From Bacteroidales bacterium (GTDB taxonomy: Bacteria > Bacteroidota > Bacteroidia > Bacteroidales > UBA932): a DNA stretch of 64,000 bases. A program made the translations under genes and the position numbers. This document shows, piece by piece, positions 1 through 64,000 of this stretch. The DNA is taken from contig JAFSQE010000032.1 in NCBI GenBank assembly GCA_017446775.1, forward strand, positions 1 through 64,000, in the 5' to 3' direction. Within the stretch, counting starts at the first letter, position 1. Every line of letters begins with the position of its first letter. The notes beneath the pieces were generated by a model. That model was not told the origin of the DNA. It searched no databases and saw nothing but the letters and a program-made list of their open reading frames with translations.

Positions 1-46
1 CTGCTTCTGATTTGTTTGTGTTGCCATATTGTTGTAAATTTGAAAT

Positions 47-283
47 GTGGAAAGATTGAACGTCATAACGGTGCCCGCCACCGATCTGGATGGGAACTAC
101 CATACCGCTTTCACGGTATTCGATGACTTCTCTGAGGACTTACGGTCCTCGGCCGGATGGACATTGCGTGACGCCATCGAATACTACGCCCGGAAATACG
201 AGGTAGAGAAGGATGCGATCAGGCTTATACGTCCTTTCGTCCCACAGGAGATACACCTGCGAGAACGCGGAGAACGGATATGA
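47..283 (+). CDS. small hypothetical protein (78 aa)
   Basis: I do not recognise this protein. It starts at GTG (47); an overlapping ATG at 45 is in another frame and stops after four codons. It is acidic, has no signal peptide or membrane segment, and its middle (WTLRDAIEYYARKYEVEKD) looks like an alpha helix. It precedes the methyltransferase operon by about 300 bases and could be a small accessory gene or the remnant of a mobile-element gene whose rest lies left of the window. It is slightly richer in GC than the genes that follow. Confidence 0.4.
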   Translation: MERLNVITVPATDLDGNYHTAFTVFDDFSEDLRSSAGWTLRDAIEYYARKYEVEKDAIRLIRPFVPQEIHLRERGERI

Positions 284-357
284 GGGTACGGGGTTGGAGC
301 AACGGATAATCTCAAGTCCAAGCGCCCGCACCACTTGATGGGTCGGGTACTTTGTCC

Positions 358-373
358 ACATAACACGTTATGT
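358..373. promoter_or_regulatory. palindrome ACATAACACGTTATGT, possible operator
   Basis: Two perfect 7-base arms (ACATAAC/GTTATGT) are separated by two bases, about 210 bases upstream of the methyltransferase start. The size and symmetry fit a dimeric repressor site, but no regulator gene is visible nearby, so the function is a guess. Confidence 0.25.
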
Positions 374-538
374 TGCTCCGTTTGATCGAGGACGGAAAAC
401 CTGAGATTTTTCAACAACAAATATACGATTTGCCAGGAATTATTGCAAATCTAAACACGGTTGTTTTCGTTGCCATATAAGTACTAATAAGGCCATTTCA
501 AGAATTTCCTAATCTTATAATGCCCCTACTGAAAATTA

Positions 539-570
539 TTTGTAACTCTACGCCATAAAGGGTATTATTG
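539..570 (+). promoter_or_regulatory. promoter candidate for the methyltransferase operon
   Basis: TTTG (539-542) is followed after exactly 20 bases by TATTATTG (563-570), one base off the Bacteroidetes -7 consensus TAnnTTTG. The ATG start lies 15 bases further on. Confidence 0.4.
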
Positions 571-585
571 CCCTCATTTTGGGAT

Positions 586-1656
586 ATGTCGGATATTGCC
601 AAACAGAGATTTACTGCGATTGACTTCTTCTGTGGTGGGGGAGGTATGACTTGCGGACTTCGCCAGTCTGGAATTGATGTGATTGCAGGTGTGGACTTTG
701 ATCCGACAGTAGGAGAAACCTATGAGTTTAATAATCCTGGAAGCAAATTCATCAATTCTGACATTAACCTTCTTCCTGAGAGCTACTTCGAAGATAAATT
801 TGGCGTTCAGAGGGATGATGACAACCTTATTCTGGTCGGATGCAGCCCTTGTCAGTACTACAGCATCATCAATACGGATCGTACAAAATCATTGAAGACC
901 AAAGATTTGTTGATGAGCTTTGCCAGATTTATTGAATATTACAGACCCGGATATGTCCTAGTGGAAAATGTTCCTGGCATTGTAACAAACAAATATTCTG
1001 TTTTGCCGGAATTCCTTAATAAACTCGTAAGTCTTGGATATGGTGAAACTGTTGATGACATCAAAAGGGATGTTATTGACCTCAGTTATTATGGAGTCCC
1101 TCAAAGTAGAAGGCGTTTTTCGCTTATAGCTACGAGGTTGCCTGGTATCTCTCTTTGTCTTCCAAAACCTGATGCTGAGCAAAGGAGGCTTCGCTCGTGC
1201 ATCGGAGTAACCAATGGCTTCCCGAGTATTGAAGCTGGCCATCGTGATAGCAGCGATTTCAATCATTCGTGTGCCTGTTTAAGCGATGTTGGCAAGCAAC
1301 GAATGATCCGTACTCATAAAAATGGTGGCAGCAGGCTTGATTGGGCAAATGACCCCCAACTTCAGTTGGCTTGTTATGAAGGGAAAGATGACAGTTTTAC
1401 AGACAACTACGGAAGGATGTCATGGGACAAACCGGCACCAACGATAACGACGAAGTTCCTCAGCATTTCAAATGGACGGTTCGGCCATCCAGATGAGGAC
1501 CGTGCGATTTCAGTCCGTGAAGGAGCCGCCATACAAACTTTCCCCAATACTTATGTATTCAAGACCACAAGTATGGGAAATGCCGCCAAGATAATTGGGA
1601 ATGCTGTGCCCTGTGAGTATGCAAGGCGCTTGGGACATCTCATTCAATCTTTTTAA
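586..1656 (+). CDS. DNA C5-cytosine methyltransferase
   Basis: This enzyme transfers a methyl group from S-adenosylmethionine to C5 of cytosine in DNA. The diagnostic motifs are in order: motif I (DFFCGGGGMTCGL), motif IV with the catalytic Cys at about residue 89 (GCSPCQYYS), motif VI (VLVENVPGI), motif VIII (PQSRRRFSLIA) and motif X (IGNAVPCEYA). The reading frame is open from a TTG at 568, but I prefer the ATG at 586, which gives 356 aa. It is the first gene of a tight operon; the GHKL gene begins 6 bases after its stop. No restriction enzyme is immediately adjacent, so it may mark self DNA for the operon rather than act in a simple type II pair. The recognition sequence cannot be read from the sequence. 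Confidence 0.93.
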   Translation: MSDIAKQRFTAIDFFCGGGGMTCGLRQSGIDVIAGVDFDPTVGETYEFNNPGSKFINSDINLLPESYFEDKFGVQRDDDNLILVGCSPCQYYSIINTDRTKSLKTKDLLMSFARFIEYYRPGYVLVENVPGIVTNKYSVLPEFLNKLVSLGYGETVDDIKRDVIDLSYYGVPQSRRRFSLIATRLPGISLCLPKPDAEQRRLRSCIGVTNGFPSIEAGHRDSSDFNHSCACLSDVGKQRMIRTHKNGGSRLDWANDPQLQLACYEGKDDSFTDNYGRMSWDKPAPTITTKFLSISNGRFGHPDEDRAISVREGAAIQTFPNTYVFKTTSMGNAAKIIGNAVPCEYARRLGHLIQSF

Positions 1657-1662
1657 GCACTT

Positions 1663-3783
1663 ATGACTGAATCCTTTTCAATAACACCGAGAGTAATTGC
1701 CCATTTGGGTGAGGATCTAATAAAAAACGAAAGCATTGCGATTCTCGAATTGGTAAAAAATTCCTATGATGCCAATGCGTCGAAGTGTGTCGTTCATTTT
1801 ACGGAGGAAAAGGGTTCTATAAGGAGTATTATTATTGCCGACAATGGTGTTGGTATGAACGAGGACACTATTAAGAATGTCTGGCTTGTCATAGGTACCG
1901 ACAATAAGAAAAAGATATTTGAGGGGACGCATGACGGTTCCAGATTACCTCTTGGAGAAAAAGGTGTAGGCAGGCTTGGTGTTCATAAATTAGGACGCAA
2001 GATTTCTCTCATATCCAAGACAAAAGTCGATGACGAGGTGTCGCTCACAATTGATTGGACAAAGCTAGACACAGCAAATTCTTTGGAGGATTTCCCGGTA
2101 GAAATTAGAACAAATGCTACCCCATCGGTATTTCGCGACGGAGAGACAGGAACCAAGATAATTATTGATGATCTTAAATGTGATTGGCAAAAAAGGCAGC
2201 TTCGGGATGTTTACAGAAATTTGATGTCTCTCAACAGTCCATTTGTTGATACGAGCGAGGATTTTAAAGTAGAGATATCCAGCAACAATCCTTCTCTGTT
2301 TGAAGGGTTGCCGAAATTTGAGGACATCATTTCCAATGGTGGACTGTATTTTGGCAGCTGTACTATGAAAGGCAGCTCTGTATCTGAATTCTCATATGAT
2401 TTTAGGCCTTGGAAGACGCTCACAAAAGTTAAGTCTGGCAGACATGTAGGACTTTCTGATTTGAACACCCTCGATATAAGCATTACAGGCTCAAGGGTCG
2501 TGGAGGGGAAATCAAAACCAGAAGATTATGACATCGACCTAGAAAAACTTCATATCGGAGAGATTAAATTTGATATCATTATTTTCGAGATGGACTCGGC
2601 AATATTGAATTACCTCAATGCTGAAAAAACCATCATCAGGGATTATCTTAATGAAAATGGTGGAGTAAGGGTCTATAGAGATAATGTGCGTGTCTATGAT
2701 TATGGGGAGAGAGATAACGACTGGCTGGGTATTGACCTCAAAAGAGTTCACCGAGTTGGAGGAAACGTCAGCAATAATATAATACTCGGCTCTGTTAGGC
2801 TGAATCGTGCTGAAAGTACTGGACTCAAGGAAAAAACTAATCGTGAGGGGTTCATCGAGGATGAGACATACAGTGCATTTGCAGATGCCGTCAATCATGT
2901 CTTATCCATATTTGTCAGATTAAGAAACGAAGATAAGGAAAGGCTGACCTTTTTATATAAAACGAATAAGGCCGTTGAACCGGTTCTTAGTAGTTTGGAA
3001 GATGCAGTCACGTTGATAAATGCAAAAGTTGAAGACGAGAAAAGCCGGAAAGAACTATTAAATTGTATCGATCGTGTTAATGTGCAGTACAAGGCTGTTA
3101 AAGAAACTCTGATTAAGAGTGCCAATGCCGGCCTCAATTTATCTGTTGTTATCCATGAAATCGACAAACAGGTTGCGGCTCTTCATGGAAGCGCAGAGAG
3201 AGGTGAAGTTGAAAAAGTGGTCTCGATATCAAAGAATCTTGAAAAGATTATTCGTGGCTACACCGCTATGATCAAGAAATCGAATATTGGGCTAGGGAAG
3301 CTTTCTGACGTGGTGTCAATCGCTCTGGACAATTATGAGTTCCGCTTCTCCGACCACAGAATCGATGTCCTCTCGAACTGGAATACATCTCAGCTTAAGG
3401 CTCAATTTGCCCGGGCTGAATCTATTGCAGTACTGACTAACCTTTTGGATAATGCAATTTATTGGGTGAGCAAGACAAGACATGACGACCGGAAGATATC
3501 TGTGTTTTTAACGGATCAGGTTTCCGGATATAGCACGATCGTTGTCAGTGACAACGGCCCCGGGTTCAATATTGGAACAGATGTCGCGATTCAACCTTTT
3601 ATTTCGGGTAAACCTAATAATGTCGGAATGGGGCTTGGTCTGCATATCGCAAACGAAATGATGAATGCGATGAAAGGATGTCTGATATTTTATGATGAAA
3701 AGGATATTACGCTTCCTGAAGAAGTTGTTAAAGCTGGCGCGAACAAAGCTATTGTCGCACTCTGCTTCCCAAAAGGAGAATAA
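1663..3783 (+). CDS. double-GHKL ATPase / histidine-kinase-like protein
   Basis: The 706-aa protein carries two ATP-binding GHKL domains. The N-terminal one is of the MutL/HSP90/MORC kind: N box ELVKNSYDAN (Glu29, Asn33, Asp36), DNGVGM (Asp60), and GEKGVGRLG near residue 100. The C-terminal one is histidine-kinase-like: N box LLDNAIYW (Asn597), SDNGPGF (Asp630) and GMGLGLHIAN. Between them, a predicted helical stretch around residues 420-520 contains VVIHEIDKQ with His498 in an H-box-like setting, so it could dimerise and autophosphorylate. No membrane segment or periplasmic sensor is present, so the protein is cytoplasmic. It lies between a DNA methyltransferase and a receiver-like protein (4 bases downstream), which supports a phosphorelay with the N-terminal ATPase as sensor. 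The phosphorelay is inference; the two GHKL folds are clear from the motifs. Confidence 0.85.
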   Translation: MTESFSITPRVIAHLGEDLIKNESIAILELVKNSYDANASKCVVHFTEEKGSIRSIIIADNGVGMNEDTIKNVWLVIGTDNKKKIFEGTHDGSRLPLGEKGVGRLGVHKLGRKISLISKTKVDDEVSLTIDWTKLDTANSLEDFPVEIRTNATPSVFRDGETGTKIIIDDLKCDWQKRQLRDVYRNLMSLNSPFVDTSEDFKVEISSNNPSLFEGLPKFEDIISNGGLYFGSCTMKGSSVSEFSYDFRPWKTLTKVKSGRHVGLSDLNTLDISITGSRVVEGKSKPEDYDIDLEKLHIGEIKFDIIIFEMDSAILNYLNAEKTIIRDYLNENGGVRVYRDNVRVYDYGERDNDWLGIDLKRVHRVGGNVSNNIILGSVRLNRAESTGLKEKTNREGFIEDETYSAFADAVNHVLSIFVRLRNEDKERLTFLYKTNKAVEPVLSSLEDAVTLINAKVEDEKSRKELLNCIDRVNVQYKAVKETLIKSANAGLNLSVVIHEIDKQVAALHGSAERGEVEKVVSISKNLEKIIRGYTAMIKKSNIGLGKLSDVVSIALDNYEFRFSDHRIDVLSNWNTSQLKAQFARAESIAVLTNLLDNAIYWVSKTRHDDRKISVFLTDQVSGYSTIVVSDNGPGFNIGTDVAIQPFISGKPNNVGMGLGLHIANEMMNAMKGCLIFYDEKDITLPEEVVKAGANKAIVALCFPKGE

Positions 3784-3787
3784 GAAA

Positions 3788-5068
3788 ATGAAAGCAACGG
3801 ATTACATTAGCAGCGTGCTGATAATTGATGATCAGCCAGAAGAGGTGGCAGGTCTTGAAGAGGTCCTGAAATCAAATGATGTTTTATACACGTTCTGTGA
3901 CCCGAATAATTTGCCGGATTCTACGTATCGAAATCGGCAAATCATTTTTTGCGATTTATATTTGAGTGCAACAGCAACCGAAGTGGAAGGGCACATCTCT
4001 GAGCTCAGGAAAATTTTAAAACGAGTTGTTGGCAAGGAGTTCGGATCATATGGAATTGTCCTCTGGACAAATCATCTTCAGCATATCGATTTGGTGAAAG
4101 AGAGGATTTCTAGAGATGGCTCTGCATATAGCCTTCCTTTGTTTATTATCGGACTGGATAAAGCAGGTTATTCGAAAGACGGATTCTCAAACATCTTTGA
4201 GGATTTAAGCAAAAAACTTGCAGGTGATAAAGCTGCGCATTTTTTCCTGAACTGGAGAGAAAGCATTTCTGAATACGCAGATAAAACATTGGCTAAGATT
4301 TATAGTTTAGTTCCTGATTTCGAGAACCAAGAAGCCAAGTTGTCATATGTCTTGTATTTGCTCGCGGCGAATTATCCCGGAAAACCCATTGATGGAGAGA
4401 AAAAATATGAAGGGATGTATCATGATGCGTACAAAGCCTTTGATGAGATCCTATATTCAGAACTCTCCGATTGTGCCAAATCCGGTTTTTGTGATGTATT
4501 CAACGATACAACTCCTAACCCGTGGAAAGACAATCCGGCTGAAGGGCTGTCCATAGTTTCTAAGCTGAATGACAGATTGCTAATTGAACACGATGATATT
4601 GACCATGATTCAATAGTTCCCGGGAACGTTTATATGGTTTGTGATAAGGATTCGGAATTAATCATTAGCGAAGCCCCTGAGAATGCAATCAATATCGCCA
4701 TTGAGCTCACTCCACCGTGTGATTTTTCGCAAAGCAAGAAAAAGTTGTCAAGATTAGTTGGAGGCTTCATTCTTTCCCCTGTAGATGCTGCAAAGTGGAA
4801 GTCTATCAAGGCAGATTATAAGGGCGAAAGAAATTACCCCATATGGCCTGTTGAAATTGAAGGAAAAATAGGTTTGATATGTTTTGATTTCAGATTTCTT
4901 TCATCAGCAAGCGATGCCGTCCTAAATGATGACAAGAAATTCAAGTTTCTGTTTAAAGTAAATCATAAGTTGTTTTCTGACATCTTGCAAAAATTCTCCT
5001 CGCACGCTGCCAGATTGGGAATATCATTAATTGATCCCACTCGCAAAGTGACAGGCAAAAAGAATTAG
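3788..5068 (+). CDS. receiver-like protein with unknown C-terminal domain
   Basis: The N-terminal 110 or so residues resemble a response-regulator receiver: acidic pair Asp14-Asp15 in VLIIDDQPEE and the candidate phosphoacceptor Asp56 in IIFCDLYL, followed by a beta strand ending GIVLWTNH. The usual lysine of receivers is not obvious. The remaining 300 residues match no family I recognise and have no helix-turn-helix, so the output is probably not transcriptional. The frame is open from 3692, but the upstream part overlaps the kinase gene; ATG 3788, 4 bases after the kinase stop, is the natural start (426 aa). As partner of the double-GHKL protein it could carry the effector activity. Confidence 0.7.
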   Translation: MKATDYISSVLIIDDQPEEVAGLEEVLKSNDVLYTFCDPNNLPDSTYRNRQIIFCDLYLSATATEVEGHISELRKILKRVVGKEFGSYGIVLWTNHLQHIDLVKERISRDGSAYSLPLFIIGLDKAGYSKDGFSNIFEDLSKKLAGDKAAHFFLNWRESISEYADKTLAKIYSLVPDFENQEAKLSYVLYLLAANYPGKPIDGEKKYEGMYHDAYKAFDEILYSELSDCAKSGFCDVFNDTTPNPWKDNPAEGLSIVSKLNDRLLIEHDDIDHDSIVPGNVYMVCDKDSELIISEAPENAINIAIELTPPCDFSQSKKKLSRLVGGFILSPVDAAKWKSIKADYKGERNYPIWPVEIEGKIGLICFDFRFLSSASDAVLNDDKKFKFLFKVNHKLFSDILQKFSSHAARLGISLIDPTRKVTGKKN

Positions 5069-5083
5069 CGACCTCATTGTGTG

Positions 5084-5995
5084 ATGCCCAGCCTTCTCAT
5101 CCTCGGCAACGGCTTTGACCGCGCACACGATCTAAAGACATCCTACTGGCATTTCAAAGAATGGCTCATGAGTCATGGGCGCTTTGATGTTATTGCTGAA
5201 CTGCAGTCTCTTTTCCCGGTACAGCAGGATGGCAAGTATCTTCTTTGGTCCCAATTTGAGAAAGCATTGACTCAGAATGACAAGGCCGCTGTTGAAAGGT
5301 GGGGATGGGACAGCCTGTATCTCACAATTGAAGAAGAAGACGGAAGAGAAACCGTAACGTCAGGGGACATCCTTGACACGGCTATCTCTGATATTGTCAG
5401 GAATAGTTTTTCTGCGTGGGTAAATGATATCGAGATCACCGGCACGCGCATTTTTGCTTTTAACAGTTGTAAAAAATTCATTACATTCAACTATACAGAA
5501 ACTCTTGAATGTCTGTATTCTATCCCGGCAGAAAGGATCCTGCATATTCACGGAAAAGCACATTCGGATTCTAGAATCATCGTAGGACATCGAACTGCGG
5601 TTGACCCTCTATCTGGCTCTTTTGAGAATAACGATTTTAGAGGGAACAATGGCATAATACAGAACCTTGGTGATTTTGCTGAACTGCACAAGCCTTCCGA
5701 AAAGCTTATCGAACAGAAATCATTGTTTTTCAATTCATTGAAAGGTGTCGATTTCCTAGTCGTTTTCGGCCACTCTTGTAGTGATGTTGATAAACTATAT
5801 TTCGAAGCAATTGCCGCAAATGTGGGGCCGGATGCTAGGTGGTTATTCTGTTACTTTGATGAGCGGAACGATCTGGTCAACATGGAACAGTTGATCGATT
5901 CCATTACGCTTGACCGGAATCGGGTTTCTTTTATGAGGACTGAAGATTATATCCGAAGCCAATGTGGCACCGTTAAAGGAAAAAGATTGAGATAG
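5084..5995 (+). CDS. AbiH-family abortive infection protein
   Basis: The N-terminus PSLLILGNGFDRAHDL is the hallmark of the AbiH family (PF14253), named for a lactococcal phage-resistance gene. Further family features are FITFNYTETL, HIHGKAH, IIVGHRTAVDP and, near the C-terminus, VVFGHSCSDVDKLYF. At 303 aa it is of usual length. GTG 5081 and ATG 5084 are both possible starts; I use ATG. It is the last gene of the operon, 15 bases after the receiver-like gene, and probably acts as an effector that harms the infected cell. The biochemical activity of AbiH is not established, so that role is inference. Confidence 0.85.
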   Translation: MPSLLILGNGFDRAHDLKTSYWHFKEWLMSHGRFDVIAELQSLFPVQQDGKYLLWSQFEKALTQNDKAAVERWGWDSLYLTIEEEDGRETVTSGDILDTAISDIVRNSFSAWVNDIEITGTRIFAFNSCKKFITFNYTETLECLYSIPAERILHIHGKAHSDSRIIVGHRTAVDPLSGSFENNDFRGNNGIIQNLGDFAELHKPSEKLIEQKSLFFNSLKGVDFLVVFGHSCSDVDKLYFEAIAANVGPDARWLFCYFDERNDLVNMEQLIDSITLDRNRVSFMRTEDYIRSQCGTVKGKRLR

Positions 5996-6012
5996 TTTTA
6001 AGGGGTGGTGAA

Positions 6013-6537
6013 TCAGTGTCCCTTGAGCTCCGCCAGAAGAGCCGCTTCCTTTTCCCGCTGCTGCCGGCGCATCAGCCTGTAGGCTTCGCGTGAGCGCCGA
6101 CGGTCCTCCTGGGCAGAGAGATAGAGCTCGCCGTTCCGGAGAATCTCAGCTCGGACACGGCCAACAGTATCCTCCAACATAGTTTTCTTCAATTCGCACT
6201 CCCAGACGATAATGACCGACCAGCCTTTCGCTTCCAGCTGCCGCCAGACCTCCTGGTCCCGCTCCTGATTCCTGGTCACCTTCGCCGTCCAAAACTCAGT
6301 GTTGGTCTTGGGGACCGTGTAGTTCTTGCAGTCCTTGTGACCGTGCCAAAAGCATCCGTGGACGAATACCACCGTCCGGTACTTGGGCAGCACTATGTCC
6401 GGTTTCCCCGGCAGCCGCCTTTCATTAATCCGGTAGCGGAACCCCAAGCTCCACAATGCACGGCGCAGCTTCAACTCCGGGCCGGTGTTCTTGGCGCGGT
6501 TATGAGACATACATTTGAAACGCTGCTCTGGAGTCAT
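6013..6537 (-). CDS. vsr: very short patch repair endonuclease Vsr
   Basis: Vsr nicks DNA 5' of the T in T:G mismatches that arise when 5-methylcytosine deaminates. The family pattern is complete: start MTPEQRFKCMSHNRAKNTGP, the catalytic region PGKPDIVLPKYRTVVFVHG with the Asp of PD, then CFWHGHKDCKNY and TNTEFWTAKVTRN. At 174 aa it is somewhat longer than E. coli Vsr because of a charged C-terminal tail. It is convergent with abiH and divergent from the Sau3AI-like gene. Its codons are clearly richer in GC than those of both neighbouring modules, which suggests a separate origin. It could serve either of the two nearby C5 methyltransferases. Confidence 0.93.
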   Translation of the reverse strand: MTPEQRFKCMSHNRAKNTGPELKLRRALWSLGFRYRINERRLPGKPDIVLPKYRTVVFVHGCFWHGHKDCKNYTVPKTNTEFWTAKVTRNQERDQEVWRQLEAKGWSVIIVWECELKKTMLEDTVGRVRAEILRNGELYLSAQEDRRRSREAYRLMRRQQREKEAALLAELKGH

Positions 6538-6615
6538 TGGAATATGGATAACAATGCAAATTTACGCAGATTCAACTGAAAATGATTAACTTTGGCAATA
6601 ATAACCCCAGACAAC

Positions 6616-8022
6616 ATGGAATTTAACTACGATAGGACCGATAAATGGTCCATATTGGAGTATAGTAAGCGGCTTCTTGGCAAAACCTTGGAGCAGGCTA
6701 TTGCTCCGGACATCATTTCTGCCCGCAAAGGGAAAGGACGCCTTGGCCAGCTGGTTGAGGAGTATTTCTTTGGGTACGATGTCAATTCTAATCCGGATGC
6801 AGATTTCTCGGACGCCGGCCTGGAGCTGAAAGTCACGCCTCTCAAAGAACTGAAGAATAAGGTGCTGGCAATCAAAGAGCGTCTTGTTTGTACGATGATA
6901 GACTATGATGTCGATCAGGATAAGCCATTTGAGCAATCCCACGTCTATCTGAAATGCGCCTACATGCTGATTCTCTTCTACCTCCACGAGGCAAATGTTC
7001 CTGTCCAGCAGTTACTGTTTATCTACTCTGTCCTGTGGCAGATTCCGGAGAAAGACCTGCTTATCATGAAGCAGGACTACGAAAAGATTATTGGCAAGAT
7101 TCGCGCTGGAAAGGCACATGAGATCTCCGAAGGAGATACGACCTATCTTGGTGCCTGCCGGAAGGGCCAGAGGGGAGACTCCGATGTTTATTACAATCTC
7201 CCAGATGGATCACGTGCAGAAATTCCGGCTCCTAAACGGGCCTTCTCGCTGAAGACACAGTACATGCGGACCATACTGGCCTTTGCCGAAAAGACTGGTG
7301 GACAGGGCACATACAATACTTCTGCATTGGTGCATGGCTATGGGCCTCATCTCATTGAAGAAAGTGAACTCCGCGAGAAGTATTTCGAAGACATCCTCCT
7401 GGATCGATTCAAACCTTACTACGGTAAGACCTATGACGAGCTGGTAAAAGAGTTGCATGCTCCCACCACCGGCGCCAAGAGCAAGTATTTCTTGATTGCC
7501 AATGAAATCCTTACCGAGGGTGAAACCCGCGGCGAGGATGTGACAAAAACCGACGAGTTCATCAAGTCCGGTATTGTCATCAAGACTATCCGCCTTAATA
7601 AGAATGGCCGTCCTGCAGAAGCTATGTCATTCGAGAACATCAACTACTTTGATATCCTGCAGGAAGACGATTGGTATGAATCCCGACTCTATGACATCTT
7701 CACCGGCCACTTCCTATTTATCGTATTCCAGGAAGGAGAGGACGACCAAGCACGCCTTGAGAAGGCGTTTTTCTGGACGATGCCGGTGAACGATTTGGAA
7801 GAAGCAGAAGGATATTGGAAGAGCATCAAAGAAGCTGTCAAGGAGAACCATATTGCTCCTGAGTATTTCTATCGCGAAAGCGACCACCGGAAGTTCCATG
7901 TACGTCCCAAGGCTAAGAATGCGGCAGATGTAACAGCCAATCCTCATGGAGGCACGTCCAAGAAGTACTGCTATTGGTTCAACCACGACTACATCAAGGC
8001 GATTGTGGAAAATGCCGAATAG
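6616..8022 (+). CDS. Sau3AI-type restriction endonuclease (GATC)
   Basis: This is a type II restriction enzyme of the MutH/Sau3AI family, which cuts at GATC. The catalytic signature is Asp63-x6-Glu70-x-Lys72 (DFSDAGLELKV), the same spacing as in MutH. The N-terminal SILEYSKRLLGKTLEQAI and GKGRLGQLVEEYFFG are typical, and a second MutH-like half follows in the C-terminus. At 468 aa it is close to Sau3AI (489 aa). The frame is open from TTG 6592; ATG 6616 is preferred. Its partner methyltransferase is convergent and ends 33 bases away. The GATC specificity rests on family resemblance. Confidence 0.87.
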   Translation: MEFNYDRTDKWSILEYSKRLLGKTLEQAIAPDIISARKGKGRLGQLVEEYFFGYDVNSNPDADFSDAGLELKVTPLKELKNKVLAIKERLVCTMIDYDVDQDKPFEQSHVYLKCAYMLILFYLHEANVPVQQLLFIYSVLWQIPEKDLLIMKQDYEKIIGKIRAGKAHEISEGDTTYLGACRKGQRGDSDVYYNLPDGSRAEIPAPKRAFSLKTQYMRTILAFAEKTGGQGTYNTSALVHGYGPHLIEESELREKYFEDILLDRFKPYYGKTYDELVKELHAPTTGAKSKYFLIANEILTEGETRGEDVTKTDEFIKSGIVIKTIRLNKNGRPAEAMSFENINYFDILQEDDWYESRLYDIFTGHFLFIVFQEGEDDQARLEKAFFWTMPVNDLEEAEGYWKSIKEAVKENHIAPEYFYRESDHRKFHVRPKAKNAADVTANPHGGTSKKYCYWFNHDYIKAIVENAE

Positions 8023-8054
8023 AAATATTCGAGGCTCAGCACCTCGCATTCTCT

Positions 8055-9308
8055 TTATCTTTTCAGCCTAGATTCCAGCTCTTTGCCAACCTTTGTGACG
8101 ATTCCGCAAACAAGGGCATTTCCCATCAGGAAGGCTCTTTTCCCGTTGTCGACTCCTTCTAATTTAGTATGGTCTTTAGGGAACATATTCAAACCTTCTA
8201 ACTCGGCTGGAACCAGCCTGCGATAGCGTCCGGTCTGATCAATGATGATGTGCCTACAACGATCAGGACTCTTGCCTCCTTCTGATGTTATGATTGTTCT
8301 CGATGGTTTATCAATCGAATCGGGGAACTCCATTCCGCCCTCCGAAAACACATACTGGATGCCGTTCTTCTTGGTTCTAGGCACGCGCTTAGCGCCCTTG
8401 AAATACTTCCATCGCTCAATCTGTTCTTCAGGGACGTAAAACTCTTCGGGGACCTCCTCGGGCTCGACCATCACATCTCTGATTGTCATTTGCTTTTCAT
8501 CGCAAGATGGAATCGTGGCCACAGTGTAGGCTATACCGTCCAACATAACACCACTTTTTTCAAACGGATGCAACTTGTTATTCTTGTTGAATTCGTTAGT
8601 AATGTCCACTAGGCGGTCTTTCTTATTATCTGAAAGCTTGATTTTGCGCAGGGCAGGAAGATTCTCCTCGATGAGCACCGGGAAAGCTTTGGCAAATATA
8701 CCAGAGTGGAAAACCCAGTCTTCCGGTTTCGTGAAGCTCTTCCCGATGATGCCGTCTTTCTTGTAACCAACAATGTACGTACGGCGACGTTTCTGGGGCA
8801 TTGCATACTCGGCGGCATTGATTACGCGCCATTCAACAATATACCCCAACTCATTCAGGCACTCAAGAATGATTGCGAAATCACGTCCGCGTTGACTTGC
8901 GGGGGATAGAAGTAGGCGATCAACATTCTCGAGGAAGACAATCTCAGGACGGTTGGCACCTTTTTCTTTGAGGATGCGATAAATGGACCACCAGAGAACA
9001 CCCTTCTTACCCTCTATGCCTTTGGAATTACTGAGAGTGGTTGCCACAGAGTAGTCCTGGCACGGAAATCCACCCACAAGCATATCGTGGTTTGGAATAT
9101 CCTCGGTCTTTACCTGGTTGATGTCGTCATTTACCACGCTGCCTTTGCCGAAGTTCTTTTCATAGACCATAGCCGCATGCTGAACTTTAGTGGCAGGTTC
9201 CCACTGATTGGCCCAGATGGTCTTATAGAAGTCTGCGTCGGCCCTGTCAAGACCAACCCTAAATCCTCCGACACCGGCGAACAGCTCTATGACTCTTACT
9301 TCTTTCAT
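8055..9308 (-). CDS. DNA C5-cytosine methyltransferase, Sau3AI-type
   Basis: This methylates the cytosine, probably of GATC, and protects host DNA from the adjacent nuclease. Motifs: I (VIELFAGVGGFRVGL), IV with catalytic Cys83 (GGFPCQDYSVA), VI (VFLENVDRL), VIII (MPQKRRRTYIVGY) and a C-terminal FLMGNALVCGIV as motif X. It is close in size (417 aa) to M.Sau3AI. The frame is open from a TTG at 9323, but ATG 9308 directly precedes the conserved start of the fold. The genes of this pair point at each other. It is clearly different from the methyltransferase at 586-1656, so the island has two independent C5 methylation activities. Confidence 0.92.
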   Translation of the reverse strand: MKEVRVIELFAGVGGFRVGLDRADADFYKTIWANQWEPATKVQHAAMVYEKNFGKGSVVNDDINQVKTEDIPNHDMLVGGFPCQDYSVATTLSNSKGIEGKKGVLWWSIYRILKEKGANRPEIVFLENVDRLLLSPASQRGRDFAIILECLNELGYIVEWRVINAAEYAMPQKRRRTYIVGYKKDGIIGKSFTKPEDWVFHSGIFAKAFPVLIEENLPALRKIKLSDNKKDRLVDITNEFNKNNKLHPFEKSGVMLDGIAYTVATIPSCDEKQMTIRDVMVEPEEVPEEFYVPEEQIERWKYFKGAKRVPRTKKNGIQYVFSEGGMEFPDSIDKPSRTIITSEGGKSPDRCRHIIIDQTGRYRRLVPAELEGLNMFPKDHTKLEGVDNGKRAFLMGNALVCGIVTKVGKELESRLKR

Positions 9309-9636
9309 GCGTTTCAAAAACAATGTATCAAAGGTACATACTTATTCGTTTCGATCCAAATTATTCGACATCGTCTCTCGTTTTTCAGGCTCTTTGATAT
9401 CCATGACATCATTGAAGCAAACTAGGGCATTTGCCCGCATTAGAGTTTTTTTTGCTATATTTACCTGATCATAGAAAGCAAGCCTTCATTCAATTAAGTC
9501 TGTCCATTTACTCTGATGGCAGTATTGCGCGTTGTTTTGTGCCATAATGACGGCAAGGGCAACTACGTTAAAAGAATTGGATTGGCATAATTGTCTTTCT
9601 TCAGGAGTATAATGAACTAGTAACCATTCTATTACA
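9309..9636. other. intergenic region before the MORC-like operon
   Basis: This 328-base region separates the outward-reading starts of the Sau3AI-type methylase and the MORC-like gene, so it must hold two promoters. A weak candidate for the plus strand is TTTG (9430-9433) with TATATTTA about 22 bases on, in a T-rich tract; it is one base off consensus. On the minus strand an open frame of about 58 codons, without a good start, ends at 9486. I see no repeats. Confidence 0.4.
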
Positions 9637-11103
9637 ATGGGAAGAAGAGTTGTTAAGAATTATCCGTCTCCTAGATTGATGGAAACAATAGGTGCAACGA
9701 ACCAATCGCCTCAAGCGGCGATTGGAGAATTAGTGGCTAACTGTTTTGATGCGAGATGTGGCGAAGAAAAGCTAAATATCTCCATCGACATGAGGAACAA
9801 CCAGATAGTTGTCTTGGATAATGGGAAAGGTATGACTTCCGAGATTCTGGAGAAAGCCGTCTGCATAGGTGAAGATATGTCTAGATATATTGAGAGAGGC
9901 GAAGGTACTAAAGGCCATTTTGGAATGGGGTTCAAAACGTCTTGCTCCACTTTAGGTGATTATTATGAAATCTATACTAGGCCTGTTGATGAGAATGTTG
10001 AGTATCATACCGCTTTCGATATCAAAGACTACAGCGTTCGTCCGTCTGGTTCTGATGCGTGGGATATTGCCATAGAAGATGGTAAGCCTTCAATCTACTC
10101 GCCGTTAAAAAAAGCCCCTCACGGGACTGCGTTCGTAATTAAGAACCTGAAGATAAACGAGTTCCCCGTAAGCGCTGTACTTGAGTATCTAGGAGACGCC
10201 TTCAAGGGGCACATCGAGGGAGGTGACATCATTACTGTAATCGATGAGAATGATAGTTATCCCGCCAAGCCCAAGACGTATAGCTTTGTCAAAGGGACGA
10301 AAGTCATAATTGACGAGAAGTTTGGACCGGGGAACAAATACCATATTACAGGATGGGTCGCAATTGACAAACAGACACACAACGATGGCTTATATGGTTT
10401 TAACATCTATCGTAGAGGCCAGTTAGTCGTCTCTCATGATAAGAGTTGGTTCACGGCGCACTTGATGACTAGTCGTATCATTGGAGAGGTAAATATGGAT
10501 TTCCTCGATGCAACATTTTATAAGCAGGGTGTGCAGCAGTCTGAGGATTGGGAATTCGTGAAAATCCATATGAAAGATTTCCTTAAGGGCGTAGTGGCTG
10601 CCTCTCGTAATCTTAGTAGGGGGCACAACATCAATAAACCGTCTGAAAAGAAAGCTGTTCTTGAGCAACTAGACAAAGAGTATGTAATCGAGAATGAAGG
10701 TGCCGATACTCCAGCGACAGAGCCAAACAATGAATCCCGCGAGGACACCAAACCGAGCGTAAGTATTAACGACTCTGTAAAAAGCATAGTGACTGAAAAG
10801 TCGCTCTTCATGGAGGACGGGAGTGAAATCCATATTACTTATCTAGAGAAGGAAGAGGATGGACATGAAGTAGGTCCCTTTGATTACATTCTTGATATGT
10901 ATCAGGAGCCGCAGGAGCTGCAGGTCCTTGTCTATAAAGACCATCCACTTTGGCGGAAAAAGATTGATGGTGAAGTGCGTAGGATAATTGCAACTTCTGA
11001 TGCTATCTATCGCTCACTTGTAGAGGAATTGGATGTAGACAGCAGGAAGGCATTAAAGATTCGGAATGAATGGGTCTCACAGAGGACTGAATCAATGAAG
11101 TAG
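9637..11103 (+). CDS. MORC/MutL-like GHKL ATPase
   Basis: The N-terminal half is a GHKL ATPase: N box GELVANCFDA (Glu31, Asn35, Asp38), VVLDNGKGMT (Asp61) and GHFGMGFKTSC as the ATP lid. This resembles the MutL-type ATPases of restriction-modification systems from which eukaryotic MORC proteins are thought to derive. The C-terminal third (from about residue 350) is acidic and I do not recognise it. At 488 aa it starts a tight operon (gaps of 2 bases) with an unknown protein and a PLD-SNF2 helicase, the usual company of this class. It likely acts as an ATP-driven clamp or switch for the complex; that role is inference. Confidence 0.85.
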   Translation: MGRRVVKNYPSPRLMETIGATNQSPQAAIGELVANCFDARCGEEKLNISIDMRNNQIVVLDNGKGMTSEILEKAVCIGEDMSRYIERGEGTKGHFGMGFKTSCSTLGDYYEIYTRPVDENVEYHTAFDIKDYSVRPSGSDAWDIAIEDGKPSIYSPLKKAPHGTAFVIKNLKINEFPVSAVLEYLGDAFKGHIEGGDIITVIDENDSYPAKPKTYSFVKGTKVIIDEKFGPGNKYHITGWVAIDKQTHNDGLYGFNIYRRGQLVVSHDKSWFTAHLMTSRIIGEVNMDFLDATFYKQGVQQSEDWEFVKIHMKDFLKGVVAASRNLSRGHNINKPSEKKAVLEQLDKEYVIENEGADTPATEPNNESREDTKPSVSINDSVKSIVTEKSLFMEDGSEIHITYLEKEEDGHEVGPFDYILDMYQEPQELQVLVYKDHPLWRKKIDGEVRRIIATSDAIYRSLVEELDVDSRKALKIRNEWVSQRTESMK

Positions 11104-11105
11104 CC

Positions 11106-11747
11106 ATGGACAAAATTGATGCGCTAGAATTAATTAGAAAGACTTGGGATTCCGAGAATCTGAGTCTGGAGAAGAAGATTATTACAATCTCTGAAGCTTT
11201 CTACTCGGTTGGACTTGACATAGCCACTACGGCTAACTTTATTAAGACTACCCCTGCCGAACTCTATGCATTTTTGTCTTTGAGCAATCTAGACGAAGAG
11301 ATGATCAGGATGATTTCTGATGCAAATCCGCCTAAGACAACTTGGCCATTACTATCAAGTGGCAATGACGACGAGATTAAGAAGGCTTTGTCCGCACTGG
11401 CTGATACATCTAGATCGCAGAATGAGTCAGTCAGTGAGTTTATTTATCAACAGATGATTGAGGTGGCCGGTGCTTCTTCAGAGCAGCAACTTTCTCAACT
11501 TACGGGAGGCGAAATGTTTGCATTGGCAAAAAAAGCAAAAAACTTCACGTCGGTGAATCCAAACACTATTAAGTTTTTAAATAGCCTGGCAGGGCAAAAG
11601 AAACGAGGCAAAGCATTAAGCGAAAAACAGATAGCCACACTGAAGGATATTCTTAATAATCTCGCAGATAACAAAGTCATCCAACGCAACAGTATTGATG
11701 GCGACGAAGAGTTGTGTGACAAAGTATTGGATGCTCTCGAAAGATAG
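11106..11747 (+). CDS. hypothetical protein of the MORC operon (213 aa)
   Basis: I do not recognise this family. The protein appears mostly helical, with no signal peptide or membrane segment. The first 70 residues (ITISEAFYSVGLDIATTANF onwards) could form a helix-turn-helix-like bundle; the C-terminal part (LSEKQIATLKDILNNLADN) has the look of a small DNA- or protein-binding bundle. It begins 2 bases after the ATPase gene and ends 2 bases before the helicase gene, so it is very probably translated with them and part of the same complex. Confidence 0.6.
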   Translation: MDKIDALELIRKTWDSENLSLEKKIITISEAFYSVGLDIATTANFIKTTPAELYAFLSLSNLDEEMIRMISDANPPKTTWPLLSSGNDDEIKKALSALADTSRSQNESVSEFIYQQMIEVAGASSEQQLSQLTGGEMFALAKKAKNFTSVNPNTIKFLNSLAGQKKRGKALSEKQIATLKDILNNLADNKVIQRNSIDGDEELCDKVLDALER

Positions 11748-11749
11748 AT

Positions 11750-13843
11750 ATGGGGCTTAAGGACATAGATATCAAAGTCAGTTATGCCGGCAAAGGCGGA
11801 GACATCCTTAAGAGTTTTCTTTTGCCTTCGATAGATGCGAGTGTCCACTATGACCGCGTCACAAGTTTCTATACCGTTGAATCATTGTTGGCCATCTCCC
11901 AGGGGATAGATTCCCTATACCGGAAGCATGGTAGGATGAGGTTAATCATAGGTATACACAGTTTCCCCGGTGAATTCCTTGATGCTGTGACGAGAAGAAA
12001 ATACCTTGAAGAACAAATAGATGAGATAAGGAACAATCTGAGATTAGGTATAGAATCCATTAAAGATAGCTTGGAGAGACAACGGTTGGCAACCGTAGCT
12101 TGGATGATTGAAGATGGTCTCCTTGAGATAAAGACTGCAGATGTAATAGGAGAGGGTATTTTCCATCCTAAGACATTGCTTCTGGCCGATGAAGGTGGAG
12201 ATAAGATTGTTGCGATTGGTAGCCCCAATGAGACGAGCTCTGGATTAGGCGGCAACTTTGAGCAGGTCATGGTCGCCAAATCTTGGGAGCAACCGGATGC
12301 CGTGACGGTCCAAGAAGAATTCTTTAATTCACTATGGAATAACAAAATTGAGGATGCCATTACGCTTGATGTTACAGAGAGTACTGCGGAAATTATCAAG
12401 CAAGGACTAGGAACTTACTCCAATCCGTCTAAATCAAATCAATCTTCAAAAAACGATTTGATTAAAGTGTCCTCGGCCATGTTGTCAAACTTCTTTGTCT
12501 CTGGTGACATCCCAGCTCTGTATGTGCATCAGGAACGCGCTGTAATAGATGCTCTTTCTAGATGGCCGGTTAGAGTATTATTCTCAGATGAGGTTGGCTT
12601 GGGTAAGACCTTCGAAGTCGCAGCCACAATGGCTTTCATGGTGAAGTATTGCGGAGTAAAGAGGGTAATTATACTGACACCGAAATCAGTTTTGAAACAG
12701 TGGCAAGATGAACTGAAAGAGCATTTCAAACTGAATGTGTGGAGATATGATTCCGGCAGCAGGTCTTATATCGATTCCTTTGATCATATAAAGTATGTGA
12801 ATGGTTCAAATCCAATTGGGAAAGGGTCTCCAGACATAATGCTGATGTCGGCTCAGTATGCACGAGGCTCCGGTAACAATGGTGATATCTTCTCCAGAAG
12901 TGGAGCCTGCCTGCCAGAATTACTTATTCTTGATGAAGCTCATTCGGCGAGAGTAAGTAAAGACATCTCCGGAAGCAGTAAGAAGACGCAAATCTATGCG
13001 ATGCTGGAGAGGGTCTCGGCGAAGATTCCTCATATGATATTAGCGACAGCCACCCCCATGCAAAAAGAAGCCGGGGAGTACCATTCGCTGCTTAAACTCC
13101 TTGGCTTGCCCAAGGCATGGCAAAAGGCGTCGGCCTATATGAAATCGCTAGATTTAATCTCATGTTCCGAGTATCCTAGTCTAACAGACTTGAGTAGTGC
13201 TGCAAAAATGCTCAATATGACGATGGAGGGCATGAATCCAACCATTGATAGATTAAACGAAGAACAGAACCGAGTACTAAATCGAGTGATAGAACTCAAG
13301 GATAGTGACGTGACAATTCTTACTGACTATGTACGAGACAATTGGTCAACTATACGTCAGCTCCTTGTCCTACTGCATCCGGCCCATTTACTGACGGTCA
13401 GAAACACAAGACGCTCCCTATCTGAAAAAGGATACAAATTTCCTAATAGGAGGTTGACCCCTATTTCAATTCCTGATTCCATGGAAATAGAGATGTTCTA
13501 TGACCATGTGAACAGCTATCTGTCAAAAAGGTGTTTCTCCATAGAAGAGATTCTTTTCCCTGATAGAAAGATCTCTATCGGCTTTGTGCGTGTTAGTTAT
13601 CAGCAAAGGGTCGCTTCCTCATTGTATTCTTGTAAGAAGAGTCTGGAAAGACGTCTGGATAAGATAAACAACTTGAAAAAGACCCTGGAACGGTATCTCA
13701 ACGCCAATGGTGCCTCCCTTTCTAACCCGACAGGACTGGACGACGTCGATCTTGAAGATTTATTTGACGAAGGTTACGATGACACGTTTGACGTAAATCT
13801 TTCCAACGTGAATATTCCAGAGCTGCCAAGCCATCGTTCTTGA
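11750..13843 (+). CDS. PLD-SNF2 helicase, N-terminal part (frameshifted gene)
   Basis: The first 230 residues look like a phospholipase-D-type nuclease module: TSFYTVESLLAISQG, HPKTLLLADEG and AIGSPNETSSGL form an HxK...GSxN pattern. A superfamily II ATPase follows: motif I DEVGLGKTFE (Lys286), Ia LTPKSVLKQW, II LDEAHSAR (Asp395) and III LATATPMQ. The frame ends at 13843 just before helicase motif IV, which continues in another frame. Removing one C from the pair at 13826-13827 joins NIPEL to QAIVLES and gives one protein of about 1,075 aa. The gene is therefore either recently broken or carries a sequencing error. As read, it lacks motifs IV-VI and cannot be an active translocase. Confidence 0.85.
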   Translation: MGLKDIDIKVSYAGKGGDILKSFLLPSIDASVHYDRVTSFYTVESLLAISQGIDSLYRKHGRMRLIIGIHSFPGEFLDAVTRRKYLEEQIDEIRNNLRLGIESIKDSLERQRLATVAWMIEDGLLEIKTADVIGEGIFHPKTLLLADEGGDKIVAIGSPNETSSGLGGNFEQVMVAKSWEQPDAVTVQEEFFNSLWNNKIEDAITLDVTESTAEIIKQGLGTYSNPSKSNQSSKNDLIKVSSAMLSNFFVSGDIPALYVHQERAVIDALSRWPVRVLFSDEVGLGKTFEVAATMAFMVKYCGVKRVIILTPKSVLKQWQDELKEHFKLNVWRYDSGSRSYIDSFDHIKYVNGSNPIGKGSPDIMLMSAQYARGSGNNGDIFSRSGACLPELLILDEAHSARVSKDISGSSKKTQIYAMLERVSAKIPHMILATATPMQKEAGEYHSLLKLLGLPKAWQKASAYMKSLDLISCSEYPSLTDLSSAAKMLNMTMEGMNPTIDRLNEEQNRVLNRVIELKDSDVTILTDYVRDNWSTIRQLLVLLHPAHLLTVRNTRRSLSEKGYKFPNRRLTPISIPDSMEIEMFYDHVNSYLSKRCFSIEEILFPDRKISIGFVRVSYQQRVASSLYSCKKSLERRLDKINNLKKTLERYLNANGASLSNPTGLDDVDLEDLFDEGYDDTFDVNLSNVNIPELPSHRS

Positions 13844-14978
13844 ATCAACTGCAATTTCGCCTCTAATAAAGCGAGCTGGTGAACTGCTGGATAATCGCAA
13901 AGATCTTAAAATCAAGGAGTCAATCGCACTCGCAAAAAAGAGCCTGGACGCCGAAGACAAAGTCTTGGTCTTTTCCAGGTATACTGATACGGTTGACGCC
14001 CTTCTCAACGAATTCAATCTTCTGGGGCTGCACAAATTCTATAAATATGGAGTGTATACCGGAGCGACGTCATGTGTCGTCTGGAATGGGAAAGAGTGGC
14101 CTTGTGATAAGAATGACCTCAAGCGGGGTCTCTTCTCAGGAGATATTAAAATCGTATTCTGTTCTGATGCTGCATCGGAAGGCTTGAACCTTCAGGCTGC
14201 AAGAGTTTTGATTAACGTTGATGTACCTTGGACTCCAGCCAGACTTGAGCAGCGAGTGGGCCGTATTGCTCGTTTGGGCCAGATAGCAGATGAAGTTGTT
14301 GTATACAATGTGTGGTACCCCCATAGTATTGAGGCCCGTATGTACCATAGGATACAAACTCGCCTTGAGAATAGCAACCTCGCTATAGGAGAGTTTCCCG
14401 ATGTTGTCGCCAAGAAGATACGTGCAGCAATCATGGACGACGCGGATAGTGATAAATTGGGCCTTAATGAGTTACTTGAAATCCGTAATTCAAAACAGGT
14501 GGCCGCTCTTGAAGAACTATGGAGTCAAACAGGTCAAGGAACTGAAAGCGACCTGTTTAGAGAACGCTTGTTGAGAATCTGCTCAAGGATTCTCAAGGAA
14601 GTGGGTACGGAATTAGGTGGAATCATCAAGGTATTTGAGACAACAGACGGGACGCAATTAAGGTTGTCCGCAAAAAGTGGTTTGGCTGAGAGTATTTCTC
14701 TAAAGGCCAGAGTATGGGAACACATAAAGTGTTTTGACGATTCCGTATCCGTAGTAAAAGGTAGGAATCTCAGACCCGCTTATTTCACCATAAACAATGA
14801 TGGTGTGACAATTGAGTTGAAGCATTCAAGTATTCCCAAAGTCATCCTAAAGGAAGAGCTCGGCGGAGAAGACGTATTGATGGGCTATCCTCCAATGCTG
14901 CCAAACAGCAATCGGTTGGATTTATCCTATGCCGTCGAATGTGACATAAAACCCGCACCTATGTGCTGGGTTGAATAA
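13827..14978 (+). pseudogene. PLD-SNF2 helicase, C-terminal part in shifted frame
   Basis: From 13827 this frame continues the upstream helicase without overlap of content: KVLVFSRYTDTVDALL (motif IV), IVFCSDAASEGLNLQAA (motif V) and LEQRVGRIARLGQ (motif VI), then a family-specific tail. There is no good start codon at the junction; the first possible one in frame is TTG at 13965, inside motif IV. So this half is unlikely to be made independently unless a ribosomal frameshift or an internal start operates. The stop at 14978 lies 10 bases before the next gene. Confidence 0.8.
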
Positions 14979-14988
14979 TGCCGTTATT

Positions 14989-15561
14989 ATGAAAACAAGA
15001 TTATTGGCAAGCCCTTGGGCGAAACCTCAGCTAACACGTGAAACTGCAGAAGCAGTTGAACTTCTAAAGGATGATGTGTGGAAGGAAGCATCTGTACTGT
15101 TTGCTGCAGAGCGTGATGCGAAATTAAGGTCCGGTCAGAGCGCCCCGAAGGGAATGCAAAGGTATTTGAATGACGTCATTACTAAGCGCTTTACCTCAAA
15201 TGGATGGATTGGTGAAGCCGGATACTTCTTCAAAGGAAAGACCTGGGTAAGAGTCACATTTAGACACCAGATGAGTTTGGGAGCAGATATTCTCGATGCC
15301 ATCAAAGTGTGTAAAAAAGAAGGGATGGAGCAGGCTGTTATCCTTGCGGCAAATAGAAAAACGCTGGATCTGATTACGCCAAATGATGCTGCCGCAATAG
15401 TATCTTTTGAGAAGCTGGAAAGGGAAATCATGAGTCTCAACGGCGCCCTTGATATTCCCTTGTTGTTTGGTGAACTAACTCCACTGTCCAGCGCATCAAG
15501 CGACATCAATGAAGAATTAAAGAAGGCAAGGCCGAGAGATATTTCGGTTCCTCAGAACTAG
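14989..15561 (+). CDS. BglII/BstYI-like nuclease candidate (190 aa)
   Basis: Closing gene of the MORC operon. The core, FKGKTWVRVTFRHQMSLGAD, then EQAVILAANRKTLDLITP and AAIVSFEKL, resembles the BglII/BstYI restriction-endonuclease fold, where a lysine-rich hairpin is followed by a VEVEF-like strand and a VIIVP-like strand. Where the family has a catalytic Glu, this protein seems to have Arg (WVRVTF), so activity is doubtful or uses other residues. The frame opens at TTG 14971, overlapping the helicase; ATG 14989 is preferred. No methyltransferase lies beside it, though two occur in the island. The assignment is tentative. Confidence 0.45.
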   Translation: MKTRLLASPWAKPQLTRETAEAVELLKDDVWKEASVLFAAERDAKLRSGQSAPKGMQRYLNDVITKRFTSNGWIGEAGYFFKGKTWVRVTFRHQMSLGADILDAIKVCKKEGMEQAVILAANRKTLDLITPNDAAAIVSFEKLEREIMSLNGALDIPLLFGELTPLSSASSDINEELKKARPRDISVPQN

Positions 15562-15708
15562 TCAATAGCACGGGTGTAAACGAACTGTTTACTCTCTATC
15601 ATTATTGCCTTTACAGAGTGGGATAAAAGCTGCCCCTTCATTTTTAAAAACAAACCCGTCTTAATCATCTTTCGACACGATTTAACAGGATTGTGATGCA
15701 TTAGCCGT

Positions 15709-15819
15709 GATGGAAAGGAGGTTCCCGCGGGCGTGGCCCCCCTCTGCCACGGGAAGAGGGTGGGAGGGTACGGAGTGAAGCGTAGCGGAACGGAGCCCCC
15801 CGGGAACCTCCTTCCCATC
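15709..15819. repeat. 111-bp inverted repeat, MITE/REP-like
   Basis: The ends GATGGAAAGGAGGTTCCCG (15709-15727) and CGGGAACCTCCTTCCCATC (15801-15819) are complementary at 18 of 19 positions, and the C- and G-runs inside can extend the stem. It holds no gene. Such hairpins are typical of dispersed palindromic repeats and sit here at the right edge of the defense island. It might also stop transcription from the operon. Confidence 0.6.
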
Positions 15820-15836
15820 CGGCGGCATAAGATAAA

Positions 15837-15865
15837 CTTCCATCAATTGCCGGAACTGATGGAAG
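15837..15865. repeat. hairpin CTTCCATCA/TGATGGAAG
   Basis: Perfect 9-base arms (15837-15845 and 15857-15865) enclose an 11-base loop. This is the second of three palindromes in a 200-base stretch between the island and the amidase remnant. Confidence 0.5.
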
Positions 15866-15889
15866 CGAGGGAATGATGGAGCGGGGGAG

Positions 15890-15910
15890 ATGCCCGATCA
15901 GGTCGGGCAT
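15890..15910. repeat. hairpin ATGCCCGA/TCGGGCAT
   Basis: Perfect 8-base arms (15890-15897, 15903-15910) with a 5-base loop. The sequence resembles short REP-type repeats found between genes in many bacteria. It lies just downstream of the amidase remnant stop on the minus strand and could serve as its terminator, but no T-run follows. Confidence 0.45.
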
Positions 15911-15920
15911 GACGATAGGC

Positions 15921-16379
15921 CTACCATCGTTTCAGCACATAATTGACAATTCCCTCAACGTGCAGGGCGACGATGGCCCGGCGGCCTTCGTCGGATTCCA
16001 AGAAGAGGCAGTCGTCGGAGTTGTCGTGGAAGAGATTTTCCGTCAGGGCTGCGCCGCAGAGTGTGTTCTTCAGGATGTAGAAGTCGATTTCCCAGTCGGG
16101 ATCACCGTCGGAGTAGTCCTTCCGGAGCATGTGCCCGGGAAGCCAGAGTATAGCGGCGCGGTAGAGGCAATCGGCCAGATGGTCACCGGCGGTCTGGCCA
16201 CGGGAAGTGTAGCAGGTCCAGCCGCGGGCGGACATCCACTGCTTGCCGTTGCCGGCAGCGTTGGTGTGGATGGAGACTAGGCAGACATTGCGCTTGCCCA
16301 GCTGCCGCACCAGGTGTTCACGCGCTCGGTGCGCGCCCGGAGTGAGACATCGTATTCCTCCGGTGTGACCAGGGCTATA
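15921..16379 (-). pseudogene. decayed N-acetylmuramoyl-L-alanine amidase
   Basis: The readable part (VCLVSIHTNAAGNGKQW, SDGDPDWEIDFYILKN, CGAALTENLFHDN and a C-terminal GRRAIVALHVEGIVNYV) is the C-terminal half of an Amidase_3-type peptidoglycan amidase of the kind common in Bacteroidales prophages: the SIHTNA histidine and the TEN glutamate are in place. Upstream, the fragment EEYDVSLRARTERVN continues the same family in a different frame, with the shift at about 16315-16322. The N-terminal half, including the first zinc ligands, is missing because the remnant abuts the mnmE stop. It is a truncated and frameshifted relic. Confidence 0.75.
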
Positions 16380-17858
16380 TCATTTCCCGATGCAAAACCG
16401 GCTGAAAATGTTTTCGAGGACTTCGTCGGTGGAGATTTCACCGACGATTGTGCCTAAAGAGTAGAGGGCTTCGCGGATGTCCTGGGCGATGAGATCGGCG
16501 GGGCGGTGTTCGTCGAGGGCGACGGTGGCTTTGAGCAGGGAGTCGTAGGCCTCTTTGAGGGCGGTGTAGTGCCGCAGGTTTGCAACCAGTACCGATTCGG
16601 TGCCGGTGCCGGCCTCTTGCTGCGAGTGGGCGAGCAGGGTGCGAATTGAGTCCAGGCCTGTCTTTTTCTTTGCGGATATCGGGAGAATGGCGAGCGGCGC
16701 GATATTGTTGCCGGCAGCGATGTCAGAAATGACGTCGCACACTTTGCTGATATTCTCTTCAGGGGTGATCGATTCCGGAGCGCGACCTTCAAACAAATTT
16801 GTCGCAATTACCGGTTTTTCATCTATCTTATTAAGCAGTATGATAATTCTTTGTTCGCCTCCACCTAAATTTATACTCAAATTCCGGACAGACTCTTCGA
16901 AATCGTCCTGGCGGGTATAATCGAGCACCAGCATCACTATGGAGGCCTGCTTAATCTTATAGTACGTCCGCTCGATTCCGGCCATCTCTATCGTCTCCAT
17001 TGTGCGGCGGATGCCGGCTGTATCGATAAACCTGAAGAGAATCCCCCCCACATTCATGGTATCCTCTATAGTGTCGCGGGTGGTGCCGGCGATAGATGAA
17101 ACTATAGCGCGGTCCTCCCCAAGCAGAGCATTCAAAAGGGTACTTTTGCCGGTATTGGTGGCACCTACAATTGCAACAGGGACACCATTTTTAATCGCAT
17201 TACCTAACTTGAAGCTTGAAATAAGTTCACCGATATGAGAGGTGGCTTTATCAAGCAGAGAACGCAACTCGGAACGGTCGGCAAACTCGACATCCTCTTC
17301 GCTGAAATCGAGTTCCAGTTCCATCAGCGAGACGATATGGAGCAGCTGCTCCCGCATGGCTGCAAGTTCGTTTGAAAAACCGCCCTTGAGCTGATTGATG
17401 GCTATCTTATGAGCTTCTTTAGTTTCACTTGCAATAATGTCAGCAACAGCCTCTGCCTGAGTAAGGTCCATTTTGCCGTTAGTGAACGCACGGCGGGTAA
17501 ACTCACCGGGAGCTGCATACCGGCAACCAAAGGCCACCAAAGCCCGTAAGGCCTCCGATACTATATAGGGAGAGGCGTGACAAGATATCTCTACCATATC
17601 CTCGCCGGTATATGAAGCGGGGGAGCGGAACACACTTAACAGGGCGTCATCCAAAAGGGTACCGTCTTCTTTAAGCAGAGAACCATAGCAAAGGGAATAC
17701 CCCTTCATCTGATCCAGCTGAAGCCCTTTGCGGGAGCGGAAGACCCTGGAAACTATCTCAAATGTACTGGGTCCGCTAACGCGGATCACGGCTATGGCGC
17801 TTTGCCCCAAGGCAGTTGCCTGCGCACATATCGTACTGTTATTCAAATCTTGTAACAT
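16380..17858 (-). CDS. mnmE: tRNA modification GTPase MnmE
   Basis: With MnmG, this GTPase installs the carboxymethylaminomethyl group on wobble uridine of certain tRNAs. The N-terminal folate-binding domain begins STICAQATALGQSAIAVIR; the G domain has GATNTGKSTLLNAL, TTRDTIED and DTAGIR; the protein ends in FCIGK, the catalytic CxGK. The frame is open from 17897, but ATG 17858 (492 aa) matches the family N-terminus. It is 7 bases downstream of rlmD on the same strand and probably cotranscribed. The length is slightly above average. Confidence 0.95.
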   Translation of the reverse strand: MLQDLNNSTICAQATALGQSAIAVIRVSGPSTFEIVSRVFRSRKGLQLDQMKGYSLCYGSLLKEDGTLLDDALLSVFRSPASYTGEDMVEISCHASPYIVSEALRALVAFGCRYAAPGEFTRRAFTNGKMDLTQAEAVADIIASETKEAHKIAINQLKGGFSNELAAMREQLLHIVSLMELELDFSEEDVEFADRSELRSLLDKATSHIGELISSFKLGNAIKNGVPVAIVGATNTGKSTLLNALLGEDRAIVSSIAGTTRDTIEDTMNVGGILFRFIDTAGIRRTMETIEMAGIERTYYKIKQASIVMLVLDYTRQDDFEESVRNLSINLGGGEQRIIILLNKIDEKPVIATNLFEGRAPESITPEENISKVCDVISDIAAGNNIAPLAILPISAKKKTGLDSIRTLLAHSQQEAGTGTESVLVANLRHYTALKEAYDSLLKATVALDEHRPADLIAQDIREALYSLGTIVGEISTDEVLENIFSRFCIGK

Positions 17859-17865
17859 AATTGTT

Positions 17866-19404
17866 TTATAAAGATTTGGGATTGACCCGCCGTGCAAGAT
17901 AAACCACGTTCTCTACATGATGAGTCTGAGGAAACATATCCACCGGCTGGACCGCCAGGATATCGTAATAATCTGCAAAGAGCGCCAGGTCTCGGGCCTG
18001 GGATGCCGGGTTGCAGCTGACATATATGATACGGGCGGGTGCTGCCTCCAGCAATACGGATGCCACATCCGGATGGATACCGGCTCTCGGAGGGTCAAGA
18101 ACTACTATAGATGGCGCTCCATTATCGGCAATGAAAGAGCTGTTTAGAACATCTTTCATATCGCCGGCGTAGAAAGTAGCATTATCTATGGAGTTGAGCG
18201 CGGCATTGGCTTTGGCATCCTCTATCGCCTCGGGCACATATTCTATTCCGACCACCTTAGAGGCAATGGCAGAGAGGAACAGGGCGATTGTTCCCGTACC
18301 GGTGTACAGGTCGTAGACAACCGGCTTTTGCGGCACTGCAACATACTTACCCAAAGCAGCCAGGCCAGCCTCATCCAGAGCAAAACTACGCACAACAGAG
18401 TAGAGCCTGTATGCCTGGGCGCTGTTGGTCTGGTAGAACGATTTGGGTCCGACTTTGAAGCGGAGCGATTCCATCTGCTCATAGATGCAGTCGCGACCAG
18501 CCCATGTATGTGCTTCCAGGTCGTTTATCGAATCATTACGCTTACTGTTAATCACATAGTTAAGCGATGTGATTTGCGGAAACTCTTTAACTAAGGAATC
18601 GAGCAGCGATGCGGCCGGCGAACCTGGTGAGAGGGTGAGGAACGATGCTGCGACCGAATCTAAAGCATCACCGGCAGATGCACCGCCAGCAGACTCAAGC
18701 CCTTCTGGTCCGAAAACCACCGTAACCATAATCTCACCGGTAGAGGCGGTGCGCACCACCATGTTGCGCAGCAGGCCGGTCTGTTCCCGCAGGTCAAAGA
18801 AGCTCAGATGGTGCGAAACGGCGTATGAACGCACAAAGTTGCGAATCGCATTGGACGGCTCGGCCTGAAGGTGGCAAAAATCGATGTCCAGCACCTTGTC
18901 GAACATCCCGCCAACATGAAAACCCAGGCCGCAGCGGTCGGCGGGGGATATGCTTTCGGGATCTTCGCCTCGAAGAATCCATCGGCGCGAAGAGAATGTA
19001 TATTCCAGTTTATTCCTGTAGAAATACTGCAGGTCGCTGCCCATAATAGGCGATATTTCAGGCAAATCCAGATGCCCGATACGCGACAGTTGATCTACTA
19101 CCTGCTGCTGCTTTGCGGCCAGCTGCATCCCATACGGGAGTATCTGCCACTTGCAGCCGCCACAGTCACCGTAATGCTTGCACACAGGCTCCAGGCGGTC
19201 GGGGGAAGGGGAGACCAGACGCACTACATATCCCTCCATATACCCCTTGCGCATACGTGTCACCTGCACGTCCACCACATCGCCCGGCACAGTCTGAGGC
19301 ACGAACAGCACTTTGCCGTCGACATGCGAGAGGGAATTGCCCTCTGCCGCCACGGCCTCGATACGGACGTTTTCAAGCAATGGTTTCTGTTTACGGTGTC
19401 CCAT
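17866..19404 (-). CDS. rlmD: 23S rRNA m5U methyltransferase RlmD/RumA family
   Basis: This transfers a methyl group to C5 of a uridine, probably U1939 of 23S rRNA. An N-terminal TRAM domain (about residues 5-65) is followed by a cysteine cluster CKHYGDCGGCKW that binds an Fe-S cluster. The SAM-binding region is VYDLYTGTGTIALF and the catalytic part DPPRAGIHPD and VSCNPASQARDL. At 512 aa it is somewhat longer than the E. coli enzyme. It lies between rarA (1 base apart) and mnmE. The exact target could be another uridine, since several RumA paralogs exist. Confidence 0.88.
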   Translation of the reverse strand: MGHRKQKPLLENVRIEAVAAEGNSLSHVDGKVLFVPQTVPGDVVDVQVTRMRKGYMEGYVVRLVSPSPDRLEPVCKHYGDCGGCKWQILPYGMQLAAKQQQVVDQLSRIGHLDLPEISPIMGSDLQYFYRNKLEYTFSSRRWILRGEDPESISPADRCGLGFHVGGMFDKVLDIDFCHLQAEPSNAIRNFVRSYAVSHHLSFFDLREQTGLLRNMVVRTASTGEIMVTVVFGPEGLESAGGASAGDALDSVAASFLTLSPGSPAASLLDSLVKEFPQITSLNYVINSKRNDSINDLEAHTWAGRDCIYEQMESLRFKVGPKSFYQTNSAQAYRLYSVVRSFALDEAGLAALGKYVAVPQKPVVYDLYTGTGTIALFLSAIASKVVGIEYVPEAIEDAKANAALNSIDNATFYAGDMKDVLNSSFIADNGAPSIVVLDPPRAGIHPDVASVLLEAAPARIIYVSCNPASQARDLALFADYYDILAVQPVDMFPQTHHVENVVYLARRVNPKSL

Positions 19405-19405
19405 A

Positions 19406-20707
19406 TCAATATTTATACTTTTCGCCCCAGAGGCGCTTTAAACGCTCTCTGAGAGGGGCTTCTTTGGCATTGTCGCCAGGCTCGTAGAACCTGGTGCCGG
19501 CAAGCTCTTCGGGCAGGAACTCCTGATCCACAAAATTACCCTCGAAAGCGTGGGCATATTTGTAATCTTTGGCGTACCCCAAATCTTTCATCAGCGAGGT
19601 AGGGGCATTGCGCAAATGGAGCGGGACGGGCAGGGGAGTCCCCTTGCTGACCGCCTCAAGGGCGGCGTCAATTGCCATATATGCGCTGTTGCTCTTTGGC
19701 GAAGTGGCCAGATAGATGCAGGTTTCTGCCAGGATAATGCGTGCCTCGGGCATTCCGACCTGATGTACGGCGTCAAAACACGACTGAGCCAGCAGTGCGG
19801 CATTGGGATTGGCAAGGCCGACATCTTCGCTGGCCAGAATCAGCATGCGGCGGGCGATAAAGAGGGGATCTTCTCCGCCGGCAAGCATACGCGCCATCCA
19901 GTAAATGGCGCCGTTAGGGTCGCTGCCCCGGATGCTCTTGATAAAGGCCGATATAATATCGTAGTGCTGCTCGCCGTCCTTGTCGTAAAGGGCGACATTT
20001 TCTTGCAGCGTCTCTGTAACTGTCTTATTATCAATAATTACCTTACCGGACGCGGCCTGATTCATGCACACCAGCTCCAGGATGTTAAGCAGTTTGCGCC
20101 CGTCACCGCCGCTGAAGCGGAACAGCGCCTCTTTCTCCAAAACCTTGACATTCAGCGCTTTAATCTCTGCATCGGTGGTAAGAGCGCGCTCCAGCAACAC
20201 ATCCAAATCACTGACTTCCAGCGACTTAAACACATATACACGGCATCGGGAAAGGAGCGGGCTTATGACCTCGAACGACGGATTCTCTGTGGTGGCACCT
20301 ATAAGAACCACGATTCCGCTTTCTACCGCGCCCAGGAGCGCGTCCTGCTGCGCCTTGTTAAAACGGTGAATCTCGTCGATAAAGAGGATGGGTGCGCCGT
20401 GCACCGCGAACATCCGGTTGCCCGAAGCCTTGGCGATAACCTCACGCACATCCTTGACACCGGAGGTTACGGCAGAGAGCGTGTAGAAATCCCGCTGCAG
20501 CGTATTGGCGATAATCTTTGCCAGCGTAGTCTTGCCGCAGCCTGGCGGGCCCCACAATATAAAAGACGACATCGTGCCGCTCTCGATCATCTTGCGAAGC
20601 ACGGCGCCTGGTCCGAGCAGATGCCGCTGACCCACGAATTCATCGAGAGTCGTAGGGCGGAGGCGTTCTGCCAGCGGAGTGAGAGCTATTTGTATATCGT
20701 CTTCCAT
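19406..20707 (-). CDS. rarA: replication-associated recombination protein RarA (MgsA)
   Basis: This clamp-loader-like AAA+ ATPase acts at stalled replication forks. Walker A is ILWGPPGCGKTTLAKII, Walker B ILFIDEIHRFNKAQQD, sensor 1 GATTENPSFEVI. The C-terminal tetramerisation region (MARMLAGGEDPLFIARRM, ASEDVGLANP) is typical. The 433-aa length and the N-terminal PLAERLRPTTLDEFVGQ fit the family. The start is ATG 20707. It heads the rarA-rlmD-mnmE group on the minus strand. Confidence 0.94.
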   Translation of the reverse strand: MEDDIQIALTPLAERLRPTTLDEFVGQRHLLGPGAVLRKMIESGTMSSFILWGPPGCGKTTLAKIIANTLQRDFYTLSAVTSGVKDVREVIAKASGNRMFAVHGAPILFIDEIHRFNKAQQDALLGAVESGIVVLIGATTENPSFEVISPLLSRCRVYVFKSLEVSDLDVLLERALTTDAEIKALNVKVLEKEALFRFSGGDGRKLLNILELVCMNQAASGKVIIDNKTVTETLQENVALYDKDGEQHYDIISAFIKSIRGSDPNGAIYWMARMLAGGEDPLFIARRMLILASEDVGLANPNAALLAQSCFDAVHQVGMPEARIILAETCIYLATSPKSNSAYMAIDAALEAVSKGTPLPVPLHLRNAPTSLMKDLGYAKDYKYAHAFEGNFVDQEFLPEELAGTRFYEPGDNAKEAPLRERLKRLWGEKYKY

Positions 20708-20761
20708 GGAGGAGGGTTCTGAAAACCCTATTTTACATAATATAAATTGTGTTAAAACTGG

Positions 20762-22084
20762 CTATCTGCGCTTGCGGGCATTGTTTCCATTATATTTGCG
20801 TGCAGGACGGTGCGAATGCCTGCGCATACGTGCAACGACCAGAGCCATAAGCGCAATCGCTGCTACAGAGAGAATAATCACCGTAGTGAAATTCATATTG
20901 TTGCCCTTGACACCGCTCCACATCTTTACCAAATCGGCGGTGTGCTCGCCCCAATCGTGTTCCATGGTGCTGCGGCCAATTGTGGCGGCATCGGGATAAA
21001 GCACCGGGTCAAGGCAGACGGCCTCTGCCTCCGGCCCGAAGAAATAGCTGACATCTATCGGTTCGTATTCGTCGTCTACGAATGCATCCATCACTTCAAG
21101 TGAACCGGATGCAGATACATAGCCGGTGACATCTACGTTGCGGATCACAATGTCCGGACGGCTCATAAAGTTGATCCAGTAGCGGGCAGCTTTAGTGTTC
21201 TGGGCATATTTGGGGATTACCCACCCGTCGAACCATACGGTGAAGCCCTCTTTGGGGCATACATAACGGAGGTCCACCCCTACCGTCTTGCCCTCTTCTA
21301 TAGCCCAGACAGCATCGCCGCTCCACGTAAGATTCACATAACCAAGCTCTTGCGTCATCTGATCCTTACCAAAATCGGCCTCCCAGCCAGCTACCAGCTG
21401 CTTTACCTGCTTCATATACGCCTCTACCGCCGCAAGGTCCTCGTCGCTGGTGTAGTTCATCAGCTGGTCCATGGTGACACTCCCCTGCTGGATGTCCTGC
21501 TGATGCAAATATAGTATTATTTGCGAATAAACATCTCTGGGCGAGTCTTTTATAAAGATACGGTCGGCGAATTTGGCGTTGCGGATTACATCCCACGTAG
21601 AGGCCTCCTCGTCGGTGACATATTTGGCATTGTAAAGGATACCGGTGGTGCCCCACATATAACCCACGGCATAGTCATTGGCGTTCTTGTCGCCACCGTT
21701 TATCTTGTTGAACTGCTCGCGGACATAGGGAGACAGGTTCGCATCGATATAGTTGGGCGTATCGCCAAAATCCCGGCTCAGGGGGAGCAGCAGGTCATTC
21801 TGCAGCATCCTCTCGATAATATAGTCCGAGGGGCATACGACGTCAAAATCCTCTTTGCCGCGCTCTATCTTAGAGAGCATCGTCTCGTTGATGTCAAACG
21901 TCTGGTAAATCACGCGGATCGGTTCGCCCGTCTGCTCAAGGTACCAGCTCTCGAACTCCTCGATAACGCTTTCGTCGATGTAATCAGACCAGTTGTAAAC
22001 TTTGAGTACTGTGCTCCGGTCGGTCTTGCAGCCGCCCAAAAAGAGCAATGCAGCCAAAACTGCAAAGGAAAACAATCTTTTCAT
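20762..22084 (-). CDS. potD: spermidine/putrescine-binding lipoprotein PotD
   Basis: The solute-binding subunit of a polyamine ABC importer. A lipoprotein signal (MKRLFSFAVLAALLFLGGC) is followed by the typical LKVYNWSDYIDESVIEEFE and DVVCPSDYIIERM. The binding domain ends near residue 385. Unusually, a hydrophobic segment (FTTVIILSVAAIALMALVVA) and a very basic tail follow, so the protein seems held in the membrane at both ends. It shares its end with the start of potC (TAA/ATG overlap) and closes the potABCD operon. Confidence 0.9.
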   Translation of the reverse strand: MKRLFSFAVLAALLFLGGCKTDRSTVLKVYNWSDYIDESVIEEFESWYLEQTGEPIRVIYQTFDINETMLSKIERGKEDFDVVCPSDYIIERMLQNDLLLPLSRDFGDTPNYIDANLSPYVREQFNKINGGDKNANDYAVGYMWGTTGILYNAKYVTDEEASTWDVIRNAKFADRIFIKDSPRDVYSQIILYLHQQDIQQGSVTMDQLMNYTSDEDLAAVEAYMKQVKQLVAGWEADFGKDQMTQELGYVNLTWSGDAVWAIEEGKTVGVDLRYVCPKEGFTVWFDGWVIPKYAQNTKAARYWINFMSRPDIVIRNVDVTGYVSASGSLEVMDAFVDDEYEPIDVSYFFGPEAEAVCLDPVLYPDAATIGRSTMEHDWGEHTADLVKMWSGVKGNNMNFTTVIILSVAAIALMALVVARMRRHSHRPARKYNGNNARKRR

Positions 22085-22896
22085 TACTTTAAAAGAGCTT
22101 TTTTCTTTGCCGCGCGCTCCTGACGGATGTTGAAAATCAGCAGCAGCACGAAAATCACAATGAATATGATAGTCATCAGAGGCCTGAGCTCGGGCGTAAG
22201 GCCGCCCTTGCGCGCATCTGTATAGATGTATGTCGAAAGTGTCTCCAGCCCGACGGTGCCGCGGGTGAAGAAGGTAACCGCAAAGTCATCGAGCGACATG
22301 GTGAACGACAGGATGAAGCCGGTGAGCATGCCGGGCAGCAACTGCGGCACCATAACCTTGCGCAGCGCCTGGGCGGGAGTCGCCCCAAGGTCCAGCGCCG
22401 CCTCATAGGTATTGGAGTTCATCTGGTGGAGCTTAGGCAGCACGTTGAGCACGACATAGGGCGTGCAGAATGTGATGTGCGCCAGAATCACCGATACATA
22501 ACCCTGCGTAACCCCCAGGAATACGAAAAGCAGAAAGAGCGACACGCCGGTAATCACGTCGGGATTCACCATGGGGATGTTGTTTAAAAACATCACCGCA
22601 TTCTTTGCCCGGCTGCGGGAATAGAAAATGCCGATAGCGGCCAGGGTGCCCAGCAAAGTGGCCACCAGCGACGCCACAAGGGCGATTATGAGCGTATTGT
22701 ACACCGCTGTCATAAGCGACCCGGCAGCCCCCTGCATCGAACCGGAAAAGAGGTTGCTGTACAGCTTGGTAGAGAAACCGGTCCAGTTACCCAGAACCCT
22801 GCTCTCTGTAAAAGACGATACGGCGATGAATATCAGTGGTGCGTAGAGCAGCAGCAGGATAAGGATCAGATATGCGCGTGCAAAGAACTTTTTCAT
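22084..22896 (-). CDS. potC: polyamine ABC transporter permease PotC
   Basis: Inner-membrane permease with six predicted membrane helices. The EAA loop that docks the ATPase is EAALDLGATPAQALRKV, followed by PQLLPGMLTGFILSFTMSLD. At 270 aa it has the usual size and ends in a basic cytoplasmic tail. It sits between potB (3 bases) and potD, as expected for the operon. Confidence 0.92.
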   Translation of the reverse strand: MKKFFARAYLILILLLLYAPLIFIAVSSFTESRVLGNWTGFSTKLYSNLFSGSMQGAAGSLMTAVYNTLIIALVASLVATLLGTLAAIGIFYSRSRAKNAVMFLNNIPMVNPDVITGVSLFLLFVFLGVTQGYVSVILAHITFCTPYVVLNVLPKLHQMNSNTYEAALDLGATPAQALRKVMVPQLLPGMLTGFILSFTMSLDDFAVTFFTRGTVGLETLSTYIYTDARKGGLTPELRPLMTIIFIVIFVLLLIFNIRQERAAKKKALLK

Positions 22897-22899
22897 GAC

Positions 22900-23694
22900 C
22901 TATATGAGCCCTCCCTGCACCTGGCTCTCCTCTTCCCCCCTGCCGCCAAACAGGGTCGAGATACCTATTATTATGAGCATTATAAACGACAGCGCGGCAC
23001 CGTAGTTCCACATGGAGGAGTTGATATTCTCCTGAATGATGGTACCGAACAGCTTTATCTTGTTGTTGGTCAGGAACTCCGATATGGCAAAAGTGCTCAC
23101 GGTTGGCATGAAAACCATCATCACGCCGCTCACGATGCCCGGCAGCGACAGCGGCAGCGTAACATTCGCAAACACACGGGACGGCTTTGCGCCAAGATCC
23201 TGCGCAGCTTCTGCATAAGAAGGATCCATACGCCGCAGGACATTGTATATCGGATAAATCATGAACGGCAGATAATCGTATACCATACCGAACAGCAGCG
23301 TCCCCTTGCCAAGGGTGATGCCCAGCATGTTGAACAGGTCGGCGGTGGCCAGCGTCCGCATAAGGGCATTGATCCACATCGGCAGGATGAATATGATTAT
23401 GGTGACACCGCTGCGGTTATACCGCTTGTTGGCGAGTATCCAGGCCACCGGATATCCCAGCAGCAGGCAGATGGCGGTGTTCTCTATCGCAATCTCTATG
23501 GATACGGCAAAGGTGCTCAGGGCATCGGCATCGCCAAAGAAGCGGGCAAGGTTACCCAGGGTAAAACGGCCGCCCTCGTCGATAAAGGCATAGACCATTA
23601 TCAGAACCAGCGGCAGGGCAACGAACAGCAGCAGGAACACCGCATACGGGAGGCTCCAGCTACTGCGACGGCCGATGACATTACGAAGATTCAT
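22900..23694 (-). CDS. potB: polyamine ABC transporter permease PotB
   Basis: Second inner-membrane permease. The EAA loop is YAEAAQDLGAKPSRVFANV, followed by TLPLSLPGIVSGVMMVFMP. The frame is open to 23820, but that part overlaps potA in another frame; ATG 23694, which overlaps the potA stop region, gives 264 aa and the expected N-terminus before the first membrane helix (LPYAVFLLLFVALPLVLIMV). The C-terminus ends in a short acidic and glutamine-rich tail. Confidence 0.92.
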   Translation of the reverse strand: MNLRNVIGRRSSWSLPYAVFLLLFVALPLVLIMVYAFIDEGGRFTLGNLARFFGDADALSTFAVSIEIAIENTAICLLLGYPVAWILANKRYNRSGVTIIIFILPMWINALMRTLATADLFNMLGITLGKGTLLFGMVYDYLPFMIYPIYNVLRRMDPSYAEAAQDLGAKPSRVFANVTLPLSLPGIVSGVMMVFMPTVSTFAISEFLTNNKIKLFGTIIQENINSSMWNYGAALSFIMLIIIGISTLFGGRGEEESQVQGGLI

Positions 23695-23695
23695 C

Positions 23696-25093
23696 TTACG
23701 CCGCGCTTTCTTCTGCCCTTGTGATACGCATATCCTCCGGGCGGATGTTGATACCCACGATGTCGCGGTCTTCCCAGACATCCTGCGTGTCGACATAAAT
23801 ATTCTCGCCGTTTTCTGCACGGACGGTCAGATGCCAGTGGTCTGCCTTATACAGGATAAAGGTGATATCCCCCTCGCAGGTACCATCCCGCTTGTCGTCG
23901 GTGAGCTCCACCTTGTCAAAATCGACCTCTACCCTAACCTTGTTCCCCGCCGCAAGGCCCTCCTGGGGCAGGCACTCAAATCCGCAGCCCAGCAATTCGA
24001 CGTGTGTCTGGTCTATCATCTCGCCCTCCAGGGTGTTGGTGATGCGCTCTTTGCGCATTACCTGGATATCGGACGGCTTTATAATCATGCTCACCTCCAT
24101 CCCCGCCTCAAAGGGGTTATAGTCCTGGATCATAAGCTCGTATCCGTCGGGCGTATTGACTATGATCTCGTAGTGGACACCTTTGAATATGCAGCTCGAA
24201 ACCACTCCGTGGAACTGCCCCCTGTCGGTACGGGCCATGATGTAGATATCCTCCGGGCGGACCACCACGTCCACCGGCACGTTCTCTCCGAACCCCTCGT
24301 CGACACACTCGAACTCGTGTCCCATGAACGATACCTTTCGGTCGGCAATCATGGTACCGTTGAATATGTTGCTCTCCCCAATAAAATCTGCCACGAAGCA
24401 GTTCACCGGCTCGTTATAGATATCGGTGGGCGAACCTATCTGCTGCACCACCCCTTCGTTCATCACCACCACGGTGTCGCTCAGAGTAAGCGCCTCTTCC
24501 TGGTCGTGGGTAACGTAGACAAAGGTGATGCCCAACTGTTTATGCATCTGCTTCAGCTCTATCTGCATATCCTTGCGCATCTTGTGGTCCAGGGCGCTGA
24601 GCGGTTCGTCCAGCAGCAGCACCTCCGGCTGGTTCACGATAGCCCGGGCGATAGCCACCCGCTGCTGCTGCCCGCCGGAGAGGGAATCTACGTTGCGCCA
24701 CTCGTAATCGGTCATGCCCACCATCTTGAGTACGCGCATAACGCGGGTCTCTATCTCGCTGCGCGATACCCCCTTAAGCTTGAGGCCAAAGGCGATGTTG
24801 TCGAACACATTAAGATGCGGGAAAAGCGCATAGCGCTGGAAAACGGTATTGACCGGCCGCTTGTGCGGCTGCACCCTGTTCATCAAAGATCCACCGATGT
24901 AGACATTGCCGTCGTCCGGAGTCTCAAACCCCGCTATGATGCGAAGCGTTGTGGTCTTACCACAACCAGACGGCCCGAGAATGGTAACGAACTCCCCCTT
25001 TTTTATCGTGAGGCTGACGTCGTCCAGAACACGTTTGTCGCCGAACCACTTGCTAAGATGCTCCAGCGAGATGATAATGCCCTCTTTGCTCAT
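23696..25093 (-). CDS. potA: polyamine ABC transporter ATP-binding protein PotA
   Basis: ATPase that powers polyamine import. Walker [18 protein letters not shown], signature [14 protein letters not shown] and Walker [14 protein letters not shown] are intact, with the switch histidine in [13 protein letters not shown]-terminal TOBE-type regulatory region begins near residue 240. At 465 aa it is about 90 residues longer than E. coli PotA; the extra part is a second TOBE-like stretch with many acidic residues. It is the first gene of the operon on the minus strand. Confidence 0.93.
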
Positions 25094-25168
25094 TTCATAT
25101 AATGATACACAAAAAGCTAAAGTTCAAATAATTTGTAAAAATATGCATTAATGTTGAATAATACAATA

Positions 25169-25201
25169 AAAAAGGTGGCCGCCACAAGGCAGCCACCTTT
25201 G
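25169..25201. terminator. rho-independent terminator after the BACON genes
   Basis: AAAGGTGGC (25171-25179) and GCCACCTTT (25192-25200) form a 9-bp stem. On the minus strand the stem is followed by TTTTTTATTG, so it terminates the BACON lipoprotein operon. It also lies upstream of potA and isolates that operon. Confidence 0.8.
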
Positions 25202-25222
25202 ATTATATGTTCGCCTGGACTA

Positions 25223-27871
25223 CTAAAGGTCGTCGGGGCCAAACACTTTCATACACCTTACAGGTCTGCCGCACTGGCGCACATGGTAGAGCTTGGGATT
25301 GAATCTTAACTCATCGGGCGCCTGGGAATAGTTAAAGTAAACCGACATATACCTGCCACCGAAATAGTTCGGATGAATATCTATGTCTTGCCACATGGAA
25401 TTAAGGCCAGTACACGAGGTATATACACATGCCTCACGGAATATCGCTCTGGAAGCCTGTCTTTCATAGCCATTGTATGCAAAGTAGCCAAAACGTTCCG
25501 GATGAGGCTTTTCATCTGTGTTCATGTCTGCGATAAAGCCTGCAAATGGATAGAAACTATCGCCACTTGCCGTTGGGATAATCACGCCATTGTCAATTAT
25601 CTGGATATCCCTGTCGGTATATCCTGCCCATGTATCTTCCGGCGGAACCATATATCCCGGAGGGCACGGGTCGTAGATGGTCTTTTTAAGCTCGTCCCTG
25701 CGTGCCGGATTGGGATGGTCAGAAGGAACACCATAATCTACTGAGCAATGACGCATAAACGGGTTGCCCCAGAGATCTGCCGTAACCCTTGGCAAACCTA
25801 TACCGGTATTGAACCATTCACAGGTTTTGGTTCCCATCAAATAAATCCAGTCTGGATGACGGACAGAATTTACAAGTTCTGCTTCGCATTCATGCATATC
25901 CTTTGCACAGCCATAATATGCCCTCAACGGGTCTTTACGGCCAAACTGATAGAAATAACCATAGGTAGCCTCGCCATCGGCAGGGTCGGCGCTGGTTGCG
26001 CCGATGTTACGGTCGAGCAGGACATATGAGCGGTCAAGTTCGTCGTACTGGGTCATATGCTTGGGAGAATCCGTACACCAGATATGCCAGCTCCAAAGCA
26101 GAGTACCATATTTGCCTATCAAAGTTATCAGAGCGTTACCTTTATTGCCGGTAGCGTCAAAGCTTATGGTTTTGTTGGAAGAATTATAGGTGACATTGGT
26201 AACGACGTTGTTATCGTCCCAAAGGACAGAGGCGCTGTTAGGCTTCTCCGACGTTGCAAATAGCGACACATTTGCCTTCTTTGACGGCCACAGCAACTGG
26301 GTCTCAGCCTCGGAATCGCCCCAGATAAAGCCATCGGGACCGTTACCCATATACTGCACACTGAAGGAGAATGTGCCAGCTTTGGTTACAAGATAGCAGT
26401 TTGCTGTACCGTTTTTGCTAAGGTCAGACCCGACATCAAAAGGATCGATCTCCTCTCCGGGCTCCTGGGTAACAGATACGAATACAGGAACTATACCGTC
26501 GCCGGTAATGGTAATCATCATGTTGCGGGACACGGTATTGGTGTTTGCAGCCACATTAAGGCTGAGAGCGGTAGCGCTCTGGCTATCTGCGGTAACCCAG
26601 CTCTCAGGGATATCCACGAAATACTCCACATTGGTGTTGACAACAAATTCAACCTTGCCGCCTTCTGCGCCTATTGTTGCCTCCGGAGGGGTAATCTCAA
26701 AGAACGGCTCCTCTACCGGCGGTACGTAAGCTTCCTGCGCTACGGTAACAGCGAAAGAGAGAGTCTCGCCAAAGCTGAAGGTAATGGTGGCACTGCGTGT
26801 CTCGGAGGTGCTGTTTGCATCAACCACAAACATCACCTTGTCTTCACGCACGGTCCTGGAGGTTACCTTGTTGATCCAGGTTACGGGGCAGTCTACGGTA
26901 TAATCCACATTGGTGCGAACCAGCACCTCAATAGAGCCGCCCTCCCAGCCTACGGAATAGGTAGAAGCACCGTTGTTTGCAAGCACGTCATCTTCTACCG
27001 GAGTATCGCTCTTGCCGGCCTGGTTAACGGTAACGGTCTTGGAAAGATCACCATACTTGAAGGTGATGGTTGCAGTGCGGGCCTCGGTAGAGGTGTTCTC
27101 TGCAACAGAGAACTTGCCGCCGCCCAGGGGGGTTACCCAATCGTGGCTGATAACGGTCTGATACTCTACGTTGCTGGTCACAGTCATCTCTATTGTAGAG
27201 GCCCCTGCGGGCTGGTCAAAGCGGAGAATATCCACATCTATGAAAGGTGTAGGCGCTTCTGGCTGCTTGGCATTCTGAGATACGGTAACCATCTTGCTGA
27301 TATCGCCATACTTGAATGTGATATGCCCGGTACGGCTCTCTTCGGCGGGGTTGGCCTCAACCACAAAGGTCTCTGCACCGAGGGCGCTGCTGCCGCGGGT
27401 AATCCAGGCAACATCGATATCCACGGTATACTCTACATTGCTCTCTATCTCTACAGTAATGGTTGCGCCATCTTCCGATACAGTGCGGGAGGTATTGCCG
27501 TTAATCACTATACTGGGGGTAAGGCCCTCCTGCTTGACAACTATAGTCGCATTCTGGGTACCCGCAGTAATCTTGATATTGGCCTCGCGGGGCGATGTAG
27601 AGGTATTGGCTTTGGCCTTTACAGTAACGGTTTCTGTTTTTACCGCTCTGGAAGGGACCGTAACCGTGAGCCACGATTCGTCGCTGCTCTTGACGGTGTA
27701 ATCTACATTGGTCTTGAAAGAGACGGTGAACTCGCTGGCCTCTGCACCGATAGTATATTCGGTTTTGATGGCTTCGAGAACATCATCTTCCGTGGGCTGC
27801 TCAGGCTCCGGGCATCCCCATAGGATGAAGACGCTCACCAGGGCAAGGATCGGGAATAATACTTTCTTCAT
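25223..27871 (-). CDS. BACON-repeat lipoprotein with FISUMP-like C-terminal domain
   Basis: A lipoprotein signal (ILWGCPEP) is followed by at least five BACON-like repeats, seen from their core motif TNVDYTV...WLTV, SNVEYTV...WITR, SNVEYQT...WVTP, TNVDYTV...WINK and TNVEYFV...WVTA. A C-terminal domain of about 350 residues has YVLLDRNIGATSADP, FYQFGRKDPL and YDPCPPGYMVPPE, a pattern of the Fibrobacter major paralogous (FISUMP-like) domain, and ends VRCMKVFGPDDL. The protein is likely surface-exposed and binds polysaccharide or mucin, or acts as an adhesin; no catalytic motif is visible. It is 24 bases downstream of a shorter paralog. Confidence 0.8.
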   Translation of the reverse strand: MKKVLFPILALVSVFILWGCPEPEQPTEDDVLEAIKTEYTIGAEASEFTVSFKTNVDYTVKSSDESWLTVTVPSRAVKTETVTVKAKANTSTSPREANIKITAGTQNATIVVKQEGLTPSIVINGNTSRTVSEDGATITVEIESNVEYTVDIDVAWITRGSSALGAETFVVEANPAEESRTGHITFKYGDISKMVTVSQNAKQPEAPTPFIDVDILRFDQPAGASTIEMTVTSNVEYQTVISHDWVTPLGGGKFSVAENTSTEARTATITFKYGDLSKTVTVNQAGKSDTPVEDDVLANNGASTYSVGWEGGSIEVLVRTNVDYTVDCPVTWINKVTSRTVREDKVMFVVDANSTSETRSATITFSFGETLSFAVTVAQEAYVPPVEEPFFEITPPEATIGAEGGKVEFVVNTNVEYFVDIPESWVTADSQSATALSLNVAANTNTVSRNMMITITGDGIVPVFVSVTQEPGEEIDPFDVGSDLSKNGTANCYLVTKAGTFSFSVQYMGNGPDGFIWGDSEAETQLLWPSKKANVSLFATSEKPNSASVLWDDNNVVTNVTYNSSNKTISFDATGNKGNALITLIGKYGTLLWSWHIWCTDSPKHMTQYDELDRSYVLLDRNIGATSADPADGEATYGYFYQFGRKDPLRAYYGCAKDMHECEAELVNSVRHPDWIYLMGTKTCEWFNTGIGLPRVTADLWGNPFMRHCSVDYGVPSDHPNPARRDELKKTIYDPCPPGYMVPPEDTWAGYTDRDIQIIDNGVIIPTASGDSFYPFAGFIADMNTDEKPHPERFGYFAYNGYERQASRAIFREACVYTSCTGLNSMWQDIDIHPNYFGGRYMSVYFNYSQAPDELRFNPKLYHVRQCGRPVRCMKVFGPDDL

Positions 27872-27895
27872 ACTGATATTTTTAAATGTTGATAA

Positions 27896-30073
27896 TTATT
27901 GCATCTTCATACAGCGCACACTGCAGCAGCGCTGGCGGATATGACCGAACTTCTGGTAAAGATGAGCCTGGGAGTTTGCATTTACCATTACGGTGTTCCC
28001 ACTGGCCTCTTCGTCCTGAAGATAGAAGAACTGGTTGGAATGATGATAATTGTTCAGGTCCCATTGGTGTCCGGAGCGCAGATATGCATGCTCGCTGCCG
28101 GAAGACCAGCAGCATACCACGTTGCGGCAGTTGTGATGATACTTTCCGTCGGGCGCCTTATTGGGCGTGTAACCCGGATAACCATACCAACCGTTGTCTC
28201 CGCCATACTCATCACCAGCATCGCCATATCCGGCAAACGGATAGAAGCTGGAGCCGTTATCCTCTATAAATGTAAGACCATATTCGCTCACCGTGCAGTT
28301 GTCCATGCTCATGGTTTCCCAAGCCCACTCCGGCGGTACCATATATCCGGGAGGGCACGGGTCGTAGATGGTCTTTTTGAGTTCGTCCATCCGGGCGGCA
28401 TAAAGATGCTCGGCACCATTGTGCAGGGCATAAGGGTTACCCCACAGATCGGCCGTGATGGAGGTAACCGACCCGTTGAACCATTCGTTGTCCTTGCCGA
28501 CCATACCGAATATGGTGGTGGGGCTCTGCACAGAATACTTCATTGCTGCTTCTCCCTTTGGCATGTAGTCCTTAACACCATAGAATAACCGCAGAGGATC
28601 CTTACGGCCAAACTGGTACCAGTATCCAAAGGTCTTTTCGCCGTCGGCCTCATTGGCGCTGGTGGCACCCAGGTTGCGGTCCAGCATCACGATGCGGGTC
28701 CCGTCGAAGGTTTCGTGGCGCAGACGCTGAGGGCTGTCGGTACACCAGATATGCCAGCTCCAGAGCAGTTCGTTCTGGTTGCGTACCGCAATCACGGCGT
28801 TGCCCTTGTTGCCGGTGGCGGTGAAAGAGATTTTAAGGTCGTCGCTTATGGAGAGGTCGGTGATGACATTGTTGTCGTCCCACAACTTCTCTACCCTGGA
28901 GGGTTTCTCAGGCCCCTCATAGTTGGTAAAAGGTATATCTACCGACGATGTGGGCCAGAGGTTCTGCGCCTCGGCCTCGGCGTCGGTCCAAATAAAGCCC
29001 GGCAGTCCGTTACCCATGACGCTGGCATCAAAATGGAAATTGCCGGCCTTGGGCACGACATAGCAGTTGGCTGTTCCGTTCACGCTGAGGTCTTCGCCCA
29101 CGTCAAACGGGTCCTGGTTGCTCCCCTGTGCCAACTGGTAGATGGTATAATATGCAATGATTCCCTCGCTGTTGAATACCAGCATGGTAGAACGGTCGTC
29201 GGGAATATTGTTGGGCATAACGTAGCAGACAAAGGTTGCATCGGCCTGACGCACCTCAACCCAGTCTGCATCGCAGTCTACCAGATATTCGTTGTTTGCA
29301 TCCACCGTGAACGACACTTCGCCGCCGTATTCATTTACAGTGGTTTCCAATTCTGCAATCTCCAGATAAGGATCTTCCCCGGACGGTTCAGTGAATGCGT
29401 TCTGCTTAACCGTTACAGAGAATGTAAGCGCCTGTTCGTATACGAACGAAACAACGGCAGAACGTGCGCCGCCGGCATTGGATGCTACCGTAAATGTGAT
29501 GATATCCTCTGTAGTGGTGCGGGTGGTGGCACGGCTGATCCACTCTGCATCGCACTCTATGGCATATTCTACATTTGAACGAACCTTTACGGCAAAACTG
29601 CCGCCGAAAGAGGGAATCACATAGGTAGAGAAACCAAAGTTTTCAAGCACATCCTCTTCGGGCTCTTCAGGCTCCTCCGGCTCTTCTGGGTCAGTGCCGG
29701 GTCCGGGACCCGGAGTGGGTTCTACCGCCTTGCCCTCCTGGACAACCGTAACCTCCACGGTAATGGAACCTCCGGATATCTTTACATGACCGGTACGGGC
29801 GCTTGAAGATGTATTCTGCACAACCGTAACCTTTACTGTCTGGGGAGTAACCTCCTTGGTAGCCCTTGTGGGGGCTATTATCCATGGTACATCGGGGGTC
29901 GCCTTGCAGGTGACATTCGTATTGAACGATATCGACAGCTCGCCGCCCTCTGCACCAATCGGATATTCTGTCTTGACAACAGTAAGGACATCATCTTCTT
30001 TGGGCTCCTCACCGGGGCATCCCCAAAGAATCAGCATGCAGCAAAGTGCAAGCAAAGGATATAGTTTCTTCAT
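27896..30073 (-). CDS. BACON-repeat lipoprotein, shorter paralog
   Basis: Same architecture as the downstream gene but with about three BACON-like repeats. The signal peptide ends LILWGCPGEE. A linker rich in Glu, Pro and Gly (around residues 145-165) lies between the first and second repeats. The C-terminal FISUMP-like domain has VMLDRNLGATSANEADG, WYQFGRKDPLRLF and YDPCPPGYMVPPEW and ends CSVRCMKMQ. The frame is open from 30148, but ATG 30073 begins the signal peptide (725 aa). The two genes probably arose by tandem duplication and lost or gained repeats. Confidence 0.8.
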   Translation of the reverse strand: MKKLYPLLALCCMLILWGCPGEEPKEDDVLTVVKTEYPIGAEGGELSISFNTNVTCKATPDVPWIIAPTRATKEVTPQTVKVTVVQNTSSSARTGHVKISGGSITVEVTVVQEGKAVEPTPGPGPGTDPEEPEEPEEPEEDVLENFGFSTYVIPSFGGSFAVKVRSNVEYAIECDAEWISRATTRTTTEDIITFTVASNAGGARSAVVSFVYEQALTFSVTVKQNAFTEPSGEDPYLEIAELETTVNEYGGEVSFTVDANNEYLVDCDADWVEVRQADATFVCYVMPNNIPDDRSTMLVFNSEGIIAYYTIYQLAQGSNQDPFDVGEDLSVNGTANCYVVPKAGNFHFDASVMGNGLPGFIWTDAEAEAQNLWPTSSVDIPFTNYEGPEKPSRVEKLWDDNNVITDLSISDDLKISFTATGNKGNAVIAVRNQNELLWSWHIWCTDSPQRLRHETFDGTRIVMLDRNLGATSANEADGEKTFGYWYQFGRKDPLRLFYGVKDYMPKGEAAMKYSVQSPTTIFGMVGKDNEWFNGSVTSITADLWGNPYALHNGAEHLYAARMDELKKTIYDPCPPGYMVPPEWAWETMSMDNCTVSEYGLTFIEDNGSSFYPFAGYGDAGDEYGGDNGWYGYPGYTPNKAPDGKYHHNCRNVVCCWSSGSEHAYLRSGHQWDLNNYHHSNQFFYLQDEEASGNTVMVNANSQAHLYQKFGHIRQRCCSVRCMKMQ

Positions 30074-30141
30074 CAGTATACTGCTTATATATAGTAAATG
30101 CGAAGATAAACTAATTCTCACTTTTCTCAAAATACCAGTTT

Positions 30142-30783
30142 TCAACAATGTTGAAGGAATGGATTATTAGATCTTTCGTTGCCCAGGAGAGTCTGCGGAC
30201 CATGTCCCGGATATATCTCCACCTCATCCGGGAGCGGCAGGATTTGCGAGACGATGCTGCGCATCAGCGTCGGGTGGTCGCTCCCCTTGAGGTCGGTGCG
30301 CCCCACGGTGCCGCACATAATCGTATCGCCGGTAAAGATAACCTTTGCCGCTTCGCTGTAAAGGCAGACTCCACCCAGGGTATGGCCGGGAGTGAGCAGC
30401 GGAATAAAGGATGTTTCACCAAAAGCGACGGGCGCTCCGTGGGCAAGGTCTATCTCGTATGGCACCTGTTCAAAGTTGAACTGATAACGGCTGCCGTCGA
30501 AGGCGCTGGTGCAGTAGACATATTCGTCTGTGCTGCAAAGGGCAAACGGAACCCTGTACCGTTCTTTGAGGAACCCGGCACCACAAACGTGGTCGTAGTG
30601 GCCATGAGTAGCCACTACGATACGCAGGCGGATATTGTTCCTGTCGATGAAATCTGCCAGTGCCGTATGCTCCTTTGGGTAGTTGTTGCCTGGGTCCACG
30701 ACCATCCCCTCCCCGCTGGAATCCCACACTACGTAAGTATTCTCGCGGAAGGGATTGAATACGAACCTTGCAACCTGGAGCAT
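30142..30783 (-). CDS. MBL-fold metallohydrolase, glyoxalase-II-like
   Basis: The metal site motif ATHGHYDHVCG (HxHxDH) is followed by LTPGHTLGGVCLY, FTGDTIMCG and YPGHGPQT, the standard series of histidines and aspartate. These small single-domain proteins hydrolyse thioesters such as S-lactoylglutathione analogues or act as sulfur dioxygenases; the substrate is unknown here. ATG 30783 gives 213 aa; the frame upstream (to 30900) overlaps the dehydrogenase gene. It follows that gene by 22 bases on the same strand. Confidence 0.85.
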   Translation of the reverse strand: MLQVARFVFNPFRENTYVVWDSSGEGMVVDPGNNYPKEHTALADFIDRNNIRLRIVVATHGHYDHVCGAGFLKERYRVPFALCSTDEYVYCTSAFDGSRYQFNFEQVPYEIDLAHGAPVAFGETSFIPLLTPGHTLGGVCLYSEAAKVIFTGDTIMCGTVGRTDLKGSDHPTLMRSIVSQILPLPDEVEIYPGHGPQTLLGNERSNNPFLQHC

Positions 30784-30805
30784 ATCCGCAGATGAGTTAC
30801 TGTCT

Positions 30806-32083
30806 TTACGCCAGTTTATCTGAGTTGGCAAGCAGGTACTTCTCTGCCTCGGCGCTCCACAGGCCGTTGTTTGCAGCGCAGATCTCTGCCAGACGGGCAT
30901 ACACCGGATTGGTCTTGCCCTTCTGCTCGAACTCAGCTATCGCGGTGAGCGGCATGGTGATATGGGTGTAGATAAGCTTCTTGCCGCCCGGAATCTGAGG
31001 GAGGTTCAGGGTAGTCTCTATCACGGCGTTCAGGCCGCCGATGTGGGTCACCAGACCAGCCGGGTCAAGCCCCTTGCCCATGTAATAGAGTGCCTCCTTC
31101 ATATCGTCTGTATTGCCGCCGCTGGTGCCCACGATGTGGGTAGAAGCGTAGTGGACGTTGTAGAAGTTGAACGGAGCCTTGAAATCTGCACGGCCGGGGC
31201 CGGAGAAGAAGTTGAGGCAGCCGTCGAATGCCAGGATTGCGTCGGCCTGTTCAATCACGGCCGGTACGGGTGCCATAACCACCACCTCGTCGTAACCGTC
31301 ACCGCCGGAAATCTCGCGCAGAGCCGCAACTGGGTCCGCAACGGCACCGGTGTTCACATAGCGGAGATCGATTCCGCGGCTGGCAGCATACTCTTTGGTG
31401 TAGAGCGATGCAGCACGGTCCAGACGCGCCTGGTCGATGTCAGTAACCACAAACAGCGCCGGACGGCGGTCTTCGCGGTGCAGCACATAGTTGATGCAGG
31501 CCAGACCCATGGGTCCTACGCCGGCCAGCAGGGCCATCTTGCCGCCATCCTTGATCTCCATCTGGTGGACATAGCTGCCCGGAGTTGTATGGTAGCAGGC
31601 ATGCATGGCGCCGATCACGCAGCTTAGCGGTTCGCTTAGCGATGCGGGATAAAACGCGTCGCCCTGGTAGCGCAGCAGGCACCCCTGCTCCATCACCTCG
31701 TTGGGGATGACTACATAGGTGGCGTCACCGCCGATATTCTGATAAGAGTAACCGGGAGCAGAAAGCACGCCCACGGGGCCGCCTTCCCAGGTCAGTGCAG
31801 GCTGGATGGAGAACTTGTCGCCGGGCTTGAACTCGTGCGCCCATTTGCTGCCCACCTCGATAATCTCACCGGCAAACTCGTGGCCGATAATCACGGGGTG
31901 CTCTGCAGCGTCGTTGGGGACGCGCTTGTGGTCGGTGCCCTGATGCGCCGCCTTGTAAGAGGACATGCAGATGGAATCGCTCACCACCTTGGCGAGGATT
32001 TCGTTATCCTTGATTGCGGGAAGCTCAAATTCCTCGAGCCTGAGATCATCCTTACCGTATAAACGAACTGCTTTAGTTTTCAT
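30806..32083 (-). CDS. zinc-type alcohol dehydrogenase, sorbose-1-P reductase-like
   Basis: Medium-chain dehydrogenase. The N-terminal catalytic domain has PVIIGHEFAGEIIEVG and a structural part that lacks the four-cysteine zinc loop; the nucleotide-binding domain has ALLAGVGPMGLACINY. The pattern and the 425-aa length resemble L-sorbose-1-phosphate reductases. The gene is in line with an aldolase/SDR fusion and a PHP protein, which points to the breakdown of a sugar or polyol phosphate. The true substrate is not known. Confidence 0.75.
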   Translation of the reverse strand: MKTKAVRLYGKDDLRLEEFELPAIKDNEILAKVVSDSICMSSYKAAHQGTDHKRVPNDAAEHPVIIGHEFAGEIIEVGSKWAHEFKPGDKFSIQPALTWEGGPVGVLSAPGYSYQNIGGDATYVVIPNEVMEQGCLLRYQGDAFYPASLSEPLSCVIGAMHACYHTTPGSYVHQMEIKDGGKMALLAGVGPMGLACINYVLHREDRRPALFVVTDIDQARLDRAASLYTKEYAASRGIDLRYVNTGAVADPVAALREISGGDGYDEVVVMAPVPAVIEQADAILAFDGCLNFFSGPGRADFKAPFNFYNVHYASTHIVGTSGGNTDDMKEALYYMGKGLDPAGLVTHIGGLNAVIETTLNLPQIPGGKKLIYTHITMPLTAIAEFEQKGKTNPVYARLAEICAANNGLWSAEAEKYLLANSDKLA

Positions 32084-32097
32084 ATCGTAATTATTTA

Positions 32098-32220
32098 GAA
32101 GCTGTTTTGAAATGGTTCACGAAAAGATTTATGAAGATGTTTTGAGAGATTTTTACGTTCTGATGAGGGCGCATAGGGGTTCAACATAAAGATTGATGTT
32201 AATTATTTCAAAACAGCTTC
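32098..32220. repeat. 123-bp element with 16-bp terminal inverted repeats
   Basis: GAAGCTGTTTTGAAAT (32098-32113) and ATTTCAAAACAGCTTC (32205-32220) are perfect inverted repeats. The inside is AT-rich with an internal GCGCAT core and a weaker palindrome AACAT...ATGTT (32183-32200). It has no gene. It fills the gap between the aldolase/SDR stop and the dehydrogenase start. It looks like a MITE; as RNA it would form a long stem that could reduce readthrough. Confidence 0.65.
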
Positions 32221-34182
32221 CTATTTCAGCATTATTTGACCGCCGGTAATAGGCAGTGCCTGGCCGGTCTCGCAGGTCTGCTCTATCAGGTAGAGCACGC
32301 CCTTTGTCACATCCTTGGGGTTGCACCCCTTGTGCATCGGCACCTTGCTAAGGTAATACTCGCGCACATCGTCCACGGTCTTGGCGCCGGGCACCTTGCC
32401 GGCGTTGAGGTACTGCACGTAGAGACCCTTCACGGGGTCACTCCACAGCGGACCGTCAAGGAAGTTGCCGGGACAGATGCCGTTCACCTTGATGCGGTAC
32501 GGCGCCAGCTCCATGGCGAACGACTGCACCAGTCCCAGCCCGCCGAACTTGCTGCCTGCGTAAGCAAAATTAGCCTTGCTCCCCTCCAGACCACTCTTGG
32601 AGTTAATCTGGATAATGTCGCCGTAGCGCTCGCTGTCGTATTTGTTCTGTGCCTTGAGCACCGGGGCAACCACCTTGGAACAATAGAAGAAGCCGTGGTA
32701 ATTGATTTTGGTTACCAAATCGAACTTCTCCGGAACCATCTGGGTCAGATCGCCCGCAATGGCGATACCGGCGTTGCTGATGAACACGTCCACGCCGCCA
32801 AAGTCGCACACGGTGGCCTTAACCAGCGCAGCCAGACAGTTGATATCGGTGACGTCGGTCTTGAAGAAGGTCACACGGTTGTTCTTGCACAGCGCGTTCA
32901 GGTTGGCAGCGGTAGCGGTACCGGTGGCCTCGTTCAGATCGGCCACAACCACGTTGGCCCCCTCCTCTACCAGGCAGCGGGCGATACCCTCGCCAAAGCC
33001 CTGGGCGGCACCTGTAACGATGAAAATCTTGTTCTCTGCACGGCCGTGGGTGCCTGCTGCGCTAACCTTGCGGCGATAATTCTCCACCTCCCAGTTATCG
33101 ATAAAGTCGATTTGCGGCTTGGTCATCGGATGCTCCCCGCCAAAGGCGGCAGCGTAATGCGCCACCTTCATGCAGTCTGTGAACACCTCCGCCACGATGC
33201 CGGCAGCCTTTGCGCTGTCACCTACAGCCAAAAGACCTATTCCCTTGACAGCTATCACCTTAGGTGTATAGCCACGCTCCGCTGTGTACTTCTCTATGGC
33301 AGCCTCGGCATTGGCCACTTTGGCCGCTGCATCTTCGCCATCTATGTAAAGATAGGCCGATTTGCAATAAACGATGCCGTCCGGAGTGAAAGGAGCAGCG
33401 ACGCGGGCAAACGCCTTCTCGGATGCGATGAACTTATCCGCCAGAGCGTTCTTGACGATTCTGATAATCTTATCGCCGCGGCCGTTTCTTGAGAGGATGG
33501 AGCGTATTGCAGGCACAACCTCGGTGGCGCAGTCGCATACCTCGGTGGCAGTTTCGTCCACCGGTTTCACACGCGCCTCTATCCTGGATAGCATATCGGT
33601 ATAAATCGCATCGATTTCCTCTACCGTATCGCCCCCTACAAACACGCCGTGGTTCTGCAGGAAAATCATCTTGGGTTCGCGGCCTTTGACGGCCTTGAAC
33701 GCGCATATCTCGTCGTACACCTTCTTGAAAAGGGTGTAGCCGGGGTCGGTGTAAGGGATGTAGAGTGCATCCTCACCAAAGAGCTCGCGGCACGCCTTGG
33801 CGGCATTGTTGGAGCACATCACGCCGTTCACCGCCGTGGGATGCAGATGCACTATGAAGCGGGCGCTCATGGCGTTGTGGAGCGATGTCTCAACGGAAGG
33901 GCGGCGACCCTTGGTGATGCAGGCCGCAGCCAGGTCGTTCTTGACCTGCTCTTCGCGCTCTGCAGCATTGGTGCTGTATACCTTCTCCCCCATCTTGTTC
34001 AACAGGGTGCGGTCCAGAACCGCGAATCCGTCTTCAGTTATTGTTGCCAGGGCATGGCCGCTGGCCTTTACCCAAAGGCGTTCGTTATCTTTATAAGAGG
34101 TGTTTCCGCCACCCGCAATCACAAAGCGGGAGTCGGCGCCGTAGCGCCTGGAAACTTCTATAAGAAAATCTATCTCTTTCAT
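32221..34182 (-). CDS. class II aldolase / short-chain dehydrogenase fusion
   Basis: The N-terminal domain (about 1-350) is a class II aldolase: zinc histidines in FIVHLHPTAVNGVMCS and a conserved YTDPGYTLFKKVYDE. The C-terminal domain (about 385-653) is an SDR: IFIVTGAAQGFGEGIA for NAD(P) binding, ISNAGIAIAG, and the catalytic tyrosine in NFAYAGSKFGGLGLV. Fusions of this type include rhamnulose-1-phosphate aldolase/lactaldehyde dehydrogenases. The product of the aldolase step is probably oxidised or reduced by the SDR part. It overlaps the PHP gene by 4 bases (ATGA). Confidence 0.85.
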   Translation of the reverse strand: MKEIDFLIEVSRRYGADSRFVIAGGGNTSYKDNERLWVKASGHALATITEDGFAVLDRTLLNKMGEKVYSTNAAEREEQVKNDLAAACITKGRRPSVETSLHNAMSARFIVHLHPTAVNGVMCSNNAAKACRELFGEDALYIPYTDPGYTLFKKVYDEICAFKAVKGREPKMIFLQNHGVFVGGDTVEEIDAIYTDMLSRIEARVKPVDETATEVCDCATEVVPAIRSILSRNGRGDKIIRIVKNALADKFIASEKAFARVAAPFTPDGIVYCKSAYLYIDGEDAAAKVANAEAAIEKYTAERGYTPKVIAVKGIGLLAVGDSAKAAGIVAEVFTDCMKVAHYAAAFGGEHPMTKPQIDFIDNWEVENYRRKVSAAGTHGRAENKIFIVTGAAQGFGEGIARCLVEEGANVVVADLNEATGTATAANLNALCKNNRVTFFKTDVTDINCLAALVKATVCDFGGVDVFISNAGIAIAGDLTQMVPEKFDLVTKINYHGFFYCSKVVAPVLKAQNKYDSERYGDIIQINSKSGLEGSKANFAYAGSKFGGLGLVQSFAMELAPYRIKVNGICPGNFLDGPLWSDPVKGLYVQYLNAGKVPGAKTVDDVREYYLSKVPMHKGCNPKDVTKGVLYLIEQTCETGQALPITGGQIMLK

Positions 34183-35375
34183 TTTATAGCTTCTTTGATA
34201 ATCTCGTCACCCATCAGAATGAATCTGTCGCGATATTCAAGCAGGGGACGTCCGATGGGGTCAAGATACCCTTCGGACCATTTGGCCGTCAGCGCCTGAT
34301 GCGCCGCGGTGATGCAGGCGCCCCAGTAGTTGAGCTGCTTTAAGCGGGGGGTAAGGTCCACACCGCCCCGGGCCGCAAGCTTTATCGGCTCCATGGCAGG
34401 AGTGTTGTGCTCGCTGCCGAGCGTTACCACAAAGCCATTGTCCCACAGATAGTTGCAATACTTCTCCAGCACCTCCACGCTGTTGCGGGTGGTGATGAAT
34501 TCCACGCTGTAAAAGCCGCGCGCCTTGAGGGTCGCAGCCGCCTTTTCAAGGTCTCCCTCAAAGTCGGTAAAGCCCCCCTTTGCATCGTCTGCAAGGAAGG
34601 GATATGTGGGGATGCCGCCGCCCGCCAGGATTATGTTGCGCACGGTATCCATCGGCAGGAACGCCTTGGGATCCTCAGGCACGAATGCCGCGCCGCCCGC
34701 CTTTAGCAGGTTGCCGCGAATCTCGTTCTCTACCTTGGCTTCGGCTGTGATATCGCTCTTTAAAGCCTTGCCGCCAAAGAGCTTCTCGTAAAAAGCCTTC
34801 TGTGCCTCGGCTTCGGGGAAAAGACGCACCACCGCCAGCCTTATCGCCTTGGCCAGATGACGTTCGCGCACGCTCCCCTTGGTAAGGTCGCGCTTTATCG
34901 ATTCAAAATCAAAGCCGGCTTCGGCACCCAGTTCCTTGAACAGAGAGAGCACCTTATCGCACATGGCAGCCACCTGACGGTTGGACTCTTCGCGCACCGC
35001 AGCCAGCTGGGCAGCAGGTTCGCCGGAGAGCGTCACGGGGAATGACATACCCTTTCCGCTCAGATAGGTACGGCCGGGATTGTTGGGGTCGTTGACCCTT
35101 ACCCCGGCAGCCTGATCATCGCTGTTGAGCGAGATGAACTCTATGTTGAAGAGCGGATAGAGCCGCTTTTCGCGGGCAGCACTCTCCCACTCGGCATAGC
35201 CGTCCATAGAGTAGAAGTCGTTTATACCTATCACTTTGACACCCTGTGCAGCAGCCATTTCTGCCGCCTGCGAGACGCTGTCAAAGGCGCTGAATGAATA
35301 CGGAGTATGGAGGTGTGCATTTACATCCACTACCTCCATACGGCGAATCTTTTTCTTATTACTGAAGAAACACAT
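34179..35375 (-). CDS. PHP-domain protein
   Basis: The start DVNAHLHTPYSFSAFDS contains the first HxH metal pair of the PHP phosphoesterase fold, and VTLGSEHNTPAMEPIKL contains another histidine near the C-terminus. Middle part: about 200 residues that I do not recognise. ATG 35375 is 1 base after the upstream stop; an internal ATG at 35339 would remove a short basic leader. As the protein sits in an operon with a sugar-phosphate aldolase and a dehydrogenase, it may dephosphorylate or isomerise an intermediate. Confidence 0.7.
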   Translation of the reverse strand: MCFFSNKKKIRRMEVVDVNAHLHTPYSFSAFDSVSQAAEMAAAQGVKVIGINDFYSMDGYAEWESAAREKRLYPLFNIEFISLNSDDQAAGVRVNDPNNPGRTYLSGKGMSFPVTLSGEPAAQLAAVREESNRQVAAMCDKVLSLFKELGAEAGFDFESIKRDLTKGSVRERHLAKAIRLAVVRLFPEAEAQKAFYEKLFGGKALKSDITAEAKVENEIRGNLLKAGGAAFVPEDPKAFLPMDTVRNIILAGGGIPTYPFLADDAKGGFTDFEGDLEKAAATLKARGFYSVEFITTRNSVEVLEKYCNYLWDNGFVVTLGSEHNTPAMEPIKLAARGGVDLTPRLKQLNYWGACITAAHQALTAKWSEGYLDPIGRPLLEYRDRFILMGDEIIKEAIK

Positions 35376-35376
35376 A

Positions 35377-37851
35377 TTATATACCCTTCTTTGCGCGAGT
35401 CTGCAGTTCTGCGTTGGTCAGGTTGGCAGTGGGTGTATAACCGGCTATGGGCGCGATGCGCTCGTGGTATGCATCCACAAACCAGCTGGGCTGCGGGAAG
35501 AATGCCTCTTCCAGCTCGTGGCAAGGGGTGATCCAGTTACGGCTTCCGAGAACCACCGGAGCTGCGTCCAGATAGTCGAAGCAGAAGCTTGCGATGTTTG
35601 CTGCCAGATCGTTCAGGAACGACCCGCGGGCAGAAGCGTCGGCTGCGATAATGATCTTGCCGGTCTTCTTCACGCTCTCGATAACCTTGTCGTAGTTGAA
35701 CGGCACGAGGCTGCGGGCGTCGATGACCTCTGCGCTGATACCTTTCTCCTCGAACAGCTTGGCTGCCTTCATGGCGCGGTAAAGGGTAGCACCTATAGAG
35801 AGGATGGTGACATCCTTACCCTCTTTCTTGACATCGGGCTCGCCGATGGGGATTTCGTAGTACTCCTTGGGAACGCCTCCCTTGTGGAACTCCTCGCCCT
35901 GACCATAGATACGCTGGCTCTCGAAGAAGATGACGGGGTCGGTGCCCTGCAGTGCAGAGTTCATCAGACCTTTGGCATCATAAGGCGTTGCGGGGAACAC
36001 GACCTTCAGGCCGGGGATATGGGTGCAGAGGGAGGTCCAGTCCTGACTGTGCTGCGCGCCATATTTGCTACCGACGGAAACGCGTACCACAACGGGCATC
36101 TTGAGGATGTTGCCGCTCATGGCCTGCCACTTGGGCAGCTGGTTGAAGACCTCGTCGCCGCAGCAGCCAAGGAAGTCGCAGTACATGATCTCGGGGATTA
36201 CGCGGCCGCCGCACATAGCATAACCGATGGCGGTGCCGATGATAGCTGCCTCGCTGATGGGCGAGTTGAACAGGCGGTGGTAAGGCAAAGCCTCTGTCAG
36301 ACCGCGGTAAACGGCGAATGCACCGCCCCAGTCGCGGTTCTCTTCACCGTAAGCAACCAGCGATGCGTCTTTGTAGAATCGGTCTACAATAGCCTCGAAG
36401 AGGGCGTCCTTGATACCGAAGGTCTTGATTGCGCTGAAAGGTTTACCGTTCTCATCAAAAGCAAAGCGCTCTTTGGTTGCCAGCTGCTTAACGCGCGGGT
36501 TCTCTTCAAGCGGCATGTTCACATCTGGCTTGGCGTCGGACATGGAATCCACGCTGCCGTTGCTGAACATCATGTCGCCCAGCAGTTCGCTCTCCTTAAC
36601 CAGATCCATACGGGGGGAAACCTCCAGATCGATGGCGAGCTTGTACATCTCGAATATGATGCTCTTCTGCTTAGCCTGAATCTCTTCGAGTTCTTTCTCG
36701 GTTGCGACGCCTGCCTCTACCAGCTTCTCGCCGAAGCACTTGATGCAGTCGATAGCTTCCCATGCCTTGATCTCTTCCGGAGTACGGTAGGTAGAGCTGT
36801 CGGAAGGTGAGTGACCGGCATAGCGGTAAGTTACAATATCGAGCAGTGCGGGACCCTTCTTCTCTGCCAGGAGCGCCATCTTGCGGCGGAAGCCATCGAT
36901 GACTGCCAGCGGATTGTAGCCGTCCACGCGCTCTGCGTGCATACTGTCGGGGTTGAAGCCGGCACCGATGCGGGCTGCAAAGTTATACCCTTCTGTCTCG
37001 CCGCGGGTCTGGCCTCCCATTGCATACTGGTTGTCCATGATGCTGAACAGGATAGGCAGACCACCCTTCATATCGCCTTCCCAGAGCTGGGTGAACTGGT
37101 CCATGGATGCGAAGGTCATACCCTCCATAACCGGGCCGCGACCCAGGGCGCCGTCGCCCAGGTTGGCAACCACGATGCCTTTCTTGCGGTTGACCTTCTT
37201 ATAGAGTGCAGCACCCACTGCGATGGAGCCGCTGCCGCCCACGATGGCGTTGTTGGGGTAAATGCCGAACGGGGTGAAGAAGGTGTGCATACTGCCGCCC
37301 AGACCCTTGTTGAAGCCGGTGGTGCGGGCAAAGATCTCTGCCATTGCACCGTAAAGCAGGAAGTGCATACCCAGATCCTTCACGCTGCCCCCCTTGAAGC
37401 CCTTCTTTGCAACTTCCAGTGTCTTACCGCCCCAGAACTCCTCCATAATCTTTGTGAGCTCTTTTTCAGGCAGTATCTCTATGGAACGGAGACCCTTGGC
37501 CAGGATTTCGCCGTGGCTGCGGTGGCTTCCGAAGATAAAGTCGTCTGTAGTGAGGTTGTAGGCCATACCGACAGCGGCAGCCTCCTGACCCATCGAGAGG
37601 TGGGCGGGACCGGGGTTATTGTATTCCACACCGTTGTAGCCACCGGTGGTCTTTACCAGGTTCAACATCGTCTCGAACTCGCGGATGGTGAACATATCGC
37701 GGTAGATATGCTTCAGGTCATCCTTGGTGAAATTTTTCTCCTTAAGTTCGTCCTTGATGGTCTTGTTGTACTGGTTTACCGGAATCGGAGCAATCTTCAC
37801 TTCGCCTGCCTTGCGCAGGAAATCCGGATCGGCAAATTGTGATTTAGGCAT
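35377..37851 (-). CDS. 2-oxoacid dehydrogenase E1, fused alpha and beta
   Basis: Thiamine-diphosphate enzyme that decarboxylates a 2-oxoacid and passes the acyl group to E2. The alpha part (about 1-460) has DDFIFGSHRSHGEIL, the thiamine motif GDGALGRGPVMEGMTFASM ending in NQYAMGG and the phosphorylation-loop-like YRYAGHSPSDSSTYR. The beta part (about 480-824) has ISEAAIIGTAIGYAMCGGR and VRVSVGSKYGAQHSQDW. In many bacteria these are separate proteins; the fusion is usual in Bacteroidetes. It is 15 bases from the E3 gene. The substrate could be pyruvate, acetoin or a branched-chain 2-oxoacid. Confidence 0.9.
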   Translation of the reverse strand: MPKSQFADPDFLRKAGEVKIAPIPVNQYNKTIKDELKEKNFTKDDLKHIYRDMFTIREFETMLNLVKTTGGYNGVEYNNPGPAHLSMGQEAAAVGMAYNLTTDDFIFGSHRSHGEILAKGLRSIEILPEKELTKIMEEFWGGKTLEVAKKGFKGGSVKDLGMHFLLYGAMAEIFARTTGFNKGLGGSMHTFFTPFGIYPNNAIVGGSGSIAVGAALYKKVNRKKGIVVANLGDGALGRGPVMEGMTFASMDQFTQLWEGDMKGGLPILFSIMDNQYAMGGQTRGETEGYNFAARIGAGFNPDSMHAERVDGYNPLAVIDGFRRKMALLAEKKGPALLDIVTYRYAGHSPSDSSTYRTPEEIKAWEAIDCIKCFGEKLVEAGVATEKELEEIQAKQKSIIFEMYKLAIDLEVSPRMDLVKESELLGDMMFSNGSVDSMSDAKPDVNMPLEENPRVKQLATKERFAFDENGKPFSAIKTFGIKDALFEAIVDRFYKDASLVAYGEENRDWGGAFAVYRGLTEALPYHRLFNSPISEAAIIGTAIGYAMCGGRVIPEIMYCDFLGCCGDEVFNQLPKWQAMSGNILKMPVVVRVSVGSKYGAQHSQDWTSLCTHIPGLKVVFPATPYDAKGLMNSALQGTDPVIFFESQRIYGQGEEFHKGGVPKEYYEIPIGEPDVKKEGKDVTILSIGATLYRAMKAAKLFEEKGISAEVIDARSLVPFNYDKVIESVKKTGKIIIAADASARGSFLNDLAANIASFCFDYLDAAPVVLGSRNWITPCHELEEAFFPQPSWFVDAYHERIAPIAGYTPTANLTNAELQTRAKKGI

Positions 37852-37866
37852 ATTATGTATTTTTAA

Positions 37867-39228
37867 TTATTTGACAGAGAAAACAGCTTCTTTGATGATT
37901 TCGCTCACCGTGGGGTGAGGATATATGATCTGCTTGAGTTCTTCAACGGTCATCTCCATTTCAATGGCCATGCAGCAGCCGTAGAGCATCTCGCTGGAGG
38001 GGTTGCCCATCATGTGGACACCGATAATCTCACCGTGTTTTGCGCCGATGAGAATCTTGCAGAAGCCCTCTCCCCCCTCGTTCTCGGCCACAAAGCGGCC
38101 GGCGTAAGCCATGGGGAGGTTGACAACCTTGAAATCCTTGCCGGCAGCCTTGGCCTGAGCCTCGGTAAGGCCCACGCTGGCAACCTCGGGATTGGTGTAA
38201 ACCACGCTGGGGATGGCGTCGGTGCGCATGTGGTCGTTGCCTCCGGTGAGGTTGTTGACAACAATCTCGCCCTGGCGGTTGGCCACGTGTGCCAACATCG
38301 GATAGCCGCTCACGCAGTCGCCTGCAGCGAACACGTTGGGCACGTTGGTGCGCATCTTCTCATCTACCTTGATGCCGCGCTCCGCCTCTACGCCGATGTT
38401 CTCCAGGCCGATGCCGCGGATGTTGGCGCGACGGCCCACGGATACCAGTATCTTATCGCCGGCAACCTTGTTGACCTTGCCGTCGGGTGTTTCGTAAACC
38501 ACCTTGTTCCCCTCTATTGCGGTGACCTTGCAACCCAGGCAGAACTCGATGCCGCGCTTCGCGTAAATCTTCTGCAGCGATGAGCTGATCTCGTCGTCCA
38601 GCGGACCCAGTATCTTGGGAAGCATCTCCACCACGGTGACTTTTGTGCCGATGGTGTTGAAGAATGCCGCGAACTCCATGCCGATTACGCCGCCGCCGAT
38701 AACCACCAGCTCCTTAGGCTGCTCTTTGAGCGCGAGAATCTCGCGGTTGGTGACAATCACATCGCCAGCCTCTTTCAGGCCGGGAATCGGGGGCACGGCA
38801 GCCTCGCTGCCAGAGCATATCAGCAGGTTCTTTGCAAGATATTTCTCACCGCCGCAGGCGATGGTGATGCCCTCTGCGCTGCGCCCTTCAATCACGGCCT
38901 CGCCCTTGACCACGGTGACCTTGTTGACCTTCATGGCAGCACCTACGCCGCCCACCAGCTTCTTGACCACCTTGTTCTTGCGCTCCATCACCTTTGCAAA
39001 GTCGCAGGAGACGTTCTCTGCACTCACACCGTATTTGTCGCCATGCGCGGCATAGTTGAAAACCTTTGCGCTGTAAAGGAGGGTCTTGGTGGGGATGCAC
39101 CCCTCGTTGAGGCACACGCCGCCAAGCTCGCGCTTCTCAAACAATGTAACGGCCAGGCCCTTGGCTCCGGCTCTTTCGGCAGCCACATAACCTGCGGGGC
39201 CGCCACCTATTATTGCGAGATCGATCAT
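37867..39228 (-). CDS. lpdA: dihydrolipoyl dehydrogenase (E3)
   Basis: FAD enzyme that reoxidises dihydrolipoyl groups with NAD. FAD site IIGGGPAGYVAAERAGAKG, redox cysteines in GGVCLNEGCIPTK, NAD site ELVVIGGGVIGMEFAAF, and the C-terminal catalytic His-Glu pair in YPHPTVSEIIKEAV. At 453 aa it is complete. It lies between E1 and E2 genes, so it serves this complex, and perhaps others in the cell. Confidence 0.95.
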   Translation of the reverse strand: MIDLAIIGGGPAGYVAAERAGAKGLAVTLFEKRELGGVCLNEGCIPTKTLLYSAKVFNYAAHGDKYGVSAENVSCDFAKVMERKNKVVKKLVGGVGAAMKVNKVTVVKGEAVIEGRSAEGITIACGGEKYLAKNLLICSGSEAAVPPIPGLKEAGDVIVTNREILALKEQPKELVVIGGGVIGMEFAAFFNTIGTKVTVVEMLPKILGPLDDEISSSLQKIYAKRGIEFCLGCKVTAIEGNKVVYETPDGKVNKVAGDKILVSVGRRANIRGIGLENIGVEAERGIKVDEKMRTNVPNVFAAGDCVSGYPMLAHVANRQGEIVVNNLTGGNDHMRTDAIPSVVYTNPEVASVGLTEAQAKAAGKDFKVVNLPMAYAGRFVAENEGGEGFCKILIGAKHGEIIGVHMMGNPSSEMLYGCCMAIEMEMTVEELKQIIYPHPTVSEIIKEAVFSVK

Positions 39229-39249
39229 ATGATAATGTTTTTAGTATTC

Positions 39250-40632
39250 TTATTCAAACACAACTTCCAGGGTTTCCAGCTCCGTAGCAATCTGCTTCAG
39301 GAAGCGGGTCGCCTCGCCGCCGTCTATGCTGCGGTGGTCGTATGTGAGCGAGAGGCCGATATGGGGCACGAACGCATAGACTCCGCCGCCCAGATCCTTG
39401 GGACGCGGCACGATGGTGTTCACACCCAGGATTGCGCTCTGCGGCAGGTTGATAATCGGGGTAAATATCTCAACGCCGTAATTGCCCAGGTTGGAAACGG
39501 TGAAAGTAGCCGCCTCGGGGCTCAGGATATCGGGACTGATGCTACCCTTCTTGCAGGCATCGGCAACTGCTTTCAGCTGACGGGAAAGTCCTACGATAGA
39601 TAGGTCGTCGGCATTCTTGACGCAAGGCACCATAAGGCCGCGCTCTGTATCCACAGCCAGGCCCAGATGAACCTTGTTGAAATATTTGATGCTGTCGCCA
39701 AGGAAATGGGTGTTCACATTCGGGAACTTCTTCAGCGCGCGGATAACCGCCAGGCAGATAAAATCGTTCAGGGTGATGTTCACATCCAGCTTGCCCTCTT
39801 CCAGAAGTTTCTTGGCCTGTTTGCGCAGCGACTGGATGCGGCGAGCATCGGCGCTCAGATGGTGGGTCAGCTGTGCGGAGTTCTGCAGACTTGCATGCAT
39901 GCTCTTTGCAATCACCTTGCGGATGTTGCTAAGCTTGCGCACCTCGAAGTCCTCGCCGCTCTCCAGAACATCCTTGCCCTTGGCTGCGGGTGCTGCTGCG
40001 GGTGCCGCCTTGCCCAGATCGGCAGAACGGGCCATGCCTGCCAGGCCGCTGCCTGCTGCGGGAACGGTGGCGCCGGTCTCTGCCGCAATCTTTGCTGCCA
40101 GAGGAGTCTGGCGGGCACCGGATGCAGCAGCGGCCTCGATATCGCGCTCAATGATGCGCCCTTCGGGGCCGGTTGCAGTTACATATGCCAGATTGATGTT
40201 GAGTTTCTCTGCCAGTGCCTTTGCGCGGGGGCTTATGGCACGCTTACCCTCTACTGCCGGGGCTGCGGGCGCGCTCTGGTGCACGGTAATCTCGGGAGCA
40301 GCCACCGGTTTCTCTGCCGGTGCCTGCGCAGCAGCTGCTGCGGGAGCCTCTGCCGCCGGCTGCGCGCCGCCCAGCAGATCGTCTATATTCTCGCCCTCCT
40401 GACCAATTATCATCACGTTGGTCAGCACAGGGATTTCGTCGCCTTCGTTGTAAAGAACCGCAAGAACGGTGCCCTCTACCTTGGATTCCTCCTCAAAAGA
40501 GGCCTTGTCGGTCTCATAGGCAAAAAGGATATCGCCAACCGCCACATGGTCGCCTTTGTTCTTTCTCAATTCGGTAAGGATGCAACTCTCTACGGACTGC
40601 CCCTGCTTGGGCATAATTACAACAGAAGCCAT
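39250..40632 (-). CDS. 2-oxoacid dehydrogenase E2 (acyltransferase)
   Basis: One lipoyl domain (lysine in FAYETDKASFEEES, about residue 43) is followed by an Ala/Pro-rich linker, a peripheral-subunit-binding domain (ISPRAKALAEKLNINLAYV), a second Ala-rich linker and the catalytic domain, which ends with LTYDHRSIDGGEATRFL. The 460-aa chain is complete. It is the first gene of the complex on the minus strand; a promoter candidate lies at 40693-40727. Confidence 0.92.
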   Translation of the reverse strand: MASVVIMPKQGQSVESCILTELRKNKGDHVAVGDILFAYETDKASFEEESKVEGTVLAVLYNEGDEIPVLTNVMIIGQEGENIDDLLGGAQPAAEAPAAAAAQAPAEKPVAAPEITVHQSAPAAPAVEGKRAISPRAKALAEKLNINLAYVTATGPEGRIIERDIEAAAASGARQTPLAAKIAAETGATVPAAGSGLAGMARSADLGKAAPAAAPAAKGKDVLESGEDFEVRKLSNIRKVIAKSMHASLQNSAQLTHHLSADARRIQSLRKQAKKLLEEGKLDVNITLNDFICLAVIRALKKFPNVNTHFLGDSIKYFNKVHLGLAVDTERGLMVPCVKNADDLSIVGLSRQLKAVADACKKGSISPDILSPEAATFTVSNLGNYGVEIFTPIINLPQSAILGVNTIVPRPKDLGGGVYAFVPHIGLSLTYDHRSIDGGEATRFLKQIATELETLEVVFE

Positions 40633-40692
40633 AATTAGTTATCTAAAAGATTATTATTTGGAAGTTATTCGATTTATCGTTAAATTAACGCA

Positions 40693-40727
40693 CAAAGGTA
40701 TAAAAATAATGGAGTTGGTGTAACAAA
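40693..40727 (-). promoter_or_regulatory. promoter candidate for the E2-E3-E1 operon
   Basis: On the minus strand TTTG (40724-40727) is followed after 23 bases by TACCTTTG (40693-40700), a perfect TAnnTTTG -7 box. The spacing is slightly long. The leader to the E2 start would be about 55 bases. Confidence 0.5.
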
Positions 40728-40784
40728 TCCAACCGGAATATTTTAATTTTGCAACAGCTACGTAAATCGGTAAACCCATACAAT

Positions 40785-41636
40785 ATGACTATTTCAAGAC
40801 GTTCATTCATCAAGGCCGGCGCTGCCGGGGCCGTAATGCTCACCGCAGGTGGGTTCAAGCTCAACGGCGCGCAGCCATGCAAGAAATCCTCGAAGAAAGG
40901 TCCTGACGCCTTCCATCTCTCCTGCGCCGGGTACACCTTTGTAAAATTTGACCTCGACACAGCGCTCCGCACACTCCAGAAGGCGGACGTGCACTATCTG
41001 TGCATCAAAGACTTCCACCTGCCGCTCAATGCATCCGACGAGCAGATTGCAGCCTTCCACGCAAAGTGCGCCTCTTACGGCGTCACCGGCTATGGCGTAG
41101 GCCCCATCTACATGGGGACAGAAGCAGAAGTTGACCGCGCTTTCGCTTATGCACGCCGGGTGGGCGTCAACATACTTGTGGGGGTGCCCGGATACGACCT
41201 TCTCCCCTATGTCGACAAGAAACTTGAGGAGTATCCTGAAATCAAACTCGCAATCCACCTTCACGGCCCCGACATCGACATCTACCAAACCGCAGAGGTC
41301 ATCTGGAACAAAGTGAAGGAGTACAATCCCCGCATGGGCATGTGCCTGGATATAGGTCACGACCTTCGCGGCGGCGCCGATCCAGTAAAAGACCTTGAGA
41401 GATACCATACCCGCGTGTTTGACATGCACTTCAAAGACGAATCCGAGGCATCCAAGGCAGGATGGTGCGTGGAGATAGGCCGCGGCAAGATAGACTTCCC
41501 CGCCCTGGTAAAGATGATGCGCAAGGTTGGCTACAGCGGCATGTGCTCCCTGGAATACGAGAAGGACATGGACGACCCCTTCATGGGTATCGCCGAATCC
41601 TTCGGCTACCTTAAGGCGGTCTGCGACATGGCATAA
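40785..41636 (+). CDS. Tat-exported sugar phosphate isomerase/epimerase-like TIM barrel
   Basis: A twin-arginine signal (SRRSFIKAGAAGAVMLTAGG) is followed by an AP-endonuclease-2-type TIM barrel. Metal-site candidates are His in KLAIHLHGPD, the MGMCLDIGHD aspartate and histidine, FDMHFKDE, and CSLEYEKD at the end. At 283 aa it matches the many secreted sugar isomerases/epimerases of Bacteroidetes; substrate unknown. The ATG at 40785 is chosen because the Tat motif follows directly. A -7 box TAATTTTG lies at 40744-40751. A strong terminator follows the gene. Confidence 0.82.
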   Translation: MTISRRSFIKAGAAGAVMLTAGGFKLNGAQPCKKSSKKGPDAFHLSCAGYTFVKFDLDTALRTLQKADVHYLCIKDFHLPLNASDEQIAAFHAKCASYGVTGYGVGPIYMGTEAEVDRAFAYARRVGVNILVGVPGYDLLPYVDKKLEEYPEIKLAIHLHGPDIDIYQTAEVIWNKVKEYNPRMGMCLDIGHDLRGGADPVKDLERYHTRVFDMHFKDESEASKAGWCVEIGRGKIDFPALVKMMRKVGYSGMCSLEYEKDMDDPFMGIAESFGYLKAVCDMA

Positions 41637-41650
41637 TCATCGACTCATAC

Positions 41651-41688
41651 AACAAGAAAGCCGCCCTTTCCAGAGCGGCTTTCTTGTT
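41651..41688. terminator. bidirectional rho-independent terminator
   Basis: Perfect 14-base arms AACAAGAAAGCCGC (41651-41664) and GCGGCTTTCTTGTT (41675-41688) lie between the convergent isomerase and rubrerythrin genes, with A/T-rich outer ends that give U-rich tracts in both directions. Confidence 0.85.
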
Positions 41689-41701
41689 GGCGGACATAGC
41701 A

Positions 41702-42241
41702 TTAGTAGTTCTCGACGCAGATTTCGAAGAATGCCTGCGGGTGGTTGCATGCGGGGCATACCTCGGGAGCGGCGCATCCGACCACGATATGTCCGCAGTT
41801 GCGGCACTCCCACACCTTGACCTCGCTCTTTGCAAACACCTCTGCCATCTCTATATTCTTCAGCAGGGCGCGGTAACGCTCTTCGTGATGTTTTTCGATA
41901 GCGGCGACAAGGCGGAATTTTTGTGCCAGTTCAGGGAATCCTTCTGCATCGGCAGTCTTTGCAAATTCTGCATACATATCGGTCCATTCATAGTTCTCGC
42001 CGGCGGCTGCGGCAGCCAGGTTGGCAGCGGTGTCGCCAATGCCGTTAAGCTCTTTGAACCAGAGTTTTGCATGCTCTTTCTCGTTCTCTGCGGTCTTGAG
42101 GAACAGGGCAGAAATCTGCTCGAAACCCTGCTTCTTTGCCACAGATGCAAAATAGGTGTATTTGTTGCGTGCCTGCGATTCGCCGGCAAATGCGGCCTCC
42201 AGATTTTTCTCTGTCTGTGTGCCTTTGTACTTGTTATCCAT
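41702..42241 (-). CDS. rbr: rubrerythrin
   Basis: Reduces hydrogen peroxide in anaerobes. The ferritin-like domain carries the diiron ligands in [17 protein letters not shown] and [15 protein letters not shown], with a second pair in [11 protein letters not shown] and [13 protein letters not shown]-terminal rubredoxin-like domain has CRNCG and CPACN. ATG 42241 gives 179 aa; the frame upstream of it lies in the promoter region. The minus-strand -7 box TACCTTTG is at 42268-42275. Confidence 0.95.
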
Positions 42242-42260
42242 AATTATCTGTATTAAATGA

Positions 42261-42292
42261 TTTGTAACAAAGGTATGAATTTTGTAAGTTTG
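42261..42292 (+). promoter_or_regulatory. Bacteroidetes-type promoter for the coiled-coil lipoprotein
   Basis: TTTG (42261-42264), a 20-base spacer and TAAGTTTG (42285-42292) match the -33/-7 consensus without mismatch. The start codon lies 26 bases downstream. The divergent rubrerythrin promoter overlaps the spacer, so the two genes may affect each other. Confidence 0.7.
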
Positions 42293-42317
42293 TGAAAGAA
42301 CATTTATACACAAAACG

Positions 42318-43211
42318 ATGAAAAAACTTTTTTACTCCATTTCGATACTGCTGTCTATAGCAGCTCTGTTTGCCTCCTGCAAGCGTGTAGAGGATTCCGA
42401 CCAGTACAAGCAGCTGCTTGTCCGCGTTGATTCCCTGAACCGCGTAAACAAGCAAATCAAGGCCGATTATAACGAGACCCTGGATATGCTCAACGAGATC
42501 GAGGCGGGCTTTAACGAGATATCTGCGGCAGAGAGCAGCCTTATCGCACTCAATCTTGAGAACCAGGGCGACACCATCTCCCGCAAGGAGATCATGCTAA
42601 ATCAGGTAGACAAGATTAAAGACAAGATTGCCCAGCAGCAGCAAAAGATAGACGATTTGCAGGCCCAACTGAGCAAGAGCAGCGCAAAGAACAGGACCCT
42701 TACCGCGACAATTGCCCGCATGCAGCAGGAGCTGGATGAGAAGACGCTCATTATAGAAGACCTGCAGCGCACCGTTTCTGACCAGCGCAACCGCATCAAC
42801 GAGCTTGGCAACACCGTGGCTTCGCTTGAAAAAGATGTTGCCGGCCTCAAGGAGAAGAGCGCAGACCAGCTGTCTCGCATCAAGAGCCAGGATACCGACC
42901 TGAACACCGTGCACTACATCTGCGGTACCGAGAGCGAGCTGGTAGCCTGGAACCTGTTTGAGAAGAAGGGGCTGTTCGATGGCGGCCGCCTGCTGGACAT
43001 CTCGCACAACGATGCCGATTTCAAGACCTTTGACCGCCGCCGCGTATCGGTGGTTCCCACCAACGGCAAGCGGCTCAAACTGCTAACCAACCACCCCGAC
43101 GGCAGCTATACCATAGAGCCTGAAGAAGACGGCACAGAGAGTATCGTCATCACCGATAAAGACAGCTTCTGGAGCATCTCCCGCTACCTGGTAGTCCGCG
43201 TGAAGCGCTAA
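42318..43211 (+). CDS. coiled-coil lipoprotein
   Basis: A lipoprotein signal ([14 protein letters not shown]) is followed by a long coiled coil from about residue 35 to 195 (heptad-like [16 protein letters not shown], then [13 protein letters not shown] and [15 protein letters not shown]). A small globular C-terminal domain (about 200-297) contains [19 protein letters not shown] and ends [11 protein letters not shown]. Proteins of this build are common in Bacteroidetes with no known function; it could span the periplasm. Confidence 0.8.
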
Positions 43212-43217
43212 TTCCGA

Positions 43218-44258
43218 CTACCTGTACCGCCCTGCGGCCCGGCGGACCATGTCGGCTACCTGACCGGCGTAATCGGCAGGAGATATGACCTGCACGAACT
43301 GGCCGTAGGAGAGCAGTTTGCGGGTGAAATCTATCGTAGGATGGATATGATACATAAAGTCTGAGAAGGGTTCGGAGATTTCCGGGCCCTTTTTTGTTGC
43401 GGCTTTCCTTCTCCTGGAAGCGGACGGCTGACTTGCCGCGTCCGGCAGAGCGGCGCCCACCTCCACCTGAGAGGCGTGCAGCGGCAGGGAGCGGAAGTAG
43501 TTGACATATTGCTCTGTGAAGACCCTTACCCTGACATCCATCAGCGGCACGGTATCGTCTATCACCACGCCGTAATAATCGCGGAAATAATCCTCGGGAA
43601 CGGCTCCGCGTGCGCCTTTTAGCACCGTACGGACTACTTTACGGGCATCGAACTTCTCTGAAGAAACGCTGCACTCCCCTATCCTGTCCAGGCCATACAC
43701 ACGGGCCTGGCCGTCGGCGGGCTTGTATGCCAGCATATACCACCGCTGCTCGCGCAACTTCAGGCAGACGGGATAAACGGTAGAGGCAACCGGGAGGGCA
43801 TCGGGCTTGAAGCTCTTGTGGACGATGTTAAGGGCGCGGGAGGTACGCAGCGCCTGCATGATTGCCGGCAGCGCCACACCGCCCGCAGAGGGAATATCCT
43901 CCAGCAGGATGCGGTCTGACATCTCACTGCCGGCGGAGACCGCCTCGTTGATGCTGAGCGAGTTGAGCAGCATCCGTTTTACCTGATTCACCTGCAGCGA
44001 ATCCTCCTCCGCTATGCGGTAACGGAAATGACCGTCCAGACGCACCGCCTCCAGTGTAATCTCAAACAGACTCTCTATCTCACATTTGTAATTGTAGAAG
44101 GTCTTGCGGGCAATCTCCCGCTCGTGATTCTCGTTGTAGATGCAGCCACGCCACAGACGGTTGATGTCTGCACGCGAGATCCCTTGCGGACCCGCCTCGT
44201 AAATAATGTTCAAAAGCCAGATGTATCTGGCGACAAGAGAAGATGTGCTGGTTTTCAT
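43218..44258 (-). CDS. WYL-domain transcriptional regulator
   Basis: An N-terminal helix-turn-helix (YIWLLNIIYEAGPQGISRAD then ARKTFYNYKCEIESLF) precedes a WYL domain (LREQRWYMLAYKPADGQARV, YGLDRIGECSVS). Such regulators often sense nucleic acids or small nucleotides. ATG 44258 gives 346 aa; the frame upstream to 44321 is probably untranslated. It is convergent with the coiled-coil lipoprotein gene, 6 bases apart. Confidence 0.85.
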   Translation of the reverse strand: MKTSTSSLVARYIWLLNIIYEAGPQGISRADINRLWRGCIYNENHEREIARKTFYNYKCEIESLFEITLEAVRLDGHFRYRIAEEDSLQVNQVKRMLLNSLSINEAVSAGSEMSDRILLEDIPSAGGVALPAIMQALRTSRALNIVHKSFKPDALPVASTVYPVCLKLREQRWYMLAYKPADGQARVYGLDRIGECSVSSEKFDARKVVRTVLKGARGAVPEDYFRDYYGVVIDDTVPLMDVRVRVFTEQYVNYFRSLPLHASQVEVGAALPDAASQPSASRRRKAATKKGPEISEPFSDFMYHIHPTIDFTRKLLSYGQFVQVISPADYAGQVADMVRRAAGRYR

Positions 44259-44365
44259 GGCGAAATGAAAAATTTCGGAACAAATATAAAAAATTTTTTT
44301 ATATGCGCCAGGATTTGACACACATAGCGACCCATCTTTGCATCAGAAACAAAAACGTAACCGCC

Positions 44366-44428
44366 ATGAAACTGCTTATCGCCATTGCAATAATCGCCGC
44401 TTCTGTATTATTCGCCGCTCAGGACTAA
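44366..44428 (+). CDS. possible 20-aa hydrophobic peptide
   Basis: A start codon, lysine and a fully hydrophobic stretch (MKLLIAIAIIAASVLFAAQD) then a stop. It has the form of a tiny membrane peptide or a bare signal sequence. It is convergent with atpG, whose stop is 18 bases away. No clear promoter or other supporting evidence. Confidence 0.2.
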   Translation: MKLLIAIAIIAASVLFAAQD

Positions 44429-44445
44429 GCCGGCAACAAAGAGAC

Positions 44446-45300
44446 TTAAGCCAACTTGCCGTTGGAGATATCCGTGAGCTCTTCTGTGATATCCTGCTGA
44501 CGCTGCTTGTTATATGTCAGCTGCAGCTGCTGGAGCAGATCCTGGGCATTGTCGCTGGCAGTCTGCATCGCAATCATGCGGCAGGCATTCTCGCTGGCAT
44601 TGCTGCTTAAAAGGGTCGCGTACATATCGGTGCGCATCGCCAGCGGGAGCAGCCTCTCCACCACCTCTGCCTCGGACGGCTCAACAATAACGTCGTCCGG
44701 CATATCATCAGCCGCTCCGGCCGCCACGCTGATCGGTAGCCAGACCGGATTGCTTACAGATTGCCGGGCAGCGCTGTGGTAATGCATATAAAGCAGCTCT
44801 ACCCGCGCCAGGCGGCCGGCCAGGAATTCATCTACAAAGAACTGCGCCATCGCAGCCATGTCGGCATATGAGAGGGCGTCGCCGGCCGATACAAAATCCG
44901 GGCACACGTCGCAGCCAGCCTTTCGCGCCATTTTGGCCACCTTCTCGCCCACCGGATACACCAAAACTTCGCTTGCTGAGCTCTCAATGTCAGAGATGCG
45001 CGCCAGCAGCGCCTTGAATATATTGGAGTTGTAGCTGCCGCAAAGGGCGGTGTTGGAAGAGAACACGACTATCGCGACCTTACCGTCAGCATCCGGACGC
45101 GCTGCCAGGGGCGATGACGCCAGGCGGTGATTCAGGCGCGAGAGGATATCGTTCAAGGCATCTTTATAGGCATCCAGCCCCGCCACCATCTTTTGCGCCT
45201 TGCGCAATTTGGCAGAGGCGACCATCTTCATCGCCTGCGTGATCTTGAGCGTACTGCGAACAGACGATATCCGGGCCTTAATCTCTTTGAGGGATGCCAT
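44446..45300 (-). CDS. atpG: ATP synthase gamma subunit
   Basis: Central rotor shaft of F1. The N-terminal MASLKEIKARISSVRSTLKI and the C-terminal helix with MIAMQTASDNAQDLLQQLQLTYNK are the two ends of the coiled-coil axle; VFSSNTALCGSYNSNIFK is the conserved middle strand. At 284 aa it is the usual size. Last gene of the atp operon. Confidence 0.95.
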   Translation of the reverse strand: MASLKEIKARISSVRSTLKITQAMKMVASAKLRKAQKMVAGLDAYKDALNDILSRLNHRLASSPLAARPDADGKVAIVVFSSNTALCGSYNSNIFKALLARISDIESSASEVLVYPVGEKVAKMARKAGCDVCPDFVSAGDALSYADMAAMAQFFVDEFLAGRLARVELLYMHYHSAARQSVSNPVWLPISVAAGAADDMPDDVIVEPSEAEVVERLLPLAMRTDMYATLLSSNASENACRMIAMQTASDNAQDLLQQLQLTYNKQRQQDITEELTDISNGKLA

Positions 45301-45313
45301 TTATCTGAACCGG

Positions 45314-46894
45314 TTATGAATTAACTATTGCATCGCATACCGCCGCGGCAGCCTGGCGGATGGAATCCTCCACCTGCGGCGTCAGTCCACTGGTGCGGAT
45401 GGTCTCCAGGGTACCGTCGCTGGCCAGGTGCTCCAGCAGCAACCGTTCGAAGTCGTTGACTCGGTCGGTTGGGATATCCTTCATAAGCGCCTTGGTACCG
45501 CAGTAAAGCACCGCCACCTGCTTCTCTACCGGCATCACGGCGTGCAGCGGCTGGATGAGCAGCCTGGTGTTCTTGCGCCCCTTGTCCAGCGTCATCATGC
45601 TTATGGCGTCCATATCGCTGCTGTATTTGCTGAACGCCTCCAGCTCGCGGTACTGCGCCTGGTCTATCTTGAGGGTGCCGGCCACCTTCTTCATCGCTTT
45701 GGTCTGGGCATTGCCGCCCACACGGGATACCGATATACCGACGTTGATGGCGGGTCGGTTGCCCTGGTTGAAGAGGTCGGTCTCAAGGAATATCTGGCCG
45801 TCGGTGATGGAGATTACGTTGGTGGGAATATATGCCGACACGTCTCCCGCCTGTGTCTCGATGATAGGGAGTGCGGTGAGCGACCCGCCCGCCTTTACGC
45901 GACCTTTCATGCTTTCCGGCAGGTCGTTCATCATCTCTGCCACCTCCTGCTGCGCGATGATCTTGGCGGCGCGCTCCAGCAGCCTCGAGTGGAGGTAGAA
46001 GATATCACCCGGATATGCCTCACGCCCCGAAGGACGCTTAAGTATAAGCGAAACCTCTCGGTAGGCCACGGCCTGCTTGGAAAGGTCGTCGTATATCACC
46101 AGGGCATGGCGCCCGGTGTCGCGGAAATACTCGCCAACGGCGGCTCCGGCAAAGGGTGCGTAGTAGCGCAGTGCAGCGCTGGTACCGGCGGTGGCGGCTA
46201 TCACTATGGTATAGTCCATCGCCTTGTGGGCACGCAGCGTCTCCACGATGGTAGCCACGGTAGATGCCTTCTGGCCAATGGCGACATAGATGCAGTACAC
46301 CGGGTCACCGTTCTCGTAACCGGCGCGCTGATTGATAATGGTATCTATGGCTATGGATGTCTTGCCGGTGACACGGTCGCCGATAATCAGCTCCCTCTGG
46401 CCGCGGCCGATAGGAATCATGGAGTCGATGGCCTTGATGCCGGTCTGCAGCGGTTCATTTACCGGCTGGCGGAAGATAACCCCCGGCGCCTTGCGCTCCA
46501 GCGGCATGCGGAACGCCTCGCCGGTGATGTCGCCACCGCCGTCCAGCGGTTCTCCCAGCGGGGTTATCACCCTGCCGAGCATCGACTCGCGCACATCGAT
46601 AGATGCCGTGCGGTATGTGCGGCGCACAATATCGCCCTCCTTCACATTGTCGCTGGAACCCAGCAGCACGGCGCCCACGTTGTCGGCTTCGAGGTTCATC
46701 ACCACCGCTTTCTCTCCGTTTTCGAACTCCAGCAGTTCACCCGCCTGGGCAGCGCTCAGCCCCCAAATGCGCACCACTCCGTCGCTCACGGTGAGCACCT
46801 CCCCCACCTCCTCTGTCCTTGCGGTGAGATCGATGCTGCGCAACTCTTCCAGCAACACTTTTGATATCTCAGAAGGTTTAATTGAATCCTCCAT
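45314..46894 (-). CDS. atpA: ATP synthase alpha subunit
   Basis: Non-catalytic nucleotide-binding subunit of F1. Walker A is [14 protein letters not shown]; the conserved [14 protein letters not shown] with the arginine finger is present. At 526 aa it is complete. It lies 13 bases before atpG and 6 bases after atpH. Confidence 0.96.
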
Positions 46895-46900
46895 AACGAC

Positions 46901-47446
46901 CTATATTATCCGTTGTTTGTTATCCGTCTCAAATACTTTCTTCAAATCGTTTATCTGGCGCTTTATGCTGGCGTCCAGACGCTTGTCGGCCACTTTGTAT
47001 ACGAACCCGCCGATAATGCCGGGATCTACCCTGACCTCTATCTCCACACTGCGGTAGTCTCCGCCCTTAAGAGTCAGCTCCCGAAGCCGCTCCAGAAGTT
47101 GTTCAGATGGCGGGGATGCCACCGTAAGGCGGGCGTCGGCTATGCCGCGGACTCTCTTGTACTCTGCTATGTAAGATGTGAGGATACGCCTCAGCGACGA
47201 CTCCCGGCGATGTGCTACCACCATTGTGAGGAACCTTTCAAAGGCAGGGCACATATCGGGCACCGCCTTGCGAAGGATATCCATCTTTGTGGCAGATGGC
47301 AACGGTTTGCCCAGATACGCCCCCAGCGCAGGGAGTGATGCCAGCATGCGGCGGGCATCCCCCAGACACGCTTCGCTCTGGGAGCACTCGCTGCTGTAGC
47401 TCTCAAGCGCCGCAGCATACCGCTTTGCAAGAAGTCCGCTGTTCAT
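46901..47446 (-). CDS. atpH: ATP synthase delta subunit
   Basis: Peripheral-stalk subunit that holds F1 to subunit b. The N-terminal SGLLAKRYAAALESYS and the C-terminal EIEVRVDPGIIGGFVYKVAD, DASIKRQINDLKKVF are typical. 181 aa. It lies between atpF and atpA in the operon. Confidence 0.93.
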   Translation of the reverse strand: MNSGLLAKRYAAALESYSSECSQSEACLGDARRMLASLPALGAYLGKPLPSATKMDILRKAVPDMCPAFERFLTMVVAHRRESSLRRILTSYIAEYKRVRGIADARLTVASPPSEQLLERLRELTLKGGDYRSVEIEVRVDPGIIGGFVYKVADKRLDASIKRQINDLKKVFETDNKQRII

Positions 47447-47452
47447 ATACCG

Positions 47453-47944
47453 CTAGTTTTGCACCTCGCCTGCCAGTATCTCCTGCAGTGTCTTCTGTGC
47501 CTGAGCGTCATCCATCTGGCCCCTCAGTATCTTGGTGGCCATCTGCATCGCAATCATGGCCACTTCGCCGCGGGCGCTGGCAAGTATCGCCTCTTTCTCT
47601 TCGCCAGCCTGTTTCTTGGCCTCTGCAATGATACGCGCCGCCTCTTCTGCGGCAGTCTCGCGGGCATCACCCACAATCTTGTCGCGGCTGGCGGCGGCAT
47701 CTTTGAGGATGTTCACCCTCTCCCGCTCGGCATCTGCGATAATCTGCTTACCCTCCTCTTCCAGGCCGGCAATGCGTGCCTCGGCGGCCCGGGCGGCGTC
47801 GAGTTGCGTATCGATATACTTTTCACGCTTCTCTACCGAGCCCAGAATCACCGGGAAGGCGAATTTGGCAAGGATGAAGAAGACCACCCCAAAGGCGATT
47901 GTCATCCAGAACAGCAACCCTGCGGATGGTGTCAAAAGTCCCAT
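47453..47944 (-). CDS. atpF: ATP synthase b subunit
   Basis: Peripheral stalk of Fo. One N-terminal membrane helix (LLFWMTIAFGVVFFILAKFA) is followed by a long charged coiled coil rich in Ala, Glu and Lys. 163 aa, usual size. It is 6 bases upstream of atpH. Confidence 0.94.
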   Translation of the reverse strand: MGLLTPSAGLLFWMTIAFGVVFFILAKFAFPVILGSVEKREKYIDTQLDAARAAEARIAGLEEEGKQIIADAERERVNILKDAAASRDKIVGDARETAAEEAARIIAEAKKQAGEEKEAILASARGEVAMIAMQMATKILRGQMDDAQAQKTLQEILAGEVQN

Positions 47945-47962
47945 AACCTGTCGGAAGCGGTT

Positions 47963-48175
47963 TTAGAGCGCCATAAGGCAGACCACCACTGCGAAGAGCG
48001 ATACACCCTCTATCAGCGCAGCCACGATGATCATAGATGTACGGATGTTACCGGCACTCTCCGGCTGGCGGGCGATAGCCTCCATAGCAGATTTACCGAT
48101 TTTACCGATGCCCCATGCGGCAGCGAAAACGCACAATGCTGCACCTATTGCGGCAGCCAATTTAGCAAATTCCAT
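47963..48175 (-). CDS. atpE: ATP synthase c subunit
   Basis: Two membrane helices with the loop AIARQPE form the rotor ring unit. The ion-binding carboxylate is the Glu in AALIEGVSLFAVVV. The residue after it is Gly, not the Ser/Thr of sodium-type rings, so proton coupling is more likely. 70 aa. Confidence 0.95.
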   Translation of the reverse strand: MEFAKLAAAIGAALCVFAAAWGIGKIGKSAMEAIARQPESAGNIRTSMIIVAALIEGVSLFAVVVCLMAL

Positions 48176-48211
48176 AGTTACTTTTTATTAATGGTTTATA
48201 AATTATCATTT

Positions 48212-49251
48212 CTAATGTTCTTGTGCCAGGCCAATAAACACGGCCGAAAGCATGGTGAATACATAGGCCTGGAGAAATGCCACCAGCAGTTCCAGGCAGT
48301 TCATAAATATCATAAACAGCAGCGCCACCACCGTCATAGAGCCATTCAGCGCCGCACCCATGTGTGCGGTGAGGAATATCATGCAGCAAAGGCTCAGGAT
48401 GATGGAGTGCCCTGCAAAGATGTTTGCGAAAAGACGCATCATCAGCGCAAAGGGCTTGGTGATTATACCCACAAGCTCTATTACCGGCATCAGTGGTATC
48501 GCCTTCAGAAACAGAGGCACATCCGGCCAGAAGATTTCCTTGTAATAGTGCTTGCTTCCAAACAGATTCACCGCCAGCATGGTCATCACCGCCATGAACA
48601 ATGTGACGCTTATGTTACCCGTAACGTTCGCCCCACCCGGGAATATGGGTATCAGGCCCAGCAGGTTGGTGATGAATATAAAGAAGAAGGCGGTGAGAAG
48701 ATAGGGCGCAAACTTGCGGTAATTGTGACCCACGCAGGGCTTTATCACACTGCCCATTATGGAATCGATGAGCCACTCCAGCAGCCCCGCCAGCCCCCTG
48801 GGGCAATAGTCCACCTCGTCCCGTTTCTTATAGGCACGTGCCGCCACCAGAAACAGTATCATCACCACCAGCATGGAGAATATCGCCCCGCAGGCGGTCT
48901 TGGTAAGCGAAAGGTCTAACGGACGCCTCTGCTGCCCGCCGACATCTTCTACTATCTTGTCTTTATATTTGCCCTCGTGGGCTATGTAAAGGCCGTTGTA
49001 GCTGCCTCCGTGGCAGATCTTGTTTGAAGAGAAGATATGCCAGCCGGTAGAAGAGCGCACAATCACCGGTAACGGAACCGTTAGCTCGTGCCCCTTGACG
49101 GTGACGATATGCCACTCGTAGGAATCGGCCAGATGCTCCATCACCAGCTCTTTTGGGCTGAAGCTATCGCCGTCGTGGCCCGACGCCGCCATCGGCTGCG
49201 GTGCGGCAAGCATCAGCAGCGCGGCAAAAACCATTATGACGGTACGGCGCA

Positions 49252-49255
<4 letters not shown>
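48212..49255 (-). CDS. atpB: ATP synthase a subunit
   Basis: Fo proton-channel subunit. A cleavable-looking N-terminal signal (VFAALLMLAAPQPMAASG) and a periplasmic domain of about 100 residues precede the membrane part, as in other Bacteroidetes. The essential arginine is in FALMMRLFANIFAGHSI. 347 aa. Its start overlaps the atpC stop (ATGA). Confidence 0.94.
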
Positions 49256-51625
<2,370 letters not shown>

Positions 51626-51628
51626 GAT

Positions 51629-52174
51629 TTATTCTTTTTCGCTGTAATCAAAGCATCCGCCGGTTCCGTCGTCGAACCAGGCCTTGTATTTCATATAGCC
51701 CTGTGCATTGTTGTGCGCCATCTCGGCAATCTTCTCGCTGCCCGGTTTCACCTGCTTTGCTGGGATGCCGGCATACACGCCCGGCTCCAGCACCTGGCCC
51801 GACAGAACCACCGCGCCTGCGGCGATAATAGTATTGTCAGGAATAATGGCGTTGTCCATCAGTATGGCGCCCATCCCCACCAGCACGTTGTTGCCCACCT
51901 TGGCCCCGTGGATCACCGCGTTGTGCCCTACAGAGACGTCGTTGCCGATTTCAACCACGCTGCGCTTGTGAAGCGTGTGCAGCACCGCGCCGTCCTGAAT
52001 ATTCACCCTGTCGCCCATTATAATCGGGTTAACATCGCCCCGCAGCACGGCAGAATACCATATACTGCAGTCGTCTCCCATCACCACGTCCCCAATCACG
52101 GCGGCATTCTCTGCCAGGAAACATCTCTTGCCGAATTTGGGCATGACCCCGTTGAGCTCCCTTACAATCGACAT
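51629..52174 (-). CDS. gamma-carbonic anhydrase-like hexapeptide protein
   Basis: A left-handed beta-helix made of hexapeptide repeats (e.g. NAAVIGDVVMGDDCSIWYSAV) with the metal histidines in AVLHTLHK and GHNAVIHGA. 181 aa, of the YrdA/CaiE kind. It is the first gene of the run that continues into dNK and atpD-G. Confidence 0.9.
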   Translation of the reverse strand: MSIVRELNGVMPKFGKRCFLAENAAVIGDVVMGDDCSIWYSAVLRGDVNPIIMGDRVNIQDGAVLHTLHKRSVVEIGNDVSVGHNAVIHGAKVGNNVLVGMGAILMDNAIIPDNTIIAAGAVVLSGQVLEPGVYAGIPAKQVKPGSEKIAEMAHNNAQGYMKYKAWFDDGTGGCFDYSEKE

Positions 52175-52197
52175 AATAATCGTAAAAGTTAATCATG

Positions 52198-52229
52198 CAA
52201 ATTTACAAAAATTAAACTTACCTTTACAA
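52198..52229 (-). promoter_or_regulatory. promoter for the gamma-CA/dNK/atp gene run
   Basis: On the minus strand TTG (52227-52229), a 21-base spacer and TAAATTTG (52198-52205) match the Bacteroidetes consensus. The start codon lies 24 bases downstream. No terminator is visible between here and atpG, so this promoter could serve the whole run. Confidence 0.6.
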
Positions 52230-52262
52230 GGTCAAACAATACGTTTTGAACATGTTTTTAAT

Positions 52263-53777
52263 ATGGTTCTGAAGAGACTTAGAATAACCCTGGCAGTGCT
52301 GTTCTTTGCCGGGATTACGCTTTTGCTGCTGGATTTTACCGGGGCGCTGCACCTGTGGCTGGGATGGATGGCGAAGATTCAGTTTCTCCCCGCTGTGATG
52401 GCTTTGAACGTGGCGGTAATCGCCGTTTTGATTTTACTCACGCTGCTGTTTGGCCGCATATACTGTTCTGTTATATGCCCGCTGGGTGTATTCCAGGACG
52501 GCGTGGCGCACCTAAGGGTAAAAAACCTCCGACGCCGCGGTAACCGCAGGCCATACGGCCACAGCAAAGAGAAAAAGTGGCTCCGCTACACAGTATGGGT
52601 CATCTTTGCGGCCGCGCTTGTTATCGGCGTTCAGGCGCTGGTGGCGCTGCTGGCTCCATACAGCGCGTGGGGCCGCATAGTGCAGAACCTCTTCCAGCCG
52701 ATATACATCTGGGGCAACAACCTGCTGGCCGCCATTGCAGAAAGGGCGGACAGCTACGCCTTCTACAGCCGCGAGGTGTGGATGCGCAGCCTGCCGACAT
52801 TCATCATAGCCGCCGTAACGCTGGTGGCGATAGTCGTTTTGGCATGGCGCGGCGGCCGTACCTATTGCAACACCATCTGCCCGGTGGGCACAACGCTAAG
52901 CTTCTTCTCCCGCTTTGCGATGTTCCGCCCGGTAATCGACACAGAAAAGTGCCGCAACTGCAAGGTGTGCGAGCACAACTGCAAGGCGTCGTGCATCGAT
53001 ATCGATAACCACAAGATAGATTATTCGCGCTGTGTGGATTGCTTCAACTGCCTGGACGATTGCAAGTTCGGTGCGCTTAAATACCGGTTCGCCTGGGGTC
53101 GGACTGCAAAAGAAGATTCTCCTGCGGCGGAATCAGCCACCGGGTCTTCAGCCACCGGGCCGAACGCCCGCCGCGCATTCATCACCGGCGCAGCCCTGGC
53201 CGCAGGCAGCATCGCCTTAAGCGCCCAGGAGAAAAAGACCGACGGAGGCCTGGCGCATATTATCGACAAGAAATCACCGGAGCGCGAAGTGCCCCTGACC
53301 CCGCCCGGCAGCAAGAGCGTCAGGGACTTTTACAGCCGCTGCACCGCCTGCCAGTTGTGCGTGGCGGGCTGTCCCAACAACGTGCTGCGTCCCAGCGCCA
53401 CTTTAGAGCACCTGATGCAACCGGAGATGTCGTTTGAGAAGGGTTACTGCCGTCCGGAGTGCACCCGCTGCAGCGAGCTCTGCCCCACCGGCGCCATTGT
53501 TCAAATTACCCGGGAAGAGAAAACCCGCTACCATATCGGTCTGGCGCATATCAACCGGGAGCTGTGCGTGGCAGAAAGCGGCACCCACTGCAACAATTGC
53601 GCCCGCCACTGCCCCACCGCCGCCATAGAGATGATTCCGGACGGATCGGAAACAATCCACCGTCCCGTAATAAACGAGAACCTGTGCATCGGTTGCGGCG
53701 CTTGCGAAAACCTCTGCCCGGTGCGCCCCATAAGCGCCATCACCGTAAACGGGCGGCATAACCACATAATGGAATAA
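52263..53777 (+). CDS. NapH-NapG-like iron-sulfur membrane protein
   Basis: The N-terminal 280 residues are a NapH/CcoG-like membrane domain with about four helices and two ferredoxin-type cysteine sets (CRNCKVCEHNCKASC, CVDCFNCLDDCKFGA), plus two CxxxCP motifs (IYCSVICPLG, YCNTICPVG). Around residue 302 a twin-arginine-like stretch RRAFITGAALAAGSIAL occurs inside the chain. A NapG-like ferredoxin part follows with four more cysteine sets (CTACQLCVAGCP, CTRCSELCP, CNNCARHCP, CIGCGACENLCP). It probably moves electrons across the membrane from the quinone pool to a periplasmic enzyme. ATG 52263 is chosen; 504 aa. The Fe-S aldo/keto reductase gene follows by 2 bases and is a likely partner. Confidence 0.85.
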   Translation: MVLKRLRITLAVLFFAGITLLLLDFTGALHLWLGWMAKIQFLPAVMALNVAVIAVLILLTLLFGRIYCSVICPLGVFQDGVAHLRVKNLRRRGNRRPYGHSKEKKWLRYTVWVIFAAALVIGVQALVALLAPYSAWGRIVQNLFQPIYIWGNNLLAAIAERADSYAFYSREVWMRSLPTFIIAAVTLVAIVVLAWRGGRTYCNTICPVGTTLSFFSRFAMFRPVIDTEKCRNCKVCEHNCKASCIDIDNHKIDYSRCVDCFNCLDDCKFGALKYRFAWGRTAKEDSPAAESATGSSATGPNARRAFITGAALAAGSIALSAQEKKTDGGLAHIIDKKSPEREVPLTPPGSKSVRDFYSRCTACQLCVAGCPNNVLRPSATLEHLMQPEMSFEKGYCRPECTRCSELCPTGAIVQITREEKTRYHIGLAHINRELCVAESGTHCNNCARHCPTAAIEMIPDGSETIHRPVINENLCIGCGACENLCPVRPISAITVNGRHNHIME

Positions 53778-53779
53778 CC

Positions 53780-55114
53780 ATGGACCGAAGAGATTTTATA
53801 AAGATATCGGGTGCTGCAACCCTTGCCGCCGCTGCCGGCTGCGCCCCCGGCAAAACAGAGAAGAACCACTCCGCCCCCGGGCAGATGGAATACCGCACCA
53901 ATCCCGCCAACGGCGACAAAATTTCGCTGCTGGGATATGGCTGCATGCGCTGGCCCATGATAGACAAGGAGGGCGGACAGGTGATAGACCAGGCTGCCGT
54001 GAACGAGCTGGTGGACTATGCAATGGCTCACGGCATCAACTACTTTGACACCTCCCCCGCCTACCTGCAGGGTCAGTCGGAGAAGGCGGCCGGAATAGCC
54101 CTTGCAAAATATCCACGCGACAGCTATTACCTGGCCACGAAGCTTTCCAACTTCAGGGTTTTTGACAAAGAGGCATCGCTGGCCCTGTACAGGGACTCTT
54201 TCAGGCAGCTCAACACAGATTACTTTGACTACTATCTGCTGCACAACATCGGCCGCAACATGGAGTCGTTCAACGCCCGTTACATAGAAAACGGCATGCT
54301 CGATTTTGTGAAGGCAGAACGAGCTGCGGGCCGCATCCGCAACCTGGGCTTCTCTTTCCACGGCATCCGGGAGATGTTCGACCACTTCTTACAGATGCAC
54401 GACAGCGGAGAAGTCCACTGGGACTTCTGTCAGATACAGATGAACTACAAGGACTGGACCCACGCCGACCCCACACGTAACGTGAACGCCGACTATCTGT
54501 ACGAAGAGCTGGACAGGCGCGAAATCCCCATCGTGATTATGGAACCGTTGCTGGGCGGCCGTCTGGCCGGCGTTCCCGACGGTATCGCAAAGCAGATGAA
54601 ACAGCGCGAGCCAGACAGATCGGTGGCATCGTGGGCGTTCCGTTTCTGCGGCAGCTACCCCCGCGTGCTCTGCATCCTGAGCGGCATGGCCTCCATGGAC
54701 CCGCTGCTGGACAACCTGGACACCTTCACGGATTTCAAGCCTCTGAATCAGGAGGAGCTTGACTTTCTGGAGCGCATGGCAAAGTGGATGGAAGATTACC
54801 CGATAGTGAACTGCAACTACTGCAACTATTGCATGCCGTGCCCCTGGGGCGTTGACATCCCCGGGATATTCCGTCACTACAACGATGCCATAACCACCGG
54901 CCTCTACCCGCAGACCCAGCAGCAGAAAGACTACAAAAAGCTCAAACGGGCCTTTCTGGTGGGCTACGACCGCGCTATGGATAGCATCCGCCAGGCCGAC
55001 CACTGCATCCGCTGCCGGGAGTGCCTGGACCACTGCCCCCAGAGCATATCCATCCCCCGCGAACTGAGCCGGATAGACAGATATATAGAGAGCCTCAAAC
55101 AAGATACACTGTAA
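53780..55114 (+). CDS. aldo/keto reductase with C-terminal iron-sulfur domain
   Basis: A Tat-like signal with a lipobox (DRRDFIKISGAATLAAAAGC) suggests an exported lipoprotein. The aldo/keto reductase barrel begins ISLLGYGCMRWPMID, with FDTSPAYLQGQSE at the active-site tyrosine and a conserved lysine in YLATKLSNF. The C-terminus has cysteines in CNYCNYCMPCPWG and a complete ferredoxin-type set CIRCRECLDHCP. 444 aa. It follows the polyferredoxin gene by 2 bases, so both may form one electron-transfer unit. Confidence 0.85.
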   Translation: MDRRDFIKISGAATLAAAAGCAPGKTEKNHSAPGQMEYRTNPANGDKISLLGYGCMRWPMIDKEGGQVIDQAAVNELVDYAMAHGINYFDTSPAYLQGQSEKAAGIALAKYPRDSYYLATKLSNFRVFDKEASLALYRDSFRQLNTDYFDYYLLHNIGRNMESFNARYIENGMLDFVKAERAAGRIRNLGFSFHGIREMFDHFLQMHDSGEVHWDFCQIQMNYKDWTHADPTRNVNADYLYEELDRREIPIVIMEPLLGGRLAGVPDGIAKQMKQREPDRSVASWAFRFCGSYPRVLCILSGMASMDPLLDNLDTFTDFKPLNQEELDFLERMAKWMEDYPIVNCNYCNYCMPCPWGVDIPGIFRHYNDAITTGLYPQTQQQKDYKKLKRAFLVGYDRAMDSIRQADHCIRCRECLDHCPQSISIPRELSRIDRYIESLKQDTL

Positions 55115-55120
55115 TCAGGC

Positions 55121-56017
55121 ATGGAACGGACAAAGGAGCTGACACGGGTCACGCTGCTAGGCAGCGCGGGGAACTTTCTGCTGACAGCATTCAAGTTTGC
55201 GGCGGGTATCCTGGGCCACAGTTCCGCCATGATTGCCGATGCCGTACACTCCCTTTCTGACTTTGTCACCGACCTTATCGTACTGGTATTCATCCGTATC
55301 GGCGCAAAGCCGCAGGATAAGTCGCACGATTACGGCCACGGCAAGTTTGAAACTCTCGCCACCCTGTTCGTTTCGCTCGCCCTGGTGGCCGCCGCAATCG
55401 GCATCATCGGCTCCGGAGCTGTGAAGTTTGCACGCTGGCTGCGCGGCGAAACGCTGGTGATGCCGGGCAGGCTGGCGCTCTGGGCAGCCCTGATATCGAT
55501 CGTGGTAAAAGAGATTTTGTACCGGTACACCATCTCGCGCGGCAAGGCTTTGGGCTCTGCCGCGGTGGTGGCCAACGCCTGGCATCACCGCAGTGACGCC
55601 CTCTCGTCGGTTGGGGCCGCCATCGGTATCGGCGGCGCGCTGCTGCTGGGCCAGAAATGGGCCGTGCTTGACCCGCTGGCATCCATAGTGGTTGGCGCCA
55701 TGCTGATAAAAGTAGCATGGGAACTGCTTCGCACCAGCACCGGAGAACTTACCGACGAATCGCTCCCTGCAGAAACCGAGCGGGAAATCGAGGATATCAT
55801 ACACTCCTTCCCCGATGTCAGCGAGCCGCACAACCTGCGCACCCGCCGCATCGGAAACCGCATCGCGATAGAGGCGCACGTCCGCATGGACGGCAGCCGC
55901 ACACTTGCCGACGCCCACGAACGGGTCAGCGATATAGAGCGCAAAATCAAACAGCGCTTCGGAAAAGAGACGCTGGTAACGATTCACATGGAGCCCCGCT
56001 CCCAAAAATCTGAATGA
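55121..56017 (+). CDS. cation diffusion facilitator transporter
   Basis: Metal/proton antiporter of the inner membrane, usually exporting Zn, Fe or Mn. Metal sites DAVHSLSDFVTD and AWHHRSDALSS each have the HxxxD pair, HDYGHGKFE is the conserved cytoplasmic loop, and a C-terminal ferredoxin-like cytoplasmic domain follows. 298 aa, with up to six helices. It begins 6 bases after the reductase gene but is functionally unlike it. Confidence 0.9.
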   Translation: MERTKELTRVTLLGSAGNFLLTAFKFAAGILGHSSAMIADAVHSLSDFVTDLIVLVFIRIGAKPQDKSHDYGHGKFETLATLFVSLALVAAAIGIIGSGAVKFARWLRGETLVMPGRLALWAALISIVVKEILYRYTISRGKALGSAAVVANAWHHRSDALSSVGAAIGIGGALLLGQKWAVLDPLASIVVGAMLIKVAWELLRTSTGELTDESLPAETEREIEDIIHSFPDVSEPHNLRTRRIGNRIAIEAHVRMDGSRTLADAHERVSDIERKIKQRFGKETLVTIHMEPRSQKSE

Positions 56018-56737
56018 CTACCTGCGGAACAGCGCGCAGGTGATGGCGGTGGCGATGGCCACGTTTAGCGACTCGCTGCCGGAATTCTCGCGCGGATATG
56101 GCGGGATATAGAGCCGGGAGGTGACTTTGGCGGCCATTTCCCTGCCGATTCCGTTGGATTCAGAACCCATAACGATAAGTCCGCTTGAGCAAAGATCCTC
56201 TCGGTAGATATCCTTCCCGTCCAGGAAAGTTCCGTAGACCGGCATCCCCGCCGCCGTGAAACGCTCTGCCACGGCGGGCAAATCGCAATAAATAACCTTG
56301 CGGCGGAATATCGCACCCATGGTGGCCTGAACCGCCTTGGGGTTAAAAATCTCCACCGTATCCTGCGAAGCGAAAATCGCGTCGATGCCAAACCAGTCGG
56401 CAATACGCACTATCGTGCCAAGGTTGCCGGGGTCGCGTACGCAATCCAGCGCCAGGCACAGAGGCCGCGAAGCAATCAGGGAGGCTATTTCTCCGGCATC
56501 CGGGACTTCCGGCATCCGCACCACGGCCAGCGCCGGGGATGGCGAACTCAGCTGCGAGATGCGCTCCATCGCCTCCTGCCCGATATCCTCTGTGCGGTAC
56601 ACCGCCTCCACTTCAAAACCGCTGGCCAGGGCCTCGGCAACCATCTTCTCCCCCTCTACCAGGAACACTCCGCACTGCTGCCGCTGCTTTTTATCGTGCA
56701 AAGCACGAATCCTTTTTATCTCTGCCTTTGAAATCAT
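56018..56737 (-). CDS. TrmH/SpoU-family RNA methyltransferase
   Basis: 2'-O-ribose methyltransferase of the SPOUT class. Motif 1 is DCVRDPGNLGTIVRIAD, motif 2 LIVMGSESNGIGREM and motif 3 SGSESLNVAIATAITC; the N-terminal part (EIKRIRALHDKKQRQQCGVF) is the RNA-binding extension. 239 aa from ATG 56737. Target (rRNA or tRNA) unknown. It is divergent from the Omp85 gene. Confidence 0.9.
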   Translation of the reverse strand: MISKAEIKRIRALHDKKQRQQCGVFLVEGEKMVAEALASGFEVEAVYRTEDIGQEAMERISQLSSPSPALAVVRMPEVPDAGEIASLIASRPLCLALDCVRDPGNLGTIVRIADWFGIDAIFASQDTVEIFNPKAVQATMGAIFRRKVIYCDLPAVAERFTAAGMPVYGTFLDGKDIYREDLCSSGLIVMGSESNGIGREMAAKVTSRLYIPPYPRENSGSESLNVAIATAITCALFRR

Positions 56738-56774
56738 ACACAAAAATAATTAAATTTGCATAATTTGGCTAACG

Positions 56775-58916
56775 ATGGTAAAGTGCAAAAGGATATTTCT
56801 GCTATTGGCTGCCGCGCTTGTGGCTGCGCTTCTGCCGGCATGCTCCCCCACCAAAAAGATTGCCGACGGGGAATACATGCTTGACAAGAACAACATCGTT
56901 ATCCTCAATTCCAAAAAATATCCCAAGAGCGACCTTGCCGCCTACCTAAAGCAGAGCGAAACTCCCGGCTTTCTGGGAATCAAGACGCCGTTCCGCGACC
57001 CGGTGGTGCTTAACGAAAATCTTATAGGCACCAGCACCAGCGGCATGCTCCGCCATCTCGAATACAGGGGCTACTACAACTCCAGCATCGACACCGTGGT
57101 TGTACGTAAAGACAAAAAGGCCACCGTAAATTATATCGTGACCCTGGGCAAGCAGTATCCTGTAAAAAAGATAGAATACGCCATCGCAGACCAGACGATC
57201 CGGGATATCTTTGCCGCCGATTCCCTGAACCATACCCTGCACGAGGGGCAGATGCTCTCTGAAGAGAGCCTGGAGGCAGAAGCCACCCGTTTTGCCAGCC
57301 TGCTGCGCAGCAAAGGCTACTACGGCTTCACCAAGAACTACCTGTTCAACTTTGCCGATACCGTGTCGGTGCCCGACTCTTCCCTGCTCAAGGTGGAGGT
57401 TCGCAACTACACCCGCAACGAATCTGCCGCAATGGCCAAGCCGCACAAGCAGTACACCATCCGCAACGTGAGCTACGCAACGCCGCGCTCTATGAACGTA
57501 AAGCAATCTTTCCTTGACGATATCAACCTGATAGAGAGCGGGATGCAATATAGCGAAGAGCTTATCGGCACCACCTACCAGCGCTTCTCCAGCAACCGTA
57601 TCTTCAGCACGGTGAATGTCAGCCTCACGCCGGTCGACACTACCGGCCTGGTAGACTGCGTGATATCCCTCACCCCGGCGCGCATGCAGAATTTCGAGGT
57701 GAGCATGGACGCCTCCACAAACTCTGCGATGCTGATAGGTCTCACCCCATCGCTCACATACAACCATCTTAACCTGTTTGGGGGCGGCGAGGTCTTAAGC
57801 CTTGGTTTCCGCGGCAACTTCCAGTTCAAGCTAAACGACTCTGCACACAGCAACGAGTTTGCAATCACCACAGCCATCCAGTTCCCGAAACTGCTGCTGC
57901 TCCCGTTCATACAGAGCTCGACACCCACCCTCCCGTCTACCGAGATATCGCTGGCATACAACTACCAGAACCGTCCGGAATACACCCGCAACATCCTTTC
58001 AGGTTCATACGGATACAGCTGGAGCGCCATGCGCAATCTCCGCTTTTCTGTCAAGTTCCCGCAGCTGAGCATCATCAAGATCTTCAATATAAACGAGGAT
58101 TTCTACTCCAACCTTAACAGCAGCTATCTTCAGTACCTCTACCAGAACCACTTCGATCTGGGCGCCAACGCCTCTGTATATTACACCACCAACACCAACG
58201 TAAATCCCAAGGTCAGCTACTTTTACGTGCGCGGCGATATGGCCTCGTCGGGCCTGCTGCTAAGCAGCATGAACAGCCTGCTGCAGGAGAACCGGCGCGG
58301 GCAGCACCTTGTATGGGGCATCCCCTACGCCCAGTATATCCGTACGCAGGTAAGTGCCGTGGGGACACTCCGCTTTGGCAGGGACGAACAGTTTGCGCTG
58401 GCCACCAGGCTGCTGGCAGGTGCCGGATATGCATACGACAACTCCCTGTTCTCCATGCCTATGGAGCAGATGTTCTATGCCGGCGGCGCCAATTCCATGC
58501 GCGGCTGGCAGTCCCGCACAATAGGCCCCGGCCTGTCGCAGCTGGACGACTCCTTTGCGATATACAATCAGGTGGGCGACATGCGCCTGGAGGCCAACCT
58601 GGAGCTGCGCTTCCCCCTGTTCTGGAAGCTTAACGGCGCCCTGTTTACCGACGTGGGCAACATCTGGAACCTGCCCAAGCGCCCCGACTTCTCCGACGAA
58701 GAATATGATCTGTCTGTATTCAAGGCAGCCAACCTTCCCAAATCGATTGCAATGGACTGGGGCGTGGGCGCCCGGCTGGACTTTGGACTGCTGCTGATAC
58801 GCGTTGACCTGGGCATCAAGGGGTACGACCCCGCCCGCCAGAAGTGGCTCTCTGCCGGCGAGTGGTTCACCCACGACGGCTGCGCGGTACACCTCGGCAT
58901 CGGATATCCTTTCTAG
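56775..58916 (+). CDS. Omp85/BamA-family outer membrane protein
   Basis: A lipoprotein-like signal (LVAALLPACSPTKK) precedes POTRA-like segments (about 40-290) and a 16-strand-type barrel (about 330-713) that ends in HLGIGYPF with the terminal aromatic residue. The barrel motif GGANSMRGWQSRTIGPG is the conserved RGF/W loop of Omp85. It resembles the BamA/TamA-like proteins of Bacteroidetes, often called surface antigen proteins, which insert or export outer-membrane proteins or lipoproteins. 713 aa. Confidence 0.88.
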   Translation: MVKCKRIFLLLAAALVAALLPACSPTKKIADGEYMLDKNNIVILNSKKYPKSDLAAYLKQSETPGFLGIKTPFRDPVVLNENLIGTSTSGMLRHLEYRGYYNSSIDTVVVRKDKKATVNYIVTLGKQYPVKKIEYAIADQTIRDIFAADSLNHTLHEGQMLSEESLEAEATRFASLLRSKGYYGFTKNYLFNFADTVSVPDSSLLKVEVRNYTRNESAAMAKPHKQYTIRNVSYATPRSMNVKQSFLDDINLIESGMQYSEELIGTTYQRFSSNRIFSTVNVSLTPVDTTGLVDCVISLTPARMQNFEVSMDASTNSAMLIGLTPSLTYNHLNLFGGGEVLSLGFRGNFQFKLNDSAHSNEFAITTAIQFPKLLLLPFIQSSTPTLPSTEISLAYNYQNRPEYTRNILSGSYGYSWSAMRNLRFSVKFPQLSIIKIFNINEDFYSNLNSSYLQYLYQNHFDLGANASVYYTTNTNVNPKVSYFYVRGDMASSGLLLSSMNSLLQENRRGQHLVWGIPYAQYIRTQVSAVGTLRFGRDEQFALATRLLAGAGYAYDNSLFSMPMEQMFYAGGANSMRGWQSRTIGPGLSQLDDSFAIYNQVGDMRLEANLELRFPLFWKLNGALFTDVGNIWNLPKRPDFSDEEYDLSVFKAANLPKSIAMDWGVGARLDFGLLLIRVDLGIKGYDPARQKWLSAGEWFTHDGCAVHLGIGYPF

Positions 58917-58938
58917 ACAATACAAAACCAACTTTGAT

Positions 58939-59508
58939 ATGAACTTCGTAATAGAAACTTCTGCACGCCACGTGCATGTCACCCAAGAGACTCTGGAAAT
59001 ACTGTTTGGCAAGGGCTTTCAGCTCGAATTCAAAAAGGCACTCTCCCAGCCCGGCCAGTTTGCAACGCCCCAGAAGGTAGAGGTCGTCGGCCCCAAGTCC
59101 AGCCTCAAGTTCTCCATCCTGGGCCCTGTACGCCCCGAGAATCAGGTAGAAGTTTCTTTCACCGACGCCCGTGCGCTGGGCATCACCGCCCCGATTCGCG
59201 AAAGCGCCGATGTAGCCGGCAGCGCCCCCTGCAAAATTGTCGGCCCGTGCGGTGAGGTCGATCTTTCAGAAGGTGTAATTATCGCAAAGCGCCATGTCCA
59301 CATGACTCCGGAAGATGCCGCCGCCTTTGGAGTGACCAACGGCCAGATAGTTAACGTAGAGGTAGAGCAGGAAACCGGCCGCAAGGTGATTTTTGGCGAC
59401 ACCGTAGTGCGCGTTTCGCCCAAATATGCCCTTGCAATGCACATCGACACCGACGAAGCCAACGCCGCCGCATGCAGCGGAGAGATGACCGGACGCATCG
59501 TAAAATAA
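58939..59508 (+). CDS. pduL: phosphotransacylase PduL
   Basis: Converts acyl-CoA and phosphate to acyl phosphate; in species without Pta it makes acetyl phosphate. Two PduL repeats are visible, each with a histidine metal motif: SARHVHVTQE and AKRHVHMTPED. ATG 58939 gives 189 aa; the frame before it overlaps the Omp85 gene. There are no microcompartment shell genes nearby, so it is probably the housekeeping enzyme. Confidence 0.92.
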   Translation: MNFVIETSARHVHVTQETLEILFGKGFQLEFKKALSQPGQFATPQKVEVVGPKSSLKFSILGPVRPENQVEVSFTDARALGITAPIRESADVAGSAPCKIVGPCGEVDLSEGVIIAKRHVHMTPEDAAAFGVTNGQIVNVEVEQETGRKVIFGDTVVRVSPKYALAMHIDTDEANAAACSGEMTGRIVK

Positions 59509-59514
59509 CAGACA

Positions 59515-60333
59515 ATGGTATCCAAAGTCATCCTTATTACTGGTGCCAGCAGCGGCATCGGGTTCAACACTGCCAAGATGCTGGCAGAACAGGGACACAA
59601 GGTGTATGGCGCCGCCCGCCGCGTAGAAAACATAGAACCGCTCTCCCCGCTTGGGGTAACCGCCATCCGGATGGATGTCACCGACCAGGCCTCGATGGAG
59701 GCTGGCGTGAAGGCTGTGATAGAGGCAGAGGGGCGGATCGACGTACTTATAAACAACGCCGGATACGGCTATTTTGGCGCCATAGAGAATGTCGCAATGG
59801 AAGATGCCCGCCGCCAGATAGAGGTCAACGTATTCGGCCTGGCAGCGCTCACCAAACTCGTAATCCCGTATATGCGCGTCCAGCGCAGCGGCCGCATCAT
59901 CAACATCGCCTCTGTCGCCGGCAAGACTGTGTTCCAGTTCGGTGGCTGGTACCACGTGTCAAAATACTCCGTGGAGGCGCTCAGCGACGCCCTGAGGATA
60001 GAACTGAAGCCCTTCGGCATCGATGTATGCATTATTGAACCGGGCGCGATTAAGACCGACTGGGGCATCATCGCCGCCGACCACCTGGTAGAATCGTCGC
60101 GCGGCACCGCCTATGAGAAAACTGCCGACGAGCAGGCCGACACAATGCGCAAGGCCTACACCGGCAACTTTATCTCATCTCCGCAGGTGATATCCAGGGC
60201 CATATCAAGGGCCGTGAACTCCAGCAAGCCCAAAACACGCTACCGCACCGGCTTCGGCTCCCACACTGCCGTCCTCGCCCACCACATCCTCCCCGACCGC
60301 TGGTGGGACGCCATGATGCGCGGGTTGTTTTAG
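59515..60333 (+). CDS. short-chain dehydrogenase/reductase
   Basis: NAD(P)-binding TGASSGIGFNTAKML, INNAGYGYFG and the catalytic Ser and Tyr-x3-Lys in INIASVAG and YHVSKYSVEALS define a classical SDR of 272 aa. The motif pattern is that of oxidoreductases annotated as retinol or steroid dehydrogenase-like; substrate unknown. It is 6 bases downstream of pduL. Confidence 0.9.
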   Translation: MVSKVILITGASSGIGFNTAKMLAEQGHKVYGAARRVENIEPLSPLGVTAIRMDVTDQASMEAGVKAVIEAEGRIDVLINNAGYGYFGAIENVAMEDARRQIEVNVFGLAALTKLVIPYMRVQRSGRIINIASVAGKTVFQFGGWYHVSKYSVEALSDALRIELKPFGIDVCIIEPGAIKTDWGIIAADHLVESSRGTAYEKTADEQADTMRKAYTGNFISSPQVISRAISRAVNSSKPKTRYRTGFGSHTAVLAHHILPDRWWDAMMRGLF

Positions 60334-60369
60334 TCGACGCTGCTAAGGTAGCCTTTGGCGGAGAAATAA

Positions 60370-60396
60370 TTAAAGTCACCCAGACTGCGACTTTAA
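60370..60396 (-). terminator. terminator of the displaced carB end
   Basis: TTAAAGTC (60370-60377) pairs with GACTTTAA (60389-60396). Read on the minus strand the hairpin is followed by TTATTTCT. It lies 8 bases beyond the stop codon of the carB fragment at 60404, as expected for the original carB terminator, and faces the SDR gene. Confidence 0.6.
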
Positions 60397-60403
60397 ACGG
60401 GGC

Positions 60404-60520
60404 CTAGTACTCCCCTGCCGTCTTGACACTGACCTGATCCATCGTCATTGAGCAGAAGGCGCGCACGAAGGCGGTGGCAAGGCGGGCGTTGGTGATGAGC
60501 GGGATGTTGAAATCGACCGC
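60404..60520 (-). pseudogene. carB: displaced copy of the carB 3' end
   Basis: This encodes the last 38 residues of CarB plus the stop (AVDFNIPLITNARLATAFVR to TAGEY). It matches the end of the carB gene at 62162-62278 at 103 of 117 bases. Thirteen of the 14 differences are at third codon positions and silent; the other changes Ala to Gly. So both copies diverged under selection in working genes. Upstream homology stops abruptly at 60520. It is best explained as the resident gene end cut off by an insertion. Confidence 0.85.
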
Positions 60521-60522
60521 TC

Positions 60523-60603
60523 GGGGCAGATGCCTCCGCTTGCAATTCTTTCTAGGCAAAAATCTGCCCTGAAAGAATTCAAGCTGCGGACTTTATCTGC
60601 CCC
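60523..60603. repeat. 81-bp imperfect hairpin at the insertion border
   Basis: GGGGCAGAT (60523-60531) pairs with ATCTGCCCC (60595-60603); inside, CCGCTTG-AATTCTTTC pairs with GAAAGAATT-AAGC-GCGG. The loop again contains ATCTGCCC, so two alternative pairings with the first arm exist. It begins 2 bases after the homology with carB ends, which makes it the end of the inserted segment. Confidence 0.6.
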
Positions 60604-60621
60604 TTCGCTCTATCGCTAGTA

Positions 60622-60764
60622 GTCCTGCCAAAGCGCCACACGGAAACAAGAGGCTCCCCGAAACACAGCGGGCGCACCACCTCTCACCTTCCTAATGTCC
60701 TAGTGACGAGCACCGCCGCGAGGGACGGGTGTGACCGAGCGCATCTCGGCGCTTTGGGACGGAC
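60622..60764. other. structured region, possible RNA
   Basis: A long-range stem joins GTCC-CCAAAGCGCC (60622-60637) to GGCGCTTTGG-GGAC (60748-60764). Inside is at least one hairpin, CCGAG/CTCGG near 60734-60748. No gene fits. It resembles a compact structured RNA of about 140 nt, but I cannot match it to a known class. Confidence 0.35.
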
Positions 60765-60768
60765 AAGC

Positions 60769-61137
60769 CTAGGCACTATTTCTTATGGCAGATAATGTCA
60801 ACTGGTCACGTTCGCCATCAAAGAATGTGTTTAACACCTGGGCAAAGACATCGTTTGGAGAGACTATATCGAAGAGCGTCATGCACGACTTGAGTTTCAT
60901 AGCATCTAGCCGGCTACCCATTATTTCTTCAATTTCCTTTTCGGGATTCGTAAGTACGGCCTCCGTGATTTCACGCAATCTAGTTCCAAGAATTGGATCC
61001 TTAAGGTATTGCTGGGCCTCATAGAGTGAATAAATCCCGTAGCGCTCTGCTGTAGAGCTATGGCCAAGGCCTTGTATTTGAGGAAAGATGTACCATATCC
61101 AATGATGTATCTTGTGTCCGTCCTTCATCTCGGCCAA
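60769..61137 (-). pseudogene. DUF1810-family protein, truncated at the N-terminus
   Basis: The reading GHKIHHWIWYIFPQIQGLG and STAERYGIYSLYEAQQYL is that of DUF1810 (about 140 aa, unknown function). The family N-terminus is partly legible upstream (FQYYQTALAEMK) but a TAG stop comes about 10 codons before it and no ATG exists there. The only starts are TTG 61137 or ATG 61128, which omit the first helix. It may be non-functional. Confidence 0.65.
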
Positions 61138-61190
61138 GGCAGTCTGATAGTACTGGAAGGTTATAATCTGAGACTGCTATATAAAAAGTC

Positions 61191-61219
61191 CGGGGAGCAA
61201 TCTGAATGATTACTCCCCG
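61191..61219. repeat. hairpin CGGGGAGCAATC/GATTACTCCCCG
   Basis: Arms of 12 bases (61191-61202, 61208-61219) with one mismatch and a 5-base loop. It sits upstream of the DUF1810 remnant. No T-run follows in either direction. Confidence 0.5.
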
Positions 61220-61364
61220 TTCTGGCAACGAATCGGTAGTCATTAGCTACGGAATCGTTAGTGCAAATATAGGGCACATTCCCTAAGGATGCAAGCCTTT
61301 CTTCGATTTCTTTTGCCCGGCAAACATATCGCGTAGCAGACAGAATGCTTCAGGCAATATAGTA

Positions 61365-61410
61365 CCCCGCTCAAAAAACGACTTAGATATATGGTCGTTT
61401 TTGAGTGGGG
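61365..61410. repeat. long hairpin around 61388
   Basis: CCCCGCTC-AAAAAACGAC (61365-61382) pairs with GTCGTTTTTGAGTGGGG (61394-61410) almost without mismatch; the loop is AT-rich. With A- and T-runs in the arms it could end transcription in both directions, or be part of the border of an earlier mobile element. Confidence 0.55.
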
Positions 61411-61682
61411 CGGAGGGGCGCGGGACGGAAGTGGACTTTTCTGAGCGGTGTTCAGCCGGTCTGAAAAGCCCGCGATTGCCAGAAGCATTACTGTCGCGGA
61501 GCGGTTTGCCGGGCTTCATCTGCATCGTTTTCAAAAACCCATTTCTGTTTTCACATTTCACATTCGCAAACGACGTTTTTAGAAACGTAAATACTTGATA
61601 CATTGGCCGTTTCAAGTGGTATTATTTCACGTATATTGGTATATATTTGCTCAAAATCAGAGCGCAAAAACTCTACGAATAA

Positions 61683-61713
61683 TTGTATAGTATTAAAAAT
61701 CGTATTATATTTG
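61683..61713 (+). promoter_or_regulatory. promoter of the small-protein cassette
   Basis: TTG (61683-61685), a 20-base spacer and TATATTTG (61706-61713) match the Bacteroidetes consensus. The start codon is only 13 bases downstream, so the leader is very short. Confidence 0.7.
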
Positions 61714-61725
61714 CATTACCTGAGT

Positions 61726-61878
61726 ATGGCTATTATTAACCTATGTCTGAGTGAACGGGAGGCGGACCTTATTGAGGCAATTAGAAACTACGTCAAAAGC
61801 TACCCTAACGGGTATCCGGAACTTCTGGATTATGCACAACGGCTGTTTGACGAACTAACCTACCCTTTTGATGATTAA
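61726..61878 (+). CDS. small protein (51 aa), first gene of the cassette
   Basis: Start MAIINLCLSEREADLIEAIR, end RLFDELTYPFDD: an acidic, mainly helical protein. Similar small proteins occur in Bacteroides as neighbours of DUF5053 genes, according to my recollection; no function is known. The frame is open from 61603, but ATG 61726 follows the promoter directly. The next gene begins 11 bases after its stop. Confidence 0.6.
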   Translation: MAIINLCLSEREADLIEAIRNYVKSYPNGYPELLDYAQRLFDELTYPFDD

Positions 61879-61889
61879 AAGATAAGCTT

Positions 61890-62165
61890 ATGGAAATAGT
61901 ATTAAAACGGAACGACCGAGTGATGTACGCAGACATTAAGCAACGGCTGTCTGACATCTATATGAAAATAACCTGGCGGGAGATTGCCTCTGACTATTTC
62001 GGGAAATCGCCGTCTTGGCTATATCATAAGCTGGATGGCATCGATGGCAACGGCGGCCGTGGTGGCTTCACCGAAGATGAACTGAACACCCTTAAAGGCG
62101 CTCTCATTGACCTGTCAGGAAAGATTAAGAATGCCGCAGAACGACTAACGGTTGATATTATCTAG
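61890..62165 (+). CDS. DUF5053-like small protein (91 aa)
   Basis: A soluble, helical protein with MYADIKQRLSDIYMKITW, IASDYFGKSPSWLYHKLDG and FTEDELNTLKGALIDL. The middle has the look of a helix-turn-helix of the kind seen in small DNA-binding proteins (DYFGKSPSWLYHKLDG). The assignment to DUF5053 is from memory of the pattern. Its TAG stop (62163-62165) overlaps the carB stop on the other strand within the palindrome CTAG. Confidence 0.65.
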   Translation: MEIVLKRNDRVMYADIKQRLSDIYMKITWREIASDYFGKSPSWLYHKLDGIDGNGGRGGFTEDELNTLKGALIDLSGKIKNAAERLTVDII

Positions 62166-64000
62166 TACTCCGCGGCGGTCTTGACGCTGACCTGGTCCAT
62201 GGTCATGGAGCAGAAGGCGCGCACGAAGGCGGTGGCCAGGCGGGCGTTGGTAATCAGGGGGATGTTGAAGTCCACGGCGGCGCGGCGGATGCGGTAGCCG
62301 TTGGTGAGCTCCACGCGGGTGTAGTTCTTGGGGATGTTGATCACCAGATCCACCTTCTTGTTTTCCAACAGGTCCAGCGCCACGTCAAACTGCTCTGCTA
62401 ATGCTGGATTCTGCTCATACTCGCTGGGCCATACGGCGCGCGAAGCCTCGATTCCGTTCTCTGCCAGATACCGCTGCGTACCGCCGGTGGCGTACAACTT
62501 ATACCCTTTGGCTGCCAGAAGCTTGCATGCGTCCAGCATGGATGCCTTTTGCAACGCATCTCCGGATGATATCAATATGCCCTTCTGCGGCACGGGATAA
62601 CCTACCGAAACGATAGATTTAAGCAGCGCATCGTCGAAATTGTCGCCCATGCAGCCCACCTCGCCGGTAGAAGCCATATCCACGCCCAGCACCGGATCGG
62701 CCTGCAGCAGACGGGTAAACGAGAACTGGGAGGCCTTGATACCGACGTAGTCGAAGTCGAACTCATCTTTGCTCACCGGAGCGGGATGCTCGCCCATCAT
62801 GGCGCGGGTGGCCAACTCTATGAGATTGATCTTGGAGACCTTGCTCACGAACGGGAAGGAACGCGACGCGCGCAGGTTGCACTCGATGACCTTCACGAAG
62901 TTCTCCTTGGCCAGGAACTGGATGTTGAACGGGCCGGTAATCTCCAGCGCAGCGGCTATCTTGCGGGCCACGCTCTTGATGTCGCGCATCGTCTTGACGT
63001 ATATCTTCTGAGCCGGATAAACGATGGTGGCATCGCCGCTATGCACCCCGGCAAACTCGATATGCTCTGAAATCGCATAGGCCAGGATATTGCCACCGTC
63101 GGCCACCGCATCAAACTCTATCTCCTTGCAGCGCTGCATAAACTCGCTCACCACCACCGGGTGGCTCTGGGAAACCTCCGCCGCCATTGCCAGAAAGCGC
63201 TCCAGGTCGTCGTCGCTGTAGCAGACGTTCATCGCCGCCCCGGAAAGCACATACGAGGGGCGCACCAGCACCGGATAACCCACCTCGTCTACAAAATAAC
63301 GGATGTCGGCAAGCGAGGTAAGTTCCTTCCACTTGGGCTGGTCGATTCCAAGCGCATCCACTATAGAAGAGAATTTGTTGCGGTCTTCTGCCTTGTCTAT
63401 GCTCTCTGCACTAGTGCCCAGAATCCGGACGGAATGCTCGTGCAGGCGCAGCGCCAGGTTGTTGGGAATCTGGCCGCCCACGGATACAATCACGCCGTGC
63501 GGATTCTCCATCTCGTAGATATCCATCACCCGCTCGAAGCTCAGCTCGTCGAAATAGAGCCGGTCGCAGATATCATAATCGGTAGATACGGTTTCGGGAT
63601 TGTAGTTGATCATCACGCCCCGCCAGCCAGAAGATCGGATGGTCTGCAGGGCGTTCACGCTGCACCAGTCAAACTCTACGCTGCTGCCGATGCGGTAGGC
63701 GCCGCTGCCCAGCACAATCACGCTGCGGCCGTCGTTCTCATAGTCGATATCGTTCTTTGAACCGTTGTAGGTCAGGTAAAGATAGTTGGTCCGGGCGGGA
63801 AATTCCGCCGCCAGGGTATCTATCTGCTTCACGCACGGCACGATTCCAAGCGCCTTGCGGCGTGTGCGCACGGCATCCTGCATCGGCTCGATATCGTCGA
63901 TATCCCTGTACACCGCCCGGGCGACCTGATGGTCTGAGAAACCCTGCCGCTTTGCGGTGCGCAGCAGTTCGGACGGGACCTCGTCTACAGTAGAGAACCG
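62162..64000 (-). CDS. carB: carbamoyl phosphate synthase large subunit, C-terminal part
   Basis: Makes carbamoyl phosphate for pyrimidine and arginine synthesis. The visible part begins upstream of TVDEVPSELLRTAKRQGFSD, at the window end, and covers the second ATP-grasp domain (GSGAYRIGSSVEFDWCSVNA, GVIVSVGGQIPNNLALRL, RASRSFPFVSKVSKINLIEL) and the C-terminal allosteric domain (GVLISSGDA-like ILISSGDALQKA to the end). The 5' part lies outside. The last 38 codons have a diverged second copy 1.6 kb away, so this 3' end may be a replacement brought in with the inserted segment. Confidence 0.95.
   Translation of the reverse strand, partial: RFSTVDEVPSELLRTAKRQGFSDHQVARAVYRDIDDIEPMQDAVRTRRKALGIVPCVKQIDTLAAEFPARTNYLYLTYNGSKNDIDYENDGRSVIVLGSGAYRIGSSVEFDWCSVNALQTIRSSGWRGVMINYNPETVSTDYDICDRLYFDELSFERVMDIYEMENPHGVIVSVGGQIPNNLALRLHEHSVRILGTSAESIDKAEDRNKFSSIVDALGIDQPKWKELTSLADIRYFVDEVGYPVLVRPSYVLSGAAMNVCYSDDDLERFLAMAAEVSQSHPVVVSEFMQRCKEIEFDAVADGGNILAYAISEHIEFAGVHSGDATIVYPAQKIYVKTMRDIKSVARKIAAALEITGPFNIQFLAKENFVKVIECNLRASRSFPFVSKVSKINLIELATRAMMGEHPAPVSKDEFDFDYVGIKASQFSFTRLLQADPVLGVDMASTGEVGCMGDNFDDALLKSIVSVGYPVPQKGILISSGDALQKASMLDACKLLAAKGYKLYATGGTQRYLAENGIEASRAVWPSEYEQNPALAEQFDVALDLLENKKVDLVINIPKNYTRVELTNGYRIRRAAVDFNIPLITNARLATAFVRAFCSMTMDQVSVKTAAEY

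Follow-up and report, generated by a model that had tools for sequence, protein, structure and literature searches.

Near the start of a contig from a Bacteroidales bacterium, four genes encode a C5 cytosine DNA methylase, a histidine-kinase-like ATPase, a receiver protein and an AbiH-family protein. This raises the question which of these genes belong together and which of them would deliver the output, if the locus serves in defence. The first-pass annotation of this DNA regarded all four as one unit for self/non-self marking, signal relay and cell killing.

The locus and its surroundings

The window, the whole stretch of 64,000 nucleotides that was analysed, begins at base 1 of its contig, and M1, which starts at 586, thus lies near the contig start. 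The open reading frames of M1, HK, RR and AbiH are where the first-pass annotation had placed them, separated by the 6, 4 and 15 bases that it gave. The features are as follows.

586..1656, plus strand: M1, C5 cytosine DNA methyltransferase, 356 aa (PF00145, 8.9e-47)
1663..3783, plus strand: HK, histidine-kinase-like protein with two GHKL ATPase domains (HATPase_c_3 and HATPase_c), 706 aa
1735..2079, plus strand: N-terminal GHKL domain of HK, similar to the BbrUII/HgiDII N-terminus (HATPase_c_3, residues 25-139)
3154..3156, plus strand: codon of HK H498, candidate phospho-acceptor histidine (68/68 aligned homologues)
3430..3690, plus strand: C-terminal HATPase_c of HK, kinase catalytic domain (PF02518, 7e-15, residues 590-676)
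3788..5068, plus strand: RR, receiver protein with a predicted toxin-fold output, 426 aa (model pLDDT 91.4)
3788..4222, plus strand: receiver (REC) domain of RR, phospho-acceptor D56 (codon 3953-3955)
4229..4582, plus strand: middle segment of RR, residues 148-265, all-helical in the secondary structure of the model
4604..5017, plus strand: C-terminal output domain of RR, residues 273-410, predicted MazF/CcdB/Kid-like fold
5084..5995, plus strand: AbiH-family gene (PF14253, 2.5e-50)
6013-6537, minus strand: Vsr
6592-8022: Sau3AI-family restriction enzyme (NF040973, 9.6e-121, above the model cut-off)
8055-9323, minus strand: second C5 methylase, adjoining the Sau3AI-family enzyme

The locus sits in a low-G+C island with several defence genes (41-50% G+C in the first 16 kb, 51-58% in the remainder except for 49% at 60-62 kb), in agreement with its earlier description as part of a defence island. 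Searches of the genome returned just two C5 methylases (M1 included), one such kinase and one AbiH, and E. coli genomes gave no near match to the four-gene stretch. The catalytic motifs of M1 were recognised by eye. Since a separate methylase at 8055-9323 adjoins the Sau3AI-family enzyme, this enzyme is probably not the partner of M1. The genes at 6013-9323 form a complete-looking Sau3AI-family restriction-modification set with Vsr, in alternating orientation.

Architecture of the kinase and the receiver protein

Both ATPase models, HATPase_c_3 and HATPase_c, matched all 68 aligned homologues of HK. The eight residues checked in each ATP site were unchanged in 68/68; in the C-terminal site these are N593, D596, N597, D630, G632, G634, G657 and G659. 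H498 is likewise invariant (68/68) and E499 occurs in 63/68. Among solved structures, histidine kinases match the C-terminal half of HK at ~1e-12 (ZraS 1.5e-12), and MutL, HtpG and MORC match its N-terminal part. Model NF050001 (BbrUII/HgiDII) matches residues 6-206 at 2.3e-24, far under the cut-off for full members, and positions 7-211 of the HK profile match the GHKL region of the ParaMORC3 enzyme of phage PhiR44_1 (2.8e-33). The BbrUII/HgiDII restriction-modification systems (paraMORC3; Iyer 2008; VcSduA/Shedu-like) thus share with the window both a methylase lineage and a homologous N-terminal GHKL domain. In paraMORC3, however, the GHKL domain is fused to a nuclease according to the available parts of PMC2292703 and PMC12137116, whereas in the window it is fused to a histidine kinase and RR is a separate protein; where paraMORC3 and VcSduA have a C-terminal nuclease, HK matched histidine kinases. 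The same parts of these papers report that in a phage-defence GHKL-nuclease of paraMORC3 architecture neither the ATPase nor the nuclease residues are dispensable (PMC12137116) and that MORC-type GHKL proteins occur in restriction-modification neighbourhoods with cytosine methylases and Vsr (PMC2292703).

RR was assigned no Pfam family in a Pfam scan of the four ORFs. It contains a REC fold with the acidic pair, Asp, Thr/Ser and Lys of a response regulator, and these active-site residues are near-invariant across RR homologues. In the C-terminal domain C311 is invariant and D312, R409 and G411 are each present in 75/76. The fold was predicted from a full-length model and then from the C-terminal domain modelled alone, and both were compared by Foldseek. 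Among the 50 matches listed for the full-length model, 46 were receiver-side and 4 were MazF; for the domain alone, the matches listed included the MazF/CcdB/Kid toxin fold, with Foldseek E-values no better than 0.03. The C-terminal domain of RR is modelled on this basis as a MazF/CcdB-like toxin fold, of which the known activities are RNA cleavage and gyrase poisoning.

A sequence relationship of this domain to PemK/MazF was considered and rejected: PF02452 (PemK_toxin) matched none of the 76 RRs, hhalign of RR against 24 PemK proteins gave a probability of 0.1%, and the likeness is one of fold only. The position compared with the catalytic Arg of MazF holds R in 36/76 RRs and K in 10, in a weak alignment. 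RR further differs from the MazF/Kid/CcdB toxins in the fusion of the domain to REC and, probably, in its conserved residues; the invariant residues of RR are presumably not those conserved in MazF. At one other locus (L031:15010-17778) the receiver profile also matches a 923-aa protein that is encoded ~4.9 kb downstream from the kinase and has no Pfam family; a shorter receiver ORF adjoins the kinase at this locus as well.

The first-pass annotation could match the gene combination to no named system, but a sister family has been published. The available text of PMC8011034 (2021) describes HK-like/RR-like pairs (HEF_HK/Response_reg_2, PF19191/PF19192) linked to C5 methylases and Vsr; it gives the RR as without other known domain, and signalling that controls restriction-modification is a speculation of its authors. 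HK-RR resembles these pairs in the kinase, which combines HATPase_c_3, a DHp-like His and HATPase_c, in the adjacent divergent REC protein, in the C5 methylase upstream, in the nearby Vsr and in the interchangeable methylases. The window's kinase has 706 aa, as compared with 967-1001 aa for the HEF_HK-type kinases of four loci. At these four Response_reg_2 loci, which are those above cut-off (3 more genomes gave 4 weaker matches, which were left out), a methylase, a kinase of 967-1001 aa and a receiver of 528-575 aa follow one another in this order in 4/4, and Vsr was found in 1/4. PF19191 (HEF_HK), run without a positive control, matched 0/68 HKs. PF19192 (Response_reg_2) matched 0/76 RRs at E<=0.01 and nothing in the source genome; the model itself works, as 4/198 genomes were above cut-off and 7 had any match. 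It is new that the Response_reg_2 model misses the RR family of the window although profile comparison relates both, with related REC domains (E 3.8e-6, probability 87%, 92 columns). The alignment of RR to the Response_reg_2 C-termini is weak (E 0.0016, probability 16%), and the CD and RxG residues are in register in 4/4 of them. HK-RR and HEF_HK/Response_reg_2 look, from their sequences, like sister families of one kind. Also new is the toxin fold modelled for the RR C-terminal domain, which the available parts of PMC8011034 do not assign; in the open-licence literature we found no paper in which Response_reg_2 proteins are given such a MazF/CcdB fold. The available part of a machine-learning study (PMC13092281, 2026) names HATPase and REC in a figure of predicted systems, as unvalidated domains.

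Recurrence of the unit and exchange of methylase partners

The comparison covered 102 loci: 78 on genome contigs, 17 on viral contigs, 5 on plasmids, L123 and the locus of the window. Loci with an HK score of at least 200 bits were included; L001 (the window itself), L007, L084 and weaker matches were left out. The genome-contig set stems from the 80 top-ranking relatives out of 574 or more. Near-copies were kept (L029/L088, L090/L091, L093/L094, L097/L099/L103 and L004/L006) and contigs are cut at L011, L040, L041, L071, L077 and L087. Gene calling followed a rough rule that takes the longest ORF, 'next to' implies no distance bound, and distances are absolute, some of them being overlaps.

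RR adjoins HK in 96/102 loci of this set, and a C5 methylase is the neighbour gene beside the pair in 74/102, which supports the earlier view of the methylase and the soluble two-component-like pair as one unit. This methylase is upstream and co-directional in 48/102 loci, from several phyla, upstream and opposed in 5, convergent after RR in 19 and co-directional after RR in 3; one locus contributes two. Counted from the third gene before the kinase to the fifth behind it, a C5 methylase is present in 85/102 loci, and Vsr is near the cassette in 46/102. As a baseline, a C5 methylase is present in 43 genomes of a 99-genome sample of the phylum. The kinase and receiver genes are thus not found mainly without methylase neighbours, L087 being a case to the contrary. 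This viral-contig fragment carries the kinase nearest to that of the window (65% identical over residues 1-355) with a 490-aa ORF without methylase similarity upstream, and it is among the 28/102 loci in which no methylase adjoins the pair, in some owing to contig ends. In all nine of the closest genome-contig relatives (kinase 56-63% identical; from the best 80 of at least 574) the methylase is directly upstream. For more distant kinase pairs, an annotated methylase adjoins in 2/7 plasmid copies and none in 5/7, with incomplete annotation. Three loci (L009, L015 and L078) are compact, with Vsr directly behind M-HK-RR; in L015 and L078 the contig stops shortly afterwards. Distances correlate at 0.90 for HK-RR, 0.47 for RR-M and 0.40 for HK-M (n=67, permutation p 0.001 each). 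Three phage records match HK, two over at least 80% of HK and without annotation; the third is the BbrUII-type enzyme of PhiR44_1.

The gene order of the window therefore recurs only in part: M-HK-RR is found elsewhere, but the four-gene order with AbiH is confined to the window among the 102 loci. The recurring unit is three genes, M1, HK and RR, not four. AbiH was found in 1/102 loci by a single-sequence search, which a divergent AbiH could escape, and its earlier interpretation as the conserved output is not borne out. It is absent from all eight of the nine closest genome-contig relatives whose contigs run past the kinase, and occurs in 11/99 genomes of the order, source genome included. 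AbiH as a conserved fourth gene was rejected on the 1/102 count, and it is probably a co-directional local accessory outside the core. Compared with solved structures, AbiH gave chance-level matches only; a relation to SIR2 folds is conceivable.

AbiH of the window fits a variable slot behind RR. At other loci the gene behind RR encodes an HNH_2 nuclease (L018, L032, L074, L079, L092) or another HNH (L045), AspBHI-N/Mrr (L017), NOV_C (L020), an Eco57I-type enzyme (L051), a McrB-like protein (L008), an HhH-GPD glycosylase (L022, L024, L046 and, by similarity, L021), a MORC-like GHKL protein (L023) or DUF2971 (L027), and in convergent orientation HipA (L043) or HNH_2 (L010, L014). Vsr follows RR on the same strand in 7/94. 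Of 30 neighbour proteins scanned, some not directly behind RR, 6 had no family and that of L016 a chance-level family only. SIR2_2-TPR (L080:11809-13653) and RES (L057:11079-11615) also lie right behind the receiver, and SIR2 and RES domain types include NAD-consuming toxins. A homologue of HhH-GPD (MutY-like) glycosylases is present in L018, L021, L022, L024, L046 and L051, directly behind RR in four of them. None of these six loci shows a Vsr gene, present near 46/102 overall, and the glycosylase may stand in for Vsr there in repairing deaminated 5-methylcytosine.

M1 shares 52% identity with the methylase from one Response_reg_2 system (L151) and 21-27% with those that accompany six more remote kinases of the HK family. 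Identities to M1 ranged over 21-66% for all methylases compared, and down to 21% for seven of the same kinase family outside or at the edge of the closest clade. Since methylases as low as 21% identical to M1 accompany this kinase family, HK probably does not recognise a single, fixed site. The methylase tree has 47 rows, with further methylases thinned to even-numbered loci. A group of 16 rows (support 100/99) contains the window clade (10), Response_reg_2-linked methylases (4) and two phage copies; a warning of the tree program concerns the long branches that join this group to one of 8 rows. Two of the Response_reg_2-linked methylases, on starred branches, are nested among those of the window clade. 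In phage PhiR44_1 the partner of the methylase is a restriction enzyme of the BbrUII/HgiDII family (NF050001, 9.2e-226), and in the Mcat28 copy its neighbours are unnamed proteins. One methylase lineage thus adjoins three alternative partners, a GHKL-type restriction enzyme, HEF_HK/Response_reg_2 or the HK-RR pair, which is a new observation. Because the same lineage stands beside either a restriction enzyme or a kinase-receiver pair, HK-RR seems to occupy the restriction enzyme's place, the simplest reading of this exchange. In PhiR44_1 (L162, 6016-9064) the C5 methylase and the BbrUII/HgiDII-type enzyme, annotated ParaMORC3, are convergent and lie between replication and portal genes; the phage has P2-type gene names.

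Proposed function and alternatives

We propose, at about even odds, that M1-HK-RR is a restriction-modification-like defence cassette in which a phosphorelay replaces the restriction enzyme and a toxin-fold RR is the output. In its favour stand the recurrence of the three genes, the preserved active-site residues of HK and REC, the shared methylase lineage, the match of the HK N-terminus to the GHKL region of the PhiR44_1 enzyme, and the toxin fold modelled for RR together with the REC, CD and RxG likeness to Response_reg_2 proteins. Phosphorelay, DNA sensing, toxicity and phage defence are here inferred from the architecture. M1 would mark host DNA at its site, and the MORC/MutL-type GHKL half of HK would survey DNA and respond to foreign or unmethylated DNA. 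The second GHKL domain may then phosphorylate H498, from which the phosphate would move to D56 of RR, and phosphorylated RR could release or dimerise its C-terminal MazF/CcdB-fold domain so that growth stops. A nearby Vsr or glycosylase would repair deaminated 5-methylcytosine, and AbiH may be a local passenger or a second effector. More tentatively, and with somewhat less confidence, the methylase lineage may have swapped its restriction enzyme for a DNA-sensing kinase and a MazF/CcdB-fold RR, unmethylated DNA then leading to growth arrest by phosphate transfer and not by cleavage. A phosphorelay in phage defence is also the basis of Detocs, the defensive two-component system, which HK-RR would resemble in this respect; to our knowledge Detocs has neither a methylase nor a MORC-type GHKL domain.

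If the cassette works in this way, a pair that is widespread and was described in 2021 with no output assigned gains a candidate effector within its own response regulator, and the published HEF_HK/Response_reg_2 family would follow the same logic. Two-component phosphorelay would join restriction-modification with toxin-antitoxin logic, and methylation would gate immunity by another route besides DNA cleavage. Loss of the methylase is predicted to be lethal only with intact kinase and receiver, and H498, D56, C311 and R409 are the candidate key residues. In the open-licence literature we found no paper on phage tests of the kinase-receiver pair. The fold-only likeness to MazF, the 28/102 loci without an adjoining methylase, the distant pairs without an annotated one and the low identity of some of the family's methylases to M1 count against the cassette.

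HK-RR could instead be a regulator that controls how strongly neighbouring restriction-modification genes are expressed or how active they are, with promoters or the enzymes as targets of RR, as speculated in the available text of PMC8011034. We consider this rather unlikely, but it has points in its favour: Sau3AI-family restriction-modification genes lie farther on in the window, at 6592-9323, and restriction nucleases of unrelated kinds adjoin the cassette in several loci (HNH_2, AspBHI/Mrr, NOV_C, EcoRII-C, MvaI/BcnI and McrB), which suits a regulatory role and counts against a pure toxin role. However, the model of the RR output shows a MazF/CcdB fold in place of a usual DNA-binding output, the pairing of one methylase lineage with either a restriction enzyme or HK-RR looks like replacement, and the compact M-HK-RR-Vsr loci, two of them on contigs that end soon after, favour a toxin role.

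A relay from HK-RR to AbiH, with AbiH as the killing protein, is improbable. AbiH does begin 15 bases past RR on the same strand, and the differing genes behind RR (SIR2_2-TPR, RES, HNH_2, Mrr, NOV_C) leave room for a swappable second effector. Its rarity beside the pair, its absence from the closest relatives and its occurrence in a minor part of the order's genomes speak against this relay, as does the toxin-fold domain predicted within RR, in which the killing output is likelier to reside than in AbiH. Slightly less probable still is that M1, HK-RR and AbiH are mere neighbours without common function. Such co-residence would be consistent with the low-G+C island, the modest HK-M co-divergence (r 0.40) and the pairs without an adjoining methylase, but not readily with a methylase directly upstream and co-directional in nearly half of the loci, across phyla, and directly upstream in all of the closest genome-contig relatives and in the four Response_reg_2 loci examined.

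Further genes of the window's island resemble other defence functions. A second MORC-type GHKL protein (HATPase_c_3 and Morc6_S5) and, 2 bases on, a 213-aa gene without family occupy 9637-11747 and are followed by a PLD-helicase, with which they are a candidate for a separate defence operon. The PLD-helicase (11750-14978) is split and resembles the phospholipase D-like anti-phage protein NF042964: the ORF at 11750-13843 covers positions 6-635 of 895 and that at 13965-14978 is, by eye, the helicase-like C-terminal continuation, so that the gene looks broken or frameshifted.
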